Source: a virus. From it: 55,634 nucleotides of DNA. Made by a program: the position numbers and the translations under genes. Shown here piece by piece: positions 1 to 55,634 of the stretch; positions within the stretch are counted from its first letter, which is position 1; each line of letters starts with the position of its first letter. The notes under the pieces were generated by a model. The model ran no database searches, had not been told where the DNA came from, and was given only the letters and a program-made list of their open reading frames with translations. The DNA lies in IMG/VR virus record IMGVR_UViG_3300032092_000036, positions 1 to 55,634 of that record, one strand, 5' to 3'.

Positions 1-341
1 GCTCAGGCACTTTAATTAAAATTTTTACTGCTGGTGCAAACGGCTCTTATGTTCAAAAGATTCGTTTTAGACCTGTTGCTGCTTCAGCAGGCAGTGTGGC
101 GGCTACAGTTTGTCGTATATTTATTTCATCAAGTTCTACAACAAGCACAACGGTTACATGGTTGTACGATGAAATCACATTGCCCGCTGTAACTATGTCA
201 AATACTGCTGCCTCAAGTGTGTTTGAGTTGCCCATCAACGTGGCGCTTGATCCTAACTATTTGTTGTATGCAACTTTTGGAACATCAACTGGAACATCAC
301 CATCTGGCTACTCTATCGTCACAATTGCTGGAGATTACTAA
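1..341 (+). CDS. Phage tail-associated protein, C-terminal part (5' end outside window)
   Basis: An open frame enters from the left edge (reading from base 3) and stops with TAA at 339-341, giving about 112 residues. The visible part contains FTAGANGSYVQKIRFRP, a segment I associate with small beta-rich virion proteins of environmental tailed phages, ending in VTIAGDY. No start codon with a ribosome site is seen inside the window, so the gene is truncated by the window edge. It sits just upstream of the glycine-rich tail genes and is probably co-transcribed with them. Its exact role in the virion is unknown. Confidence 0.75.
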   Translation, partial: SGTLIKIFTAGANGSYVQKIRFRPVAASAGSVAATVCRIFISSSSTTSTTVTWLYDEITLPAVTMSNTAASSVFELPINVALDPNYLLYATFGTSTGTSPSGYSIVTIAGDY

Positions 342-342
342 A

Positions 343-546
343 ATGATTACATGGTTTGAAATCACATTTACTAATAACTCAACTGGCTATCAAAAAATGG
401 AAGATGGCAATTGCATTGGCGTTTATTATGCTGACGGCACACCCGCTGGTGTAAATGAAAACATTGAATACACTTGCACAAACGACAACGCTACAGCACC
501 AGCTTGGTATGTCCCTCCTGTAGTTGAGCCTACACCAGAAGCATAA
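343..546 (+). CDS. Hypothetical 67-residue protein in tail operon
   Basis: This small frame starts at ATG 343, with GGAG about 9 bases upstream, one base after the stop of the preceding gene. The product begins MITWFEITFTN and ends in a proline/acid-rich tail (PPVVEPTPEA). It has no signal peptide or membrane segment. The ORF could be read from further upstream, but that would bury it in the previous gene and lose the ribosome site. Location between tail genes suggests a virion or tail-assembly accessory role; function is not known. Confidence 0.7.
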   Translation: MITWFEITFTNNSTGYQKMEDGNCIGVYYADGTPAGVNENIEYTCTNDNATAPAWYVPPVVEPTPEA

Positions 547-548
547 AA

Positions 549-1193
549 ATGTTTCCATTCCCCATAGCCACCCCGCAAGGTTGCAACATCCAGACGTTTT
601 ATGGTACTAGTGACGCTCCTGATGAGGCTCAAATGTCATGGACTAAACCAGTTGGTGCTAGCCATGTGTATATGATGTTGATTGGTGCTGGTGGTAATGG
701 TTCTGGTGGCGGTTCTGGTGGCGGTTCGGGTGCTGTAACTGTTTGGTATGGTGCTGCGCAGCACGTTCCTAATAATTTGGTTGTAAAACCCGCAGGAATT
801 GGTGGTGACACGCAAGTTTCTTATCGCGGTAATAGTTTAATTACGTTATTACAAGCTCGAGGGGGTAGCTCCTCAAGTGCTGGCCCAGCGTCGAGTGCTA
901 CTGCATTTGCCGCATCTGGGTTTTTTAAGTCTACTGCCGGTCAAGATGGGATTGCAGGTAATTTAACACCGTCTAGCACAACATTTTTAAGCGGCGGCGC
1001 TTCAACTTCTGTAACCGCAAATTATGGTTATACCGTTACTGGATCAAATAAAAGCGGATATTTTCAAATGCAACCAATTATTGTTGGTACGGGCGGCCTT
1101 GATGCTGGCAGTGGTGGTATAGGTTGTGGAGGAGGTAGTGGAGCTTCTGTTGGTAAAGGCGGCCCCGGCATGGTTTTGATTGCGAGTTGGTAA
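549..1193 (+). CDS. Glycine-rich tail protein, copy 1
   Basis: A 214-residue protein with an N-terminal block TPQGCNIQTFYG, then a W-x-KPxGASHVYMMLIGAGGNG segment followed by long Gly/Ser runs. This is the pattern of phage glycine-rich tail-fibre or tip domains, which form polyglycine sandwiches at the receptor-binding end of tails. It is the first of three tandem paralogues sharing the same N-terminal block and the same C-terminal type (GGxGxGGxGxxxxxGGxGxxGxxxIxxW). The three probably arose by duplication and diverged at surface loops. Virion location is inferred from family and context. Confidence 0.8.
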   Translation: MFPFPIATPQGCNIQTFYGTSDAPDEAQMSWTKPVGASHVYMMLIGAGGNGSGGGSGGGSGAVTVWYGAAQHVPNNLVVKPAGIGGDTQVSYRGNSLITLLQARGGSSSSAGPASSATAFAASGFFKSTAGQDGIAGNLTPSSTTFLSGGASTSVTANYGYTVTGSNKSGYFQMQPIIVGTGGLDAGSGGIGCGGGSGASVGKGGPGMVLIASW

Positions 1194-1194
1194 T

Positions 1195-2001
1195 ATGTCA
1201 TATCCTATAAATTACCCAACGCCACAAGGCGCAAATGTCCAAATCTTTAGAGGTGGTGGTACTCAGTTTGATTGGGTTAAACCGCAAGGCGCATCTTTTG
1301 TTTGGTTTACGCTAATTGGTGGAGGTGGCGGTGGTGGTGGTGGGTATTTATTTACTGGTGACGAAAGTACTCAGCCCGGTGGTGGCGGTGCTTCTGGTAA
1401 TGTTACAAATTTTATGTGCCCTGCTTTTTTAATGCCTGATCAATTGCGGGTTGCTGTTGGTAGTGGTGGTAATGGAGGCGCAAAAGCAACTGATGTACAA
1501 GCTCAAAATGGCGTAGCGGGGGCGGCAACTTCCATTATTTATCAACAAAAAAATGGCACTGGTTATACACTTTTGCAAGCATCTGGTGGCGGCGAAGGTA
1601 CTGGTGGTTTTTCAAGTTCTGGTACGGGTGGCACAGCGGCTGGGACTGATGCTGGTGGCCCAATGACTGTGGCTGGGTTTTACCAATCTGTTCGCGGTCA
1701 AGATGGCGCAAGAAATGCAGTTATTACAACAAATGACTTGACATTTTTAATGGGGGGAAATGGCGGTTATTTTCCAACATCAACAATTACAGGCTATTAC
1801 GGGTACACCGCAACAGGCGTTGGCGGTTATTCACAGCTAAGTCCTATTCCATTAGCTATTCCAAATTCTACTGATGTGGAAGCTACAAAACAAGGTTTAA
1901 ACAGTTTTGGGTGCGGTGGAAATGGTGGGGGCGCTACTGGGGGCACGCACACCAATGGTGGTCGTGGTGGTGATGGCCTCGCAATAATCGTTACATGGTG
2001 A
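1195..2001 (+). CDS. Glycine-rich tail protein, copy 2
   Basis: 268 residues, from ATG 1195, one base after the stop of copy 1; a longer frame from TTG 1180 exists but overlaps copy 1 and is less likely. It repeats the pattern of its neighbours: PTPQGANVQIFRGG, then WVKPQGASFVWFTLIGGGGGGGGG, Gly-rich loops, and a C-terminus GGNGGGATGG...GGRGGDGLAIIVTW. The polyglycine core suits a phage tail tip or adhesin domain. It is longer than copy 1, mostly by added loop sequence in the middle. Likely co-translated with copy 1. Confidence 0.8.
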   Translation: MSYPINYPTPQGANVQIFRGGGTQFDWVKPQGASFVWFTLIGGGGGGGGGYLFTGDESTQPGGGGASGNVTNFMCPAFLMPDQLRVAVGSGGNGGAKATDVQAQNGVAGAATSIIYQQKNGTGYTLLQASGGGEGTGGFSSSGTGGTAAGTDAGGPMTVAGFYQSVRGQDGARNAVITTNDLTFLMGGNGGYFPTSTITGYYGYTATGVGGYSQLSPIPLAIPNSTDVEATKQGLNSFGCGGNGGGATGGTHTNGGRGGDGLAIIVTW

Positions 2002-2005
2002 CAAG

Positions 2006-2821
2006 ATGCTAGATTTATTTAACTTCCCAACACCACAGCAATCCAACTACCAAGAGTTTTATGGTGGATCAAGCTCTACAGAGAACACAAGAACATGGGT
2101 TAAGCCTCGCGGCGTATCAATGGTTCGCTTTATGTTGATTGGTGGTGGTGGTGGTGGTGCTAATGGCTCAGCTACAGAGGGCCGTGGTGGTGGTGGTTCT
2201 GGGGCAGTTACGTCTTGGATTGGCCCTGCTATGTTTGTTCCTGATATTTTAAATATTCGTGTAGGGGATGGCGGTTTTGCCAATAATCCTGGCGGTCCTT
2301 CTTTTATACGATATTTGTCTTCTAATGGTTTAAATGTTCTTTTAAGGGCTAACAATGGTGGAGGTAGTACTTCAACTTCTGGTGGTGCTGGCGGCAGTGT
2401 AATGTCTGCCAATCAATTTACAGCTTCTGGAATTTTTACCTCTGTTGCAGGGCAAGCGGGTGCGGCAGGAAGTGCAACAGGTGCGGGTGGAAACGTAGCC
2501 GTATCATCAACAACTTTTCTTTCTGGCGGTGCTGGTGGTGCTGGTGCGGCAGCAAGCACTGGCGGGAGAGTATCCCCTAATTACGATTATGTTAGGCTAG
2601 AAAATACAACCGCTGGTGGCACTGTTGCTGGCGCAAATGGATATTTCATTACTCAACCTATCTTGGTTGGCTGTGGAGGCGCTGGTGGTACAACATCCAC
2701 ATCTGCTGGAAGTGCTGGTGGTCGTGGTGGCATTGGTTGCGGTGGCGGTGGTGCTGGTGAAGATGCTACGACTGGCGGTGGCCGTGGGGGTGATGGCGCA
2801 GTATTTATTTGGTCTTGGTGA
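2006..2821 (+). CDS. Glycine-rich tail protein, copy 3
   Basis: 271 residues, starting four bases after copy 2. It carries PTPQQSNYQEFYGGSS, then WVKPRGVSMVRFMLIGGGGGGANG and more than a dozen GG dipeptide-rich loops, ending GGGRGGDGAVFIWSW. It shares with copies 1 and 2 the N-terminal block, the SVxxxLIG motif and the terminal tryptophan. Family knowledge places such proteins at the distal tail fibre where host receptors are recognised. Low-complexity GGT/GGC repeats in the DNA (about 2140-2200 and 2690-2800) make the region prone to slippage and recombination. Confidence 0.8.
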   Translation: MLDLFNFPTPQQSNYQEFYGGSSSTENTRTWVKPRGVSMVRFMLIGGGGGGANGSATEGRGGGGSGAVTSWIGPAMFVPDILNIRVGDGGFANNPGGPSFIRYLSSNGLNVLLRANNGGGSTSTSGGAGGSVMSANQFTASGIFTSVAGQAGAAGSATGAGGNVAVSSTTFLSGGAGGAGAAASTGGRVSPNYDYVRLENTTAGGTVAGANGYFITQPILVGCGGAGGTTSTSAGSAGGRGGIGCGGGGAGEDATTGGGRGGDGAVFIWSW

Positions 2822-2829
2822 GGTAAATC

Positions 2830-3027
2830 ATGGATGCAGATGTTGACAAAAGGCTAGCCGTGCACGAAGCTGTTTGCGCTGAAAGATACCGGTCTATTGA
2901 GGGCAAACTTGATAACAGTAAAGACCGCATGCGGAACATTGAGTACATGCTCTACGCTGTAATGCTAGCCGTTTTATTTGGCCCCGGTGTGGCTGCGGAA
3001 TTTGTCAAAAAAGTGTTGGGGCTGTAA
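2830..3027 (+). CDS. Small XhlA-like membrane protein (holin accessory candidate)
   Basis: 65 residues, ATG 2830 preceded by GAGG. The N-terminal half is charged and helical (MDADVDKRLAVHEAVCAERY, then IEGKLDNSKDRMRNIE), followed by one hydrophobic segment at about residues 40-60 and a short basic C-terminus. This layout matches haemolysin XhlA-type phage proteins that work with holins at the inner membrane. It begins the run of small membrane proteins leading to the lysis genes. Function as a lysis accessory is inferred; a structural role is possible. Confidence 0.6.
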   Translation: MDADVDKRLAVHEAVCAERYRSIEGKLDNSKDRMRNIEYMLYAVMLAVLFGPGVAAEFVKKVLGL

Positions 3028-3028
3028 A

Positions 3029-3121
3029 ATGAGAGACTGGGCCGAAGCAATTATTGCGGCGGTCTGCGTAACCGGTTTTGTAATCTGGAGCACGTACGTC
3101 GTTGTATGGTGCTTTCCGTAA
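3029..3121 (+). CDS. 30-residue single-span membrane peptide
   Basis: ATG 3029 follows the stop of the preceding gene by one base and the frame ends with TAA 3119-3121. The product MRDWAEAIIAAVCVTGFVIW continues into a short aromatic tail (STYVVVWCFP). It is essentially one transmembrane helix with a charged N-terminus. Its coding end overlaps the start of the next small gene. The tight packing supports translation; the function is unknown but the place in the lysis region suggests a membrane role. Confidence 0.55.
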   Translation: MRDWAEAIIAAVCVTGFVIWSTYVVVWCFP

Positions 3122-3231
3122 TTTTACTGGCTGTATCTATCGAATACAGATGTGTCAAGTGGGTTTGGGTTGGCGACGTGTACAACCGAAGAGTCTACTG
3201 TATTGAATGGAAAAAGGTAGAACGGAAATGA
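3106..3231 (+). CDS. 41-residue membrane-anchored peptide
   Basis: ATG 3106 lies inside the end of the previous peptide gene, and the stop TGA (3229-3231) overlaps the next start as ATGA. The product starts MVLSVILLAVSIEYRCVKWV and ends in a basic stretch (EWKKVERK). One short hydrophobic N-terminal helix is followed by a charged tail. Overlap on both sides is the main evidence that it is expressed. Similar short proteins are common in this part of environmental phage genomes; function unknown. Confidence 0.55.
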   Translation: MVLSVILLAVSIEYRCVKWVWVGDVYNRRVYCIEWKKVERK

Positions 3232-3722
3232 TTGATCCAATGACAGCCCTAGCTGGCATACAGTCAGCAATCTCGATGGTTAAGAAGGCCAGTGCGGTGG
3301 CCAATGATCTCGGCTCGCTTGCGCCGATGATCGGGAAGTTATTTGACGCTAAAAGCACAGCCACTAAAGCACTGATTGAGACAAAGAAAAGCAAGGGTTC
3401 CAACATGGGAACCGCGCTACAGATTGAGATGGCGCTTGAACAGGCTCGTGCGTTTGAAGAGGAGCTCAAAATGCTCTTTATGACCACAGGCAAGATTGAC
3501 GTGTGGAACAAGATTAAAGCCCGTCAAGACCAGATGGACATTGATGACGCGAGAGAACTTCGTGCCCTAGAACGGGCAGAAAAGAAGGCCAAAGAAAAAG
3601 AAGCAGAGTTAAATGAGTTGGCCGTGATTCTCGGCGGTTGCGCGTTTGTTCTGTTCTTGGTAGCAATTGGTATCTATGAGTTGATGGAGTTTTGTGAAAC
3701 TACCAGAAGGTGTGGTCGGTGA
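3228..3722 (+). CDS. Coiled-coil protein with C-terminal membrane helix
   Basis: 164 residues from ATG 3228, chosen because it forms an ATGA overlap with the preceding gene; an ATG at 3207 would add seven residues. The N-terminal half is MIDPMTALAGIQSAISMVKKA and related helical sequence, the middle (about 95-130) is a highly charged coiled coil rich in Lys/Glu/Ala, and a hydrophobic helix at about 132-152 anchors the C-terminus. Proteins of this layout recur near phage lysis and tail genes without assigned function. A holin-related or ejection-related role is possible. Confidence 0.7.
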   Translation: MIDPMTALAGIQSAISMVKKASAVANDLGSLAPMIGKLFDAKSTATKALIETKKSKGSNMGTALQIEMALEQARAFEEELKMLFMTTGKIDVWNKIKARQDQMDIDDARELRALERAEKKAKEKEAELNELAVILGGCAFVLFLVAIGIYELMEFCETTRRCGR

Positions 3723-3874
3723 ATGAGTACCAGAAGACCTTTGACATGTGCCTCAAGATATTCGTGTATGGGTGCGTGGCGCTGTATTTCTTGGGTTTTC
3801 TGAAGTTTTTGCCTGACGATTTGTCGGACAAAATTGTTAATCTCCTACTTGGAAAGGTTGGCTTGGGCAAATGA
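3719..3874 (+). CDS. 51-residue single-span membrane protein
   Basis: The start is GTG 3719, overlapping the preceding stop as GTGA, with AGAAGG eight bases upstream. The product reads VNEYQKTFDMCLKIFVYGCV then a hydrophobic segment ALYFLGFLKFL and an amphipathic C-terminus. It ends in an ATGA overlap with the next gene. The chain of four-base overlaps from 3228 to 4047 indicates coupled translation. Function unknown. Confidence 0.6.
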   Translation: MNEYQKTFDMCLKIFVYGCVALYFLGFLKFLPDDLSDKIVNLLLGKVGLGK

Positions 3875-4047
3875 GAATTACCACTTACCAACAGAACGCA
3901 CAAATGTTGTCAGAGGCTCACCGAGTGATCCATCAACAGAATATGAAGCGTTTGGCTGAACTAAGTCGACAGGCTGACCAACAACAGAAGTGCCAAGAGA
4001 TTAAGACTCAGTGGGTCAAAGCTTCTCAAGTGGATGTGATGGCATGA
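3871..4047 (+). CDS. 58-residue soluble helical protein
   Basis: ATG 3871 overlaps the previous stop (ATGA) and the frame ends at TGA 4045-4047, which in turn overlaps the start of the lipoprotein gene. The product (MRITTYQQNAQMLSEAHRVI...) is Gln-rich and helical without a membrane segment or signal peptide. No family is recognised. Its position between membrane genes and its two coupled overlaps are the evidence that it is real. Confidence 0.6.
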   Translation: MRITTYQQNAQMLSEAHRVIHQQNMKRLAELSRQADQQQKCQEIKTQWVKASQVDVMA

Positions 4048-4247
4048 GATACCTAGTATTAATACTTTTGTTAACAGGGTGTGAAGACAGGTACAGGTAT
4101 TTTTGCCAGAACCCTGATAACTTTCACGCGGAACAGTGCCAGAAACCGAAGTGTTTATTTACCCAACAATGCCCTGAATACTTGGTAGCCCCTATCTTGG
4201 AGAAGAAAATCAATGACATCCAACCAGAAACCAAACCTAACAACTGA
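4044..4247 (+). CDS. Small cysteine-rich lipoprotein
   Basis: 67 residues from ATG 4044 (ATGA overlap). The N-terminus MRYLVLILLLTGCEDRYRYF is a lipoprotein signal with lipobox LTGC and the lipidated Cys at residue 13. The mature part has several more cysteines (FCQNP, EQCQKPKCLFTQQCPEYL) that could form disulfides in the periplasm. Its place just before the holin candidate and spanins suggests a role in lysis or in superinfection control at the outer membrane. It is not the o-spanin, since a better Rz1 lies downstream. Confidence 0.75.
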   Translation: MRYLVLILLLTGCEDRYRYFCQNPDNFHAEQCQKPKCLFTQQCPEYLVAPILEKKINDIQPETKPNN

Positions 4248-4734
4248 AGAATTTGAAGTCCGGGTCTGGGGCTTTGTGGTCATTGTGGTGACCTGCATCT
4301 TGTGCTTTATTGTGATTGCCCTGCTTTACTCTGTGACGTTTGTCACGCAGCCCATTAAGAGTATGGCTCCAATCGATCAGGCTTACACAAAGATGTTGAA
4401 CGACATTGTTCTTTTGATAGTAGGTGGTATTGGTGGAGTCATGACTAAACGGGCGGCAGGTGCGGCTTCTAAGCTGTTTAATCCGCAACCTCCAATGCAA
4501 CATGGCTGCCCACCAATGATGAGTGGTGGCTACGGCATGCCCAACAGCAACTACGCTTCTCCGCAATCTGCGTATGGCTTACCCTCACAACCGTTTGGTG
4601 CAATGCCTGTTTGGACGAACCCCGAACTAGATGAGTCGTGGACACCCGGCCCCCCACCCACTACGCCGCCTGAGCACTTGGAAGATGACGAAGAACGCGC
4701 CGTGATTGCGGCTGCACGAAAGGAATCTGAATAA
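4213..4734 (+). CDS. Holin candidate with two membrane helices and Pro/Gly-rich tail
   Basis: 173 residues from ATG 4213, overlapping the lipoprotein gene by 35 bases. Two hydrophobic helices (about residues 18-45 and 62-82) flank a short loop; the remainder is a Met/Pro/Gly-rich tail ending in an acidic and basic segment (EHLEDDEERAVIAAARKESE). Two-helix topology directly upstream of Rz, Rz1 and endolysin is what is expected of a class II holin, though the 90-residue tail is unusual. Alternatively it could be a membrane-bound virion assembly factor. Confidence 0.55.
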   Translation: MTSNQKPNLTTEEFEVRVWGFVVIVVTCILCFIVIALLYSVTFVTQPIKSMAPIDQAYTKMLNDIVLLIVGGIGGVMTKRAAGAASKLFNPQPPMQHGCPPMMSGGYGMPNSNYASPQSAYGLPSQPFGAMPVWTNPELDESWTPGPPPTTPPEHLEDDEERAVIAAARKESE

Positions 4735-5231
4735 TGTTACCTATCCCACTCCCATGGTTAATTGTTGGTGTTCTTGTATCTTTGTTCGGTACGTACCGCG
4801 TTGGCCACCATTACGGCTGGCTGGAGCGGGATAATGATATGAAAATTGCCATCGCCAAAAAAAATGAAGAAGCTCGTCAGATCGAGCAAAACATGGGTGA
4901 AAAACTTAACCAACAATCTGCCAAATTACAGGAGGCTACCAATGCTATCAATCAAAAGACTTCTGCTCTTGCCGTTGCCAATCGTGCTGGCAAGCTGCGC
5001 CTCTGCCCCTCAAGTAACGTACAAGCCCCCGCAAGTACCCCCGTTGCCAGCGCAGATACAAAAGCAACCAGTGAACCTGACAGACCGGCTGACACAGCTT
5101 CTGATGCCGAAAGAGCAACCATCGAAGCCATCGCAGAAATAGTTGCCCAAGGCGACCGTAATACCGCCGCGCTAAATGCTTGCGTAGATTCATACAACGA
5201 AGTAAGGAACCTCTTAAATGGTAAGTCCTGA
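4734..5231 (+). CDS. Rz: i-spanin (Rz-like)
   Basis: 165 residues; ATG 4734 overlaps the previous stop as TAATG. An N-terminal membrane anchor (about residues 5-22) is followed by a long periplasmic coiled coil (DMKIAIAKKNEEARQIEQ onward to about residue 80). This is the architecture of the inner-membrane spanin, which spans the periplasm and fuses the membranes at the last step of Gram-negative lysis. The assignment is strongly supported by the Rz1-type lipoprotein gene embedded in the +1 frame at 4942-5142. Its 3' end overlaps the endolysin start. Confidence 0.85.
   Translation: MLPIPLPWLIVGVLVSLFGTYRVGHHYGWLERDNDMKIAIAKKNEEARQIEQNMGEKLNQQSAKLQEATNAINQKTSALAVANRAGKLRLCPSSNVQAPASTPVASADTKATSEPDRPADTASDAERATIEAIAEIVAQGDRNTAALNACVDSYNEVRNLLNGKS
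4942..5142 (+). CDS. Rz1: o-spanin lipoprotein (Rz1-like), embedded in Rz
   Basis: 66 residues, wholly inside the Rz gene in another frame. ATG 4942 has a strong ribosome site (AGGAGG, 4930-4935). The product has a basic start MLSIKR, hydrophobic core, lipobox LASC with Cys19, and a short proline-rich mature part (PQVTYKPPQVPPLPAQIQKQ). This is the standard signature of outer-membrane spanin Rz1, partner of Rz. Nested Rz/Rz1 genes are known from lambda. The ORF could begin further upstream, but only this start gives a signal peptide. Confidence 0.88.
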   Translation: MLSIKRLLLLPLPIVLASCASAPQVTYKPPQVPPLPAQIQKQPVNLTDRLTQLLMPKEQPSKPSQK

Positions 5232-5814
5232 CCAGCTAAAACAACTGCACATTGGCCCTGAGTGGGTTGATGGATTGAACGCAACGTTTCAAAAGTTTGA
5301 TATTGCTACGCCCCTTCGCCAAGCGGCCTTCATTGGGCAGTGCGGACACGAGTGCGGTAACTTCCGTATCTTGGAAGAAAACTTGAATTACAGAGCAGAG
5401 GCTTTACAGAAGTTATGGCCTAAAAGGTTTGATGCAGCCAAGGCCCAAGCCTGTGCCCGTAACCCAAAGCTTATTGCCAATACTGTTTACTCGAATCGTA
5501 TGGGAAACCGAGATGAAGCTTCTGGGGATGGGTATCGTTTCCGTGGCCGAGGATGTATACAGCTGACTGGCTCGGCTAATTATTTTCACGCAGGGCAAGC
5601 TTTAGGGGTTGATTTCATCATGGAGCCAGAGCTTGTAGCGACCCCCATGTATGCTGCGCTGACAGCCGGCTGGTTCTGGAACACGCACAAACTCAATCAG
5701 TATGCTGATAGTATGGACTACCTGACCATGACAAAGAGGATTAATGGTGGGACAATCGGACTACAAGACCGTATTAAACATATAAATCATGCGCTGGAAG
5801 TATTGAAAGCTTGA
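5218..5814 (+). CDS. Endolysin, GH19 chitinase-like muramidase
   Basis: 198 residues, ATG 5218 with AAGGA upstream, overlapping Rz by 14 bases. The fold is recognised from GQCGHECGNFRILEENLNY (Glu45 as the likely general acid), the central YRFRGRGCIQLTG segment and AALTAGWFWNTHKLN, all typical of family 19 glycoside hydrolases used as phage endolysins. It would cut the peptidoglycan glycan backbone. There is no signal peptide or membrane anchor, so export should depend on the holin. Length agrees with single-domain endolysins. Confidence 0.9.
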   Translation: MVSPDQLKQLHIGPEWVDGLNATFQKFDIATPLRQAAFIGQCGHECGNFRILEENLNYRAEALQKLWPKRFDAAKAQACARNPKLIANTVYSNRMGNRDEASGDGYRFRGRGCIQLTGSANYFHAGQALGVDFIMEPELVATPMYAALTAGWFWNTHKLNQYADSMDYLTMTKRINGGTIGLQDRIKHINHALEVLKA

Positions 5815-5839
5815 ACTCCCAATGCGCCTTACATAGAAT
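5811..5839 (+). promoter_or_regulatory. Candidate sigma70 promoter before tail tube gene
   Basis: TTGAAC (5811-5816), a 17-base spacer and TAGAAT (5834-5839). Only six bases separate the -10 box from ATG 5846, and that gene lacks a clear ribosome site, so the transcript may be leaderless. The -35 box overlaps the end of the endolysin gene. Confidence 0.4.
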
Positions 5840-5845
5840 GGCTGT

Positions 5846-7846
5846 ATGACTACCCTCGTACTAAAGAACTTCTCTGGCGAACTGCCAAATACGCCGGACT
5901 ACAAGTTGCCGGACATTAACGCACAGCAAGCGCTGTACTGCGACTTTGCCCAGAACGATCTGCGTCCCTTACGTGGGGGCACACTAATTAAGACCATGGT
6001 TAATACGGTCAGGGGCATTTATACCGAAGAGGGCACTAACTTCTACACGTGGCCAATTGAAACGTTTGTTGCCAAGGGGCCCGTAAACAACGACACCTAC
6101 GGCCGCATGTATTTCATGAACGCCAATGGGTTCAAAGTAGCCCCGTATTCAGGCGCTGGAGCCACAGGCGGTGAACCTGCAACGTCTTATCTTGTGGGTG
6201 TTCCTGCTCCTACGACTGCTCCTACACTGGTCTTAAAGCAACGTGCGTCACTGCCAGACTATCCAAGTATTAGCGTTACGACCACTGTGTGGTACGAGCT
6301 CAACGGTAAGCGGTATCAAGAAGGCGCAATGACTTCGTTTGTCGTTGTGTCCCCATGGAAGAAGTACACGTTTACCCCACCTACTCGTACTCTTTATAAC
6401 CCCGGGCAAGAAGCTAGTTCAACGTTTGAATCATCGGGGGAAAACACAGTTACAGTTACCACTGAAGCAGTAGCTCCTACCGGAACTCCTCCTGATGCAA
6501 AGTTGACTGCACAGATCATCATTAAAGATACGACAAACGCCAACAAAGAAATCTTTAACGTAACGGTTTCTTCTGGTGCTACGACGCCAACGCGGAGCAA
6601 TGCGTTTCCCGGCGGTGTAGAAGTCATGCTGTCTACGGATGGCGCATTGACTTTTGAGTGGGGCGTTGTTGAAACTCGGGCTTACGTGTACACCATGGTA
6701 AACTCATACCTTGAGGAATCTGCCCCATCTCTTGCTAACGTAGTGTCAGTAACCTATTTAGATTATGTCGAGGTAACAACGACCGTACCTACATTTACAG
6801 GGTATTCCCCTAGATCAGCCACAAACATCTACCGCACGTTTGGCACAAATCCTACGTACTTCAAGATTACAACAACTAACTTAGGCGGCAACGTTTACAA
6901 AGACGAAACTTTTAAAGCTTCTGACATTGGTGTGGCGCTGCCATCCCTTGACTGGGACATTCCTGAGACTGGCATGACTGGCCTTGTGCCGATGCCTAAC
7001 GGATTCTTTGCGGCGTATAAAGGCAACATGCTGTATTTCAGCGAGCCGTTTAGACCCCATGCATGGCCTTATGCTATGTCGTTTCCAAACAACATAACGG
7101 GAATCTGCCCCGATGCTCAGTCGTTAGTCGTTACCACTAACACCGGGGCTCACATGGTTCTTGGAAGCTTGCCATCTAATATGTCTCAGCAAAAGTTGCC
7201 GCTCCCTCAAGCTGGTATTGCTCAAAGGCTCATGGTGAACTTAGAAGGCGCTGTTGCTTATGCATCCGCTGATGGTATTGTGCTGGTGCAAGGCTCACAA
7301 TCAACAATGACTTTGAGCCAGAAGTTCTACTCTCGAGAAGATTGGCGGGCTACGTTTGCTACGATTGCTGACGACGCTCGGTTTGGCTACACAGATGGCT
7401 ATCTTGTCATGGTCTCTTCTCAAGAAGCCAAGGGCATTATCATTCGCTTGGACGAAGCTGCCGGCACACTGACTCAGTTCAACGAGACGTTTGACTCGAT
7501 GTTCTATCTGCCGATTACAGATACTCTGTATTACTCCAAGGGTGCAGCTGTGTATCGTTTGCGCGATGGCGCGGCAGCTTACTACACGTTGGATTGGTGG
7601 AGCAAAGAGTTTACCTTGCCGAACTTTACAAACTTTGGAGCGTTTTTTATTCGTTGCACTGCGTCTACCGTTGTAAGCATCTATGTTGATGGCGCTCTGT
7701 GGACTACATTTACAGCTTCGGCTACTGGTTATTACCGCTTACCTGCGGGTAAACGTGCCGTGCGCTGGTCTGTCCGAGTTCAAACAATCGGTAAGATTGA
7801 AGAAATTGCCATGGCCGAATCTATGTCGGAGTTCCGTAGTGTCTAA
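5846..7846 (+). CDS. Putative tail tube/nozzle protein (gp12-like position)
   Basis: 666 residues. The N-terminus (LKNFSGELPNTPDYKLPD, then INAQQALYCDFAQNDLRPLRGG) is a pattern I associate with large beta-rich tail proteins of environmental podoviruses; the rest is Thr/Tyr-rich beta structure with repeated VVTTNTGAHMVL- and FSEPFRPHAWP-type segments as in propeller domains. The place between the lysis genes and the tip/ejection genes parallels T7 tail tubular protein B. Virion role is confident; the specific nozzle assignment is inferred. A weak -10-like box lies directly upstream of the ATG. Confidence 0.65.
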   Translation: MTTLVLKNFSGELPNTPDYKLPDINAQQALYCDFAQNDLRPLRGGTLIKTMVNTVRGIYTEEGTNFYTWPIETFVAKGPVNNDTYGRMYFMNANGFKVAPYSGAGATGGEPATSYLVGVPAPTTAPTLVLKQRASLPDYPSISVTTTVWYELNGKRYQEGAMTSFVVVSPWKKYTFTPPTRTLYNPGQEASSTFESSGENTVTVTTEAVAPTGTPPDAKLTAQIIIKDTTNANKEIFNVTVSSGATTPTRSNAFPGGVEVMLSTDGALTFEWGVVETRAYVYTMVNSYLEESAPSLANVVSVTYLDYVEVTTTVPTFTGYSPRSATNIYRTFGTNPTYFKITTTNLGGNVYKDETFKASDIGVALPSLDWDIPETGMTGLVPMPNGFFAAYKGNMLYFSEPFRPHAWPYAMSFPNNITGICPDAQSLVVTTNTGAHMVLGSLPSNMSQQKLPLPQAGIAQRLMVNLEGAVAYASADGIVLVQGSQSTMTLSQKFYSREDWRATFATIADDARFGYTDGYLVMVSSQEAKGIIIRLDEAAGTLTQFNETFDSMFYLPITDTLYYSKGAAVYRLRDGAAAYYTLDWWSKEFTLPNFTNFGAFFIRCTASTVVSIYVDGALWTTFTASATGYYRLPAGKRAVRWSVRVQTIGKIEEIAMAESMSEFRSV

Positions 7847-9470
7847 CTTTATTCCACTACCACCGACGTATGCTGTCTCTGACCCTCAGGTGAGGGCGGT
7901 GCTTGATGTTCTTACTCGCAACATGCAAGTGGTTATTGATGCCGGAGGCGGGACAACAACGAACACAGCCCTAACATCAGTTGGCGGTGCATCTACGTTT
8001 GGCAGTGGAAACAGCAGTACAAACATCACCAATCTTGCTCCTTCTTACACGCTAGATACGCTGACAGCAGATTTAAAACGTGGTGCGGCTGAAGTAATTA
8101 CTGGTGTAACTAACGGCACAACCGTTATGAAGCTAGAACCTGCTGGCCAATATGTTGTTTTTCAGCACAGAGATGCTAGTATTCTTGGAACGGTAGGCGC
8201 TTACGCAGGCACTATCCGAACCGGCCTAGGTATTACATCCACGGGTATCTTGGGCGGATACAACCGCCAATCTGATGGTGCGTGGCAGACTACGTTTGCC
8301 ATTGAGTCTTCTACGGGTAATTTAACCCTGCTGGGCACTCTCCGAGCTGCCTCAATTATTTCTGTAGATGCATACTTAGGTTCTACTTTAGTCAGTGATG
8401 TAGTCACAAACTCGGCAGCCGTTACAACCAAACTAAACAAAAGCGCAGCGGATATTCTTAGCGGAACAATTACTTTTACCAGTGCTGGCGGTTTTAAGAC
8501 AGGCACAATTGTTGTGGATGGGTCAGGCAATGCTACAGGTGCTGGTGTTGCAATTACAAGCAGAGGTATTGTTGGGCGAACTGACGCGGCCACGACGTTT
8601 ACGATTGATGCTACAACCGGTGCTGCCACGTTTAAGGGTGACATTACTGGTGCGTCTGGTAACTTTGCAGGAAATGTAACTGCGGGTAACGTTCTCTCAA
8701 CAGGAGCCGTATTAGGCACAAACTCTGGCACTAACTTCTGGCTTCGAGGCTCTGATGGGGCGGCATATTTTGGTGGAGAAACAACCGTCAAAGGTAGGTT
8801 TACTGTCAGCGGTTCTTTTGCTCAATCAGGCTACGGTGACATTGGCGCAGCTTTTACAACCAACGCAGGTGGTGCTTCTTTATACGCTACAAACAGCGGA
8901 ACCGGCACTTCTATTTATGCCAGCTCAGGCACTGGAACAGCAGCTACTTTATACAATACTACCAACGGTACTTTTGGTTTGCCAGCCGTATGGGCGCAAA
9001 ACAATGGAACAGGTCTTGCATTACGAGCTACATCTTCGGGGCAGACTTGCACCTTTACAAGTACAGGTGGCGGCTATGCGTTTATTGCATTTAGCAACGG
9101 AGCAACTGGAGCGACAGCTTTTGTTCAAGGTGACTTTGCATTAGGTTATAGTAATAGCCGAGGTGATCCATGGATTATGCGAGCTCCGTCGACTTCGGTT
9201 GCAGCTGCCGCCGCTTCGTATTTAAACAGTGACGGTACTTGGAAAGCAATAAGTGCGTTTGCCACAACTGCTTTGGGAACAGATGCGTATGCTGCAAATA
9301 GATTAAATGGTTCTGCTGGCTCAAATGTTATGAGGTTTGTTCAAGGGACAGTAAGTGGAGCGGCAACAGCAGGATTCTCAGGAACCAATAAACCCGGCAG
9401 CGCAAGTTCAAATACTTGGATGCAGATTACAATTGATTCAACAACTCTTTATATACCTGTCTGGACTTAA
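7839..9470 (+). CDS. Tail tip/fibre protein with phage J-like C-terminal features
   Basis: 543 residues from GTG 7839, overlapping the previous gene by eight bases, with CGGAG upstream; the longer frame from 7683 is mostly in the neighbour gene. The N-terminus VSNFIPLPPTYAVSDPQVRA leads to Gly/Thr-rich beta repeats such as GNFAGNVTAGNVLSTG, WLRGSDGAAYFGGET and SGSFAQSGYGDIG. Such segments occur in central tip and side-fibre proteins of lambda J type. It likely contacts the host surface or closes the tail end. Confidence 0.65.
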   Translation: MSNFIPLPPTYAVSDPQVRAVLDVLTRNMQVVIDAGGGTTTNTALTSVGGASTFGSGNSSTNITNLAPSYTLDTLTADLKRGAAEVITGVTNGTTVMKLEPAGQYVVFQHRDASILGTVGAYAGTIRTGLGITSTGILGGYNRQSDGAWQTTFAIESSTGNLTLLGTLRAASIISVDAYLGSTLVSDVVTNSAAVTTKLNKSAADILSGTITFTSAGGFKTGTIVVDGSGNATGAGVAITSRGIVGRTDAATTFTIDATTGAATFKGDITGASGNFAGNVTAGNVLSTGAVLGTNSGTNFWLRGSDGAAYFGGETTVKGRFTVSGSFAQSGYGDIGAAFTTNAGGASLYATNSGTGTSIYASSGTGTAATLYNTTNGTFGLPAVWAQNNGTGLALRATSSGQTCTFTSTGGGYAFIAFSNGATGATAFVQGDFALGYSNSRGDPWIMRAPSTSVAAAAASYLNSDGTWKAISAFATTALGTDAYAANRLNGSAGSNVMRFVQGTVSGAATAGFSGTNKPGSASSNTWMQITIDSTTLYIPVWT

Positions 9471-9473
9471 ACT

Positions 9474-9752
9474 ATGCCAAGAGAAATAAATATACCCGCG
9501 TCTACCATCAAGGAAGACATTTATTTGATTGAGGAATCTGTTGGGATTGCTGTGCGAGTGGTAGTTGGATTTTTAAACTCCGAAAATAAATTTGATTTAG
9601 AGATTCCAACGAAGCAATACAGAATTCTGGGGGCTGACTATCAAGAATTAGTTGGTGCTCCCCCTGCTTGGGCTCCTGATAAACCAAGCGGCACATACAG
9701 AAATGAAGACTTGTGGCACTACATAGATTTACAAAGGGCTGAAAATGCGTGA
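9474..9752 (+). CDS. Hypothetical 92-residue protein
   Basis: Begins three bases after the tip-protein stop. The product (MPREINIPASTIKEDIYLIE, then SVGIAVRVVVGFLNSENKFD) is mixed alpha/beta with a C-terminal WHYIDLQRAENA. It has no signal peptide, membrane helix or recognisable motif. Given its position it may be a chaperone or a cap for the preceding fibre. No ribosome site is obvious, so translation may be coupled to the upstream gene. Confidence 0.65.
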   Translation: MPREINIPASTIKEDIYLIEESVGIAVRVVVGFLNSENKFDLEIPTKQYRILGADYQELVGAPPAWAPDKPSGTYRNEDLWHYIDLQRAENA

Positions 9753-9906
9753 AGAAATGATTGAGCTGCTGGCAGCGATGATGCAAAACAACATGGGCAA
9801 CAAACTGACCCTTGAATTGGCTAGCGGCTTGTTGACCACATTTAACCAGCAATGGCTGGCTTTAGAAGAGAAACAAAAATCTTCACACACAACGCCAGAA
9901 AGCTGA
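9745..9906 (+). CDS. Hypothetical 53-residue helical protein
   Basis: ATG 9745 overlaps the previous gene by eight bases and is preceded by AAAGGG at good spacing; stop TGA 9904-9906. The product MREEMIELLAAMMQNNMGNK and following residues is helical and Met-rich, without membrane segment. It may be a small tail-assembly factor. No family recognised. Confidence 0.6.
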   Translation: MREEMIELLAAMMQNNMGNKLTLELASGLLTTFNQQWLALEEKQKSSHTTPES

Positions 9907-9910
9907 TAAC
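9882..9910 (+). promoter_or_regulatory. Candidate promoter before the gp13-like gene
   Basis: TTCACA (9882-9887), 17-base spacer, GATAAC (9905-9910), with ATG 9919 eight bases after the -10 box and no ribosome site between. Matches to consensus are 5/6 and 4/6, so the call is tentative. Confidence 0.3.
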
Positions 9911-9918
9911 ATCTTGGT

Positions 9919-10344
9919 ATGAGCGGCCACACACTTTCTGTTCTGCTTCCTGAGACAGTGGAGAGTCACTGGGCCGACTTACGTGCAATGCTTGCTCCGG
10001 GTATGGAACATTCCAATGGCGAATTTGATGTAGATGACATTTTGACCATGGTTCAGAGCCAAAGAGTCTTTATCGCTACGTACAAACAAGACGACAAGAT
10101 CAGTCTAGCCATTGTGTTTGAAATCCTCAATTACCCTAAGAAGTGCGTGTTGTACGTCTTGGCGATGGGTGGAGCAGGGTTTGACCGGCTTATGAAGTTT
10201 TGCTGGGATGCCCTTACTGAGCTAGCCTTGCTGGTAGGTGCTTCGGCAATACGGGGCGCTGTACGCCCCTCAATGGAACGGTATTGCAGGCGGGTTGCGC
10301 CTGATGCTGGAAGAATCTACACTATCTTAGAAAGAGGTGTCTAA
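9919..10344 (+). CDS. GNAT-fold-like protein at T7 gp13 position
   Basis: 141 residues. The pattern VFIATYKQDDKISLAIVFEI, then CVLYVLAMGGAGFDRLMKFC and GASAIRGAVRPSMERYCRRV resembles GNAT acetyltransferases with a degenerate acetyl-CoA loop. T7 gp13 is a similar-sized GNAT-like protein encoded just before the internal core proteins gp14-16, and the same order is seen here. It is likely needed for core assembly rather than being an active enzyme. It ends in a TAATG overlap with the next gene. Confidence 0.6.
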   Translation: MSGHTLSVLLPETVESHWADLRAMLAPGMEHSNGEFDVDDILTMVQSQRVFIATYKQDDKISLAIVFEILNYPKKCVLYVLAMGGAGFDRLMKFCWDALTELALLVGASAIRGAVRPSMERYCRRVAPDAGRIYTILERGV

Positions 10345-11786
10345 TGGGCGGCGGTGGCGGCAATCAATACTACGCAAACTTAGAGAAGCTTTACGGTACG
10401 CAGGCTGCACAGTCTGAACGACTGATGGGGCTATCTGAGCAATATACCTATCCAATGTACGGCCGCATGGTCGATCAGTCATTGGACTACGGCTCACTGG
10501 CAAACAAAGAACGAGCAGCAGCTCAGGCAAAAGCAGATGCAGAATCCTCATTTGGTTCAGCCATGGGTGCATACAAGAGCGATTTGGCCTCTATGGGTAT
10601 TAACCCTGAGGACCCACGATACGCCAAAGAAATGCGCAAACTGGCTACTACTGCTTATGGCGGTGGCGCTGCTGGTATGAGCAGTGCTCGTGATCGTGCT
10701 GAACAAATGGGCTTTGCCCGTATGCAAGACACCACGGCTTTGCTCGCTGGTGTGCCGTCTAATGCGTCATCTGCGCTGTCAAGTACGGCTGCTACAGGTT
10801 CTAACTTAGCAAGCATGTACAACCAAGGCCAGCAAATGGCTTCTCAAAACGTGGCTGGCGCTGTGCGTGGCGGTATTGATCTATACGGCTTTAGTAAAAA
10901 CAACCCCGGCTTCTTTGGGCTTGCTGATGGCGGCCCAGTTTTAAAACTTAAAGGCGGTGGTTACGTTCAACGTCTTGCCAGAGGCGGTATTACTGGTGCA
11001 ATGGAGCAAATTACCCCTCCGCCTCCCCCAACAGGGACACCTACTCCTTCCAACGCAGGAGCTGTGGGCCAAGGCTTGATGCGCGGTCGGGATATGGTCG
11101 GCACAGGTGTTGAGTCTCTGGGTAAAGCCACTGGTAACACTAATATGGCTGCCTATGGTCAAGGTATGCGTTTGGGCAAAGACGCTCAACCTGCTATCGA
11201 TGCTTACTCACAAGCTGCTGCACAGGTAAATTCTGTCTTGCCCCCTACTGCTGAGATGGCTGCGGCTGACATTGCTACGGGCGGTCTTGGTGGTAGTACG
11301 GGCGCGGCTGCTATGACAGAAGGCATTGGCGGCGCAGCTCTTGAAGGTGTTGCTAGCTCCCTTGGCGGTGGTGCTGCACTGGGTGCTGCCATGCCTTACG
11401 TTGGCGCTGCGATGCTTGTAGGTTCTGCCCTTGGTTTATTTAGAGACGGCGGCGTTGTTAACCAGCGCCCCTACATGAGTGGTGGCGAGATCGACGGTCC
11501 GGGCGGCCCCAAAGATGATTTGATTGCTACTGAGATTCCAGAGGGCGCTTTTGTTATGCCTATCGGTGTGGTGAGAAAGCTGGGACGTAAAGCGTTGGAG
11601 AAGATGAACGAAGTCGAAGACCATTCTGCCACTAAGAAGAAGCGCAACATGGTTAAAGTTCGTGTATCGGACGACGAGTTCATCATCCAACCTGATGCGG
11701 TTGATCGCATTGGACTTGCTAAACTAGAGAAGATTCGTCAAGATGGTTTGGCGTACGAAAATAAACTTGGTATAGGAAAGCCTTAA
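10344..11786 (+). CDS. Internal virion/ejection protein (gp14-like position)
   Basis: 480 residues starting MGGGGGNQYYANLEKLYGTQ. The N-terminal 190 residues are helical and Ala/Met/Gln rich; then come glycine-rich elements (FGLADGGPVLKLKGGGY, FRDGGVVNQRPYMSGGEIDG) followed by GGPKDDLIATEIPEGAFVMP, a motif I associate with minor virion proteins of podoviruses. Hydrophobic Ala/Gly segments at about residues 310-370 could enter membranes. Order and composition suit an ejected core protein comparable to T7 gp14. Translation is coupled to the preceding gene by TAATG. Confidence 0.65.
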   Translation: MGGGGGNQYYANLEKLYGTQAAQSERLMGLSEQYTYPMYGRMVDQSLDYGSLANKERAAAQAKADAESSFGSAMGAYKSDLASMGINPEDPRYAKEMRKLATTAYGGGAAGMSSARDRAEQMGFARMQDTTALLAGVPSNASSALSSTAATGSNLASMYNQGQQMASQNVAGAVRGGIDLYGFSKNNPGFFGLADGGPVLKLKGGGYVQRLARGGITGAMEQITPPPPPTGTPTPSNAGAVGQGLMRGRDMVGTGVESLGKATGNTNMAAYGQGMRLGKDAQPAIDAYSQAAAQVNSVLPPTAEMAAADIATGGLGGSTGAAAMTEGIGGAALEGVASSLGGGAALGAAMPYVGAAMLVGSALGLFRDGGVVNQRPYMSGGEIDGPGGPKDDLIATEIPEGAFVMPIGVVRKLGRKALEKMNEVEDHSATKKKRNMVKVRVSDDEFIIQPDAVDRIGLAKLEKIRQDGLAYENKLGIGKP

Positions 11787-11787
11787 C

Positions 11788-12030
11788 ATGACACTGAATG
11801 AACTTGAAAAACACTTGAACGCTGAATCTGCTGGCGGCCGCTTGATCGTTTGGCATGACGGTAAGAAACAATACATTACTGATATGAATGGCGATGGCGA
11901 ACCTTTCTTGAATGAATTAGGTTTGATGTTGCACAACATTGCAGACAAAGAAGCCGCTGCGCCTAAAAAGCGTGAAAAGAAAACTGAATCTGTTGTAGCT
12001 ACAAGCGACGACGTTCAAATCGAAGTTTAA
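11788..12030 (+). CDS. Hypothetical 80-residue protein between core genes
   Basis: Starts one base after the previous stop. The first half (MTLNELEKHLNAESAGGRLI...) is compact and mixed, the second half is Lys/Glu rich and probably disordered (KEAAAPKKREKKTESVVATS). No motif recognised. Position between two ejection-protein genes suggests a scaffold-like or core accessory role. Confidence 0.65.
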   Translation: MTLNELEKHLNAESAGGRLIVWHDGKKQYITDMNGDGEPFLNELGLMLHNIADKEAAAPKKREKKTESVVATSDDVQIEV

Positions 12031-12040
12031 GGGGTAAGCC

Positions 12041-13273
12041 ATGGCCAATATCATGGGTCTTTTGGGTGGTCTTGGCCAAGGTATTTCTTCCGGGGTGCAA
12101 AGCCTCGAACGCATGGACGAGGCCAAGAACCGCAAAGAAGAAGCGCAGTTCCGTAAAGAACTCCAACAGCGTGAGCGTGAGCGTCTTGCAGAAGAAAAAC
12201 GTGTAGGTGAGCAGATTAAAGGCATTCAAGCTGAAATGCCTCCTGAGTACGATGCGTCCATGTCGGCCATTACCCAGCCCGCGCAAAAGCTCTCTCGCGC
12301 TCAAATGTTGGCACGCCAAGCAGAAATCTATTCTGCGTCTCCTGATCGAGCAAACCAGCAACTAGGTTTGCAGTTAGCCAACGCAGCTCGCGCCGAAACA
12401 AACGCTGAAAAACTGCAGGCTATTCAAACTGGCTATGCCGACACACTCAAAGCCATTAATACTGATCCCAACAAGTGGGTGCAAGAGAATCTGGCTAAGT
12501 TCAACGCTGATGAATATGGCGGCCCCGGTACTAAGGGCGTTATTGCGGCTCCTATGAGCACACCTCAGGGTACTGTATTGAATGTCATGGGCCCTCAAGG
12601 TCAACAGCTTCAGCAAATTCCTGTTACTCGGCAAGACATGATGCGGGTGGCTAAATCCATGTACTTCGATGAACTGTCTGGAATAAGCCCCGAATACGCT
12701 AAGCTTGCCATGGATCAAGAGCGCCTTGGTTTAGAGCGTGAAGGTCTTGGTCTGAAACGACAGGCTAACGAATCAGATGCCGAATACAGAAGACGTATGG
12801 CTGCTGCCAGCGAACGCGAATTAGACACTAAAATCAAAAGTGGGTATTTTAATAAAGCTCCTGAGCGTTTTAGTCCTCTTGGTTTGAGTGACGATGCGAC
12901 TCGTATGCTGGGCGTCCGTGGCGGCTCTCTTGCTGAGATGCCTATTCCTGCTGGTTACTCTGAGGGAGCATTCCCTAAGATTGCCAAAAAAGGTACAAAA
13001 CCTACGCCTGCCAAAATCATGACAGATCAAGAAGGCAACACAGTTGCTTACGGCGTAGACGGTCGTCCAATGTACAACATTGTTGGTGGCGGTTTAGAAG
13101 TGCCACTAGGCGTTACAAGTTCGGATTACAACCGCATGGTCAAAGAATCTCGTACAGCTAAGATTCCCATGGAAGTTGGTTCAGTGGATGGTAAACCAGT
13201 CATTGCGTATAAAGGCAAAGATGGCAACTATTACAGTACACTCGACGAAGCTAAAAAAGCCAAAGCCAAATAA
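12041..13273 (+). CDS. Internal virion/ejection protein (gp15-like position)
   Basis: 410 residues from ATG 12041 with a strong AAGGGG site. The N-terminus MANIMGLLGGLGQGISSGVQ is amphipathic and glycine-rich, followed by a long charged coiled coil (about residues 25-75) and a second at about 220-270 (LGLEREGLGLKRQ, ESDAEYRRRMAAASERE). The C-terminus has a small VDGKPVIAYKGKDGNYYSTL unit and a Lys/Ala tail. Helical, coiled-coil proteins at this position form the ejectosome tube in T7-like phages. The assignment rests on order and composition. Confidence 0.6.
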   Translation: MANIMGLLGGLGQGISSGVQSLERMDEAKNRKEEAQFRKELQQRERERLAEEKRVGEQIKGIQAEMPPEYDASMSAITQPAQKLSRAQMLARQAEIYSASPDRANQQLGLQLANAARAETNAEKLQAIQTGYADTLKAINTDPNKWVQENLAKFNADEYGGPGTKGVIAAPMSTPQGTVLNVMGPQGQQLQQIPVTRQDMMRVAKSMYFDELSGISPEYAKLAMDQERLGLEREGLGLKRQANESDAEYRRRMAAASERELDTKIKSGYFNKAPERFSPLGLSDDATRMLGVRGGSLAEMPIPAGYSEGAFPKIAKKGTKPTPAKIMTDQEGNTVAYGVDGRPMYNIVGGGLEVPLGVTSSDYNRMVKESRTAKIPMEVGSVDGKPVIAYKGKDGNYYSTLDEAKKAKAK

Positions 13274-13284
13274 CGGGGGGCATT

Positions 13285-16200
13285 ATGCCAATCATTGAAG
13301 GGTTTACTCCTTCCGGTAGATCGCAGAATGAAGCGCCCCGTGCGCTTGAAGGTTTTACATCGGTCTACAAAGTTCCCATGCGCGGTGGCGACGATGCCTC
13401 TGGCATGCGAAATCCGTTACAGTTTTTGAACGACACCGTTGTCACCACGGTCAACTCCGGTCTTGGCATTATCAAAGGCGTCAGCGATTTTGTTTCGGTG
13501 GACAATCCGCTTTCAAAGGGTCTGGAATACATTATCAAAGAGGGTGAAGAAACTTACAGCCCTCAAGTTAAACAAGCGGAAGAAGAGCTTGGTCAAGCCA
13601 TGGATGAAGGCGGCTTTGAAGCCGTCAAAGGTGTTGGCAAATACGTTCTATCGTCTCCGGTGCAGACTGCGGCCAAGATTGTTGGTGGCATAGGCCCTAT
13701 CGGTAAAGGCATTCAGGCTAGCAGGTATGCAGCGCAGGCTTTAAAGTTTACCCCTCGCGGTCAAGGTATTGCCGGCGTTTCTGCCGGTGCTACGTTGGGT
13801 GGAGCCGCCGCTGGCGGTGATGCTGCTTCTGATGCTTATAGCCAAGTGATGAACAGCCCCAATGTACCGGAAGATCAGCGAGAGGCTATGGCTCGCCAAG
13901 CCGCACGTCAGGCATCAGTTGTTCCTGCTATCTTGGGCGGTTTGTCGGGTGCTACCGGCCTTGAAAGAATTATGTCTGGCGCTCGTGGCATTACCCGCGA
14001 AGGTGTTCGTCGCACTGCTGGTAAAGAGTTCCTTACAGAAGGTATTGAAGAAGGCGGCACAAAAGCTTCTGCCAATATTGCTGCAATGCAATATGATCCC
14101 ACGATTGACCCAATGCGCGGTGTTGTGGGTGCAACTACTCTTGGCGGCATCATGGGCGCTGGCGGTGGTGCTGGCGTTGCGTATCTAAACAACCGTGCTT
14201 ATGAGTCCAATATCCTTGGCACGGCTAATCCATCAGCTGACCAAAGTTTGATGCTCGGCATCAACAAGGGTGCGGGTCTGTCTACACAGGAATTGATTAA
14301 CGTCAAAACGGGTGTTACTCCTGCGGCTACTAAAGCCCAGCGCGCTGCACGCGAAGCAGATATTAAAGCAGCTCTAAGTGAGCCATCCGGTCGTTATGTC
14401 ACCGATGAGAATGGCATTGAGCGCGAACTCACCATGGGTGAAGCCGCATCCCTTGGCTATGAGACTCCTGCACTGGGAGCACTTACATCTGCTGAAGCGC
14501 CATCTGGTGAGACAACATCTCAAGTTATTGCTGACGACCTGCAAGCTGCGGCTTCTAAAGTTGGTATTAGTTTAGTAAGTAGGGGTAAACCCGTACAAAA
14601 ACGTATTGATGCGTTTACCAAAGCTGTTGATTTACTTGGCAGTGGTGCTATTGATAAAGCTACATTTGACCAGACCATAGAGCAGTTGAAGAAAAATCGA
14701 TATGCTGAGATCAACAAATCTTTTGCACAGATTGAAGCTGACTTCCAAGAAAAGCAGCGTCTAGCTAATCAGCCTAAATTCCAACGGGCTCCAAAACCAG
14801 AGGATCAAAATGTCAGCACTGATATTTCCGCTACAGGAGGACTTGCACCGAGCGTGGATGCTGGGGGCGTTGACGTATCAGGAGGCTTGGCAGCTACAGG
14901 ATCAGCTCTTAATGTCGGACCCAGCAGCGATGTGGGTTCCCGTGTCGCAGGAATTAGCCCCGCAGGTAATGAAACTTCACTTCTCGGAAATGTTACCGGT
15001 AAATCACCTACCACTTTAACACTACGCGCTGGTGCGCCAGCTTCGGGCATGGCTCAGACTTCTTTGGAAGATCAATTAGCCATTGGGGAATTAACAGGTA
15101 ACGCTGCAGAAGCGCAAGCACTGACTGAGGAAGAAGCCGGCCAGCGCATGGACGTGACCGACACTGATGAATCCAGAGCGCAAGACATTAACGCTATCTT
15201 AGACAAAGCGTTTGAGAATTCTGAGGACAAAGCTCGTGACATTGAAATTGCCAAGATGTACCTCGAGGTTATGAAAAATGCCCCGCAAGGCTTCAAACAG
15301 AAAATTCAAACTGCCATCGGCAAAGAGTTTGGTGTAAAAGCCGGCGCGGTTCGTAAGATTGGTCAAACGCCTGCTCTCGTAGACGCCGCTGTATCCATGG
15401 GTATGACAAGGCAGCAAGCCCTTGATCTTTTGGAGATCAGTGATACTTCTAAAAATAAAGTTAGCACGACTGCTGGAGAGCAAGCAGGCGGCCTTGAGAC
15501 TGTGGCTACAGAACTTGGCGTTGATTTCCAAGAAAATGATTCTATTGGTTTTGGATACGACGATACCCGCACATGGTCTCAGAGCGTAAAAGGCGCTGGC
15601 GATACTGTCAACGCGACAGACGAAGCCATGGCCAACGCTATCTACACCATCTCGGAAAAAATTAGAAGTGTTGATGCGCTCGCAGACAAACTTCCGGCCA
15701 TTGCGGGAACTCTGCGTGAAATGAAAGCCAAACTTGAAGAGACTTTGGTAAAAACTATGCAAAACGTTGCAGGTCGGCTAAAACCCGGCAGCAAACCAAC
15801 GCCTAGAAAAACAAAAGCAAAAGAGGTTGTGGAAGACGAGACTAAGCTTTTGACAGATGAACAGGTAGCCTTGAACAAACAGCAGGAAGCTCGTCAAGCC
15901 GCTCGTGCCGCTAGTCGTAAAGGTTTGGAAGTTGGCGACACAGTACAGAATCCAAAGTTAGGTACAGGCACGGTTCAAAGCTTTTCCGGTGACGGCGACG
16001 CTACCATGGCAAAGATTGCTTTTCAAAGCGGTCAAACAAAAGACTTGATGCTGTCTGCAGCAAAGTTAGAAAAGATTGCTAGTGCGCCTGTCACTGAGAA
16101 AGCTCCGATCGCCGAAACGACAACGCCTAAGAAAACTAAGGCGGGTAAAACAAAGGCGCAGGTCACAGGTCGTGACGTGTGGGAAAATCTACAGAAAGAC

Positions 16201-19200
16201 ACTCCCGGTCTTGGCGACTATGACGGTTTGTCTAAGAGGGAAAAAGACTATGTAGAAGAAGTGGCTGCCCGCACCAACGGCGACTTTACTTTGGTATCTG
16301 AGCCTTCCATGGAAGTGGTAATTGATAACCACATAAACGAAGAGCAGACGGAAGACATTTACACGGAAGACTTTGAAGCTGATGACGGCACAGCCCGCTA
16401 TATGCGATCAGCTACTAGCCAAGAGTGGAAAGACAACGACGGCAAAACATTTAAAACGCAGCCAACTACTCTTGCCAATTTAAGTAAGTATCCCGGTGTT
16501 CTTAAGGGGTTAAAGCATCTTCAAGAGGCTGGCCTTATTTCAACAGCGCAAAACATTGATACGTGGTTAATCACTGATGCCAAAGTTCCATGGACCGGTA
16601 TGCACATGTTGGTCGACGGTAAAGATACTATTATTTTTACTCAGGCCGCTCTTGATGATGTCAAACTATCATTTGTCACGCTGACCCACGAGATTGGCCA
16701 TAGTGTTGACGAAGCCGGCCTTGCAGGAACAGGCATCTACTCAAGTGCTCCAGAATTAAATTTAACATTTAAGAATGGAAACTTAAAAGCTATTGGCCCT
16801 GTAACCCGAGAATTGGTAAATCATTTTCTAAGCGATCAAGATTCTCCTCTATCTGAACAACTGCAGTATCCCCTTGTCGATAATGACGGGTTAACGGCAG
16901 ACAATATGCGTGAAGAACTTTTTGCGCAACTGTACATGTTCAGTTCGATGAAAATTGGTCGTCAATATTTACGTGACAACTTGCCGCTGACCGCGGCTTT
17001 TATGGAGAGAACACATGCAAAAATTAAAAAAACCAATGCCAGCGCCCAGCCAGCCGGTGAAGTACAAAGTGGTGAGTCAGGACAAGTTCAAGATAGGGCC
17101 CAAATTCGCGAAGTTTCTGGACGGCAACTACGAGCCAACAAAGAAAAAATCGTAAATTCTAAAGAGGCAAGAACGGTCTCTTCGGTAGTTTCAGAAACGC
17201 TAAACGCGCTGATGTTTACCGAAGACTTGTTTAAGAAGGCAGTCAAATCTGGCATCAAATCTGCCAAAGATATGATGAACATCTACCGCGAGCGCACAAA
17301 CCTCGAGGGTCAGATTCAGCGTGACGTTGAGCGTGTTGCTTCTTTGTACAACAAAATTCCTACTAACGAGCGCGGTACTGGTGACGCAAGTGCCAACAGG
17401 TTTGTCTACGACATGACCCGAGAAAAGAAGTGGGGCTTTAAACCTACGTGGCGTACTGGCCAAAGTGGGTCGGTTACGATTGATCCTGCCATGCGCAAAC
17501 GTTGGGATGGGTTGAGCCAAGAATCTCGTGACTGGACTGAGGCTGTGTTCGCCCACGGTGATGCCATGCTCAAGCTGAAAAAGCAGACATTGATGGACGC
17601 CACGAACTCTGAGTACGATTCTCTGATTAAGGGTGCGCAAGCCGCAGGCAATACAGCCAAAGTAGCTAAGTTTGAAGCTGCTAAAAAGTCTCAATTAAAG
17701 CAGTTTGCTCGCCTATTTGCAGTATCTGAGTTTGCCCCATACGCCCCCATGAAACGTTTTGGCGATCACGTTGTTGTGGCTAAATCGCAGAAATACATCA
17801 ATGCGTCTGAGGCTGAGCAAACTAAATTGCAAAACGATCCTGACCACTACCATGTAAGTTTTGCTGAGTCTAATTCATCAGCTTTTAAGTTAGAGAGTGA
17901 GTTGCGCGCCGAAGGCAGTTTTGCAAACGTAGAAACTTTTAAGAAAGAAGACGCCGGCAAAAATGGTATGTACGGTGGTTTGTTGCAAGCGTTTACTAAA
18001 TTGCGCGGTGATTTAGATTCTGAGTTAGCTAACGCGACTGATCCTGCAGAGCGTAATACTCTTGCTAAAGCCCGTGCCGTGGTAGCCGATTTGTATTTGG
18101 CATCTTTGGCTGAGAACAGTGCTCGTAAATCTGAGATGCGCCGCAAGGGTGTCGCGGGCGAGATTGATATGTTGCGCTCATTTGCCACACAGGGTCGTGC
18201 GGACGCGCAGTTCTTGGCTACTGCCAAGTACACCCCACAGATGACAGAAGCTATTAATAAGATGCGCCGTGAGGTTAAAGATGGCGGTTCTCGTTTAGAC
18301 AAGTCTCAATTGTTTAATGAGATCATGGCTCGCCACAATCAATCGTTGACGTACGATGCTTCTGTCTGGAGTGATATTGCTGCTAAGGCTAGCCGTGTTA
18401 CATCCGTTTGGTTCTTGGCTACCAGCCCCATGTATTATTTGCAGAACTTGACACAACCGCAAATGATATCAGTTCCATTTATGGCAGGTCGTCATAACTA
18501 TTTTAAAACTCAAACGGCTTTAATAAAAGCGTACACCCAGCTAGGCGGTTTAAATAAAAACAAAAAGATAGATGAGCCGTTTGACTTCAACAACGTGCCT
18601 GCGGATGTGCGCACGATGATTTCCACGTTGGTAGATCGTGGCCGTATTGATATTGGCATGGAGACCGAGCTTGGTCAATTCCAAGTTGAGGGCGAAAGCA
18701 AAGCTGCCCAAGGTATCAACAAAGTTGATCGTGTTCTGCGTTCTGTTGGTCAAAAAATGGAAGCGATTAATCGCGTATCAACTGCCATTGCTGCGTATCG
18801 CTTGGAGTTAGCTAAGACAGGCGACGTTAAGAAAGCTACTGAGTACGCCGATGAGGTGATCTCTCAGACTCACGGAGACTACACCCGCAACAATGCGCCT
18901 CGTGCGTTCAATACCAATGTGGGTAAAGTTGCACTGCAGTTCCGCAAGTTCCAGTTAATTCAGTTAACTCTGTTAACTAAGTTGGTGGCAAACTCTGTCA
19001 AAGGTGCAACTAAAGAAGAACGCGTGGCTGCTCGTACAGCATTAGCGTTTACCCTAGGTCATACTGCAGCACTGGCAGGACTTGTAGGTATGCCCGGATT
19101 TGCGGCCATTTCGTTTATTCTAAAAGGCTTGGCTGATATGTTTGGTGACGACGAAGAGCCTTACAACTTAGAAAAAGAATTGTATGAAGCCATGGTCTCG

Positions 19201-19908
19201 CAGTTTGGTGAAGATGCCGCGACGCTAATTACTCGCGGTGCGCCGGCTGCTGCAGGCGTGGACTTGTCAGGCAAGTTAGGTATGGGTAACACTTTGTCTG
19301 TCTTGCCGTTCACTGACTTTGAATTGTCTAAGGCTGGCGTGGCTGAGACAGGGTTTGCCGCGGTGTTTGGAGCTTCCGGTGCACTGGCACAACGTTTTGC
19401 CGAGGGTTTAAAGCAGATTTCCGGAGGTGAATACTATCGCGGGTTGGAAAAACTAGCACCTAAGGGTTTTTCAGATGCCATGAAAGCTGTTCGTGAAAAT
19501 GAGCAGGGCGTGACTCGTTTGAATGGTGATGTGCTTGTGCCGGCTGATGAGATTGCTGCATGGGAATCTACGGCTAAGTTCTTTGGTGTGCCAGTAACGT
19601 CTGACACCAAGCGCCGTTTCTTGACAGATATAAAGTTTGAAAACGAAAAAGCTTTTAAAGATAAAGCTGCCAAGCTGAAGAACCAATATACTAAGGCTCG
19701 CCGTGAGGGTGATGACACCACTGCCGTTCGTGAGAAGTGGGCAAAGCTTCAGGATGAGCGAGTCAGTGAAGGATTTAAACGTGAGCCATTGTCTAATCTG
19801 CTGCAAGCTCCACAGGCACAGGCTAAGCGCGAACGCGAGACAGCAGGCGGCATTCAGTTTAACAAACAGACACGTCGATTTACCGAAGAACTTGTAGGAG
19901 AACAGTGA
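13285..19908 (+). CDS. Giant ejection protein with zinc-metallopeptidase motif and LPD38-like C-terminal domain
   Basis: 2207 residues, strong GGGGG ribosome site. Residues about 100-310 hold several Ala/Gly-rich hydrophobic stretches (GGIMGAGGGAGVAYL) that could insert in membranes. A zincin motif THEIGHSVDEAG lies at 1134-1145 (HExxH at 1135-1139) and EE at 1210-1211 could supply the third zinc ligand. From about 1690 onward the sequence (ATSPMYYLQNLTQPQMI; VALQFRKFQLIQLTLLTKLV) resembles the large polyvalent-protein domain LPD38 found in phage giant proteins. Position corresponds to T7 gp16, but I see no transglycosylase motif. It is probably ejected with DNA and may cut host proteins. Confidence 0.75.
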   Translation: MPIIEGFTPSGRSQNEAPRALEGFTSVYKVPMRGGDDASGMRNPLQFLNDTVVTTVNSGLGIIKGVSDFVSVDNPLSKGLEYIIKEGEETYSPQVKQAEEELGQAMDEGGFEAVKGVGKYVLSSPVQTAAKIVGGIGPIGKGIQASRYAAQALKFTPRGQGIAGVSAGATLGGAAAGGDAASDAYSQVMNSPNVPEDQREAMARQAARQASVVPAILGGLSGATGLERIMSGARGITREGVRRTAGKEFLTEGIEEGGTKASANIAAMQYDPTIDPMRGVVGATTLGGIMGAGGGAGVAYLNNRAYESNILGTANPSADQSLMLGINKGAGLSTQELINVKTGVTPAATKAQRAAREADIKAALSEPSGRYVTDENGIERELTMGEAASLGYETPALGALTSAEAPSGETTSQVIADDLQAAASKVGISLVSRGKPVQKRIDAFTKAVDLLGSGAIDKATFDQTIEQLKKNRYAEINKSFAQIEADFQEKQRLANQPKFQRAPKPEDQNVSTDISATGGLAPSVDAGGVDVSGGLAATGSALNVGPSSDVGSRVAGISPAGNETSLLGNVTGKSPTTLTLRAGAPASGMAQTSLEDQLAIGELTGNAAEAQALTEEEAGQRMDVTDTDESRAQDINAILDKAFENSEDKARDIEIAKMYLEVMKNAPQGFKQKIQTAIGKEFGVKAGAVRKIGQTPALVDAAVSMGMTRQQALDLLEISDTSKNKVSTTAGEQAGGLETVATELGVDFQENDSIGFGYDDTRTWSQSVKGAGDTVNATDEAMANAIYTISEKIRSVDALADKLPAIAGTLREMKAKLEETLVKTMQNVAGRLKPGSKPTPRKTKAKEVVEDETKLLTDEQVALNKQQEARQAARAASRKGLEVGDTVQNPKLGTGTVQSFSGDGDATMAKIAFQSGQTKDLMLSAAKLEKIASAPVTEKAPIAETTTPKKTKAGKTKAQVTGRDVWENLQKDTPGLGDYDGLSKREKDYVEEVAARTNGDFTLVSEPSMEVVIDNHINEEQTEDIYTEDFEADDGTARYMRSATSQEWKDNDGKTFKTQPTTLANLSKYPGVLKGLKHLQEAGLISTAQNIDTWLITDAKVPWTGMHMLVDGKDTIIFTQAALDDVKLSFVTLTHEIGHSVDEAGLAGTGIYSSAPELNLTFKNGNLKAIGPVTRELVNHFLSDQDSPLSEQLQYPLVDNDGLTADNMREELFAQLYMFSSMKIGRQYLRDNLPLTAAFMERTHAKIKKTNASAQPAGEVQSGESGQVQDRAQIREVSGRQLRANKEKIVNSKEARTVSSVVSETLNALMFTEDLFKKAVKSGIKSAKDMMNIYRERTNLEGQIQRDVERVASLYNKIPTNERGTGDASANRFVYDMTREKKWGFKPTWRTGQSGSVTIDPAMRKRWDGLSQESRDWTEAVFAHGDAMLKLKKQTLMDATNSEYDSLIKGAQAAGNTAKVAKFEAAKKSQLKQFARLFAVSEFAPYAPMKRFGDHVVVAKSQKYINASEAEQTKLQNDPDHYHVSFAESNSSAFKLESELRAEGSFANVETFKKEDAGKNGMYGGLLQAFTKLRGDLDSELANATDPAERNTLAKARAVVADLYLASLAENSARKSEMRRKGVAGEIDMLRSFATQGRADAQFLATAKYTPQMTEAINKMRREVKDGGSRLDKSQLFNEIMARHNQSLTYDASVWSDIAAKASRVTSVWFLATSPMYYLQNLTQPQMISVPFMAGRHNYFKTQTALIKAYTQLGGLNKNKKIDEPFDFNNVPADVRTMISTLVDRGRIDIGMETELGQFQVEGESKAAQGINKVDRVLRSVGQKMEAINRVSTAIAAYRLELAKTGDVKKATEYADEVISQTHGDYTRNNAPRAFNTNVGKVALQFRKFQLIQLTLLTKLVANSVKGATKEERVAARTALAFTLGHTAALAGLVGMPGFAAISFILKGLADMFGDDEEPYNLEKELYEAMVSQFGEDAATLITRGAPAAAGVDLSGKLGMGNTLSVLPFTDFELSKAGVAETGFAAVFGASGALAQRFAEGLKQISGGEYYRGLEKLAPKGFSDAMKAVRENEQGVTRLNGDVLVPADEIAAWESTAKFFGVPVTSDTKRRFLTDIKFENEKAFKDKAAKLKNQYTKARREGDDTTAVREKWAKLQDERVSEGFKREPLSNLLQAPQAQAKRERETAGGIQFNKQTRRFTEELVGEQ

Positions 19909-20162
19909 TGGCTAAGACACCAGCATGGACACGCAAAGAGGGAAAGTCGGAAAAGGGGGGATTGAACGCCAAGGGGCGAGCCTCTTACAACGCAGCCAAT
20001 CCGGGCAAGCCGGGGCTCAAAGCTCCGCAGCCAAAGGGCGGCCCACGCCGAGACTCTTTCTGCGCTCGGATGGAAGGCATGAAGAAGAAGTTGACAAGCG
20101 AGAAGACGGCCAAAGACCCGAACTCTCGGATCAATAAATCATTACGTGCTTGGAACTGTTAA
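19908..20162 (+). CDS. DUF6321-like small basic protein
   Basis: 84 residues from ATG 19908 (TGATG overlap with the giant protein gene; GGAG upstream). The sequence AWTRKEGKSEKGGLNAKGRA and SFCARMEGMKKKLTSEKTAK is the hallmark of the DUF6321 family, short basic proteins common in phages and marine/freshwater metagenomes. Function is unknown; the high positive charge suggests nucleic-acid contact or packaging with the genome. It is the first of four similar-sized basic proteins in one operon. Confidence 0.8.
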   Translation: MAKTPAWTRKEGKSEKGGLNAKGRASYNAANPGKPGLKAPQPKGGPRRDSFCARMEGMKKKLTSEKTAKDPNSRINKSLRAWNC

Positions 20163-20416
20163 TGTCCAAGTTAGAAACTAGATTGACACGGCAACTGGCG
20201 TCTCAAGGTAACAAGAACGCCAAGGGTATGGCTATCGCCATCATGACTAAACGTGGGGATTTGAAGGACGGTAAGCTCACCGCCAAGGGTGAGTCCCGTC
20301 AAGCTTTAGGCAACGCCGGTCGAGCCAAAGACCGTGCAGCTAAAGCCAGTGGACGTTCTGCTAGTGACTTCAAGTACAACCCGAAGACTAACGCAGCAAC
20401 GCTTAAGAAGGGGTGA
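20162..20416 (+). CDS. Small basic protein
   Basis: 84 residues from ATG 20162, overlapping the previous stop as TAATG; a start 12 bases earlier is less likely. The product (MSKLETRLTRQLASQGNKNA, later GKLTAKGESRQALGNAGRAK) is Lys/Ala/Gly rich and predicted soluble. It shares composition and short AKG/KGE motifs with its neighbours. Function unknown; possibly DNA-binding. Confidence 0.7.
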   Translation: MSKLETRLTRQLASQGNKNAKGMAIAIMTKRGDLKDGKLTAKGESRQALGNAGRAKDRAAKASGRSASDFKYNPKTNAATLKKG

Positions 20417-20419
20417 TAC

Positions 20420-20599
20420 ATGGCTACGAAATCCAAAGTTAACCAAGCAGGCGTGTATACCAAGCCCGGTATGCGCAAAGCCATCTTTGAGAAAGTAAAA
20501 GCTGGAACTAAAGGTGGAGACCCCGGCGAATGGTCTGCGCGAAAAGCACAGATCGTGGCTCGTGAATACAAAGCCAAAGGCGGCGGGTATAAGACATGA
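20420..20599 (+). CDS. DUF5872-like small basic protein
   Basis: 59 residues, ATG 20420 with AAGGGG six bases upstream and an ATGA overlap at its end. The core GVYTKPGMRKAIFEKVKAGT and GEWSARKAQIVAREYKAKGG matches the DUF5872 pattern (KPxLRxxxxxxIKAGxKGGxPGxWSARKAQ). Members are found in bacteria and phages without known role; conserved aromatic/basic residues suggest nucleic-acid binding. Confidence 0.75.
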   Translation: MATKSKVNQAGVYTKPGMRKAIFEKVKAGTKGGDPGEWSARKAQIVAREYKAKGGGYKT

Positions 20600-20826
20600 A
20601 AGACCCACAAAAGTCTCTCAAAGATTGGACCGCTCAGAAGTGGCGCACCAGTGATAGCAAGCCCTCTGAGGGAAAGAAGCGTTATTTACCTGACTCCGCA
20701 TGGAAGTCATTATCCCCCGGCGAAAAAGCTGCCACGAACAAAGCCAAGGCCGCTGGCAACGCCAAGGGTAAACAGTTTGTAGCTCAACCTAAAAAGATTG
20801 CTGCAAAAACCGCAAAGTACCGTTAA
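20596..20826 (+). CDS. Small basic protein of conserved phage type
   Basis: 76 residues; the start overlaps the preceding stop as ATGA. The sequence KDWTAQKWRTSDSKPSEGKK, RYLPDSAWKSLSPGEKAAT and the tail GKQFVAQPKKIAAKTAKYR are a conserved pattern in environmental phages and some bacteria. It is strongly basic and probably forms a small helical domain. It may act with the two preceding proteins, with which it is co-translated. Confidence 0.75.
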   Translation: MKDPQKSLKDWTAQKWRTSDSKPSEGKKRYLPDSAWKSLSPGEKAATNKAKAAGNAKGKQFVAQPKKIAAKTAKYR

Positions 20827-20843
20827 CTTAACTGGAGAAAATT

Positions 20844-20981
20844 ATGATGTTTGGAAAGAAAATGCCAATGGCCAAAGCCCCTGCAGGCAAGAAAGCTGCA
20901 CCCTTTAAACCATGTTCCGGCTGTCCTAACAAAGCTAAATGCTCTGCCATGGGTAAGTGCATGATGAAGGCTAAGAAGTAA
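20844..20981 (+). CDS. 45-residue Cys-rich (metal-binding) protein
   Basis: ATG 20844 has GGAG at 20834-20837; an in-frame ATG at 20847 is an alternative. The product ends CSGCPNKAKCSAMGKCMMKAK, with four cysteines spaced CxxCx5CxxxxC, suited to bind one zinc or iron ion, embedded in a very basic peptide. It is followed directly by a strong intrinsic terminator, so it closes the late operon. Function unknown. Confidence 0.65.
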   Translation: MMFGKKMPMAKAPAGKKAAPFKPCSGCPNKAKCSAMGKCMMKAKK

Positions 20982-20988
20982 TAAACCT

Positions 20989-21013
20989 TGGAAGCTTCGG
21001 CTTCCATTTGTTT
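20989..21013 (+). terminator. Intrinsic terminator of the late operon
   Basis: Stem TGGAAGC (20989-20995), loop TTCG, stem GCTTCCA (21000-21006), followed by TTTGTTTG. It lies eight bases after the stop of the Cys-rich gene. Confidence 0.8.
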
Positions 21014-21039
21014 GTCACAAAAGTAGGGCATGATGAGGT

Positions 21040-21480
21040 ATGAAATACCGCGTTGTCCCTGTCGATACTCGCCAGCCTGAGGTGGTACAACTACTCGTTT
21101 GGTTGCAAAAAGCGTGTCTTCCTGCGGACAAAGTTTACCCAATTACTCATGGATACTGGTATGTCGTTTACACACAGGATGGTGAAGCTGCTGGGTTTGC
21201 TGGTATTGTTCCCTCTGCTCGTTGGTCTGATACCATGTATCTTTGTCGGGCAGGTGTTGTACTCTCTCATCGTGGACGCGGGCTTCAGAAAAAACTTATT
21301 AGGGCGCGTATTCGCAAGGCCAAAGCATTAGGTATGAATTGGATCATCTCTGATACCCATCAAAATCCTGCATCCGCGAACAGTTTGATAGCTATAGGTT
21401 TTAAAATGTTTGAGCCATCTCAACCTTGGGGTTTCAAAACAGCACTGTACTGGAAGTACAAGATTAAACATGCCGTATAA
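21040..21480 (+). CDS. GNAT family N-acetyltransferase
   Basis: 146 residues. The central strand and loop AGVVLSHRGRGLQKKLIRAR is the acetyl-CoA pyrophosphate-binding motif (V-x-x-x-x-R-G-x-G/R) of GNAT enzymes, followed by helix and the SDTHQNPASANSLIAIGFKM motif typical of the fold. The substrate is unknown; phage GNAT proteins may modify host or phage proteins. It lies after a terminator so needs its own promoter or read-through, and overlaps the HNH gene by 11 bases. Confidence 0.8.
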   Translation: MKYRVVPVDTRQPEVVQLLVWLQKACLPADKVYPITHGYWYVVYTQDGEAAGFAGIVPSARWSDTMYLCRAGVVLSHRGRGLQKKLIRARIRKAKALGMNWIISDTHQNPASANSLIAIGFKMFEPSQPWGFKTALYWKYKIKHAV

Positions 21481-21850
21481 AGACCCAAAAGTTAAAGCGG
21501 AAAAACAAAAGACGTACGCAAATACGTACTATGCCAACAACAAAGCCGCCATAATCGCGGCAAGTAAAGCATCTGCCAAGGCATACAAAGATCAGTGGCG
21601 TAGCTTTAAAGCTACATTAGCGTGTGTGCAATGCGGACAAAACCATCCTGCCACATTTGACTTCCATCACGTAGACAGTAGCACCAAAGAAGCGTCTGTC
21701 AACAAGTTACTCAAAAACAGAGCCTTCAAACGGGCGATGGAAGAAGTTAAGAAGTGTGTTGTGCTTTGCGCCAACTGCCATCGCATACATCACCACAACG
21801 AACGTCAAAACAAAAAAGCCAAAAAGAAAAAAGGGGCCGAAGCCCCTTAG
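21470..21850 (+). CDS. HNH-like endonuclease / zinc-binding protein
   Basis: 126 residues from ATG 21470. The N-terminal third is a basic helix; the rest contains CVQCGQNHPATFDFHHVDSS and CVVLCANCHRIHHHNE, i.e. two Cys pairs plus the FDFHH and CHRIHH histidines of the HNH (beta-beta-alpha metal) fold. Such genes may be homing endonucleases or packaging nucleases. The C-terminus is very basic. A terminator hairpin overlaps its last codons. Confidence 0.8.
   Translation: MPYKDPKVKAEKQKTYANTYYANNKAAIIAASKASAKAYKDQWRSFKATLACVQCGQNHPATFDFHHVDSSTKEASVNKLLKNRAFKRAMEEVKKCVVLCANCHRIHHHNERQNKKAKKKKGAEAP
21831..21848. terminator. Shared terminator at the convergence point
   Basis: Stem AAGGGGC (21831-21837), loop CGAA, GCCCCTT (21842-21848). 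Read on the minus strand it becomes a UUCG hairpin followed by a T-rich tract (TTTTTTCTTTTT), an excellent intrinsic terminator. On the plus strand the T tract is weak. It sits between the plus-strand late arm and the minus-strand early arm. Confidence 0.8.
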
Positions 21851-21852
21851 TA

Positions 21853-22083
21853 TTACTCTTTAGCGGCCTCTGCTGCGGCTTCAGTCTCAGCGCCATCTAA
21901 CTCTTCTTCAGTATCATCTTCAAACTCATCGCCAAGTGCAGTCGTGGCTTCGTACTCAACAGCCCAACCGTAAAATTCTTGGAACTCCACAAACTTTTGG
22001 AAGATATCGATGATGTCAAAATCGTGGGTTTCTATAACCAATTTGCTATTGCTATAAGCGCCAAAATCCATTTCAAATTTCAT
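21853..22083 (-). CDS. Small acidic protein
   Basis: 76 residues from ATG 22083, with AGGGG upstream; an extension to 22152 would need a TTG start. The product MKFEMDFGAYSNSKLVIETH is followed by a helical segment and a very acidic C-terminus (DEFEDDTEEELDGAETEAAA). Acidic tails occur in DNA mimics and in SSB-like partners, but no family is recognised. It lies between two terminators, so it is probably an independent short transcript. Confidence 0.65.
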   Translation of the reverse strand: MKFEMDFGAYSNSKLVIETHDFDIIDIFQKFVEFQEFYGWAVEYEATTALGDEFEDDTEEELDGAETEAAAEAAKE

Positions 22084-22155
22084 GATGTGCCCCTGTGTTA
22101 GTGCAACCACATTGGCTGCAACTACATCGTAGTCTAAATTTGTGACAAACAAAAA

Positions 22156-22181
22156 AACCCCCAGTTTTTAGGCTGGGGGTT
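22156..22181 (-). terminator. Intrinsic terminator after the primase-helicase gene
   Basis: Nine-base stem AACCCCCAG/CTGGGGGTT (22156-22164 with 22173-22181). On the minus strand it is followed by TTTTTTTG. It marks the end of the main replication operon. Confidence 0.85.
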
Positions 22182-22221
22182 AAAACATCAAGGAAACAAC
22201 CGTGGCAAAGCGGTTAGTGCA

Positions 22222-25188
22222 TCATACACCCACTAAAGATTCTGCGTCAACTTCTTGGTTGTGAACTAGGGTTAATGTAGGAACTGCTTCTTTGTCTATC
22301 TTGTACATGTCCACGATGATGCAGCGTTGCTGAACCGTAGGATAGTCTGTACCCTTGGTCAATGTTACCTTCTCACCCTTGGATACAAGATAGCCGCCGG
22401 CTGATAGCTTGTTCACCATGACGTTGTAGTCCGTACGGTTTTTGATACACCAGTCTCGGATTTCTTTCTGCGCAATCATCATGTGCCCTGCACAGGTTTT
22501 GTCCTTCTGCGTACCAAGAACGTAACGCCCCGCCACTTCACCAATGATTCGGCTTCGTGGTGTCTCAGGGCCACGGCCATCGCGCTTATCTCTAAACTCA
22601 TTTGTCACCAAGATACGACTGGCCAGTGAACTAACCATGCGGCTGAATGCTTCTTCGTCGGTGACTGTGTTAGACAGCATCACTGATTCTGCAAGGTCGC
22701 GTATTGTGGCAATAATGAATGTATACAAGGCATCAATGTCAAAGTCGATGATCCCCAGTTGCTTGCAGATGCGAGCCATGACAATCGTGCAGGCCGTGTG
22801 GCTACGATAGAACCGATACTTTGGACTGGGTATTTCCACAGTCAGTTGGTGCACCATGGTCTGAACTTCTTCAGCAATACGGTCATAGTTAGCCACAACG
22901 TACTTCACCATAATGTCGCCGGCAACACCAGTGTTGCGATCAAGCTCGTCTAGTGCTTGTGCAATCTCACGACTACGTGCTTCTGTATCCCCTTCAACAT
23001 TTGAGTTGGCTAAATGAGAATACCGGTCTACGCTCAACTGAATAACGCGAACCGCTTCGGCTTGTGAGTTTGCTTGATTTGACGCTAGCATGCCATGGAA
23101 ATCCATGTTGCCAGTTACAAACATATTTAACCGCCACTCGGCTGATTCAGCAAGACTGACCGTGCCGCCAGAGGATTTAAGACGCTGACGCTCTTTCCCG
23201 TTAGCTATGCCGTAAGCAATGTCGCTAATGGTGCTAGGCTCTGCTGTAGATAACTCATCTAGCAATACAGGCATGCCGCGAATCGTACCAAGCACTGCCC
23301 ACAGAGCAAGGGGTGTAAAGCCCTGCTTGCCGTTAATAGACAGCTCAGAGGGAGCACCGAACGCCGCAAGTGATGCATGGCATACCGTGGTTTTACCGCG
23401 AGCAGTATCTCCGCCATGTAGGGCAAACAGAACACCTTTGTACAAAGACTCGCACATGGGTGATAAGAGCGTACCCCATCCGGCACACAGTGCGTACTGC
23501 CAAGGCTCAGCGCCTTCGCGGTTGTAGAGGTAGTTTAGGCCACGAGCGTAGCCTTCTATCGTACCCTTTGGGATCAGGTGCTTGGCGTATCTGCGAGCGT
23601 TGCCGCCTACCAATACAGTACGGGTCGTGCCGTCCTTGCAATGCAACCTGTCACCGAGCAAGAACGATCTATCATCGCGCCAGCCAAAACTGGTCATCGT
23701 GCTAGTCTCTTCAACTTGTGCTTTCAGTGCTTTTAATTGGTCGCGTAGATATGCAGCCATGTGGGAACCTGCGTCTTTGTGGTTACTGGTATGTAGTTCA
23801 TGCTTGGCTAAAGCCCGTAGCATGTCCGTGTTAGAAGCGATTGACTCGCCGGAAATATCGAATTCACGAATCTTGTGGTTCGCCATGTGCATGCGAACGC
23901 CGTGCCGATACGTGCCGTCCTCACCGCGGATGCGGCTTGTTAGATAGAATAGATCGTGGCAGAAAGCCATTGGATGGAGTACGCCGTCTTTGTCAGGGAT
24001 CATGCGGCTCATGAGTTGACCATCCCACAAGTAGCCATTGGGCAACGCAGGAACTACAACCGTTTGAACGACACCATCTTCAGTGACGGCTTCTTTTTCT
24101 ACCTCGATAGATATAGGGATAACCCTACCTAGCACCATAGGTGTTTTAATCTTTCCCTTGAATTCACAGCCTGTACATCCGTCAGGGTTGCACTTCTCAA
24201 AGAACTCGCACAGTGTCGGAGCCATCGTCCAAGTATCTATCTTGGCCTGTGTCTCTTCGTATGTGTAGCCGGGGTAGTCTTCACTCCAGTTGTGCATTAA
24301 GGCTTCGCCGTCCGTGCAGTATTTTGCAAGGCCAGCTACACCGCGCCAGTGCTCGTATCCAATGTCACCCTTCTCAGAACGCATTGCTGCGACTTGAGAG
24401 CACTTAGTTACCATCACATCAAGGGACGTATCCACTTGTGGGAACTCCATCATCAGATCGGAATTCTTATTGCGCTCTCTAACAGGCGCATCTTTAATCA
24501 TCTTGACTTGGTTGGCCTTGACGTATACGCTTAGCTTTGCAGCAAGGTCTGACGGTTCGCATGGTTCGCATGAGGCTAGAACTTTGACTACTTTTTCTTC
24601 ACCATTCTTACGATTGATTGCGCCCGGTGGGCGCAAGATCGATGCAAAATCAGCAGTGCGGCTAGGATCGGCAATAACACCTGCGTGAGCAAGCGCCGAC
24701 TTCAGTGCAGTTGCAACCTTCACCCACGTAGCAGATTTAATATCTTTAGTCAGTGGCCAGTAGGCATGAACTCCATTGCCCGAATCTACGATGAGTGGTC
24801 GCGGCCATCCAACGTCTTTGGCAAACTTGGTAATGGCAATGACTGCATCTTTCTTGGTGAGGTATCCATCACCCTTGTCAAATTTAGCCTGTCCACAATC
24901 TAGGTCAACCCAAAATGATCGTGCGCAATCCCAGTTCTCAGGGATGCGGTATTTCTTTTTGATCGTGCCGTCAGGCTGATCTATCTCCACAGCGGGTTTG
25001 AGGTAAGCCGCACACGCATGAAAGATTTGGTAGTTTGTTTGCGACGCAGTTTCGGCGATCTTAGCCGCCATGTCTTCAAGATTAACTTGGACTCGGTGCG
25101 CAGGAAACTTGTTACCCTCTTTAAAGAGGGCGATGTAATGTATGCCGTGTTCCGGCAATATCAACTTGAGAAAATCGAGTGTGGTCAT
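22222..25188 (-). CDS. AEP-type primase / DUF927 helicase fusion
   Basis: 988 residues from ATG 25188, chosen because it begins one base after the upstream stop. The N-terminal third carries archaeo-eukaryotic primase motifs: FWVDLDCG (Asp95, Asp97), DSGNGVHAYWPL and RPPGAINRK. After a Cys-containing linker (CEFFEKCNPDGCTGCEF) comes an ATPase with Walker A GGDTARGKTT (Lys599) and Walker B MPVLLDELST, resembling DUF927 helicases. It would prime and unwind DNA at replication forks. It is the last gene of the replication operon, followed by a terminator. Confidence 0.85.
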   Translation of the reverse strand: MTTLDFLKLILPEHGIHYIALFKEGNKFPAHRVQVNLEDMAAKIAETASQTNYQIFHACAAYLKPAVEIDQPDGTIKKKYRIPENWDCARSFWVDLDCGQAKFDKGDGYLTKKDAVIAITKFAKDVGWPRPLIVDSGNGVHAYWPLTKDIKSATWVKVATALKSALAHAGVIADPSRTADFASILRPPGAINRKNGEEKVVKVLASCEPCEPSDLAAKLSVYVKANQVKMIKDAPVRERNKNSDLMMEFPQVDTSLDVMVTKCSQVAAMRSEKGDIGYEHWRGVAGLAKYCTDGEALMHNWSEDYPGYTYEETQAKIDTWTMAPTLCEFFEKCNPDGCTGCEFKGKIKTPMVLGRVIPISIEVEKEAVTEDGVVQTVVVPALPNGYLWDGQLMSRMIPDKDGVLHPMAFCHDLFYLTSRIRGEDGTYRHGVRMHMANHKIREFDISGESIASNTDMLRALAKHELHTSNHKDAGSHMAAYLRDQLKALKAQVEETSTMTSFGWRDDRSFLLGDRLHCKDGTTRTVLVGGNARRYAKHLIPKGTIEGYARGLNYLYNREGAEPWQYALCAGWGTLLSPMCESLYKGVLFALHGGDTARGKTTVCHASLAAFGAPSELSINGKQGFTPLALWAVLGTIRGMPVLLDELSTAEPSTISDIAYGIANGKERQRLKSSGGTVSLAESAEWRLNMFVTGNMDFHGMLASNQANSQAEAVRVIQLSVDRYSHLANSNVEGDTEARSREIAQALDELDRNTGVAGDIMVKYVVANYDRIAEEVQTMVHQLTVEIPSPKYRFYRSHTACTIVMARICKQLGIIDFDIDALYTFIIATIRDLAESVMLSNTVTDEEAFSRMVSSLASRILVTNEFRDKRDGRGPETPRSRIIGEVAGRYVLGTQKDKTCAGHMMIAQKEIRDWCIKNRTDYNVMVNKLSAGGYLVSKGEKVTLTKGTDYPTVQQRCIIVDMYKIDKEAVPTLTLVHNQEVDAESLVGV

Positions 25189-25189
25189 C

Positions 25190-25441
25190 TCACACTCTTT
25201 CGATAATGCTCTTCCCGGTGGCATGCGAACCAACGGTAATGGTTCGGTCTAGGTGGCTCACGACGGCGGCTTTCATCTCATCCATTTGGATGCTGTTCTT
25301 GCCAGACTCAACGATTACACGAGCGATCAATTCGGCTAAGCCAAGAATGATTTCCCCATGGTTGAAGCCCTTGCCGGATATAGCAAAGTTTGTTTCTTTA
25401 ACGACGCCGGCTACTTTCCGCGCCTCGATTGCATAGCTCAT
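25190..25441 (-). CDS. Hypothetical 83-residue protein before primase
   Basis: ATG 25441 with GGAG upstream; the stop is one base from the primase start, so the two are coupled. The product MSYAIEARKVAGVVKETNFA and the following residues form an amphipathic helical protein without known motif. It may be a small partner of the primase-helicase. No family recognised. Confidence 0.7.
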   Translation of the reverse strand: MSYAIEARKVAGVVKETNFAISGKGFNHGEIILGLAELIARVIVESGKNSIQMDEMKAAVVSHLDRTITVGSHATGKSIIERV

Positions 25442-25523
25442 ATGTGCTCCAAAGTGGGTGGGGGTACTAGCCGCTCGTCCGCAAGCTTTAAAAGCCTTTG
25501 CACGGTTTTCCCCCCGAAATCAA

Positions 25524-26429
25524 TCAGTCATCGAAATCAATGTCAGCGATATCTAAATCGTCAACCACGATCTCAGGCTCAGGCTTCTTCTCAGCCTTGG
25601 GCTTCTCGGCCTTTGATTTTGCTTCTACTTTGGGCTTGGCTTTCTCAATCACTTCTTCTGTAGCAACGGCTGCAGCTTGCGTTTCTTTGACGTCTGCTTC
25701 GGCCAGTGACTCATGTACCGCAGTCATGCTCCCGCCAATAATATCACGAACCGTTTCCGACTCAGACATTTCCTTGACTTCCTTGTACGTCTCGTCGTCC
25801 AAGATACCAACAGGCTTGAACGCCAACTTGGGAGACTCGGCTTCCATATCAAAGCTGATCTTTGTAATCACTTGATCGTAGTCAGCACCACGGTTGTCCA
25901 AGAACTTCACGTATTCAGACAATGGCTTCAGTGAAGCTGGTGGGATGCGGAGCAACATAGGCTCGTTGATTTGGTCAACGGCGGCAATAGCCAAACGCTT
26001 GGAATCAGAGCAAGCCTTGCCTTTACCCATACGGGCAGAACCAAACTGGTTGTGTGTGCATGTGGCGCACTTTTTAGACTGAGCGTTAGTCGCATCAGAT
26101 GCTGGAGCTACACCATCGTTTGAGTAGCAGTCAGGCTTTTGCTTCTCGCTAGACTCAGGATCGTAGCCCTTCATGTAGAACACCTTGGCAGAACCGGGGT
26201 TGCCCTTGATGATCACAGCGTCAATGCTCGTAGCAGGGCTGTCAGGGTCTTTGGGGTTAGGCAGAACTTTACGCTCGCCAGCTTTTACCACGGCAAAGAC
26301 TTTGCCTTTGATGGACACTACGGGGAATCCTCCTCCGCCGCCGGCTGACATGAGGTCAGCGTTGAGGCCGGAGACACGCTTTTTAAAGTGGGCGGGTAAA
26401 TTGCCACTGTCAAATGGAATGATTTGCAT
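25524..26429 (-). CDS. Probable ssDNA-binding protein with zinc motif and acidic tail
   Basis: 301 residues, AGGAA ribosome site. The first 190 residues form a compact domain with a Cys cluster (PDCYSNDG, KKCATCTHNQFG, KACSDSKR) able to bind zinc, as in T4 gp32. The C-terminus is a Lys/Glu/Ala linker ending in the acidic tail VVDDLDIADIDFDD, the usual protein-recruiting tail of phage SSBs. Context among polymerase, primase and nucleases supports the call. An alternative is a generic DNA-metabolism protein of unknown type. Confidence 0.6.
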   Translation of the reverse strand: MQIIPFDSGNLPAHFKKRVSGLNADLMSAGGGGGFPVVSIKGKVFAVVKAGERKVLPNPKDPDSPATSIDAVIIKGNPGSAKVFYMKGYDPESSEKQKPDCYSNDGVAPASDATNAQSKKCATCTHNQFGSARMGKGKACSDSKRLAIAAVDQINEPMLLRIPPASLKPLSEYVKFLDNRGADYDQVITKISFDMEAESPKLAFKPVGILDDETYKEVKEMSESETVRDIIGGSMTAVHESLAEADVKETQAAAVATEEVIEKAKPKVEAKSKAEKPKAEKKPEPEIVVDDLDIADIDFDD

Positions 26430-26448
26430 TTTGTTTCCTAGGGGTTGA

Positions 26449-26832
26449 TTAAGAGCGGCGAATGTTCACAGTACGTTCCACAGTGAGGTTGATCCCCGGT
26501 GGTAAGTCCCCGTCACTCGCTTCTTGGAACTGCTTAATAGCAGAGGCGGACGCACGGATTTCCATGAGGCTCCATTCTTCGTGAGCTTTCACGTAATCCA
26601 TGAATACATCGCGGTCAGCAACACTGGCCGTTGTCCTTGTCGATGTGTATGCAGTGCCGAACTCAGTTTTAATTGAATCCATGCCTGTAGTGTTAAATAC
26701 TTCTAGCAGTTTAGCCTCTAACTTGTCCATTTTTTGTTGGACGGGCGCGGCTAACTCTTGGTAGTCGGCTTTCAACTTTGCCTTTTGATCGCGCAATTTG
26801 ACGTATAAGCCTACTGCATCCGATAGTTTCAT
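26449..26832 (-). CDS. Conserved phage protein, coiled coil plus small domain
   Basis: 127 residues, AAGGAA site. Residues 1-45 form a coiled coil (SDAVGLYVKLRDQKAKLKAD), then a beta-rich TEFGTAYTSTRTTASVADRD segment and a C-terminal PPGINLTVERTVNIRRS. This pattern is frequent in phage replication operons and resembles Gp157-like or nuclease-inhibitor proteins in layout only. It probably helps recombination or replication. A candidate promoter lies upstream at 26854-26882. Confidence 0.65.
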   Translation of the reverse strand: MKLSDAVGLYVKLRDQKAKLKADYQELAAPVQQKMDKLEAKLLEVFNTTGMDSIKTEFGTAYTSTRTTASVADRDVFMDYVKAHEEWSLMEIRASASAIKQFQEASDGDLPPGINLTVERTVNIRRS

Positions 26833-26853
26833 ATTGTTTCCTTGGGGGTATTA

Positions 26854-26882
26854 AATTTACGCTCGTATCGGCGCTTTGTAAA
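26854..26882 (-). promoter_or_regulatory. Candidate sigma70 promoter with adjacent quasi-palindrome
   Basis: Minus-strand TTTACA (26882-26877), 17-base spacer, TAAATT (26859-26854). A quasi-palindrome AATAGGG/CCCTATT (26881-26899) touches the -35 box and overlaps the stop codon of the helicase gene. It would drive the 26449, SSB-like and primase genes. Confidence 0.45.
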
Positions 26883-26899
26883 TAGGGGTGAACCCTATT
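26881..26899 (-). repeat. GGGTTCACCCC-type intergenic element
   Basis: Minus-strand AATAGGGTTCACCCCTATT, 7-base arms. One of seven intergenic copies of a GGG-TTYW-CCC element in this window (others at 34137, 40318, 40651, 40893, 41796 and 46282). Confidence 0.55.
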
Positions 26900-28463
26900 C
26901 GGGTCGATCTTTCATCATTTCAAGCAAAATTCCTTGCATAGATTGTTTGTCTTGCAAACGTTTGTATACACGTCGTTCAATGTCAGAGCCAGCGATGTGG
27001 GCAATCACTGTCGTCTTTGTTTGGCCGGGTCGTCTTACACGCGCACATGCTTGTTCGTATATCTCATTGCTGTGTACGGGGGCGTACCAAACAATGGTCG
27101 TAGCGGCTGTTAAAGTTAAGCCATGACTCATGGTTGCAGCGTTAGCCACAAGCACACGAGGGTCGTCAGTTTTCTGAAAGGAAGAGAAAATCCTATCCCT
27201 GTCAGCTTTGCTAGTTTCACCATGGACAATTTCCACAGACCAGTCTTTTGATAATTCTTTTGCAACTGTTTCCAGTGCGGCAGTGAGCGGTACGAACACA
27301 ATGACTTTGCCACTCGATTCGTCAATCAATTCCTTCAATGCATCCATGCGTGGCTTAGATGGTATGACTACTTCTTTGCCGTCAATGCCGTAGGCGACAC
27401 CGCATGCTATTTGAATAAGCTTGTTTGCCTTAACCGCTTCATTGACCGCCAGAATCTGGCCGCCTTTGTATTCAGTAGCGAGCTTGCTCAGCATGTCTTT
27501 GTATGCTTTCTTTTGCTCGTCTGTCATCTCTACATCCCGGGTCAAGAACACTTGCTCGGGTAAGTCAACGCAGTCGTCTAGGGAATACCTAATCGATGGT
27601 TGCATGAGTTGGTAAACAGTGTCATTGGCATCCGGCCTTGCTATCCATTTGTACTGTGTCAACTGACGCATTACAAGGTCTCTGAACTTACCAAAGTATT
27701 TAGGCAAGTCGTTGTTGTCAGGCGTGATGAGTTTGCACTGTGCCCATGCATCGGTTGGTGCGTTAGGCGTAGGTGAGCCCGTCATGCCCCATACCCTGCG
27801 TGGGAATTGTTTGTTACAAATCTCGTTCAACGTCTTCCATCGCTCAGTGCTTGCATTGCGAGCAAGGGCCAATTCGTCAACGACAATTAGATCAATGTCA
27901 TCTCGGTCTTTGAGCTCGTTCTTAATGATGGCGAGGCCGTCTATGTTGATGATATACACGTCAGCCGGCTGCTTAAGTAACTTAGTTCTTCGCTCTCTAT
28001 TACCATACAACACTGTGGCTGTAAGGTGAGGAAAAGTTTGAAACACTGAGTCACCCCATGTACGCTCCATGGTAGAGAGCGGACACACTACGAGCATGCG
28101 TTTGACTTGTCTTGTTCTACGCAGATAGTCGTAAGACCACAATGCAGAATTAGTTTTGCCAGTTCCCATGTCGTTAAGGCAGAACGCTCTACTGTGCATG
28201 GACAAGAAACTTGAGGTCTCTCGCTGTGCTTCAAATGGATCGTACTTGCCGGATACCTTAGGCCATGCATAGTGAATGGGCATCGGGTCAGGGACTTCAA
28301 AACCTAAGTTTCTTAGAACCCTTGTTTCATCAGGTCTGTGAGGCACTGCAACTACTTTGCCGCCTTGATAACTGACTGTTACTGCTGATGGTATGACTGT
28401 GGTTACTCTCTCAGGATGTTTGAGTTTAAGTAGCACTGCCTTCTTTTCTTTGTGAATTAGCAT
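26895..28463 (-). CDS. SNF2-type DEAD-like helicase
   Basis: 522 residues. Motif I NDMGTGKT (Gly100-Thr104), motif II VVDELALARN, motif III WGMTGSPTPN, and in the second RecA domain GKVIVFVPL, IVHGE and QACARVRRPGQTKTT (motif VI) define a superfamily 2 helicase of the SNF2 subtype. Phage members are thought to remodel forks or strip proteins in replication and recombination. The Asp-Glu-Leu-Ala version of motif II replaces DEAH. It overlaps the upstream gene by seven bases. Confidence 0.88.
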   Translation of the reverse strand: MLIHKEKKAVLLKLKHPERVTTVIPSAVTVSYQGGKVVAVPHRPDETRVLRNLGFEVPDPMPIHYAWPKVSGKYDPFEAQRETSSFLSMHSRAFCLNDMGTGKTNSALWSYDYLRRTRQVKRMLVVCPLSTMERTWGDSVFQTFPHLTATVLYGNRERRTKLLKQPADVYIINIDGLAIIKNELKDRDDIDLIVVDELALARNASTERWKTLNEICNKQFPRRVWGMTGSPTPNAPTDAWAQCKLITPDNNDLPKYFGKFRDLVMRQLTQYKWIARPDANDTVYQLMQPSIRYSLDDCVDLPEQVFLTRDVEMTDEQKKAYKDMLSKLATEYKGGQILAVNEAVKANKLIQIACGVAYGIDGKEVVIPSKPRMDALKELIDESSGKVIVFVPLTAALETVAKELSKDWSVEIVHGETSKADRDRIFSSFQKTDDPRVLVANAATMSHGLTLTAATTIVWYAPVHSNEIYEQACARVRRPGQTKTTVIAHIAGSDIERRVYKRLQDKQSMQGILLEMMKDRPE

Positions 28464-28714
28464 GATAGTTTCATTGCTACGATAAGTGCGGTTATTTGTT
28501 CTTCGGTTATCGGTCGTTCAAGAGTCATTTGATGCCACAGTTTTACTTGCGGATCGGAGGACGTTGCCCATGCAACACGTACACAATCTGTCAACACGTC
28601 GTAGGAATGATCTACGGCTTTGACGTTATCAGGGATGGGATAGCCGAACAATGATGGTTTGTTTGAGTATCCATTCCAAGTAGGAAAGTCATTTGTCAGG
28701 GTTGTAACTGCCAC
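28457..28714 (-). CDS. Hypothetical 85-residue protein
   Basis: I choose GTG 28714, which has GGAG at good spacing and trims the overlap with the HNH-like gene to 26 bases; an ATG at 28786 would overlap it by 98. The product (VAVTTLTNDFPTWNGYSNKP, then SLFGYPIPDNVKAVDHSYDV) is mixed and soluble with no recognised motif. Located between nuclease and helicase genes and probably coupled to both. Confidence 0.55.
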   Translation of the reverse strand: MAVTTLTNDFPTWNGYSNKPSLFGYPIPDNVKAVDHSYDVLTDCVRVAWATSSDPQVKLWHQMTLERPITEEQITALIVAMKLSC

Positions 28715-28955
28715 TACCTTTTCTCCATCCGCGATTGGTTTCGCGGTCTTGCACTTTGGTGTTTCCTTTTGTATTGCCTCCGCCATTGGCCAATGCCACT
28801 ACGTGAGCAACGTCTTTTCCATCGCCGACTTTTGCTTTGCCGGTCTTGATGGCATCACGCCTTGCGGCGTTGTTTTTTACACGCTTAGCCGTTTCTTCAG
28901 GGCGAGCGTTATATTCTTTTTGGTATGCTAACTTTTGTGCTGAAGATTTAGTCAT
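28689..28955 (-). CDS. Small HNH-like protein
   Basis: 88 residues from ATG 28955 with GGGAG upstream; a 117-residue extension has no ribosome site. The N-terminal half is a basic helix (MTKSSAQKLAYQKEYNARPE), the second half has GKDVAHVVALANGGGNTKGN and VQDRETNRGWRKGSGSYNP, matching the D-x-x-H...N...N core of HNH nucleases (H, N, N/H) without zinc-binding Cys. It might nick DNA in recombination or packaging, or be a mobile relic. Confidence 0.65.
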   Translation of the reverse strand: MTKSSAQKLAYQKEYNARPEETAKRVKNNAARRDAIKTGKAKVGDGKDVAHVVALANGGGNTKGNTKVQDRETNRGWRKGSGSYNPDK

Positions 28956-29187
28956 TGTCTTCTCCCAGTAAAAAATGATCGTGTACGGCCACGTCATGAA
29001 TGAAGTCGTTGATTTCCCAATTCCCAACAATGGTAAATTCAAGTTTGTCGACTTCTTCCCCGTTAACTAGTATGGATTGGCCGGCCATATTTGTGATAAT
29101 CACATGAAACTTATCACTGTTGTTGCCGCTGTTTAAAGGGTCGGGCTTAATTGCTACGTCTAAGTTGCCTGTACTAAATGCCATCAT
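28948..29187 (-). CDS. Hypothetical 79-residue protein
   Basis: The start at ATG 29187 overlaps the VRR-NUC stop as ATGA; an ATG at 29184 with GGAG at ideal spacing and one at 29196 are alternatives. The product (MMAFSTGNLDVAIKPDPLNS, later HVIITNMAGQSILVNGEEVD) looks like a small beta barrel. No family recognised. It overlaps the HNH-like gene by eight bases. Confidence 0.6.
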   Translation of the reverse strand: MMAFSTGNLDVAIKPDPLNSGNNSDKFHVIITNMAGQSILVNGEEVDKLEFTIVGNWEINDFIHDVAVHDHFLLGEDND

Positions 29188-29480
29188 GCTCTCCATGCGA
29201 TTTTGTCTAAAAATTCATGCAATTGTTTTGCGTCGTCAACCACTATTGAATACCCACCGTGGCTGATAATCTCGGCTAACACTCTGTCTTGGTTAGCGGT
29301 CGTGTCTTTGCGCTTGCCGGGGGCTTTGGTTTCTATTCCTAAAAACCGGCCATTCCAACAACAAATAAAGTCAGGGATTCCGACTTGCCCCATGCCGTTT
29401 TGCATGGGTTGGTAGTACCAAATGGTACGCTCTTTAAGTAGCTTGCGCACGGCATCTTTGACTTTGCCTTCGGGTGTCAT
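29184..29480 (-). CDS. VRR-NUC endonuclease
   Basis: 98 residues with the family core GIPDFICCWNGRFLGIETKA: Asp37, Glu50 and Lys52 form the PD-(D/E)XK active site. Stand-alone VRR-NUC domains of this length are common in phages and cleave Holliday junctions or flaps. It overlaps the upstream Cas4-like nuclease by four bases, so the two are translated together and likely act in genome recombination or resolution before packaging. Confidence 0.88.
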   Translation of the reverse strand: MTPEGKVKDAVRKLLKERTIWYYQPMQNGMGQVGIPDFICCWNGRFLGIETKAPGKRKDTTANQDRVLAEIISHGGYSIVVDDAKQLHEFLDKIAWRA

Positions 29481-30133
29481 AAGTAGTTTCTCTTGCCGTT
29501 AAAGCTGCAGGTAATAACAGGACACCATGCCTTACATAGACCGGATGATCGTGCAGGCCATTCTTCTTTGTCGTAGGCTCGCTCTAAACGAATTGCCCGT
29601 GGCAGTAAGCCTTGCCATACATCGGCTAACTCTTTGCGCATGACTTTCTTTTTGTCTAATTTCTTTTCCTTGAGCCACACGAATACGGTTGTAACTTCTT
29701 GCACTTCGGGGTAGTAGTGGAATACGTAAGCTGCGTATAGATCAAGTTGCTCGGTCGGCTTGCGCTTACCGGTCTTGTAGTCCATGACGACTGCGTTCTT
29801 ACCATTGATGACAACCAAGTCAGCGATGCCTCGACTCCATGCGTTGTCCCAATCTGCAGGTTGAAAGTTCTTGTCAATGGCAAACTTAAGTTCAGCGTGT
29901 TTCTCTCCGCCAAGCTTTGCAATTTTATTAGCAATAGGTTGCCACTGCGTCATGCCTTCCGGTAGTAGTTCTCCATGAAGAATGAAGTTTTCAAAGGCCG
30001 TATGAACCTTCGTACCCCATACAGTATGTTCTGTAGGCGGCTCTACTATGTCCCGGACCACCTTTAAGTGATAGAACTTTTTTGGACAGCTCTCGAATGA
30101 ATCAAGTTGGCTGTACGTCCATGCAGGCATCAT
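29477..30133 (-). CDS. Cas4/AddB-type PD-(D/E)XK exonuclease with Fe-S cluster
   Basis: 218 residues from ATG 30133 with GGAA just upstream; an ATG at 30163 adds ten residues without a ribosome site. Active-site residues are Asp105 (RGIADLVV), Asp118 and Lys120 (VVMDYKTGK) and the QLDLYAAY motif. Cys16 (FESCPKKF) together with Cys200, Cys204 and Cys209 at the C-terminus match the four-Cys iron-sulfur arrangement of Cas4 and AddB nucleases. It probably resects DNA ends in recombination. A strong promoter lies just upstream. Confidence 0.88.
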   Translation of the reverse strand: MMPAWTYSQLDSFESCPKKFYHLKVVRDIVEPPTEHTVWGTKVHTAFENFILHGELLPEGMTQWQPIANKIAKLGGEKHAELKFAIDKNFQPADWDNAWSRGIADLVVINGKNAVVMDYKTGKRKPTEQLDLYAAYVFHYYPEVQEVTTVFVWLKEKKLDKKKVMRKELADVWQGLLPRAIRLERAYDKEEWPARSSGLCKAWCPVITCSFNGKRNYL

Positions 30134-30186
30134 AAATTTCCAATACATTACGCCCCAACTCATGATTCAGTTGGGATCGAACTACT

Positions 30187-30215
30187 AATATAGAGGTGTG
30201 TATGTGGTTTGTCAA
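30187..30215 (-). promoter_or_regulatory. Strong sigma70 promoter for the nuclease-helicase-primase operon
   Basis: Minus-strand TTGACA (30215-30210), 17-base spacer, TATATT (30192-30187). The spacer contains ACATACACAC (30205-30196), also present at the divergent terminase promoter. It lies between the polymerase stop and the Cas4-like gene. Confidence 0.75.
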
Positions 30216-30225
30216 CCCCGTGTTT

Positions 30226-32130
30226 CTACTTAGCGTCGCCGTAGCAATCAGCTATGTCACCTTCAGACCACGTAACCAACTCAGGCCACCACGATGGCGG
30301 TGTACGCATAATACCCTGCAATTCTTTCAGTAGTGTGTCGGCGTAGTTTTCGGGCACTACATAAACAAGCTCATCATGCACCATCAGTGTTGGCGACATT
30401 TGCGTGCGCTTACGAAACTCAAGAGCGTTACCCGCAATCACATCACGTGCAAGGGCTTGGACAAGATTCTCTACACCTTTCCCGGCATAGATACGTGCCT
30501 TGTGTCGGCCTGCTCCATACCACCATTCGTGCTTGCCGTTGTCTACCTCTTTGCGTAGTTCAGGGTAGTAAATGCGTCGACCTGATGGCAGACGAACCGC
30601 CTTGTGTTCAGTAACGCACATACCCCATGGATCGATGGCAGTCTCGTTGCCTTGCATCAGATCAATCAGACTCTTCTGAAATGATTTCCACCCATCCACA
30701 ATGTCCGAATACTGCTCACGCCAGTCGGTAACGATACTCAATGACTCTGCATCTGTAAGCTCTAAGCCACCCATGAGTTTGGCTACACGCTTGAACGTTG
30801 GCGCGCCGGCCCCAAAACCTAGACCTAACTGAGCGACCTTGGCTAGTTGTCGTTGGTCTTTAGTTACCGCTTCTGGTTCAATGTCGTACCTTGCAGCAGC
30901 AAACGCTCTGTACAAGTCGGCTTCGGCATCGCTCGCATACATCTCCATAGATGACGGAACCTTCCACAAGTAGTGGTTTACCCTTAGTTCGATGCCGGAC
31001 AGATCGGCCACGATAACTTTGTAGCCCTTGGGGGCAAGCAGGCTCATGCGTAATGCGTCAGATGGCTTAGGGTTTTTACCTATACGCGGTAGATTCTGCA
31101 TGTTGTATTGCTCACCCGACCAACGCCCTGTTGTATCCGCACCACAGTATCTAAGCGGTACAGGCAACTTACCACCGCAGGCATCAGCCGCCCGAATGAA
31201 CGCTTCTAGGCGTGTCTCAAGCAGCGTGGACTTAACCTCAAGCCTAGCCCTTGCAGCCGCAGCAACGATTGGGTTAGGGTGTTCTTGAAGCTTGATGAAC
31301 TCCTCGTCGGTCTTAGCCAATGCAGGTGTCATCTTATCGGGGTTAGTCGGCGACTGTTTCATGGGAGGCTCAACGCCAAGGCTCGTAAGCAACTCGGAGA
31401 ACTTGGCCGAACTAGCCAGTTGGGTACGCACTTGCTCTTCGATAGATACTTCGTCCACGATATCGTCGATGCCGATCTGCTCGGCTAGCTCACGTAGTGA
31501 GCGACTCTTCTCGGCTTTAACGGACTCCTGTGCCTCCCGGATTAATCTGTAGTCGAGATTGAACTTAGGCTCCACAAGCATTCGTGTAGTCATATCGATC
31601 TGAACCATCTCGGCCTTGGAGATACCCTTGGCCAACTCTTTGAACAACTTCGCACACAGGTCTGTATCGACCTTGTTGTACTCTTTCATGGACTCAAGCT
31701 CGGATGGCGTGAAGTCGGCTAAGCGTTTACCCTTAGTATTCGTGGCTTCAAGGCTTAGCTTTGCACCAATGTTGAACTCTTTGCTCAAGTTCTTCAGTGA
31801 TACACCGCAGGTCTTTTTGTACTTGGACATGGCCATGGCTTGCGTACACCCCCACATCTTGGGCTTGATGCCAAAGCGCCATGCAAGGATCATGGAATCA
31901 AAGCCGGACATGTTGTGCCCAATGGCAATCTTGTCAGACCAGTCAAGACTATGCAAAGCTTTTCGGATTTTGTCTTCGCCAAAAAATACATCGGTCGGGA
32001 AGTTAGCTGCCTTGATAGCCACCGCCTGTATTTCTGTATCAGGGTGCATGACGTATTCTGTCGGGGGCATCCTTGTCAGTGAGTGAGTAGTAGACCAATA
32101 GGTCTCAAAGTCTATATAGACAGGTGTCAT
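30226..32130 (-). CDS. Family A DNA polymerase with 3'-5' exonuclease
   Basis: 634 residues, AGGAA site. Exonuclease motifs YIDFET, GHNMSGFD and YNKVDTD are intact, so it should proofread. Polymerase motif A is VADLSGIELR, motif B is R427-QLA-K431-VAQ-L435-GLG-F439-G and motif C is MVHDEL. The residue matching E. coli Phe762 is Leu435 and that matching Tyr766 is Phe439. This enzyme replicates the genome with the primase-helicase. It overlaps the upstream zinc-ribbon gene by four bases. Confidence 0.95.
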   Translation of the reverse strand: MTPVYIDFETYWSTTHSLTRMPPTEYVMHPDTEIQAVAIKAANFPTDVFFGEDKIRKALHSLDWSDKIAIGHNMSGFDSMILAWRFGIKPKMWGCTQAMAMSKYKKTCGVSLKNLSKEFNIGAKLSLEATNTKGKRLADFTPSELESMKEYNKVDTDLCAKLFKELAKGISKAEMVQIDMTTRMLVEPKFNLDYRLIREAQESVKAEKSRSLRELAEQIGIDDIVDEVSIEEQVRTQLASSAKFSELLTSLGVEPPMKQSPTNPDKMTPALAKTDEEFIKLQEHPNPIVAAAARARLEVKSTLLETRLEAFIRAADACGGKLPVPLRYCGADTTGRWSGEQYNMQNLPRIGKNPKPSDALRMSLLAPKGYKVIVADLSGIELRVNHYLWKVPSSMEMYASDAEADLYRAFAAARYDIEPEAVTKDQRQLAKVAQLGLGFGAGAPTFKRVAKLMGGLELTDAESLSIVTDWREQYSDIVDGWKSFQKSLIDLMQGNETAIDPWGMCVTEHKAVRLPSGRRIYYPELRKEVDNGKHEWWYGAGRHKARIYAGKGVENLVQALARDVIAGNALEFRKRTQMSPTLMVHDELVYVVPENYADTLLKELQGIMRTPPSWWPELVTWSEGDIADCYGDAK

Positions 32131-32306
32131 TTTAGGTTCCTAACTGTTACTTTCTTTGCCCAACATGAAGCACAGTACCATCTACTTGGGCTCATTTGAA
32201 CACCGCCTTCGGGCGGTCTTCTCTCTTCGCATTTATTACAAAGTTGTAATTGATGGATCGGCTGTCTGCTACCAATATCAATCTGTCGTTTCACAAAGCC
32301 GTTCAC
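32127..32306 (-). CDS. 59-residue zinc-ribbon protein
   Basis: Start GTG 32306 is preceded by AAGGAG at ideal spacing; a longer frame from 32432 would lie inside the upstream gene. Four cysteines (LCNKCEERRP and WYCASCWAKK) form a small zinc ribbon with a basic C-terminus. The stop overlaps the polymerase start. It may be a polymerase accessory or nucleic-acid-binding protein. Confidence 0.65.
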   Translation of the reverse strand: MNGFVKRQIDIGSRQPIHQLQLCNKCEERRPPEGGVQMSPSRWYCASCWAKKVTVRNLK

Positions 32307-32553
32307 GCGATCTCCTTCCAGTGTTTTCCGGTTTAGGACAGTTCTCAGGCACGTCAACGACGATCCAAATTGCTGCCAATGTATTGCGGTAGGTTGATTT
32401 CTCCCACCGATCGATGTACACGCCAAAGACACTCTCCAATGATTTGTTGACAGAACGAACTTCTATGCCAGTGAGCTTGGCTATGTCGCTTGCCTTCAAA
32501 CCATCGGGGTGTTTTTTGAGTAAATCTCGAATGATGTTGTGGTTGCTTTTCAA
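32278..32553 (-). CDS. Winged-helix DNA-binding protein
   Basis: 91 residues from TTG 32553, which overlaps the upstream stop (TTGA) and has GGAAG upstream. The region KHPDGLKASDIAKLTGIEVR and SVNKSLESVFGVYIDRWEKS reads as a helix-turn-helix followed by a wing, as in small MarR- or IclR-like regulators. It could regulate the early operon or be a replication initiator helper. The C-terminal 20 residues are basic and disordered. Confidence 0.65.
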   Translation of the reverse strand: MKSNHNIIRDLLKKHPDGLKASDIAKLTGIEVRSVNKSLESVFGVYIDRWEKSTYRNTLAAIWIVVDVPENCPKPENTGRRSRERLCETTD

Positions 32554-32765
32554 ACAACTTCCACTTCTGCATTAGTCTCTATCCATACTCGCGCACCACA
32601 AGACAACGGCTTCTCTGAATACACTACCTTGCTTGATCCGTTGATCGTGACCTCGTGGGCATAGCGATTTTCTTTGTATGTCTTGACTGTCAGCACTGGG
32701 TCGTTCGTGCCATTCTTAGCGTTAGCTTTTATGACGTGCTGATTAACGTGAATAATTGTTTTCAT
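32550..32765 (-). CDS. Conserved phage protein, 71 residues
   Basis: AGGAAA upstream. MKTIIHVNQHVIKANAKNGT and VLTVKTYKENRYAHEVTING, with the conserved LSCGARVWIET near the C-terminus, form a pattern I have seen in many environmental phage early regions. Predicted small beta-rich fold; no function known. Overlaps both neighbours by four bases. Confidence 0.75.
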   Translation of the reverse strand: MKTIIHVNQHVIKANAKNGTNDPVLTVKTYKENRYAHEVTINGSSKVVYSEKPLSCGARVWIETNAEVEVV

Positions 32766-32962
32766 GGATTCTTTTCCTGTATAGCACGTTCAAGAGCTCT
32801 ACCAAAGTCCTCCACACTGCCAAACTTTTCTGAGTTGGTATCCCACAAGTGGTAAATCTCTTCTTTGGTCAGGCTCACCCATTCACGTTCTTTCATGGTG
32901 TACATCCATGCAATGATGGCTACGATTGCGGGGCCTACAAGCAAATAAAGTAAATCGTTCAT
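32762..32962 (-). CDS. 66-residue N-terminally anchored membrane protein
   Basis: Strong GGAGGAC site. Residues 3-21 (DLLYLLVGPAIVAIIAWMY) are a transmembrane helix, followed by a soluble helix KEREWVSLTKEEIYHLWD and a charged end. It could tether an early protein to the membrane. No family recognised. Confidence 0.65.
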   Translation of the reverse strand: MNDLLYLLVGPAIVAIIAWMYTMKEREWVSLTKEEIYHLWDTNSEKFGSVEDFGRALERAIQEKNP

Positions 32963-33192
32963 TTGTCCTCCAGTTTGAATTTGACCATCTCAGCAGTGAT
33001 GATGCCATTGACTTCTGACACATCCTTGGCCACGTATGTCGTGGCTATATCTCCCTGCCGTGTGCCGACTCGAACAACGAATCCATTGGCTGCTCGCTCT
33101 ACTTCTACGAGCCCTTTGAATACAATCATGTTGTTAAAACCAGTTGAGTACGAGTGATTGGAATCAGTAATCGTCCCCATGTTGATATTCAT
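32959..33192 (-). CDS. Hypothetical 77-residue beta-rich protein
   Basis: GAGG seven bases upstream of ATG 33192; four-base overlaps with both neighbours. The product (MNINMGTITDSNHSYSTGFN, later GFVVRVGTRQGDIATTYVAK) is predicted all-beta. Position suggests an early host-takeover or replication accessory protein. No motif recognised. Confidence 0.65.
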   Translation of the reverse strand: MNINMGTITDSNHSYSTGFNNMIVFKGLVEVERAANGFVVRVGTRQGDIATTYVAKDVSEVNGIITAEMVKFKLEDK

Positions 33193-33407
33193 ACTTGAAC
33201 CTCAATTAGTTTGTCCATGTAGTGACGGGCTTTGCGTAGGTCTTCCACACCACCTTTGTCCTGCCAACGTGCGATGTACTTGATGACATTGCCCCACAAG
33301 AAGCCTTTGAATTGTTCCTTGGTCATCCATGCTTCCATGGCATCCCACGGTTGTATAGTCTTTGATTGGTAGTGCTCACCACCAACTTGCATATCATTTG
33401 CGCTCAT
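33189..33407 (-). CDS. DUF3310 protein
   Basis: 72 residues from ATG 33407 with AAGGAG; a longer frame to 33482 lacks a ribosome site. The pattern VGGEHYQSKTIQPWDAMEAW and GNVIKYIARWQDKGGVEDLR, with LRKARHYMDKLIE at the end, is the DUF3310 signature found widely in phages, sometimes labelled nucleotide kinase. Exact activity is not established. Confidence 0.88.
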   Translation of the reverse strand: MSANDMQVGGEHYQSKTIQPWDAMEAWMTKEQFKGFLWGNVIKYIARWQDKGGVEDLRKARHYMDKLIEVQV

Positions 33408-33555
33408 CTTGTTTCTCCTTGGGTAAGTTGAATTGCTTTTCTCTTGTATGGTCGATCTTGCCTGTGTAAGGATTAAGGCCAAACGCTTCCATAAACTTGG
33501 CTAAGCGTGTCTCGATCCGAGTCAGGCGATCGAGGATGTTTGTTTCTTCTTTCAT
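33394..33555 (-). CDS. 53-residue coiled-coil protein
   Basis: ATG 33555 overlaps the upstream stop (ATGA) and the frame ends inside the start of DUF3310, with a 14-base overlap that also supplies its ribosome site. The product MKEETNILDRLTRIETRLAK is helical and charged, continuing FMEAFGLNPYTGKID. No motif. Coupled translation on both sides supports it. Confidence 0.6.
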   Translation of the reverse strand: MKEETNILDRLTRIETRLAKFMEAFGLNPYTGKIDHTREKQFNLPKEKQDERK

Positions 33556-34073
33556 CCTTCAAATACTTTCTTAAGTTCCAAGTACACCGCTTTGGCTAAG
33601 CCAACGGACATGGAGTTGACGATCTGCTCTGCGTTGGGGTTAGCGTTCAGACTTGGTGCGGCTTTAGGCGGTAGAGAGACGACATTCACTACCTTAGCTA
33701 CCTTCTTGACCTTGATCTTCTTAGGTTTGTGCTTACGTGCTTCAACGGCTTTGGCCATAAGCTCCCGGCGCTTTTCGATGGTAAACGTGGGATACACAGA
33801 CTGAGTTGGTGTGTAACGGTACGATCCTTGTCCTTTGGACCTAGAGAGTAAGCCCTTTGACCACATCTGAAAGACGCGACCTGAGACTGGGCCATCGTTA
33901 TCTAAGTTAAGCGCGGCTTTGGCCTCTTGCACTGTAGACGCAGGGTTAGCCACGAACCAGTTAAAGAGATGCTCCGAGAAGCTTGTGTGCTTGGGGTTTG
34001 TATCGACTTCATCTATGTCGTCGAAAGAGATTTGATTTGCTACTGCGGAAAGGGCTGATTTTAAGTCGGGCAT
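33552..34073 (-). CDS. Winged-helix DNA-binding regulator with basic tail
   Basis: 173 residues from ATG 34073 with GGAG upstream; the 218-residue version lacks a site. Residues 30-100 (EHLFNWFVANPASTVQEAKA, then GPVSGRVFQMWSKGLLSRSK) form a winged-helix fold, followed by a very basic linker (KHKPKKIKVKKVAK) and a helical C-terminus. It probably binds DNA as a transcription or replication regulator. Its leader (34092-34137) contains a hairpin and motifs shared with other leaders. Confidence 0.65.
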   Translation of the reverse strand: MPDLKSALSAVANQISFDDIDEVDTNPKHTSFSEHLFNWFVANPASTVQEAKAALNLDNDGPVSGRVFQMWSKGLLSRSKGQGSYRYTPTQSVYPTFTIEKRRELMAKAVEARKHKPKKIKVKKVAKVVNVVSLPPKAAPSLNANPNAEQIVNSMSVGLAKAVYLELKKVFEG

Positions 34074-34091
34074 AAATACTCCATGAATGAA

Positions 34092-34157
34092 TGAGTGGTG
34101 AGAAAGAATTGTGGGGGCGAGCCCCACGTGTGTATATAGGGATGAACCCTTAAGGGT
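34092..34157 (-). promoter_or_regulatory. Structured leader of the winged-helix gene
   Basis: In minus-strand order: palindrome ACCCTTAAGGGT (34157-34146, holding the stop codon of the upstream gene) which begins the GGG-TTCA-TCCC element (34137-34152), then ATATACACACGT (34137-34126), a hairpin GTGGGG-CTCGC-CCCCAC (34127-34111) and CACCACTCA (34100-34092) before the ribosome site. Similar ordered elements occur at 40276-40338. Confidence 0.5.
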
Positions 34158-34329
34158 ATGGTGTTTCGCGTCGCTCGATCGGCCTACGCAAAAGCCATTT
34201 GTCACCAAGACGCATCACTGCGCGTACCCACTGGCGTTGGTTGTGTTGATTGATATGATCGGGAACCATATCGTTGTTGTACAAGGTACGCGCTCTCTGA
34301 CGCAATTCAAATTTACTGGTAGGTGTCAT
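34150..34329 (-). CDS. 59-residue basic protein
   Basis: ATG 34329 overlaps the stop of the upstream Nmad5-like gene as ATGA; stop TAA 34152-34150. The product MTPTSKFELRQRARTLYNND and the rest (QRQWVRAVMRLGDKWLLRRP) is strongly basic and helical, suited to nucleic-acid binding. No family recognised. Its stop codon lies within a 12-base palindrome. Confidence 0.65.
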   Translation of the reverse strand: MTPTSKFELRQRARTLYNNDMVPDHINQHNQRQWVRAVMRLGDKWLLRRPIERRETPYP

Positions 34330-34994
34330 GCTGTGATTCCTGATAGTCTTGCAGCAATAGCTGCTGCGGTTAAGGTGTCCACTGGGGTGTCTTCAAGGAT
34401 TTCTTTCTCACGAACCTTGCGCTCGACCTTACGCTCCGCACGCTCGATGTATTCCTTGGGGATGTACATCTTCACGCCCGGCCATAGCTTGAGTGCCTCA
34501 TTAAGAGACTTGCACTTGCCAAGGAACGCCATGATATCACCCTCGACTTTAGTCCAACGAGCCTTGATTTCTGCGTTAAGTTCGATGCGCTCAAGGTAGT
34601 TCAAGACATTCTGCACACCTGCCATGTCTACATTGGCTTCAAGGTAAGCCTTCTTGCAAGAAATCTTAGGCTCATTCCAACGATCATTGTTGGGGCGATT
34701 GGTCACATTCTGATTTCTAAACGTGATGGCATGAACAACTTTATTGCCGGCATCGTCGATTGGTACATGAACATTCAACGTGGGACTTGTGTTTGTGGCC
34801 AACCATTCAGCAGGCATCTGATCCTTTAGATGCAAGTGACTGCCCCACATGGCCTTAGTCAGGAACCCTGATGTGTCTAACTCGATGGGCTTGCCAACCT
34901 CGGCGTTGTTGGTGATAACCTCAGCTTCTCTCATGCGCTTGATAACGTTAGAGACTTGACTTGAGAGTTCTTGTGTGATGTATACGGTAGCCAT
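34326..34994 (-). CDS. Nmad5-like phage protein (DNA-modification-associated)
   Basis: 222 residues. The C-terminal half (VEGDIMAFLGKCKSLNEALK, LWPGVKMYIPKEYIER) resembles the Nmad5 family, a domain predicted to associate with phage nucleotide-modification systems. The N-terminal part is helical then beta (GFLTKAMWGSHLHLKDQMPA). No other DNA-modification enzyme is seen in the window, so the role here is uncertain. It ends in an ATGA overlap. Confidence 0.5.
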   Translation of the reverse strand: MATVYITQELSSQVSNVIKRMREAEVITNNAEVGKPIELDTSGFLTKAMWGSHLHLKDQMPAEWLATNTSPTLNVHVPIDDAGNKVVHAITFRNQNVTNRPNNDRWNEPKISCKKAYLEANVDMAGVQNVLNYLERIELNAEIKARWTKVEGDIMAFLGKCKSLNEALKLWPGVKMYIPKEYIERAERKVERKVREKEILEDTPVDTLTAAAIAARLSGITA

Positions 34995-35024
34995 TTATAT
35001 TTCCTTTGAGTGATTAAGTAAGAA

Positions 35025-35040
35025 ACCCGCCGAAGCGGGT
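35025..35040 (-). terminator. Terminator after the VWA operon
   Basis: ACCCGC-CGAA-GCGGGT (35025-35040). Read on the minus strand it is a UUCG hairpin followed by TTTCTTAC. It ends the operon that includes the MoxR/DUF3150/VWA genes. Confidence 0.65.
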
Positions 35041-35045
35041 AGGGT

Positions 35046-35195
35046 TTAGTCGGTTTGCGATGCCTCGAGAAAGGTATCTACCGCTTCTTTTAGTTGGGTT
35101 CGTTGCTCTTGTTGTATGCCCGGCGCTAGCGCCTCACTGCATCGTTGCAAGAGATAGTTGTAGCTATCAATTAGTCCTTTGAGGTCTTCATTCAT
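35046..35195 (-). CDS. 49-residue helical peptide
   Basis: ATG 35195 overlaps the VWA gene stop as ATGA, with GGAAG seven bases upstream; stop TAA 35048-35046. The product MNEDLKGLIDSYNYLLQRCS continues as an amphipathic helix. It is the last gene of the operon, just before a terminator. Function unknown; it could be a small partner of the VWA protein. Confidence 0.6.
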   Translation of the reverse strand: MNEDLKGLIDSYNYLLQRCSEALAPGIQQEQRTQLKEAVDTFLEASQTD

Positions 35196-36304
35196 ACAGT
35201 TTCTTCCATAGTAAAGTGGATTGTGTCGCCGTAAGGCGCTTCCACATCACTAGAAATACACCATACGACAGGGTAGGCAGGGCTGTTACTCTCACTGAAA
35301 CTGGTGTAACCATCTGTCAAACAGACGAATACCTCAGGCTCAATACCTTCCTTGGCAAGGAACTCGAAGCCGTATTCCATGTCAGTGCCACCGCCTGAGT
35401 AGAACTCTAACTTAAATTCGTCGCCACGTTCAAACACTTTGTGCAAGCGAACACCTGTATCTACATACAGTAAGTGTACACGCTCGGGGTTGCATTGCTC
35501 CAGAATCCGAGCCAAGTGACCTTGGTAGTACGACATCTCTTGCTGTGTAATAGAGCCGGATACGTCGATTTGGATGACAACCTCGCCCATCTCTTGGACA
35601 CGGCCTACGCTAGGCAAGTAGTCTTTGAAGCGACGGTTGGGGCGAGCCCATGAATAGTCTCCACGCACATAGCTTGTCATGTAACGCTCGAGTACGTCAT
35701 ACCATGGTGTGCCGGGGTCAATCAACTCAGCGATGATCTTAGCCAATGCACCGGGCAACTTACCTTGAGCCTTAGCTGCTTGCGCTGCTTGGGCTATCTC
35801 GACACGCGTTTCAACGTCAATGCGATCCGCCTCCTCGGGAGTGAGTGGTGAGCCTCGCTCGATAATGTCGTCGCCTGTACCGCCGGGACCGGGGCCATCA
35901 CCGTCATCCTCAGGCAAGTCGTTGTAGATAGCATCCGTTGTTCTGTCCTTGGAGCCGGGCATGTCCACGCATCCCTTGATTGGATCGCCGATGCCGGCAT
36001 CCTTGAGCATGTCATTGATCCACGCATCGCCTGCAATGTTCCAACGCTTAGGGGTACGAGAGCCACGACGCAAGGCATGCTGACCCATGATGTGGCCAAC
36101 CTCGTGAGCCAGTACGAACACGATCTCGTCGACGCTGAGTGTCTCGAACCACTTGGGGTTGATGTATATCTGACCGCGCTGATCGACTGCTGCAGTTGGG
36201 ATGCTCTCGTCTTCGATGAGTTGGCGCTTCATGAGCATGGATGCAAAGAAGGGGTGTTGTGTCACGATGGACACTTTAGCTTTGTCTAGTGTAGTGATTG
36301 CCAT
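35192..36304 (-). CDS. CobT/DUF2201-like protein: metallopeptidase-like plus VWA domain
   Basis: 370 residues from ATG 36304 with GGAAAG upstream; a longer frame to 36400 lies in the neighbour gene. Residues 55-90 carry FVLAHEVGHIMGQHALRR (HEVGH at 67-71, extra His76), the DUF2201 zinc-peptidase-like motif. A flexible acidic Gly/Pro linker (about 135-150) leads to a VWA domain with MIDAS residues Asp247-Val-Ser-Gly-Ser, GGGTDMEYG and CLTDGYTSF. Such proteins partner MoxR-type ATPases, as CobT with CobS or ViaA with RavA; the ATPase is encoded in the same operon at 38006. Confidence 0.85.
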   Translation of the reverse strand: MAITTLDKAKVSIVTQHPFFASMLMKRQLIEDESIPTAAVDQRGQIYINPKWFETLSVDEIVFVLAHEVGHIMGQHALRRGSRTPKRWNIAGDAWINDMLKDAGIGDPIKGCVDMPGSKDRTTDAIYNDLPEDDGDGPGPGGTGDDIIERGSPLTPEEADRIDVETRVEIAQAAQAAKAQGKLPGALAKIIAELIDPGTPWYDVLERYMTSYVRGDYSWARPNRRFKDYLPSVGRVQEMGEVVIQIDVSGSITQQEMSYYQGHLARILEQCNPERVHLLYVDTGVRLHKVFERGDEFKLEFYSGGGTDMEYGFEFLAKEGIEPEVFVCLTDGYTSFSESNSPAYPVVWCISSDVEAPYGDTIHFTMEETV

Positions 36305-36306
36305 GA

Positions 36307-36867
36307 TTAGTCTTTCCAGTTGTGTTGGTTGATACGGATGGGAGAATCTTGATTGAGCATGTTGGATACTTGCTTTGCATTGAATACATCGGATGGGCAA
36401 CGAGCTTTGACGAACAGATCACGCATCATCTGCACATACACTTTGTCGCTATGGAATCGAATGTGACTAGCTTCACCGGACAAAATAGCATCTATGTCTT
36501 GTTGCACTCTAGCCTTCGATCGTTGTATCCATGTGTGATGATCGTTGCCTGTCTGAGTTAGCATGTACGCTGCAAAATCAGCCTTGATCAAGGCACACGC
36601 TTCCTCACGAGCCTCTTCGCTAGTGAACTGCACATGCAAGCCCCAGTAGTCACCACGGATATAGGGTAAGTTGAACTGCTCACAAAATACCTTGGCAAGG
36701 CGCGATGCATGAGATGACCAACCACCGGTGATGTTGCCCGACTCAATTTGTTTCTGAATCGATCTACGCATCCTCGTGGTGATCTGCGTTGGGTTGAAGT
36801 AAATGTCGGCTGTTACACCGGCAGTCGTTAGCATCCTAGATGCCTGATAGAGATTTGGTCGCATCAT
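36307..36867 (-). CDS. Hypothetical 186-residue protein of the ATPase/VWA operon
   Basis: ATG 36867 with AAGGAA at good spacing. The sequence (RPNLYQASRMLTTAGVTADI, SHASRLAKVFCEQFNLPYIR, HSDKVYVQMMRDLFVKARCP) suggests a helical soluble protein. No motif recognised. It separates the DUF3150-like and VWA genes by only a few bases on each side and is likely part of the same complex. Confidence 0.75.
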   Translation of the reverse strand: MMRPNLYQASRMLTTAGVTADIYFNPTQITTRMRRSIQKQIESGNITGGWSSHASRLAKVFCEQFNLPYIRGDYWGLHVQFTSEEAREEACALIKADFAAYMLTQTGNDHHTWIQRSKARVQQDIDAILSGEASHIRFHSDKVYVQMMRDLFVKARCPSDVFNAKQVSNMLNQDSPIRINQHNWKD

Positions 36868-36875
36868 TGTGTTCC

Positions 36876-37751
36876 TTAAAAGTTGTATGCTGATAAACGC
36901 TCAGTTGCTTCGTCTAGCTTCTTGCGAGCCTCGACACGAGCATTGGCTGAGCCCTTGATGATCTCCACGTTCTGCAGATAGCTACTGGCAAGTTGCTCGA
37001 TCGCATTGATCTCTTGCACCAACTCAGGTGATGGATCGATAGCCAACTTACGCGCCGTTGTGCATCCCTCAAGCACATTCTCCATGAGTGAATTGTGGAA
37101 GCGTTCACCCTTGTTGCCTTGGTACTCGCCAAGTCGTCTCGTTAGATCAGACAATGGTTTGAGCATGCGGTTGATGGTGTCCTCACGTGCCATGGATGCA
37201 AGCTCAGCTTCAGCCCTGTCGAACTCAGCCAAGTCTTCCTCGGACAGATCGAATAGGAAGTGACGCTTGTCAGGCATTGGTGTGAACCTCAAGTCACTGC
37301 CCACCGCATTACGGAACTGCTCTGCCGTTGGGTACTCATCGCGGTTAGCTCTGCCTGACGCATAGCCACTGTTTCGGAACATAATGTCGTCGCTTACGAT
37401 TTGGTCGTAGTCCTGATAGCATTGATCGGCTAGCTTCTCCACCACGGCCACACGTTGCTTCATCTCTTGTGCATACTCAAAGTACAGCGTAGAGGGGAGC
37501 ATCCTTGGACCTGCATCGATGTGGGGTATGGTGTTCTGCTTGTGATACGCATAGACCTCGTTGTGCTTTTTCATCAGCTTGTTGATGGGACTGTTGATAT
37601 CACGGAACAATTTGTAGATTGCCGTCAGTGAGTTGTCGTTGTACTGCGTTTGCAGTTGGTTGGTCAGCGCCTTGTCGCGCTTGGTGAGTGGTGCACGACG
37701 TTGCGTGAGCTTGACAAGAATTACCTTGTCGGCGAGTTTTGCGTGTTGCAT
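36876..37751 (-). CDS. DUF3150-like protein of the ATPase/VWA operon
   Basis: 291 residues, AAAGG site. The segment NTIPHIDAGPRMLPSTLYFE followed by YAQEMKQRVAVVEKLADQ and a helical remainder matches the DUF3150 pattern (TxPWxDxGxRxLPxxxYFxY), a family found beside CobS/MoxR ATPases and CobT-type VWA proteins in phages and plasmids. The function is not established; it may be a substrate adaptor. Confidence is limited by recognition from memory. Confidence 0.6.
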   Translation of the reverse strand: MQHAKLADKVILVKLTQRRAPLTKRDKALTNQLQTQYNDNSLTAIYKLFRDINSPINKLMKKHNEVYAYHKQNTIPHIDAGPRMLPSTLYFEYAQEMKQRVAVVEKLADQCYQDYDQIVSDDIMFRNSGYASGRANRDEYPTAEQFRNAVGSDLRFTPMPDKRHFLFDLSEEDLAEFDRAEAELASMAREDTINRMLKPLSDLTRRLGEYQGNKGERFHNSLMENVLEGCTTARKLAIDPSPELVQEINAIEQLASSYLQNVEIIKGSANARVEARKKLDEATERLSAYNF

Positions 37752-37760
37752 AGATACCTT

Positions 37761-38009
37761 TCATTGAGTTAGTAGGATGACTGCTTGTGCCCAGTCTTTG
37801 GCTTGTTGCACACTAGAAAAGAACTTCTGTTGCTTGCTTGCAATGATGCGAGCCCTCCACCTTCCAGTCCAGTAAGGCTCGGGTTCATCTTCGTCGTATT
37901 TAATAAAGGGTGAAATAACCGCCATGCGTTGCGGTATCTTTTGATCGGGGTCTTGCTTGTACAAGAGTGTGTGGAAATCTTCCGGCCTGTCCATCCACAT
38001 GTAGCTCAC
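37761..38009 (-). CDS. Hypothetical 82-residue protein
   Basis: GTG 38009 overlaps the ATPase stop as GTGA with GAGG seven bases upstream; ATG 38000 is an alternative start. The product (VSYMWMDRPEDFHTLLYKQD, GRWRARIIASKQQKFFSSVQ) is mixed alpha/beta. No motif. Placed between ATPase and DUF3150-like genes. Confidence 0.6.
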   Translation of the reverse strand: MSYMWMDRPEDFHTLLYKQDPDQKIPQRMAVISPFIKYDEDEPEPYWTGRWRARIIASKQQKFFSSVQQAKDWAQAVILLTQ

Positions 38010-38998
38010 ATCAGCACCTCTGCATTGGCAGTAGACCATTCGATAAACGCTCGTGTCGATGTAATCTTAGGCGCTAGCTTGATGGAGTCCTTGATGGTCA
38101 TCACCGCAAACTCGGCAGGCAGTCGTGCCGTGTAAGACATGATCCGATCGATGTTGTCAACAGTTGCTTTACGTGCAAGCGCACCGGTAATCGCATACCG
38201 CACAGCAGGGTCCGTTGGAACCTGCGCACCCTTGGGGTCAAGCAAGAGAGCATCGATGTTAGGTAGTTGAGAGTAGATACGACGGAAGCCAACATACTCA
38301 GCAGCTGCACCCTCACCGACCTCACCGATCACATTCTCCAAGAACAACGATGCATCCAATGAATCGGGTACAAGGTTGACACGCTCCCATGAACGAGGCG
38401 TTGGGTTGGCAAAGCGATTGGCATCAAAGTCAGAGATCAGGCCGGGTCTGAATCGCAAGAACTGAATCAGGTCAGTCTTCCAATCATTGTCCAGTGCATA
38501 CGCGGTCAGGTCTTCGAGATTCTCTTGGAAGTCAAAGCGACGTGTACGATTGGCTAGCTTGGATGTGATGCGATTAGCACCTGACTTGTCCTCGGTACGA
38601 TTACCAGTGGCAATCTTGAACAGTTGATCTGACAGTTGCAAGTTACCGGCTCGGTTGTCATAGATTACACCGCACAATGCATTCTGCATGGGGATCGGAG
38701 CATCGGACAACTCTTCCAAGATCAGACCGACACGGCCAGTGCGTAGCTTGTAGAACTCTTCGGGCGGAACCCACCGAGTGAACTCGCCAGTGTTGTTAGG
38801 TGTACCGAGTACATCCACAGGGTCACGCAATGAAGCCGTGAACTCCACGACATGATCTAGGTTAAGCTCTCGCATGATCTCACGAGCACAAGCTGACTTG
38901 CCACCACCGGGAGCACCGAGGATGAATGGCACGATCTTGTTACCCTGAGGGGCTTTGAACTGCTCGACAACAGATTTCTTGATGTTTGAATAACGCAT
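38006..38998 (-). CDS. MoxR/CobS-like AAA+ ATPase
   Basis: 330 residues, AAGGAA site. Walker A FILGAPGGGKS (Gly28-Ser35), Walker B GLILEELSDAP, sensor 1 IATGNRTED and arginine-finger region KLANRTRRFDF place it in the MoxR branch of AAA+ proteins (RavA, CobS, CbbQ, GvpN). These hexamers unfold or remodel partners, often together with a VWA protein delivering metal or assembling complexes. Its VWA partner (35192) and DUF3150-like gene lie downstream in the same operon. The leader carries CACCACTCACTCACTT. Confidence 0.9.
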   Translation of the reverse strand: MRYSNIKKSVVEQFKAPQGNKIVPFILGAPGGGKSACAREIMRELNLDHVVEFTASLRDPVDVLGTPNNTGEFTRWVPPEEFYKLRTGRVGLILEELSDAPIPMQNALCGVIYDNRAGNLQLSDQLFKIATGNRTEDKSGANRITSKLANRTRRFDFQENLEDLTAYALDNDWKTDLIQFLRFRPGLISDFDANRFANPTPRSWERVNLVPDSLDASLFLENVIGEVGEGAAAEYVGFRRIYSQLPNIDALLLDPKGAQVPTDPAVRYAITGALARKATVDNIDRIMSYTARLPAEFAVMTIKDSIKLAPKITSTRAFIEWSTANAEVLM

Positions 38999-39011
38999 AA
39001 AGTTCCTTAAG

Positions 39012-39025
39012 TGAGTGAGTGGTGA
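39012..39025 (-). promoter_or_regulatory. CACCACTCACTCA leader motif of the MoxR gene
   Basis: The minus strand reads TCACCACTCACTCA just before the AAGGAA site of the ATPase gene. The nine-base core CACCACTCA recurs at 34100-34092 and 40284-40276, each time between an upstream gene end and a ribosome site. Confidence 0.4.
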
Positions 39026-39112
39026 TTAATTCGGTCGCCATACTAACAAGTCCAGTGCTAGCACGACCAACGCTAGCAAGAACACAACTCTTTCAAATTT
39101 ATGCCATGTCAT
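39026..39112 (-). CDS. 28-residue membrane peptide
   Basis: ATG 39112 overlaps the upstream stop as ATGA and has a strong CGGAGG site five bases upstream; stop TAA 39028-39026. The product MTWHKFERVVFLLALVVLAL then DLLVWRPN is one transmembrane helix. It is too short for a family call. Confidence 0.55.
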   Translation of the reverse strand: MTWHKFERVVFLLALVVLALDLLVWRPN

Positions 39113-39498
39113 GGGAACCTCCGATATGAGCGAATGACTGAATCGTTACGTGGCTCGTTGATGTGTGCAAGCTTGACGTTCACACCCTTAGCCTCCATTG
39201 CGTTCATGAACAATTCCATGTCGCAGTCCTCTTCGAGATACGCTTTGTCCCCTTTGATGTATGAGTAACAGCTTACCTCCGAGCGTATGCCCAGTAGATC
39301 AAGTTCGTCTAAGCTCACCTCTAGCCATCCATGGCCGGGATCGGTGTGGTATGTGTAGTAGATTGTCGTTGCTGTTGATGGTGTCATGTTGTTCCTCTTG
39401 AATGTATATATAGCATCAGGTCTTGTTGCAAACCATCTGCTCAGTTGGGGGTTGTCATCTTGCATCAGCACAGGGGGAGGCCATCCCGTCTTGGTCAT
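39109..39498 (-). CDS. Conserved phage protein, 129 residues (92 by the internal start)
   Basis: ATG 39498 overlaps the upstream stop (ATGA) with GAGG upstream; a second ATG at 39387 also has a strong GAGGAAC site, so two isoforms are possible. The core YYTYHTDPGHGWLEVSLDEL and SCYSYIKGDKAYLEEDCDME is a pattern I associate with a widespread phage hypothetical family. No activity known. It may be a small early regulator. Confidence 0.7.
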   Translation of the reverse strand: MTKTGWPPPVLMQDDNPQLSRWFATRPDAIYTFKRNNMTPSTATTIYYTYHTDPGHGWLEVSLDELDLLGIRSEVSCYSYIKGDKAYLEEDCDMELFMNAMEAKGVNVKLAHINEPRNDSVIRSYRRFP

Positions 39499-39656
39499 TT
39501 AGTTCCCTCATGAAATACGTCAATGAATTTTTTGCCATGCTTGTGATACAGACACACGATGCATGACATTAGAAAATAGTTGGTGCTGACCTCGTATTTG
39601 TCTACGCGCCAACATGTGCCGAGGAAGTCGGTCAGTTGTATGTCACTCTTGGTCAT
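39495..39656 (-). CDS. Hypothetical 53-residue protein
   Basis: ATG 39656 overlaps the upstream gene by four bases; stop overlaps the downstream start. The product (MTKSDIQLTDFLGTCWRVDK, YFLMSCIVCLYHKHGKKFID) has three Cys and two His that might bind metal, but the spacing is not a standard finger. No family recognised. Confidence 0.6.
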   Translation of the reverse strand: MTKSDIQLTDFLGTCWRVDKYEVSTNYFLMSCIVCLYHKHGKKFIDVFHEGTK

Positions 39657-39865
39657 GGCTCAGGCACGTAGATTGTGTTGCGTGTCTCAATGATCCCGCC
39701 TTGGGGATTAAAACTAACGATCTCGCTTGTGCGTACAGTGCCGTTGCCAATGGTCGGGTGATCGACCACCTCTAGTCTTGCACACCAAAATGGTTTCTCC
39801 GCACTGTCGTACAGCAAGCACATCATTGGCTCGGAATAGGTTTTGTAGAATACGATTGGTTTCAT
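39653..39865 (-). CDS. Hypothetical 70-residue protein
   Basis: GAGGAC site before ATG 39865. The product (MKPIVFYKTYSEPMMCLLYD, PFWCARLEVVDHPTIGNGTV) is predicted mostly beta. Overlaps neighbours by four bases. No motif recognised. Confidence 0.65.
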   Translation of the reverse strand: MKPIVFYKTYSEPMMCLLYDSAEKPFWCARLEVVDHPTIGNGTVRTSEIVSFNPQGGIIETRNTIYVPEP

Positions 39866-40083
39866 GTTGTCCTCTTGGGGTTAAGTTGCATTAGCATGGA
39901 TGGATCACTTATGTATGTCGGTGCTGACTTGTTGATCGGCTGACACATGGATGATTTGCGCTTGAGTTCCTTTTGGGCGATCTTTTCACCACATTGCATA
40001 CAGGTCGGGCGTTCGTGTTTTGCACGATGGGGTTCTACTCGTACTGCATAGCAACAGGTGCAGATTGGTATGTGTTCATCCAT
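39862..40083 (-). CDS. 73-residue zinc-ribbon-like protein
   Basis: Start ATG 40083; a frame up to 40119 adds 12 residues with no better site. CTCCYAVRVEPHRAKHERPT followed by CMQCGEKIAQKEL gives two CxxC pairs forming a zinc ribbon; the tail is basic. It may bind nucleic acid or act as an early regulatory protein. No precise family recognised. Confidence 0.65.
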   Translation of the reverse strand: MDEHIPICTCCYAVRVEPHRAKHERPTCMQCGEKIAQKELKRKSSMCQPINKSAPTYISDPSMLMQLNPKRTT

Positions 40084-40087
40084 GGTA

Positions 40088-40258
40088 TTACCCGACGTTC
40101 TCGATGCTTTCGAGGGCACAGATCACAACACCGCCAAGGCAGAAGCCACCGAATAACAGGGCAGCTTGTTGGAAGTAAGGCACGTCAGGGCTATAGCCCA
40201 CGAACAGGGAAATGCATGTGGCCAAGGTAAAGCCGATTGCGTATAGAGTTAGTTTCAT
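40088..40258 (-). CDS. 56-residue two-helix membrane protein
   Basis: ATG 40258 with TTGGAG upstream; the longer frame to 40300 has no site. Two hydrophobic helices (LTLYAIGFTLATCISLFVG and ALLFGGFCLGGVVICAL) form a small hairpin protein. Located in the early arm it could be a membrane-acting host-takeover or superinfection protein. No family recognised. Confidence 0.6.
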   Translation of the reverse strand: MKLTLYAIGFTLATCISLFVGYSPDVPYFQQAALLFGGFCLGGVVICALESIENVG

Positions 40259-40275
40259 GGTGTCTCCAAGGAAAG

Positions 40276-40338
40276 TGAGTGGTGCGCACGAGGCGCACAC
40301 GAGTTGGATTAATACTAGGGGAAAACCCTAACGATTTA
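40276..40338 (-). promoter_or_regulatory. Structured leader with GGGTTTTCCCC element and hairpin
   Basis: Minus-strand order: stop TAA of the upstream gene, TTAGGGTTTTCCCCTA (40318-40328 core), ATTAATCCA (40313-40305, an iteron unit), hairpin GTGCGC-CTCGT-GCGCAC (40298-40282), CACCACTCA (40284-40276), then the ribosome site of 40088. The order parallels the leader at 34092-34157. Confidence 0.5.
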
Positions 40339-40521
40339 GACAGATCGCTGATTTAGCATTTGATAGTAGGCATGGATTGATGCGTCGATCTCATCCATTG
40401 TGCGAGCTTCGATGAAGCCGGGGATATCATCCAAGGTGAATTCTTGTATGTCATCTGCACATGTGTATGTGGGTTCGATGATGGCTAAGCCCATGAGATC
40501 AGAGTTTGATGGTGTGCGCAT
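40336..40521 (-). CDS. Hypothetical 61-residue acidic protein
   Basis: ATG 40521 preceded by TTTGGAG. The product (MRTPSNSDLMGLAIIEPTYT, FTLDDIPGFIEARTMDEIDA) is acidic and helical at its C-terminus. The stop lies inside a repeated element (TCTAAATCGTTAGGG). No family recognised. Confidence 0.65.
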   Translation of the reverse strand: MRTPSNSDLMGLAIIEPTYTCADDIQEFTLDDIPGFIEARTMDEIDASIHAYYQMLNQRSV

Positions 40522-40911
40522 GATAGCTCCAAAGTTGATTAAGACAGTTTTTGGAATCGATTAAGCCAAAATTTAGGGGGCTTGGATTAATTGATTTGTG
40601 CGTGTGTATGCCGTGTAACCCGCATGGATTCTAGGTTTGCAGGGGGCATTAGGGTTTACCCTGCTCGAATAATCCAAGTGTGGATTTGACAGACAGGATT
40701 TGTGGGGACTTGTGAGATTGTGCGTCATCGCATATGGCATTGAATCCATAAGCCATAACATCTCTGACCCTCTATTTTATTGGATAATTGGATAAATGGA
40801 TTAATCGACGACTTAACTTATTGATTTCATTGAAGAATCAATTAATCCATGGATTAATCCAACTCCAGACCTTGGATAATTGGATTAATAGGTAGGGTAA
40901 ACCCTAATGAT
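40522..40911. other. Non-coding 390-base iteron and operator region (candidate origin)
   Basis: No convincing gene on either strand. It is rich in TGGATTAAT-like units, contains an 18-base perfect palindrome at 40841-40858 and two GGGTTTACCC elements (40651-40662 and 40893-40906 in opposite orientation). Composition is AT-rich towards 40770-40890. These are features of a replication origin or master control site. Confidence 0.5.
40781..40889. repeat. TGGAT(T/A)A(A/T)T iteron array
   Basis: Seven copies in 109 bases: 40781 TGGATAAT, 40789 TGGATAAA, 40797 TGGATTAAT, inverted 40841-40849, 40850 TGGATTAAT, 40873 TGGATAAT and 40881 TGGATTAAT. Further units lie at 40305, 40583, 40669-40676 (inverted), and partial ones at 40625 and 40681. 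Confidence 0.75.
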
Positions 40912-41139
40912 TTAGCCAAACAGGGTGTGTTGCCAGTCTGCGTTTTCTGCGCATAGTTGGCGTTGGTTGAATGGCATAGGCTCACGAGCAAACTTGGCGG
41001 AGTTAGACCACTTGGCGTTGCATGAGCGATATGGAACAGGGGGCAAGCCACCCTGCAGTTTGCGACCAATATCGCCCTCGACACGTTTAGGCATCGGGGC
41101 GATATGGATTCCCTTGGGTAGAGAGTGAACCTTAGACAT
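40912..41139 (-). CDS. Hypothetical 75-residue protein
   Basis: ATG 41139 overlaps the upstream stop as TAATG. The product (MSKVHSLPKGIHIAPMPKRV, SCNAKWSNSAKFAREPMPFN) is basic at the start with scattered aromatic residues. Its stop lies in a repeated element (GCTAAATCATTAGGG) next to the iteron array. It is among the first genes of the early arm; no family recognised. Confidence 0.7.
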   Translation of the reverse strand: MSKVHSLPKGIHIAPMPKRVEGDIGRKLQGGLPPVPYRSCNAKWSNSAKFAREPMPFNQRQLCAENADWQHTLFG

Positions 41140-41549
41140 TAGTCATTGATTGTGGAAGGTTGAGCACCGCGAGCGATACGATCAACGATACCGAACACAT
41201 AAGCCTTCTTGCCTTTGAGCGTAACGCCCTTGGCTTGCTTGGCGGACACTGCGCTAGAGACTGCGTTGCACAAGCCCATGAGAGCCTCTTTAGAAACCGA
41301 GCCAGTAGCAGGCACGAGACCGGCCACGAAAGGCAAGGCAGACTTAGGCACGAGACCGCATGAAAGAATGTCATTGACGACTGGGCGGAATTGGCCGTTG
41401 GCGAGCCAGTTGGCGTACATCATTTGACCGAACTCTTGGCGAGCTTCGCGACCTGCGAAGGCCACTGCGAGCGCCAAGGAACCGGTGTTGCCCTTTTTGT
41501 CGATGACAATAGAACGTGTACCTTCAATGATAGCGACTGCATTTGACAT
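41139..41549 (-). CDS. First early-arm protein, 136 residues
   Basis: ATG 41549 has AAAGGAC upstream; an extended frame to 41639 is non-conserved leader sequence. The product (MSNAVAIIEGTRSIVIDKKG, ASEA-rich helices, SCGLVPKSALPFVAGLVPAT) is a soluble alpha/beta protein with Ala/Val-rich helices. No motif recognised. As the first gene of the minus-strand early arm, directly downstream of the control region, it may be a host-takeover or regulatory protein. Confidence 0.75.
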   Translation of the reverse strand: MSNAVAIIEGTRSIVIDKKGNTGSLALAVAFAGREARQEFGQMMYANWLANGQFRPVVNDILSCGLVPKSALPFVAGLVPATGSVSKEALMGLCNAVSSAVSAKQAKGVTLKGKKAYVFGIVDRIARGAQPSTIND

Positions 41550-41582
41550 GATTTGTCCTTTGAATAAATAAGTAGGTTTCAA

Positions 41583-41611
41583 GTAATACACTACACCATG
41601 TAATGCACTAC
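41583..41611. repeat. 12-base direct repeats before the early operon
   Basis: GTAATACACTAC (41583-41594) and GTAATGCACTAC (41600-41611) differ at one base and are offset by 17 bases, placing them on nearly the same side at 1.6 helical turns. They lie 34-62 bases upstream of the first early gene, as an operator pair would. Confidence 0.55.
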
Positions 41612-41692
41612 TCAAAACCGCCCCCCACACTTTTGCCATTCGTGTGTTTAGACCATGCGCGTTGCGTTTAGGTCATAGAAGCGGATTTGCCG

Positions 41693-41716
41693 GACAGTTA
41701 CTTCACCCAAACTGTC
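41693..41716. promoter_or_regulatory. Inverted-repeat operator overlapping a TTGACA box
   Basis: GACAGTT (41693-41699) and AACTGTC (41710-41716), ten bases apart. The minus-strand reading of the right arm contains TTGACA (41718-41713), but no good -10 box follows at 16-18 bases. Confidence 0.45.
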
Positions 41717-41795
41717 AAAACGCTATTGAATTTTTAATGATCGAACATCCCACATTGTGACTTTGCGTTGATGCACACTTGGGTTCGATGCGTTC

Positions 41796-41805
41796 GGGAA
41801 AACCC
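41796..41805 (-). repeat. GGGTTTTCCC element in the divergent region
   Basis: Forward GGGAAAACCC, one of the seven intergenic GGG-TTYW-CCC copies. No gene end adjoins this one. Confidence 0.4.
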
Positions 41806-41987
41806 TACAAACAAGAACCGCGAAGTACGCGACACTAGGAAACAATGCTACTTTTTAAAGATCGGGAGGCGAGGGATACGATGCCCTACACAGTAGGCAA
41901 GACTGCTACCCCGCCATGGGACCAAGGGGGCCAGCCCACCCCCCCTCTCCCTACGACTGGCTCTTACAGCAGGCGAAGAAAATAAGG

Positions 41988-42048
41988 ACATACACACGTA
42001 GCGCACTCAAAAAAATTAAAAAACGCTTGCACACCACATACACACGTG
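41988..42048. repeat. ACATACACACGT direct repeat at the terminase promoter
   Basis: Identical 12-mers at 41988-41999 and 42036-42047, the second inside the spacer of the 42027-42055 promoter. Related sites occur in the minus-strand promoter at 30196-30205 and the leader at 34126-34137. Confidence 0.55.
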
Positions 42049-42055
42049 CTACATT
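42027..42055 (+). promoter_or_regulatory. Promoter for RHH-terminase operon
   Basis: TTGCAC (42027-42032), 17-base spacer with ACATACACACGTG, TACATT (42050-42055). ATG 42062 follows six bases after the -10 box, suggesting a leaderless message. Thirteen spacer bases (ACCACATACACAC) are identical to the promoter at 30187-30215. Confidence 0.5.
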
Positions 42056-42061
42056 GCCCAA

Positions 42062-42238
42062 ATGAGACGAAGAAACCTATACATCCCCGACCCCCTGATG
42101 GAGCGAGTCCAAAAACTAGCCGTGCGTAAAAAAGTGCACATGGCAGATATCATTCGCACAGCCATGGAAAAGTACTTAGATGCCGTTGACCGCGCAGAAG
42201 CCAAGGCCAAAGAGGAGGCACAGCATGCTGAACGTTGA
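42062..42238 (+). CDS. Ribbon-helix-helix DNA-binding protein
   Basis: 58 residues. A short beta strand RRRNLYIPDPLMERVQKLAV followed by two helices (KKVHMADIIRTAMEKYLDAV) and a charged tail is the ribbon-helix-helix fold of Arc/MetJ/CopG repressors. Such proteins bind short repeated operators as dimers, often at their own promoters. Two ACATACACACGT sites flank the start, making autoregulation plausible. It overlaps the small terminase gene by 14 bases. Confidence 0.75.
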   Translation: MRRRNLYIPDPLMERVQKLAVRKKVHMADIIRTAMEKYLDAVDRAEAKAKEEAQHAER

Positions 42239-42722
42239 AATTGACGACGGCCCACTGGAATATGGGGTAAAAACCACGTCGTTCCCACAGGTCTCAGAAG
42301 AAATGCTGCATTCTCTGGCGCTAGGCATGGAAGATGAGCTGATCATCATTGGCCGGCATGGTGTTTCTGTGGAGCAGTTTCGGGAATTGGAGAAGCAGCC
42401 ATGGTTTATCAGCCGAATCTTGCAATTACGCTCGGAATTTGAGAAAAATGGCGTTACATTCAAGGCAAAAGCTGGCTGGATGGCCGGAGAACTGCTAGAT
42501 AAGGCGTATTTACTGGCAGCTAGCCCAGATGCGAGCTTCTCACAGGTGCACGATACCCTTAAAACGCTTATAAAAGTGGCAGGATTGGAGCCAAAAGAGG
42601 AGAAACAGGTCAATTCTGGGCCCGGTTTTAGCATTTCTATCGACCTTGGAGAGCGTTCGGTGAACATCACAAACGACCAAAATATCATCAATTCGCCTAC
42701 AAAATTCATATCTAATGAGTAA
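42225..42722 (+). CDS. Small terminase candidate
   Basis: 165 residues from ATG 42225 with GAGGAGG; a longer frame begins inside the RHH gene. Residues 35-90 (GMEDELIIIGRHGVSVEQFR, ELEKQPWFISRILQLRSEFE) form a helical DNA-binding part, the middle helix (GVTFKAKAGWMAGELLDKAY) is typical of oligomerising terminase small subunits, and the C-terminus is polar. Direct overlap with the large terminase supports recognition of packaging sites in the genome. Confidence 0.75.
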   Translation: MLNVEIDDGPLEYGVKTTSFPQVSEEMLHSLALGMEDELIIIGRHGVSVEQFRELEKQPWFISRILQLRSEFEKNGVTFKAKAGWMAGELLDKAYLLAASPDASFSQVHDTLKTLIKVAGLEPKEEKQVNSGPGFSISIDLGERSVNITNDQNIINSPTKFISNE

Positions 42723-44184
42723 ATACAAGCCAACAGACACCCAGCGTGAGTTTATGCTGGACGAGAATTACGTCAGGGTCTTAGCTGGCCCAGTTGGAGG
42801 TGGCAAATCTGTGACCTGTGTGCACGAACTGGTAAGACTTGCATGCGGGCAAGCGCCAAATACCAAGGGCATACGTAAAACCAGAGCGGTGATTGTGCGT
42901 AACACGGCCGATCAGTTAGCGTTAACCACTAGAAAGACGGTGTTTGACTGGCTGCCACCGGGAGATGCTGGCATTTGGAAAGCGGTGGAGAAGACGTTTA
43001 TCCTGAAAGCCAAACTGCCGGATAACACAGAAGTTGAGTCCGAGTGGCTGTTCATTGCGCTGGATACCCCGGACGACGTTAGGAAAGCGCTGTCACTTGA
43101 GACGACATTTATCTGGGGTAATGAATCACGCGAGCTCAACTCCGAAGTAGTGGATGGCCTACTAGGTCGTCTGAACCGGTATCCGTCAATGAAGGACGGT
43201 GGGCCCACTCGTTCGTGTGCGCTGTTTGATACCAACATGCCGGACGAGGATACGTGGTGGCATAACAAGATGGAAGAGCCGCCTAGCAACTGGTCAATTT
43301 ACAAACAGCCTGCAGCGATCCTGAAGCCAGCCAAGTACACAGAACGATTTGGCGAAGAGCCAGAAGAGATTTTGCTGGACAAGGACGGCGAAGAATGGTG
43401 TGTGAATCCTAAAGCGGATAACTACGACCACCTGCCAAAACAGTACTACCCCAATTTGATTCCGGGTAAGACCGAGGACTGGCTTAGGGTTTACCTTAGG
43501 TCTGAGTATGGCCGTTCGCTCTCAGGTACACCTGTGTACGAGAAGACTTTTACGTACGACTTTCATGTGGCAGACGATCCGCTGAAGTACATCAGGGGTG
43601 AGAATTACCCGATCATTATTGGGATTGACTTTGGGCGTACGCCGGCAGCTGTGTTTAAGCAGAGGGACCCTCGGGGGCGGGTGATGACTTTGGGGGAGAT
43701 CACTGCGGAGAATATGGGCATCGAGACATTTTTGAATGTTAGGCTCAATCCGTTTATTGCTAACAACTTTGCCGGGGCTACGTTTTTGTGTGCGCCTGAC
43801 CCGGCCGGGTTTGCCAAGCAGCAGCTCAATGAGCTGTCATTAGTGGACGTTTTGAAAAATGCTGGATTTAAATGTGTACGTCCCCCTAGCAACAATCCAG
43901 AAATTAGGATACAGTCCGTCGAACGGTTGCTCAATCAGCAGCTGGAAGGTAAAGCGATGTACTTAATTGACCGCTCCTGCGAGATGCTTATCAAAGGCTT
44001 TCGATACGGATATCGGTACAAAATTAAGAAGAACGGCGAGTTAGAAGATAGGCCAGACAAGAACGAGTTCTCTCACGTCCATGACGCCAATCAGTACGCC
44101 GACTCGGTAGTCGATATGAACATCCGAGGTTTAGCATTGCAGCGCGGTAAGCGCGAAATCAAAAAAGTAAGTTACACTTATTAA
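42715..44184 (+). CDS. terL: Large terminase (packaging ATPase/nuclease)
   Basis: 489 residues. Walker A LAGPVGGGKSVT (Gly25-Ser32), Walker B with catalytic Glu in TTFIWGNESRELN, and the RNase H-like nuclease with IIGIDFGRTPA, CAPDPAG and HVHDANQYADS acidic residues. It cuts concatemers and drives DNA into the prohead through the portal encoded next. It overlaps the small subunit gene by eight bases. Length fits podoviral or environmental terminases. Confidence 0.95.
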   Translation: MSKYKPTDTQREFMLDENYVRVLAGPVGGGKSVTCVHELVRLACGQAPNTKGIRKTRAVIVRNTADQLALTTRKTVFDWLPPGDAGIWKAVEKTFILKAKLPDNTEVESEWLFIALDTPDDVRKALSLETTFIWGNESRELNSEVVDGLLGRLNRYPSMKDGGPTRSCALFDTNMPDEDTWWHNKMEEPPSNWSIYKQPAAILKPAKYTERFGEEPEEILLDKDGEEWCVNPKADNYDHLPKQYYPNLIPGKTEDWLRVYLRSEYGRSLSGTPVYEKTFTYDFHVADDPLKYIRGENYPIIIGIDFGRTPAAVFKQRDPRGRVMTLGEITAENMGIETFLNVRLNPFIANNFAGATFLCAPDPAGFAKQQLNELSLVDVLKNAGFKCVRPPSNNPEIRIQSVERLLNQQLEGKAMYLIDRSCEMLIKGFRYGYRYKIKKNGELEDRPDKNEFSHVHDANQYADSVVDMNIRGLALQRGKREIKKVSYTY

Positions 44185-44201
44185 AACGAGATGGGCCCCG
44201 C

Positions 44202-46271
44202 ATGAACCAGAATCTAGGCATCAGTATGGGCGGCATCCTTCCGGCAATGTCGGCAGCGGGTGTTGCAGAACAGCAGCGTAAAGCGTCAGAGCTTGCGCAG
44301 GCGCAGCCGCTGATTACATCTATTGCATCCTATGTCCGCAACTGCTGGACTGAAGCGAGGACAGCAAAAGAGCAAACGGTCGAGCCTAGAATGTTTAAAG
44401 CCGTGCGCGCACGCCGCGGAGAATACGATCCTGACGTTCTAACGATGATTCGCCAAAACGGCGGCTCAGAAATTTACATGATGCTTACCTCCAACAAATG
44501 CCGTGCTGCGGCAAGTTGGTTGCGTGATGTGTTATTGGGACAAGGTGCAGATAAACCTTGGACTATCAGGCCAACGCCTACACCCACACTGTCACCGGAT
44601 ATTATGGAAGAGATGCGTCTGCATGCAATACAGCAGATGGCTCAGGTGATTGAGATTACTGGTCAAGCTTTACCTCCTACGCAGTTGCGTAAGTTCTTAA
44701 ACGAGTTGCGCGAAGAGTACATGCACAACGTGATGGAAGAGGCGAAGTTCAAAGTCAAGCAGATGGAACACAAAATGGAGGATCAGCTCATTGAGGGCGG
44801 ATTCATCACGGCGTTTGATGCATTTATTGACGACATCACAACATTCCCCTGTGCATTCTTAAAGGGCCCAATCGTTCGTCGCAAGCCGAGAATGAAGTGG
44901 AACCCGGATGTACAAGCAGGCTATCAGTTGCTGATTGTGGATGACCTAGTGCTCGAGTGGGAGCGCGTTGACCCATTTATGATTTATCCGTCTCCTGCGT
45001 CGACAGGGATTAATGATGGTTATCTGATTGAGCGTCACAAGCTCCGCCAGACTGACCTTGAAGAAATGATTGGAGTAGAAGGATATGATGACGAAGCTAT
45101 TAGACAAGTTATCGAAGCTTATGGCCGCGGCGGTCTCCAAGAGTGGCTCATTGTTGACTCGACTAAAGCGCAAGCCGAAGGAAGATCAACCTCCGCAGTA
45201 ATGCAAAACAGCGAGCATTTGATTGACGCTATCCAGTTCTGGGGTATGGTGTCTGGTCAGATGTTACGCGACTGGGGTTTGTCAGATACAGAAGTGCCTG
45301 ACATTACAAAGCAGTATCCTTGTGAAGCGTGGCTCATCGGCTCATACGTTATCAAGGCATCACTGAACTACCACCCCCTCGGTCAGAAGCCTTACTACAA
45401 AGCATCGTACGAAGGTGTTCCCGGCACGTTCTGGGGCAACAGTACGTATGACTTGATCAAGGACTGCCAAGACATGTGTAACAGCGCTACACGCGCTTTG
45501 GCTAACAACATGGGCATTGCCTCTGGACCACAGGTGTGGGTCAACGTGGATCGCGTACCACAGGGCGAAGATATCACGCAGATGTACCCATGGAAGATTC
45601 ACCAAATCACTTCAGACCCAATGGGTTCGTCAGCTGCGCCAATTGGCTTTTTCCAGCCAAACTCAAATGCACAAGAGCTCATGGCTGTGTATGAGAAGTT
45701 CTCTATTTTGGCGGACGAATATTCAGGCATTCCACGTTACATGACAGGTTCTAGCCCCACAGGTGGCGCTGGCCGTACGGCGTCCGGTATGTCCATGCTG
45801 ATGGGCAATGCGAACAAGTCTATGAAGCAGGTTGTTGCAAACATTGATAACAGCGTGATGACTCCGCTGCTTGAGCGCTTGTATTTCTACAACATGAAGT
45901 ACAGCGAAGACAACGAACTCAAAGGCGACGTGACCATTGTGGCCCGCGGCTCCAACAGCATCGTGGCCAAAGAGACTGCACAGGTTCGTCGTAACGAATT
46001 CTTGCAGGCAACAGCAAATCCGATTGATATGCAGATTATGGGTATCGACGGCCGCGCTACTCTGTTACGCGAAACTGCAAAGCAGTTGGACGTAAACCCC
46101 GACGATGTTGTGCCTCCACGTGAGAAGTTGCGTGTCGCACAACAGATTGCACAAATGATGCAAGCTGGCCAGCCACCACAGCAAACGCCCGGACAGGGAG
46201 CTCCTGCGGGAAGTCCCGTTCAGAACCAGCAGATGTTGAGTAATGGCGCACCAATTACAGATAATTTTTAA
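44202..46271 (+). CDS. Portal protein
   Basis: 689 residues just after terminase. Recognised by length, position and features such as ILPAMSAAGVAEQQRKASEL, MLTSNKCRAAASWLRDVLLG, SGIPRYMTGSSPTGGAGRTA and SMLMGNANKSMKQVVANIDN, typical of the large portal of environmental podoviruses. The C-terminal 60 residues are Gln/Pro/Gly rich. As a dodecameric ring it forms the DNA gate and joins capsid to tail. It is followed by a strong promoter with an operator-like palindrome. Confidence 0.9.
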   Translation: MNQNLGISMGGILPAMSAAGVAEQQRKASELAQAQPLITSIASYVRNCWTEARTAKEQTVEPRMFKAVRARRGEYDPDVLTMIRQNGGSEIYMMLTSNKCRAAASWLRDVLLGQGADKPWTIRPTPTPTLSPDIMEEMRLHAIQQMAQVIEITGQALPPTQLRKFLNELREEYMHNVMEEAKFKVKQMEHKMEDQLIEGGFITAFDAFIDDITTFPCAFLKGPIVRRKPRMKWNPDVQAGYQLLIVDDLVLEWERVDPFMIYPSPASTGINDGYLIERHKLRQTDLEEMIGVEGYDDEAIRQVIEAYGRGGLQEWLIVDSTKAQAEGRSTSAVMQNSEHLIDAIQFWGMVSGQMLRDWGLSDTEVPDITKQYPCEAWLIGSYVIKASLNYHPLGQKPYYKASYEGVPGTFWGNSTYDLIKDCQDMCNSATRALANNMGIASGPQVWVNVDRVPQGEDITQMYPWKIHQITSDPMGSSAAPIGFFQPNSNAQELMAVYEKFSILADEYSGIPRYMTGSSPTGGAGRTASGMSMLMGNANKSMKQVVANIDNSVMTPLLERLYFYNMKYSEDNELKGDVTIVARGSNSIVAKETAQVRRNEFLQATANPIDMQIMGIDGRATLLRETAKQLDVNPDDVVPPREKLRVAQQIAQMMQAGQPPQQTPGQGAPAGSPVQNQQMLSNGAPITDNF

Positions 46272-46277
46272 ATTCTC

Positions 46278-46306
46278 TTGACATGGGGTTTACCCCATGA
46301 TACAAA
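46278..46306 (+). promoter_or_regulatory. Promoter with palindromic operator in its spacer
   Basis: TTGACA (46278-46283), 17-base spacer, TACAAA (46301-46306). The spacer is almost filled by the perfect hairpin CATGGGG-TTTA-CCCCATG (46282-46299). A protein bound there would block RNA polymerase, so the capsid operon may be separately controlled. Confidence 0.6.
46282..46299 (+). repeat. GGGGTTTACCCC element
   Basis: CATGGGGTTTACCCCATG, 7-base arms and TTTA centre. Strongest arms of the seven GGG-TTYW-CCC copies. Confidence 0.6.
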
Positions 46307-46328
46307 CCACACAGTAAAAGGACTGAAC

Positions 46329-46796
46329 ATGAACTATTCTGGCAAATCCAAAATGATGAATCGCTACGCAGACGGCGGCGAAACCGTTGAGTACGTTGAG
46401 GCTGGTTCGGGCTCGTCGGAAAGTTCTTCTCCCATGGAGTCTTCTGAATCAAAAGCCGAAGAGTCTTCTAAGCCAGAGTACAAGTCCTTCAAAGAAGCGT
46501 TTGCTGCTGAGCGTAAGGCCGGCAACAAAACTTTTGAATACATGGGCAAGAAGTACACAACCGATATGGCTCCCCGTGATACTGGTAGCGACATGGCTCG
46601 TATGCAAGCTCGTGCTCCTAAACCAGCACTGCGCGCAGAAACAAATGATGATCGCGCTAAACGCTATGTTGAAAAACGCGCTGCCGCTCGTGCAGAAGCT
46701 GCGGCTAACGCCGCACGCGGTCGTAGTGGAGTTAAGATGGCCAACGGCGGTGTTGTTAAACGCGCTACAGTCACTGCGCGAGGCAAAGCTTGCTAA
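46329..46796 (+). CDS. Hypothetical 155-residue protein before scaffold
   Basis: ATG 46329 with AAGGAC; the longer frame starts in the promoter. The N-terminal half is Ser/Glu rich and disordered (GSGSSESSSPMESSESKAEE), then YKSFKEAFAAERKAGNKTFE, YMGKKYTTDM, a basic Ala-rich helix and MANGGVVKRATVTARGKAC. The GGVV motif recalls virion-associated proteins. Possibly an internal head or scaffold helper. Confidence 0.65.
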   Translation: MNYSGKSKMMNRYADGGETVEYVEAGSGSSESSSPMESSESKAEESSKPEYKSFKEAFAAERKAGNKTFEYMGKKYTTDMAPRDTGSDMARMQARAPKPALRAETNDDRAKRYVEKRAAARAEAAANAARGRSGVKMANGGVVKRATVTARGKAC

Positions 46797-47020
46797 TTAA
46801 ACCAGACGCTCGACAATTTCAAGCGTTGGCTAGGATTTCTAAGTCAGACGATGGAGAGGTTTTGTTGAAATTACTCGAAACCGAACTCGAAAAGCTGACA
46901 AATAATTTGCTGGATACGTCCGGCGATACCACCCCGAGAGTCCAAGGGATGGCGCGAGAGTGTAAAGACATTCTCACGTTGCTTCAGGTATCCCCTGAGC
47001 TGGCAGAAAAGACACGGTAA
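46790..47020 (+). CDS. Hypothetical 76-residue helical protein
   Basis: TTG 46790 start, with GAGG six bases upstream, overlapping the previous gene by seven bases. MLIKPDARQFQALARISKSD and VLLKLLETELEKLTNNLLDT are helical and charged. No motif recognised. Likely a head-assembly accessory given its place between portal and scaffold. Confidence 0.65.
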   Translation: MLIKPDARQFQALARISKSDDGEVLLKLLETELEKLTNNLLDTSGDTTPRVQGMARECKDILTLLQVSPELAEKTR

Positions 47021-47100
47021 GCCTAAGGGGGAAGCCCCCGGCAAGTCGTTTTGTAAAAACACGCCCAAGTTCTGTGGTGGAACCGGCATAAGGAGTATTT

Positions 47101-48087
47101 ATGGCATTGCCAAAACAGGTACAAGCTCAAGCACACGTTGCGGAAGAGTATGACAAGCAGGTTGCTGCAGCCCAACAGGCCGTAGAACCCAAGCCCGAAG
47201 ACGAACAACAACAGAGTTCTGAGCCAGAACCAGAGAAGCAAAGTCAGGAACCAGTCTCCGTTGAGACACCGAAACCTACTGAAGACGACGCGGCATGGAA
47301 GCAACGCTACCTGTCACTTCAAGGTCAGTACAACAGCCAAGTGCCAACCCTGCAACAGCAAGTGCGGCAACTGACGGATTCGATGGATCAATTACAGGCA
47401 AAACTCAAGGAACAGAAAGCCGAAACGCAAGCTGAACCTGAGCCGAGCCAACTGGTTACAAACAAAGACGTGGAAGCATTTGGTGAGGACTTGGTAGACC
47501 TAGCCCGCCGTATTGCCAAAGAAGAATTTGGCAGACGCGAGTCAAAGTACATCAAGCAAATCGAGGCACTAGAAGGCCAGTTGACCAAAGCCGAAGGCCA
47601 AGTCGGTGAAGTTGTTCAGTCTCAAGCAAAGACAGCGCAGGATCGATTCTTTGAGAATCTCAATTCAACGTTGCCAAGCTGGGAGGCGATTCAAGCAACA
47701 GATGATTGTCAGACATGGTTAGCAACTCGGATTCCGGGTTCTCAAGCTACATGGAACGACGCTCTTCTGAACGCTGCAAGTCGTCAGGACGTCTCCGCCG
47801 TCAAGGAAGTGTTTGATACATTCTTCGAGAAGTATCCAGCGCATAACCCTTCAGCTCGAAAGCAACAGCAATCTAATGCACGCCAAGAGCTAAACCGTCA
47901 GGTTGCACCGGGGAAGTCGACAGCTTCTACCCCTAGTTCGCAAAACGGCCGAATCTATACAAGCGCTGATTACATCGCTGAAAGCAATAGGATCGTCCGG
48001 TTGTCACAACAGGGTAAGCACGAGCAAGCGATGCAGCTACAAACCGAGTTAGATGCTGCCCAAACAGAAGGACGTATTCGTCCATAA
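47101..48087 (+). CDS. Scaffolding-like protein
   Basis: 328 residues. Long Gln/Glu-rich coiled coils dominate (EEYDKQVAAAQQAVEPKPED, VPTLQQQVRQLTDSMDQLQA, ESKYIKQIEALEGQLTKAEG), with a basic Gly/Pro-rich linker and a short C-terminal helix. Position between portal and capsid genes and the high charge are those of phage scaffolding proteins that direct prohead assembly and then leave the head. No protease motif is present. Confidence 0.8.
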   Translation: MALPKQVQAQAHVAEEYDKQVAAAQQAVEPKPEDEQQQSSEPEPEKQSQEPVSVETPKPTEDDAAWKQRYLSLQGQYNSQVPTLQQQVRQLTDSMDQLQAKLKEQKAETQAEPEPSQLVTNKDVEAFGEDLVDLARRIAKEEFGRRESKYIKQIEALEGQLTKAEGQVGEVVQSQAKTAQDRFFENLNSTLPSWEAIQATDDCQTWLATRIPGSQATWNDALLNAASRQDVSAVKEVFDTFFEKYPAHNPSARKQQQSNARQELNRQVAPGKSTASTPSSQNGRIYTSADYIAESNRIVRLSQQGKHEQAMQLQTELDAAQTEGRIRP

Positions 48088-48139
48088 CTGTAACGGCGGC
48101 GTGTTTTGACAAACCGATTTTTTTTATTTGGAGCATTAA

Positions 48140-49129
48140 ATGTCTACAATCACAGCAGCCGCCGGTTATGCCGTAACCGCACCCTTTAACACAAACCCTT
48201 CGTACTCTGGTACGTTCATCCCCGCAATTTGGTCTAGCAAACTGAACGTTAAGTTCTACGCTAACACCACATTCGGTGAAGTTTCCAATACATCTTGGGA
48301 AGGCGATATCAAGAACATGGGCGATAAAGTTGTCATCAACAACATCCCCTCTATCACCATCAGCACTTACACTGTTGGTTCTAGCTTGAACTACGAAGCA
48401 CCAACTCCTAACACCATTGAGTTGAACATCGACAAAGGCTACTACTTTGGCGTGAACGTTTCTGACGTTCTCGAGTACCAAGCTCAGCCTAACTTGATGG
48501 ACATGTTCACGACTGACGCAGCCAACCAGATGAAAATCGCCGTTGACCGCGAATCTTTCTTGGGCACATTCAGCTCTGCCGCTGCTGCCAACATTGGCGC
48601 AACTGCTGGTGTTTTGAGCGGTTCTTTCAACCTCGGTACTGACGCAGCTCCTTTGGACTACGTTGCTGGCAGCCCCCTGCCTACAATCTTGAACACGATC
48701 ACTTCCATGTCTTCTGTTCTGGACGAGCAAAACGTTCCTGAGACTGATCGTTTCTTGATCATTACGCCCACTGAGCGTCAGTTGCTCATGCAATCTCCAT
48801 TGGCTCAAGCCTATGTAACTGGTGATGCCCAGTCTATCTTGCGTAACGGTAAGATCGGCCGTATCGACCGCTTTGATATCTATGTGTCTAACTTGTTGCC
48901 TAAAGCAGCTGCTGACCAGAACTACTCTGGCGGTGCTGATGCCGGTAAAGTTAAGCGCCACGTTATCATCGCTGGTCAGAAGTCTGCATTGACTTTTGCT
49001 TCGCAGATCAACAAGGTTGAGTCTATTCCCAACCCCAACGACTTCGGTACTTTGGTCCGCGGTTTGATGATCTACGGTCGCAAGACAGTTAAGCCAGAAG
49101 CTTTGACCTACGCTGTGGTCAAGGGCTAA
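48140..49129 (+). CDS. Major capsid protein
   Basis: 329 residues with a strong TTGGAG site. The segments TFIPAIWSSKLNVKFYANTT, GDKVVINNIPSITISTYTVG, DRESFLGTFSSAAAANIGAT and RFLIITPTERQLLMQSPLAQ match HK97-fold coat proteins of environmental podoviruses. It is followed immediately by a strong terminator, as for a highly expressed gene. It forms the shell around the genome. Confidence 0.92.
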   Translation: MSTITAAAGYAVTAPFNTNPSYSGTFIPAIWSSKLNVKFYANTTFGEVSNTSWEGDIKNMGDKVVINNIPSITISTYTVGSSLNYEAPTPNTIELNIDKGYYFGVNVSDVLEYQAQPNLMDMFTTDAANQMKIAVDRESFLGTFSSAAAANIGATAGVLSGSFNLGTDAAPLDYVAGSPLPTILNTITSMSSVLDEQNVPETDRFLIITPTERQLLMQSPLAQAYVTGDAQSILRNGKIGRIDRFDIYVSNLLPKAAADQNYSGGADAGKVKRHVIIAGQKSALTFASQINKVESIPNPNDFGTLVRGLMIYGRKTVKPEALTYAVVKG

Positions 49130-49131
49130 GC

Positions 49132-49153
49132 AAAAAGCCCTTCGGGGCTTTTT
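49132..49153 (+). terminator. Terminator after the capsid gene
   Basis: AAAAAGCCC-TTCG-GGGCTTTTT (49132-49140 and 49145-49153), two bases after the capsid stop. Strong stem with U-rich 3' arm. Confidence 0.88.
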
Positions 49154-49183
49154 CCCGTTTATATTTTATTTTTGGAGATCAAA

Positions 49184-49522
49184 ATGGCTAATTCAATGAG
49201 CTTTGCAACCGAAGTTGGTGGTTACGAGACCGCTACTGCAGGTACTACACAAACCCAAGCCGGTGCTACAGCACTGACAGGCTTTATCAACTACGTTACC
49301 ACAGGCACTGCTGCTGATGGCGTTAAATTGCCTGCCGATCGCACTGCTGGCGATATTGTTTACGTTGTTAACAGTTCAGCGAATTCGTTGAACGTCTACC
49401 CCAATACTGGCGGTAAGATTAACAACGGCTCTGCCAACGCTGCTAAGGCTTTGGTTGCTAACATGTCCGGCTGCTATATCAGCTTGGGCAGCGAAAACTG
49501 GGCTGCGGTCCTCAGCGCCTAA
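49184..49522 (+). CDS. Putative capsid decoration protein
   Basis: 112 residues from ATG 49184 with TTGGAG. The beta-rich sequence GDIVYVVNSSANSLNVYPNT and GGKINNGSANAAKALVANMS, GCYISLGSENWAAVL resembles small beta-barrel phage virion proteins found right after capsid genes. Between two terminators, so probably an abundant independent message. A decoration or head-fibre role is inferred from place and fold. Confidence 0.6.
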   Translation: MANSMSFATEVGGYETATAGTTQTQAGATALTGFINYVTTGTAADGVKLPADRTAGDIVYVVNSSANSLNVYPNTGGKINNGSANAAKALVANMSGCYISLGSENWAAVLSA

Positions 49523-49534
49523 TCAGCGCAGCAA

Positions 49535-49561
49535 GAGGGGCCCCACGGGGCCCCTTCTTGT
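49535..49561 (+). terminator. Terminator after the decoration gene
   Basis: GC-rich hairpin from 49535 to 49556 (GAGGGGCCC-CACG-GGGCCCCTT) followed by CTTGTGTT. It closes the head operon. Confidence 0.8.
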
Positions 49562-49601
49562 GTTAGTATTCTCATAACTTCAAACTCTACGAGGTTAGCT
49601 C

Positions 49602-50291
49602 ATGGCGACCATCACAGTTGCGTCGATCCTGACCAAGGTTTCGACAATTCTTCAAGACCCGACAAACATTCGCTGGCCTACTGACGAATTGATTTTGTGG
49701 CTGAACGATGGCCAGCGTGAAACCGCGTTGTATAAACCAAATGCGTTTGTTATAAACGCTGCTGTTATTTGTGTAGCAGGCACTAAGCAGACACTGCCCG
49801 CTGCAGCCGTTTCCTTGATCGACGTAGTACGCAATATGGGCACTAACGGCACAACGCCGGGCAATGCAATTCGTGCTGTGTCTCGTGAGATTTTAGATGC
49901 GCAAGTTCCAAATTGGCACTCGTCTACTCCTAGCGCAGTTACAAAGCATTTCGTTTATACCCCCCTAGATTCAAAGACGTTTTACGTATACCCCCCTCAG
50001 CCGTCCTCAAGTCAGGGCTATATAGAGTTGGTTTACGTTGCTGCACCATCAGATGCAGTATCTGGCGGCGTTATCACTATCGACGATATTTACGTCACGG
50101 CGCTTATCAGTTACATTCTGTTCAGGGCTTACAGCAAGGATGCTGAGTACGCAAACAATTCTGCTTTGGCTGCCTCATACTATCAGCAGTTCCAAGGTCT
50201 CTTGCAAGGCAAAGCCACAGCCGAAGCTGCGTCTAACCCGAACCAAGCGCTAGCCCCATTTAACCCTAACTTACCGGGATCAATGAAGTGA
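49602..50291 (+). CDS. Head-tail adaptor (DUF6682-like)
   Basis: 229 residues, GAGG site. VASILTKVSTILQDPTNIRW and LWLNDGQRETALYKPNAF open a helical adaptor domain of the type found in gp11/tail tubular A-like or neck proteins (DUF6682). It should bind the portal ring and connect to the tail. Ends in a GTGA overlap with the next gene. Confidence 0.75.
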   Translation: MATITVASILTKVSTILQDPTNIRWPTDELILWLNDGQRETALYKPNAFVINAAVICVAGTKQTLPAAAVSLIDVVRNMGTNGTTPGNAIRAVSREILDAQVPNWHSSTPSAVTKHFVYTPLDSKTFYVYPPQPSSSQGYIELVYVAAPSDAVSGGVITIDDIYVTALISYILFRAYSKDAEYANNSALAASYYQQFQGLLQGKATAEAASNPNQALAPFNPNLPGSMK

Positions 50292-50932
50292 GCAACGTCT
50301 CCTACGAAGTTTTCTTGCCGAACATTGTTCCGTACGCGCCCAACGTACTGGACGACCAAGCAATTGAGGCTGTGCGCAACGCCTGCATCGACTTCTGCCG
50401 CGAGACGTTATTCCTGCAGTGTGACTTAACGCCGATCACTGTGATGGCCGGCGCAAACACGTATTGCATCGATGTGCCTAAGTACAACATTCTTGGCCAA
50501 CTGATGGGCATCTACTATCAGAGCCGAAAATTAGAGCGTAAGAGCCAGTATGAATTAGAGAAGATGTTCTCCATGAACTGGCAATCCCAGCTTGGAACTC
50601 CACAGGCGTACACGCAGTTCAACCCCAACGACATTACGCTGGCTTTATGCCCCGCAGAAACTGTCCAGAACGCGATCACAGGCCGTTTTTCATACATGCC
50701 GCTACGCGACTCTACTGTTGTCGATTCGCAGCTGTACGAGCGATATTTAGAAGAAATTTCAAGCGGAGCGCTTGCTAGTTTACTGGAAACGCCTAATCAG
50801 CCGTATACCGACGCTGCAGGCGCTAAAGCATATACATTGAAGTTTCGAATTGCTAAACAAACGGCCCGGGCTTATGTGACCGGCGGTATGAACCATGCGC
50901 CCATGCGCATACGTTACAGTAGGATTTGGTAA
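50288..50932 (+). CDS. Neck/tail tubular A-like protein
   Basis: 214 residues from GTG 50288 (GTGA overlap). VLDDQAIEAVRNACIDFCRE and TVMAGANTYCIDVPKYNILG then a mixed C-terminus (FSYMPLRDSTVVDSQLYERY) resemble tail tubular protein A / adaptor families. It likely forms a second ring beneath the portal. Overlaps the next gene as TAATG. Confidence 0.7.
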   Translation: MSNVSYEVFLPNIVPYAPNVLDDQAIEAVRNACIDFCRETLFLQCDLTPITVMAGANTYCIDVPKYNILGQLMGIYYQSRKLERKSQYELEKMFSMNWQSQLGTPQAYTQFNPNDITLALCPAETVQNAITGRFSYMPLRDSTVVDSQLYERYLEEISSGALASLLETPNQPYTDAAGAKAYTLKFRIAKQTARAYVTGGMNHAPMRIRYSRIW

Positions 50933-51267
50933 TGAGCTGCGATCTGATCTATCTTGTTCAAGGTGACGTAAACCGCCCGCAAGTTGAGGCGACAATTACC
51001 AATGAAAACACAGGCGCTGTAGTAGATATTACTGGCGCTACTGTTGTTATGAAGTTCCGCATGGTTGGTGCTACTACGCTGCAAGACACAATTGCGGGCA
51101 CAGTCACAAACGGCGTTGGCGGGGTCTGCGTTTTCCCCATGACAGCGTTGGCCATGTCAGGAGACCCCGGTAACTATGAAGGTGAAATTCAAGTTACGTT
51201 TGCCTCTGGCGGCGGTGTTCAGACTGTATACGACCCATTAAGATTTAGGATGCGCGAGGACTTCTAA
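50932..51267 (+). CDS. Small beta-sandwich virion protein (BppU N-terminal-like)
   Basis: 111 residues from ATG 50932 (TAATG overlap). LIYLVQGDVNRPQVEATITN and VVDITGATVVMKFRMVGATT followed by SGDPGNYEGEIQVTFASGGG are typical of a phage Ig-like or BppU N-terminal domain that anchors fibres. It precedes the repeat fibre gene with a one-base overlap. Role as a fibre connector is inferred. Confidence 0.6.
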   Translation: MSCDLIYLVQGDVNRPQVEATITNENTGAVVDITGATVVMKFRMVGATTLQDTIAGTVTNGVGGVCVFPMTALAMSGDPGNYEGEIQVTFASGGGVQTVYDPLRFRMREDF

Positions 51268-52160
51268 TGCGCGCTACCTATGCATACATTAAACTTCAGG
51301 CAGAAATTGCTTACGTAAAACTTCAGGCAACTGTTAGCTACGTCAAACTTAGCGCCGCTACAAGTTATGTATTGCTTAAAGCCACAGCCATTACAGGTTA
51401 CTTTTTAAAATTTATTGATCTTTTTGACACTGCTCGCGCAACTGATGCTGCTGTAAAAACAGTTGGTAAAGGGCTTACCGAAACCGCGCAAGCTAGCGAA
51501 ACGCTAGTCAAAAGCTCCGGAAAAGCGCTTAGTGACACCGGTAGTGCGTCTGATCTAGCCGCTAAGACCTTTGGTAAAACAGCATCTGATACTGCAACGC
51601 CAAGTGATGCCGCCGTTCTGGGCCTCAACAAAACGCTAAACGACACGGCGTTTGCCACGGATGACGTAGATGGTATTGTCACAGACGACGATCAAATCAT
51701 TCAGTTCATGAAAGTGTTGTCTGAAGTTGTTACGCCAACTGAGACCCTTGTTATAGCGAACGGATTTAACCGAGAGTTTGTAGAGTCTGCTGTGAGTGGT
51801 GACGTTGCAGCCAAGACTTTCATTAAGAATCTAATCGACACGGTTAATGTGACCGATGTTGCAGATGTTAGAAACGCTAAGGTTGAGAATCCAAGTGATG
51901 GCTCAAGCGTATCTGATCAGGCCGTTATTGGATTTGGAAAAGCTCTTACTGAGTCGCCGACAGCGGCTGATGCCGCGTTTAAAGGTTTTATTAAAGGGTT
52001 GACTGAAACGCCAACCGCAACAGATTCCGCCGTTATTGTGGCTGGAAAAGCTCTTATCGACTCGACTAGCGCGTCAGATGCTGGTACATTGATAAGCCAA
52101 GGCTACTGCGATATCACGTACTTCGCGGAAGACTATGTAGGAACTAGTCGTACTTTTTAA
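51267..52160 (+). CDS. Repeat-rich tail fibre protein
   Basis: 297 residues, TAATG overlap. The N-terminus has four units of the type AYIKLQAEI / AYVKLQATV / SYVKLSAAT / SYVLLKATA. Residues 50-280 hold about ten 18-22-residue repeats built on GKxLxETxxASDAAVK (for example VGKGLTETAQASETLVKSSG, SGKALSDTGSASDLAAKTFG). Such repeats occur in extended fibres. The end has FAEDYVGTSRTF. The repeat number could vary between related phages. Confidence 0.7.
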   Translation: MRATYAYIKLQAEIAYVKLQATVSYVKLSAATSYVLLKATAITGYFLKFIDLFDTARATDAAVKTVGKGLTETAQASETLVKSSGKALSDTGSASDLAAKTFGKTASDTATPSDAAVLGLNKTLNDTAFATDDVDGIVTDDDQIIQFMKVLSEVVTPTETLVIANGFNREFVESAVSGDVAAKTFIKNLIDTVNVTDVADVRNAKVENPSDGSSVSDQAVIGFGKALTESPTAADAAFKGFIKGLTETPTATDSAVIVAGKALIDSTSASDAGTLISQGYCDITYFAEDYVGTSRTF

Positions 52161-52169
52161 GGAATCCCC

Positions 52170-52625
52170 ATGAACACGAATGAAAAAATTGTCGCTACTG
52201 GCGAATTGAAGATTGTAGTAACCGCTCCCGACGGTACAGTCAAGCACGAGCAGGAAGTCAAGAACTTGGTTGTTACAGCCGGTTTGGGATTTATTGCCAG
52301 TCGTATGGCGGGCACGTCCGCTAACGTTATGAGCCACATGGCCATTGGTACAAATAACACGGCAGCAGCTGCAGGCAACACTGCTTTGGGCGCTGAATCT
52401 GCACGCGTGGCTTTAACTAGCACAACCCCAACAGGCGCAGCCGTTGCTTACGTTGCTTCTTTCCCAGCAGGCACTCCCGCAACACTAACCGGCATTCAAG
52501 AAGCCGGCATCTTCAATGCTTCTTCTGCAGGAACGATGCTTTGCCGCACTGTGTTTGCAGTCGTTAACAAAGACGTAAACGATACAATGTCCATTACTTG
52601 GACAGTTACAATGGCTGCACCTTAA
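52170..52625 (+). CDS. Virion-associated beta protein
   Basis: 151 residues. The start MNTNEKIVATGELKIVVTAP, the core VTAGLGFIASRMAGTSANVM and ALGAESARVALTSTTPTGAA match a family of small tail-fibre-associated proteins in environmental phages. Predicted all-beta, no catalytic motif. Likely part of a fibre or its chaperone. Confidence 0.65.
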   Translation: MNTNEKIVATGELKIVVTAPDGTVKHEQEVKNLVVTAGLGFIASRMAGTSANVMSHMAIGTNNTAAAAGNTALGAESARVALTSTTPTGAAVAYVASFPAGTPATLTGIQEAGIFNASSAGTMLCRTVFAVVNKDVNDTMSITWTVTMAAP

Positions 52626-52637
52626 TCGGAGTAATCC

Positions 52638-53000
52638 ATGAGTACCATTATTACCCGTGCAGGTAAGGGCTCGCCTCTTACCAACAATGAGGTTGATGCC
52701 AACTTCGTTAATCTGAATACTGACAAAATTCAGGTTACGGGTACGCCTACGAGTGGGCAGGCGGTGGTATGGGATGCTACAAACTCACGTTGGATACCCG
52801 GCACTGCAGCGTCTAGGGTAACGATTTCGTCTACAGCGCCAGCAGGAGCTACGGCAGGCGATCGATGGCTGGACGCAGATACAGGCGTTGAATATTTGTA
52901 TACCGATGACGGCACATCCTCTCAGTGGGTGGAGTTTGGCCCAACGGCTATTGTTGTTACGTCTGGCGATGCGCTTGCATTTGCTATTGCATTAGGATAA
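52638..53000 (+). CDS. Short tail-fibre protein
   Basis: 120 residues. The N-terminus MSTIITRAGKGSPLTNNEVD, then ANFVNLNTDKIQVTGTPTSG, is a very common phage tail-fibre attachment segment. The C-terminus VVTSGDALAFAIALG is beta-rich. It probably joins the fibre to the tail or is a fibre subunit. Confidence 0.75.
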   Translation: MSTIITRAGKGSPLTNNEVDANFVNLNTDKIQVTGTPTSGQAVVWDATNSRWIPGTAASRVTISSTAPAGATAGDRWLDADTGVEYLYTDDGTSSQWVEFGPTAIVVTSGDALAFAIALG

Positions 53001-53002
53001 AT

Positions 53003-53320
53003 ATGGCAAACACATTTAAAAACTACATCGCTGCAAGCGTTACAACACAGACTTCGGTGTATACCGTGCCAAGCGCAACTCAATCAACTATTATTGGTTT
53101 AAACGTTGCAAACACAAACGCCAGTGCGGCCTCTGTTGATATTCAAGTCACATCCGGCGCAACAACTGTGTACTTTGCAAAAGCTGTTCCGATCCCAGTA
53201 GGTAGCTCACTCGTTGCTGTAGGTGGAGATCAGAAGCTTGTGTTAGAGGCTGCGGACGTGCTCAAAGTAACATCCACGGTTACGGTTGACGTGACTGTTT
53301 CTGTATTGGAGATTTCATAA
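53003..53320 (+). CDS. Small beta-rich virion protein
   Basis: 105 residues from ATG 53003 with AGGA upstream; the longer frame is in the preceding gene. ANTFKNYIAASVTTQTSVYT, TIIGLNVANTNASAASVDIQ and GGDQKLVLEAADVLKVTSTV match a common environmental-phage virion family (head or fibre associated). Overlaps the next gene as TAATG. Confidence 0.7.
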   Translation: MANTFKNYIAASVTTQTSVYTVPSATQSTIIGLNVANTNASAASVDIQVTSGATTVYFAKAVPIPVGSSLVAVGGDQKLVLEAADVLKVTSTVTVDVTVSVLEIS

Positions 53321-53958
53321 TGAGTTATATCGGAAAAGAGCCGACCCCAGTCCCACTGACGACCTCCGATTTAGTCGATGGTATTGTCACGTCTGCTAAG
53401 CTTGCGTCTAGCCTTGCACTGACCACTCCTGATCTTGGAACTCCATCTGCCGGTGTTTTGACTAATGCAACTGGTTTGCCGGTTAGCACAGGTATTTCTG
53501 GTCTGGGAACTGGCGTTGCTACTTTCTTGGCTACACCGTCTAGTGCCAATCTGGCGTCTGCCGTAACAGGCGAAACAGGCTCTGGCGCTTTGGTGTTTGG
53601 CACAGCTCCTACCCTTGGAAATCCAACGGTCACCAACTATGTTGAAACACCGTATACAGCGAATAGTTCTACTGCCATCACGCTCGACTTGGCCAATGGT
53701 ACAGTTCAGATTATTACGCTAACAGGCAATTGCACTTACACATTTCCAACGCCCGTAGCCGGTAAAAGTTTTATCTTGGTACAAAAGCAAGATGCAACAG
53801 GGTCACGCACAGTTACTTGGCCCGCCTCGGTTGATTGGCCCGCGGCTACTGCGCCAACGCTAACGGCAACGGCATTGCGTGCAGACAAGTTTGTATTTAC
53901 TGCTATTGATGGCTCTAATTGGCTTGGAAGTGTCGCTGGTCAGAACTACACAGTTTGA
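53320..53958 (+). CDS. Tail fibre protein
   Basis: 212 residues. The N-terminus MSYIGKEPTPVPLTTSDLVD, then GIVTSAKLASSLALTTPDLG, GTPSAGVLTNATGLPVSTG is a canonical trimeric tail-fibre shaft. The C-terminal part (NGTVQIITLTGNCTYTFPTP, WPASVDWPAATAPTLTATAL) is a beta-rich receptor-binding or chaperone domain. No endosialidase motif is seen. Confidence 0.8.
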   Translation: MSYIGKEPTPVPLTTSDLVDGIVTSAKLASSLALTTPDLGTPSAGVLTNATGLPVSTGISGLGTGVATFLATPSSANLASAVTGETGSGALVFGTAPTLGNPTVTNYVETPYTANSSTAITLDLANGTVQIITLTGNCTYTFPTPVAGKSFILVQKQDATGSRTVTWPASVDWPAATAPTLTATALRADKFVFTAIDGSNWLGSVAGQNYTV

Positions 53959-53968
53959 GGACTTATAA

Positions 53969-55634
53969 ATGTTTTCAAGCAACACAACACAAGTCTCTGG
54001 CGGGGCGTATGAAATTTCACGCAGTTTGCGGTTTAACAGCGCAGACTCTGCTTATCTGAATCGTACTCCTGCGAGTGCTACAAATAGGCAAATATTTACA
54101 TGGTCAGGATGGGTTAAAAGAAGCACGCTTGGAACAAGAAGCGGAATATTTGTTTGTTCAACTAGTGCAGGAACTATTTACACAGGTCTTGAATTTAATG
54201 CATCTAATCAATTAGTTTCTTTTGACAGCAATGCATCAGGTTCAACAGGTGTTGCTACTACGCAAGTGTTTCGTGATGTTTCCGCTTGGTATCACATTGT
54301 TTGGGCTTATGACACAACACAAGCAACAGCGTCAAATAGAGTAAAACTTTATGTTAATGGAACTCAAGTAACAAGTTTTTCAACATCTGATTACCCATCT
54401 CAAAATAGCAATTCATACATTAACACCAATAATCCTCATTCAATTGGTTCTTGGGACCCCGTAGGCATAAGTCTTTATTTTGGTGGCTACATGACAGAGA
54501 TAAACTTTGTCGATGGCTCTCAGTTAACCCCATCATCATTCGGTGAAACAGATACACAAACTGGCGTATGGCAACCTAAAGCCTACTCAGGCTCATACGG
54601 CACTAACGGCTTCTATCTGAACTTCTCAGACAACAGCAACACCACAGCAGCTACATTGGGTAAAGACTACTCAGGTAACGGCAACAACTGGACACCTAAT
54701 GGCTTTCTTGTGTCTGCTGGTGTAAATAATGACTCTCTTGTTGATTCACCAACATCGTATGGAACTGATACTGGTGTGGGTGGGACTGTGCGGGGTAACT
54801 ATTCAACGATGAATCCGTTGGATAACTACAATACAAGTGCCGCTGTTGCGTTTACCTTTGCTAATGGTAATTTGGATGTAAGCCGTTCAAACCAGTCATG
54901 GGCATCTTCTCGTTCAACAATGGCTATGTCTAGTGGTAAGTGGTACGCAGAGATGACTGTGACCGCATCAACTGCGGGAACGCTAAACGCCATGTTTGGT
55001 ATTGCCAAGCCCGACTTCACTATCAATGACTACTTTGGCGGTCAATCAGGAGGCTATGGCTACAATGCCGCAAATGGTCAAAAATACAATGGTGGTTCTG
55101 CGGTTTCTTATGGTGCAACATTCACAACCAACGATGTAATTGGTGTTGCTTATGACGCTGATGCAGGTTCTTTGGTCTTTTACAAAAACGGCACAAGCCA
55201 AGGCACAGCGTACACAGGATTATCAGGAACATTCTGTTTTGCCATTGGTCTATTCCCACAAACTAGCGGTTCAATAACAGCAACCCTAAATTGCGGTCAA
55301 CGCCCATTTGTTCATGCAGCCCCAAGTGGCTTCAAAGCACTTTGCACACAGAACTTGCCAACGCCTACGATTGGGGCGACTACGGCTACGCAAGCGGGTA
55401 AGTATTTTAACGCTGTGTTATGGACAGGCTCTGGAACTCAGACTCGTTCTATAACTGGCCTTGACTTTCAGCCTGATTTAACTTGGATGAAAATACGTGC
55501 TGACACCCCTCAAGACCATCAGTTATATGATGCGGTGCGAGGTGCTGGTGGTGGTAAGAATCTTTCTTCAAATACAACCGCAGCACAAGGAACAGTTAAT
55601 GCTTTCCCAGACGCTGACTACGGCTATGTTTCAG
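53969..55634 (+). CDS. LamG/SPRY-type tail adhesin, 5' part (runs off right edge)
   Basis: An open frame of 555 codons from ATG 53969 with no stop before the edge. Residues 15-215 form a concanavalin-like LamG domain (SAYLNRTPASATNRQIFTWS, AWYHIVWAYDTTQ, VKLYVNGTQV). Residues about 300-450 are SPRY-like (SGKWYAEMTVTAS, IGVAYDADAGSLVFYKNGTS). A third beta unit follows (SITGLDFQPDLTWMKIRADT). Such modular lectin-like proteins are large receptor-binding adhesins of environmental phages. The missing C-terminus lies outside the window. Confidence 0.8.
   Translation, partial: MFSSNTTQVSGGAYEISRSLRFNSADSAYLNRTPASATNRQIFTWSGWVKRSTLGTRSGIFVCSTSAGTIYTGLEFNASNQLVSFDSNASGSTGVATTQVFRDVSAWYHIVWAYDTTQATASNRVKLYVNGTQVTSFSTSDYPSQNSNSYINTNNPHSIGSWDPVGISLYFGGYMTEINFVDGSQLTPSSFGETDTQTGVWQPKAYSGSYGTNGFYLNFSDNSNTTAATLGKDYSGNGNNWTPNGFLVSAGVNNDSLVDSPTSYGTDTGVGGTVRGNYSTMNPLDNYNTSAAVAFTFANGNLDVSRSNQSWASSRSTMAMSSGKWYAEMTVTASTAGTLNAMFGIAKPDFTINDYFGGQSGGYGYNAANGQKYNGGSAVSYGATFTTNDVIGVAYDADAGSLVFYKNGTSQGTAYTGLSGTFCFAIGLFPQTSGSITATLNCGQRPFVHAAPSGFKALCTQNLPTPTIGATTATQAGKYFNAVLWTGSGTQTRSITGLDFQPDLTWMKIRADTPQDHQLYDAVRGAGGGKNLSSNTTAAQGTVNAFPDADYGYVS

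Follow-up and report, generated by a model that had tools for sequence, protein, structure and literature searches.

A MoxR ATPase, DUF3150, and metallopeptidase-VWA gene cassette kept in order among related phages and also present on plasmids

The stretch of DNA analyzed here, referred to as the window, comes from IMG/VR as a virus record of 55.6 kb and by gene content is a podovirus-like phage. Genes for the terminase, portal, major head protein, and tail lie on the plus strand, and a run of minus-strand genes encodes a DUF927/primase-helicase, an SNF2 helicase, a PD-(D/E)XK exonuclease, and DNA polymerase A. The upstream part of this replication-gene run (38998 to 35046, minus strand) is a cassette of ORFs, all of which were found where the original prediction had placed them. 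These encode, in order, a 330-aa MoxR-type AAA+ ATPase (38006 to 38998), a small ORF (37761 to 38039), a 291-aa DUF3150-family protein that is the third core gene of the cassette (36876 to 37751), a 186-aa orphan (36307 to 36867), a 370-aa protein with a metallopeptidase domain (DUF2201_N) and a VWA domain (DUF2201), hereafter the VWA protein (35192 to 36304), and a 49-aa ORF (35046 to 35195) that shares the bases ATGA with the VWA stop. For the VWA gene, the start codon is ATG 36304, which lies two bases past the orphan stop. Purine-rich, ribosome-binding-like sequences stand before most cassette starts and are absent before ATG 38039. The small ORF is present, but the 82 residues once given for it match no start codon; it is 92 aa long from ATG 38039 or 79 aa long from ATG 38000. 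Directly downstream of the cassette and on the same strand is a 222-aa gene (34326 to 34994) that the original prediction had not included, and the next conserved same-strand landmark is DNA polymerase A (30226 to 32130; Pfam DNA_pol_A, 8e-23), whose strand and order are the same in relatives. Elsewhere in the window, a 2207-aa protein (13285 to 19905) matches a DarB-like antirestriction family in its C-terminal part, and two long ORFs (5846 to 7846 and 7683 to 9470) have about 160 bases in common; the start of the second may lie further in.

The first gene product belongs to the MoxR AAA+ ATPases by its Walker A motif, sensor residues, and MoxR-like sequence. It matches PHROG 1297 with an E value of 2e-59 and Pfam AAA_5 only weakly (E value of 0.0095, under the cut-off), and the closest solved sequences are the AAA modules of Midasin. 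The Walker A motif GAPGGGKS and residues N133, R151, R202, and W204 are kept in 18 MoxR homologues. The Walker B motif is LILEEL in the virus group of the window, with EE where most others have DE. Compared with L014, the MoxR gene has a dN of 0.22 and a dS of 1.69. The earlier description of this protein as MoxR/CobS-like holds for MoxR, through PHROG 1297 and the motifs, and is unsupported for CobS, whose model has no match in the window.

The VWA protein matches DUF2201_N at 171.5 bits (Pfam gathering score, 23.2; E value of 3.7e-50), the VWA-like DUF2201 at 74.7 bits (gathering score, 26.4; E value of 8.8e-21), and PHROG 1314 with an E value of 1.8e-96. We aligned 22 VWA proteins from the window group, other phages, and plasmids, in all of which H68-E69-x-x-H72, D94, and the MIDAS residues D248, S250, S252, T308, and D332 are invariant; D94 is a plausible third zinc ligand. 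The HEVGH and MIDAS motifs of the original prediction are therefore real, as is its DUF2201 assignment, whereas the CobT part of the call has no model match. The dN and dS values against L014 are 0.20 and 1.42, respectively. Among solved structures, only short matches were found (MJ1213, an M48 peptidase, and one flagellin-annotated chain). In a tree of VWA proteins, those from loci with all three core genes clustered, but the deep branches are long and poorly resolved, so the tree does not decide the number of origins. PHROG 1314 is labeled an HNH endonuclease, and RefSeq phage records such as that of N4 gp25 (NC_008720) bear the label; family searches detected no HNH domain in the VWA protein of the window.

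The Pfam search returned no match between the third core protein and PF11348, so its DUF3150-like assignment was examined independently with a profile built from viral contigs only. This phage-only HMM recovered DUF3150 proteins of cyanophages, plasmids, and cells, mostly near full length, with E values of 6e-16 to 3e-30, and hhalign against the plasmid and cellular members gave a probability of 99.7% over 279 columns. One cellular homologue (L068), found by the phage profile at an E value of 3e-30, itself matches PF11348 at 25 bits, with a cut-off of 24.9. The protein is accordingly a DUF3150 member by full-length profile homology, as originally proposed. Its AlphaFold (AF2) model is mainly helical (pLDDT of 76.5) and resembles viral models, one of them named DUF3150; a fold search against the PDB gave nothing significant. 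The gene has a dN of 0.37 and a dS of 2.06 against L014.

Searches of IMG/VR with the VWA protein yielded 43 loci, and searches with DUF3150 yielded 12. The order MoxR-DUF3150-VWA is kept without exception in all related viral contigs long enough to show it, with 41 spanning MoxR to DUF3150 and 43 spanning DUF3150 to VWA, which is the conservation in related phages that the original prediction had called for. The full viral order, on one strand, is MoxR, DUF3150, VWA, the 222-aa gene, and DNA polymerase where the contig reaches it. Because relatives in IMG/VR keep this order and MoxR, DUF3150, and VWA all have dN values far lower than their dS values, the cassette is not a chance arrangement. 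A chance neighborhood of unrelated early genes, for which the variable small genes inserted between the core genes might speak, is extremely unlikely, as the order is also the same in distant phages, plasmids, and bacteria.

The spaces between the core genes behave as variable slots. They are nearly empty in 5 of 41 loci (MoxR/DUF3150) and 5 of 43 loci (DUF3150/VWA), and at their largest they hold about 2 kb and about 1.3 kb, respectively, with several unrelated ORF families. The small ORF occupies the first slot in the window; it matches no Pfam or PHROG family, and its 92-aa form is conserved among the closest relatives only. The second slot is most often filled by the 186-aa orphan family, which is fast evolving, has no Pfam or PHROG match, and is missing or swapped in some relatives. 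Its AF2 model is confident (pLDDT of 89.3), and a fold search against the PDB gave no significant match. The orphan is 51% identical to its counterpart in L004 (2183 to 2719) while both neighboring genes are 98% identical, which suggests from sequence comparison that the L004 allele was replaced by recombination. The 49-aa ORF is limited to the virus group of the window, where it is 28 to 100% identical in many relatives, and its dN is lower than its dS against L006 to L008. Of the set first envisaged, MoxR, DUF3150, and VWA make up the conserved order; some relatives lack the 186-aa gene or carry another in its place, and the small ORFs are group limited. The 222-aa gene, which in this group of viruses is conserved alongside the cassette, follows VWA in all relatives whose flank reaches it. 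We considered it as a relative of the nucleotide-modification-associated domain Nmad5, but the signal was too weak (best E value of 0.013, in 3 of 20 members). Among the loci examined, neither the 222-aa nor the 186-aa protein has a relative outside the virus group.

Beyond these contigs, at an E value of 1e-5, 547 phage records have a VWA relative and 664 have a MoxR relative, mostly N4-like phages along with some Asteriusvirus-type jumbo phages. DUF3150 is undetected in nearly all phages that carry the MoxR-VWA pair. A single-sequence DUF3150 search found only three cultured phage records, of equal length and with the same gene order, which are probably one phage; the trio is present in cyanophages MinM2 and Pag-Yong1. 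On plasmids, DUF3150 occurs in 44 records, mainly of Burkholderiales, and its genus tallies equal those of VWA (Burkholderia, 13; Paraburkholderia, 8; Cupriavidus, 8; Caballeronia, 4; Variovorax, 4). The trio lies together in all four Burkholderiales plasmid regions that were read, and several of these plasmids are conjugative. Full matches occur at about 60 bacterial loci, which span many phyla and in most cases hold only the pair; cellular contigs with the trio are L068, L071, L072, L074, and L075, and a MoxR-DUF3150 pair lies at the contig edge of L125. Outside the window group, MoxR is next to or near DUF3150 in 11 of the 12 loci that were read, and VWA is as well in nearly all. The exception is a "Candidatus Manganitrophus" plasmid (L146; CP114559.1), in which DUF3150 sits beside another AAA ATPase, DUF1257, and DUF2997, and neither MoxR nor VWA lies within 6 kb. 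This case and the pair-only phages indicate that DUF3150 is not essential to the MoxR-VWA pair. The pair itself is an already known phage family, represented by N4 gp24/gp25 and by jumbo phages, which the original prediction had not recognized. Neither DUF3150 nor the trio containing it came up in the open literature searched, and the three-part version common to phages and plasmids seems to be undescribed.

Viral cobST genes have been widely proposed to serve cobalamin synthesis (PMC8651126; PMC11288001), and a pair mimicking CobS-CobT might join host CobN and so raise cobalt insertion and B12 supply. In roseophage CRP-7, the pair shares the genome with a gene annotated as a B12-dependent reductase. 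However, neither the CobS (TIGR01650) nor the CobT (TIGR01651) model, both of which match Caulobacter as a control, has a hit in the window, in MinM2, CRP-7, or N4, or in three related contigs, and the window and 12 related contigs are negative with models for CobN and ribonucleotide reductase. The VWA protein also bears a peptidase domain with an intact HExxH motif, and we regard such mimicry as very improbable. With all four models negative, a cobalamin role was rejected, and as far as these models test it, the original prediction that no cobalamin target is visible in the window is right. The ribonucleotide reductase annotation of CRP-7 (L152, 35552 to 38170) is split over two ORFs. No RavA-ViaA, NorQD, CbbQO, or GvpN model was listed in the NCBIfam search at an E value of ≤1, although the library may not include each of these models.

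MoxR proteins typically team with VWA partners to remodel their targets. We hold with intermediate confidence that the cassette encodes a three-subunit AAA+ remodeling machine, possibly proteolytic, that acts early and in which DUF3150 is the target-holding third subunit. By analogy with NorQ-NorD and Midasin, from which the ring and docking geometry are taken, MoxR would form the ATPase ring, and the DUF2201 protein would be the VWA partner, docking on the ring through its VWA/MIDAS end and presenting its N-terminal zincin-type metallopeptidase domain to the target. DUF3150 would be a helical third subunit, or adaptor, that selects or holds the target, a role like that of the third component in ternary MoxR-vWA systems (PMC7159879). 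Made along with the replication genes, the machine may act early in infection, remodeling and possibly cleaving a protein complex of the host or the phage. We infer complex formation, proteolysis, the adaptor role, and this timing from the protein families and active-site residues, the gene order, the trio shared with plasmids and bacteria, the DUF3150 homology, the matching plasmid tallies, the location among replication genes, and the mechanism of NorQ-NorD, in which the ring takes a VWA finger into its pore and twists the partner by hydrolyzing ATP (PMC13036017). Counting against it are DUF3150 without the pair, the pair without DUF3150, the lack of a solved relative for the DUF3150 fold, the EE form of Walker B, and the gene location in phage S-TIM5.

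The location of the genes bears on a role in virion assembly or maturation, in which the pair would act as a chaperone-protease helping to fold and process structural proteins. Iyer et al. proposed virion assembly for the pair of group 2.2 jumbo phages in 2021 (PMC7824862), an analogy can be drawn with Acidianus two-tailed virus, and in S-TIM5 the pair exceptionally lies near Hsp20 and virion genes. However, in the window, N4, CRP-7, and Pag-Yong1, four phages whose genes form two divergent runs, the cassette or pair is kept on the replication-gene side, opposite the virion genes. The trio is also found on conjugative plasmids, which make no virion, so virion assembly is unlikely to be the general function of the module. 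The virion role that the original prediction had entertained is thus disfavored, and a role on a host complex or in replication is the favored direction.

A more specific host target, namely a defense or transcription complex dismantled on entry, would make the cassette a counter-defense or host-takeover device. It is common to lytic phages and conjugative plasmids, variable small genes fill the slots between its core genes, and its neighbors in Pag-Yong1 are annotated as a SAM lyase and an anti-CRISPR-like protein. Several of those Pag-Yong1 annotations look unreliable, however, and pairs also occur in contigs of many bacterial phyla. PADLOC, which tests for defense rather than counter-defense, found no defense-system match (only a P-loop match to IetA at an E value of 0.01), and membership in a known anti-phage defense system was rejected on that result. 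We consider the counter-defense reading rather unlikely. A bolder version of the three-subunit machine, which we offer as speculative and improbable, would be a MIDAS-gated, ATP-driven metalloprotease with DUF3150 as its dedicated substrate adaptor, forming a new class of AAA+ protease with which lytic phages and conjugative plasmids dismantle a host complex on entry, and whose specificity is altered by the slot genes.

Similar viral pairs are often labeled as cobalamin genes or HNH endonucleases. The intact metallopeptidase site of the pair, the third conserved subunit in some lineages, and the spread over plasmids and phages together provide a concrete, testable alternative and grounds for revisiting these labels.

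Several known systems resemble the cassette in part. NorQ-NorD, RavA-ViaA, and CbbQ-CbbO likewise combine a MoxR AAA+ protein with a MIDAS-bearing VWA partner, but to our knowledge these partners are without the DUF2201 metallopeptidase domain and without DUF3150, and their targets are known. Although an entire phage family has N4 gp24 and gp25 among its core genes, we know of no function for them. This pair, among the core genes of N4-like viruses (PMC7650795), consists of an adjacent MoxR AAA+ protein and metallopeptidase-VWA protein upstream of a helicase and DNA polymerase, as in the cassette; in N4 (Schitoviridae), however, no DUF3150 was detected between or beside the pair, and identity is only about 24 to 29%. 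Group 2.2 jumbo phages have the same two components with the metallopeptidase N-terminal to the vWA domain (PMC7824862), but no third subunit is described, the genomes are much larger, and virion assembly is proposed. The VMAP/iSTAND ternary conflict systems also add a dedicated third component to MoxR and vWA (PMC7159879); by description, that component is VMAP or iSTAND and effectors are C-terminal on the vWA protein, whereas the cassette has DUF3150 and an N-terminal peptidase. Synechococcus phage MinM2 and Planktothrix phage Pag-Yong1 differ in their slot genes and show 24 to 30% identity, and relatives of the 222-aa and 186-aa proteins were not found there, but the two phages share the gene order, including one small ORF behind MoxR and further small ORFs ahead of VWA. 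The Burkholderiales plasmid trio is without phage replication genes and in some plasmids is beside type IV secretion genes, yet it consists of the same three genes in the same order.
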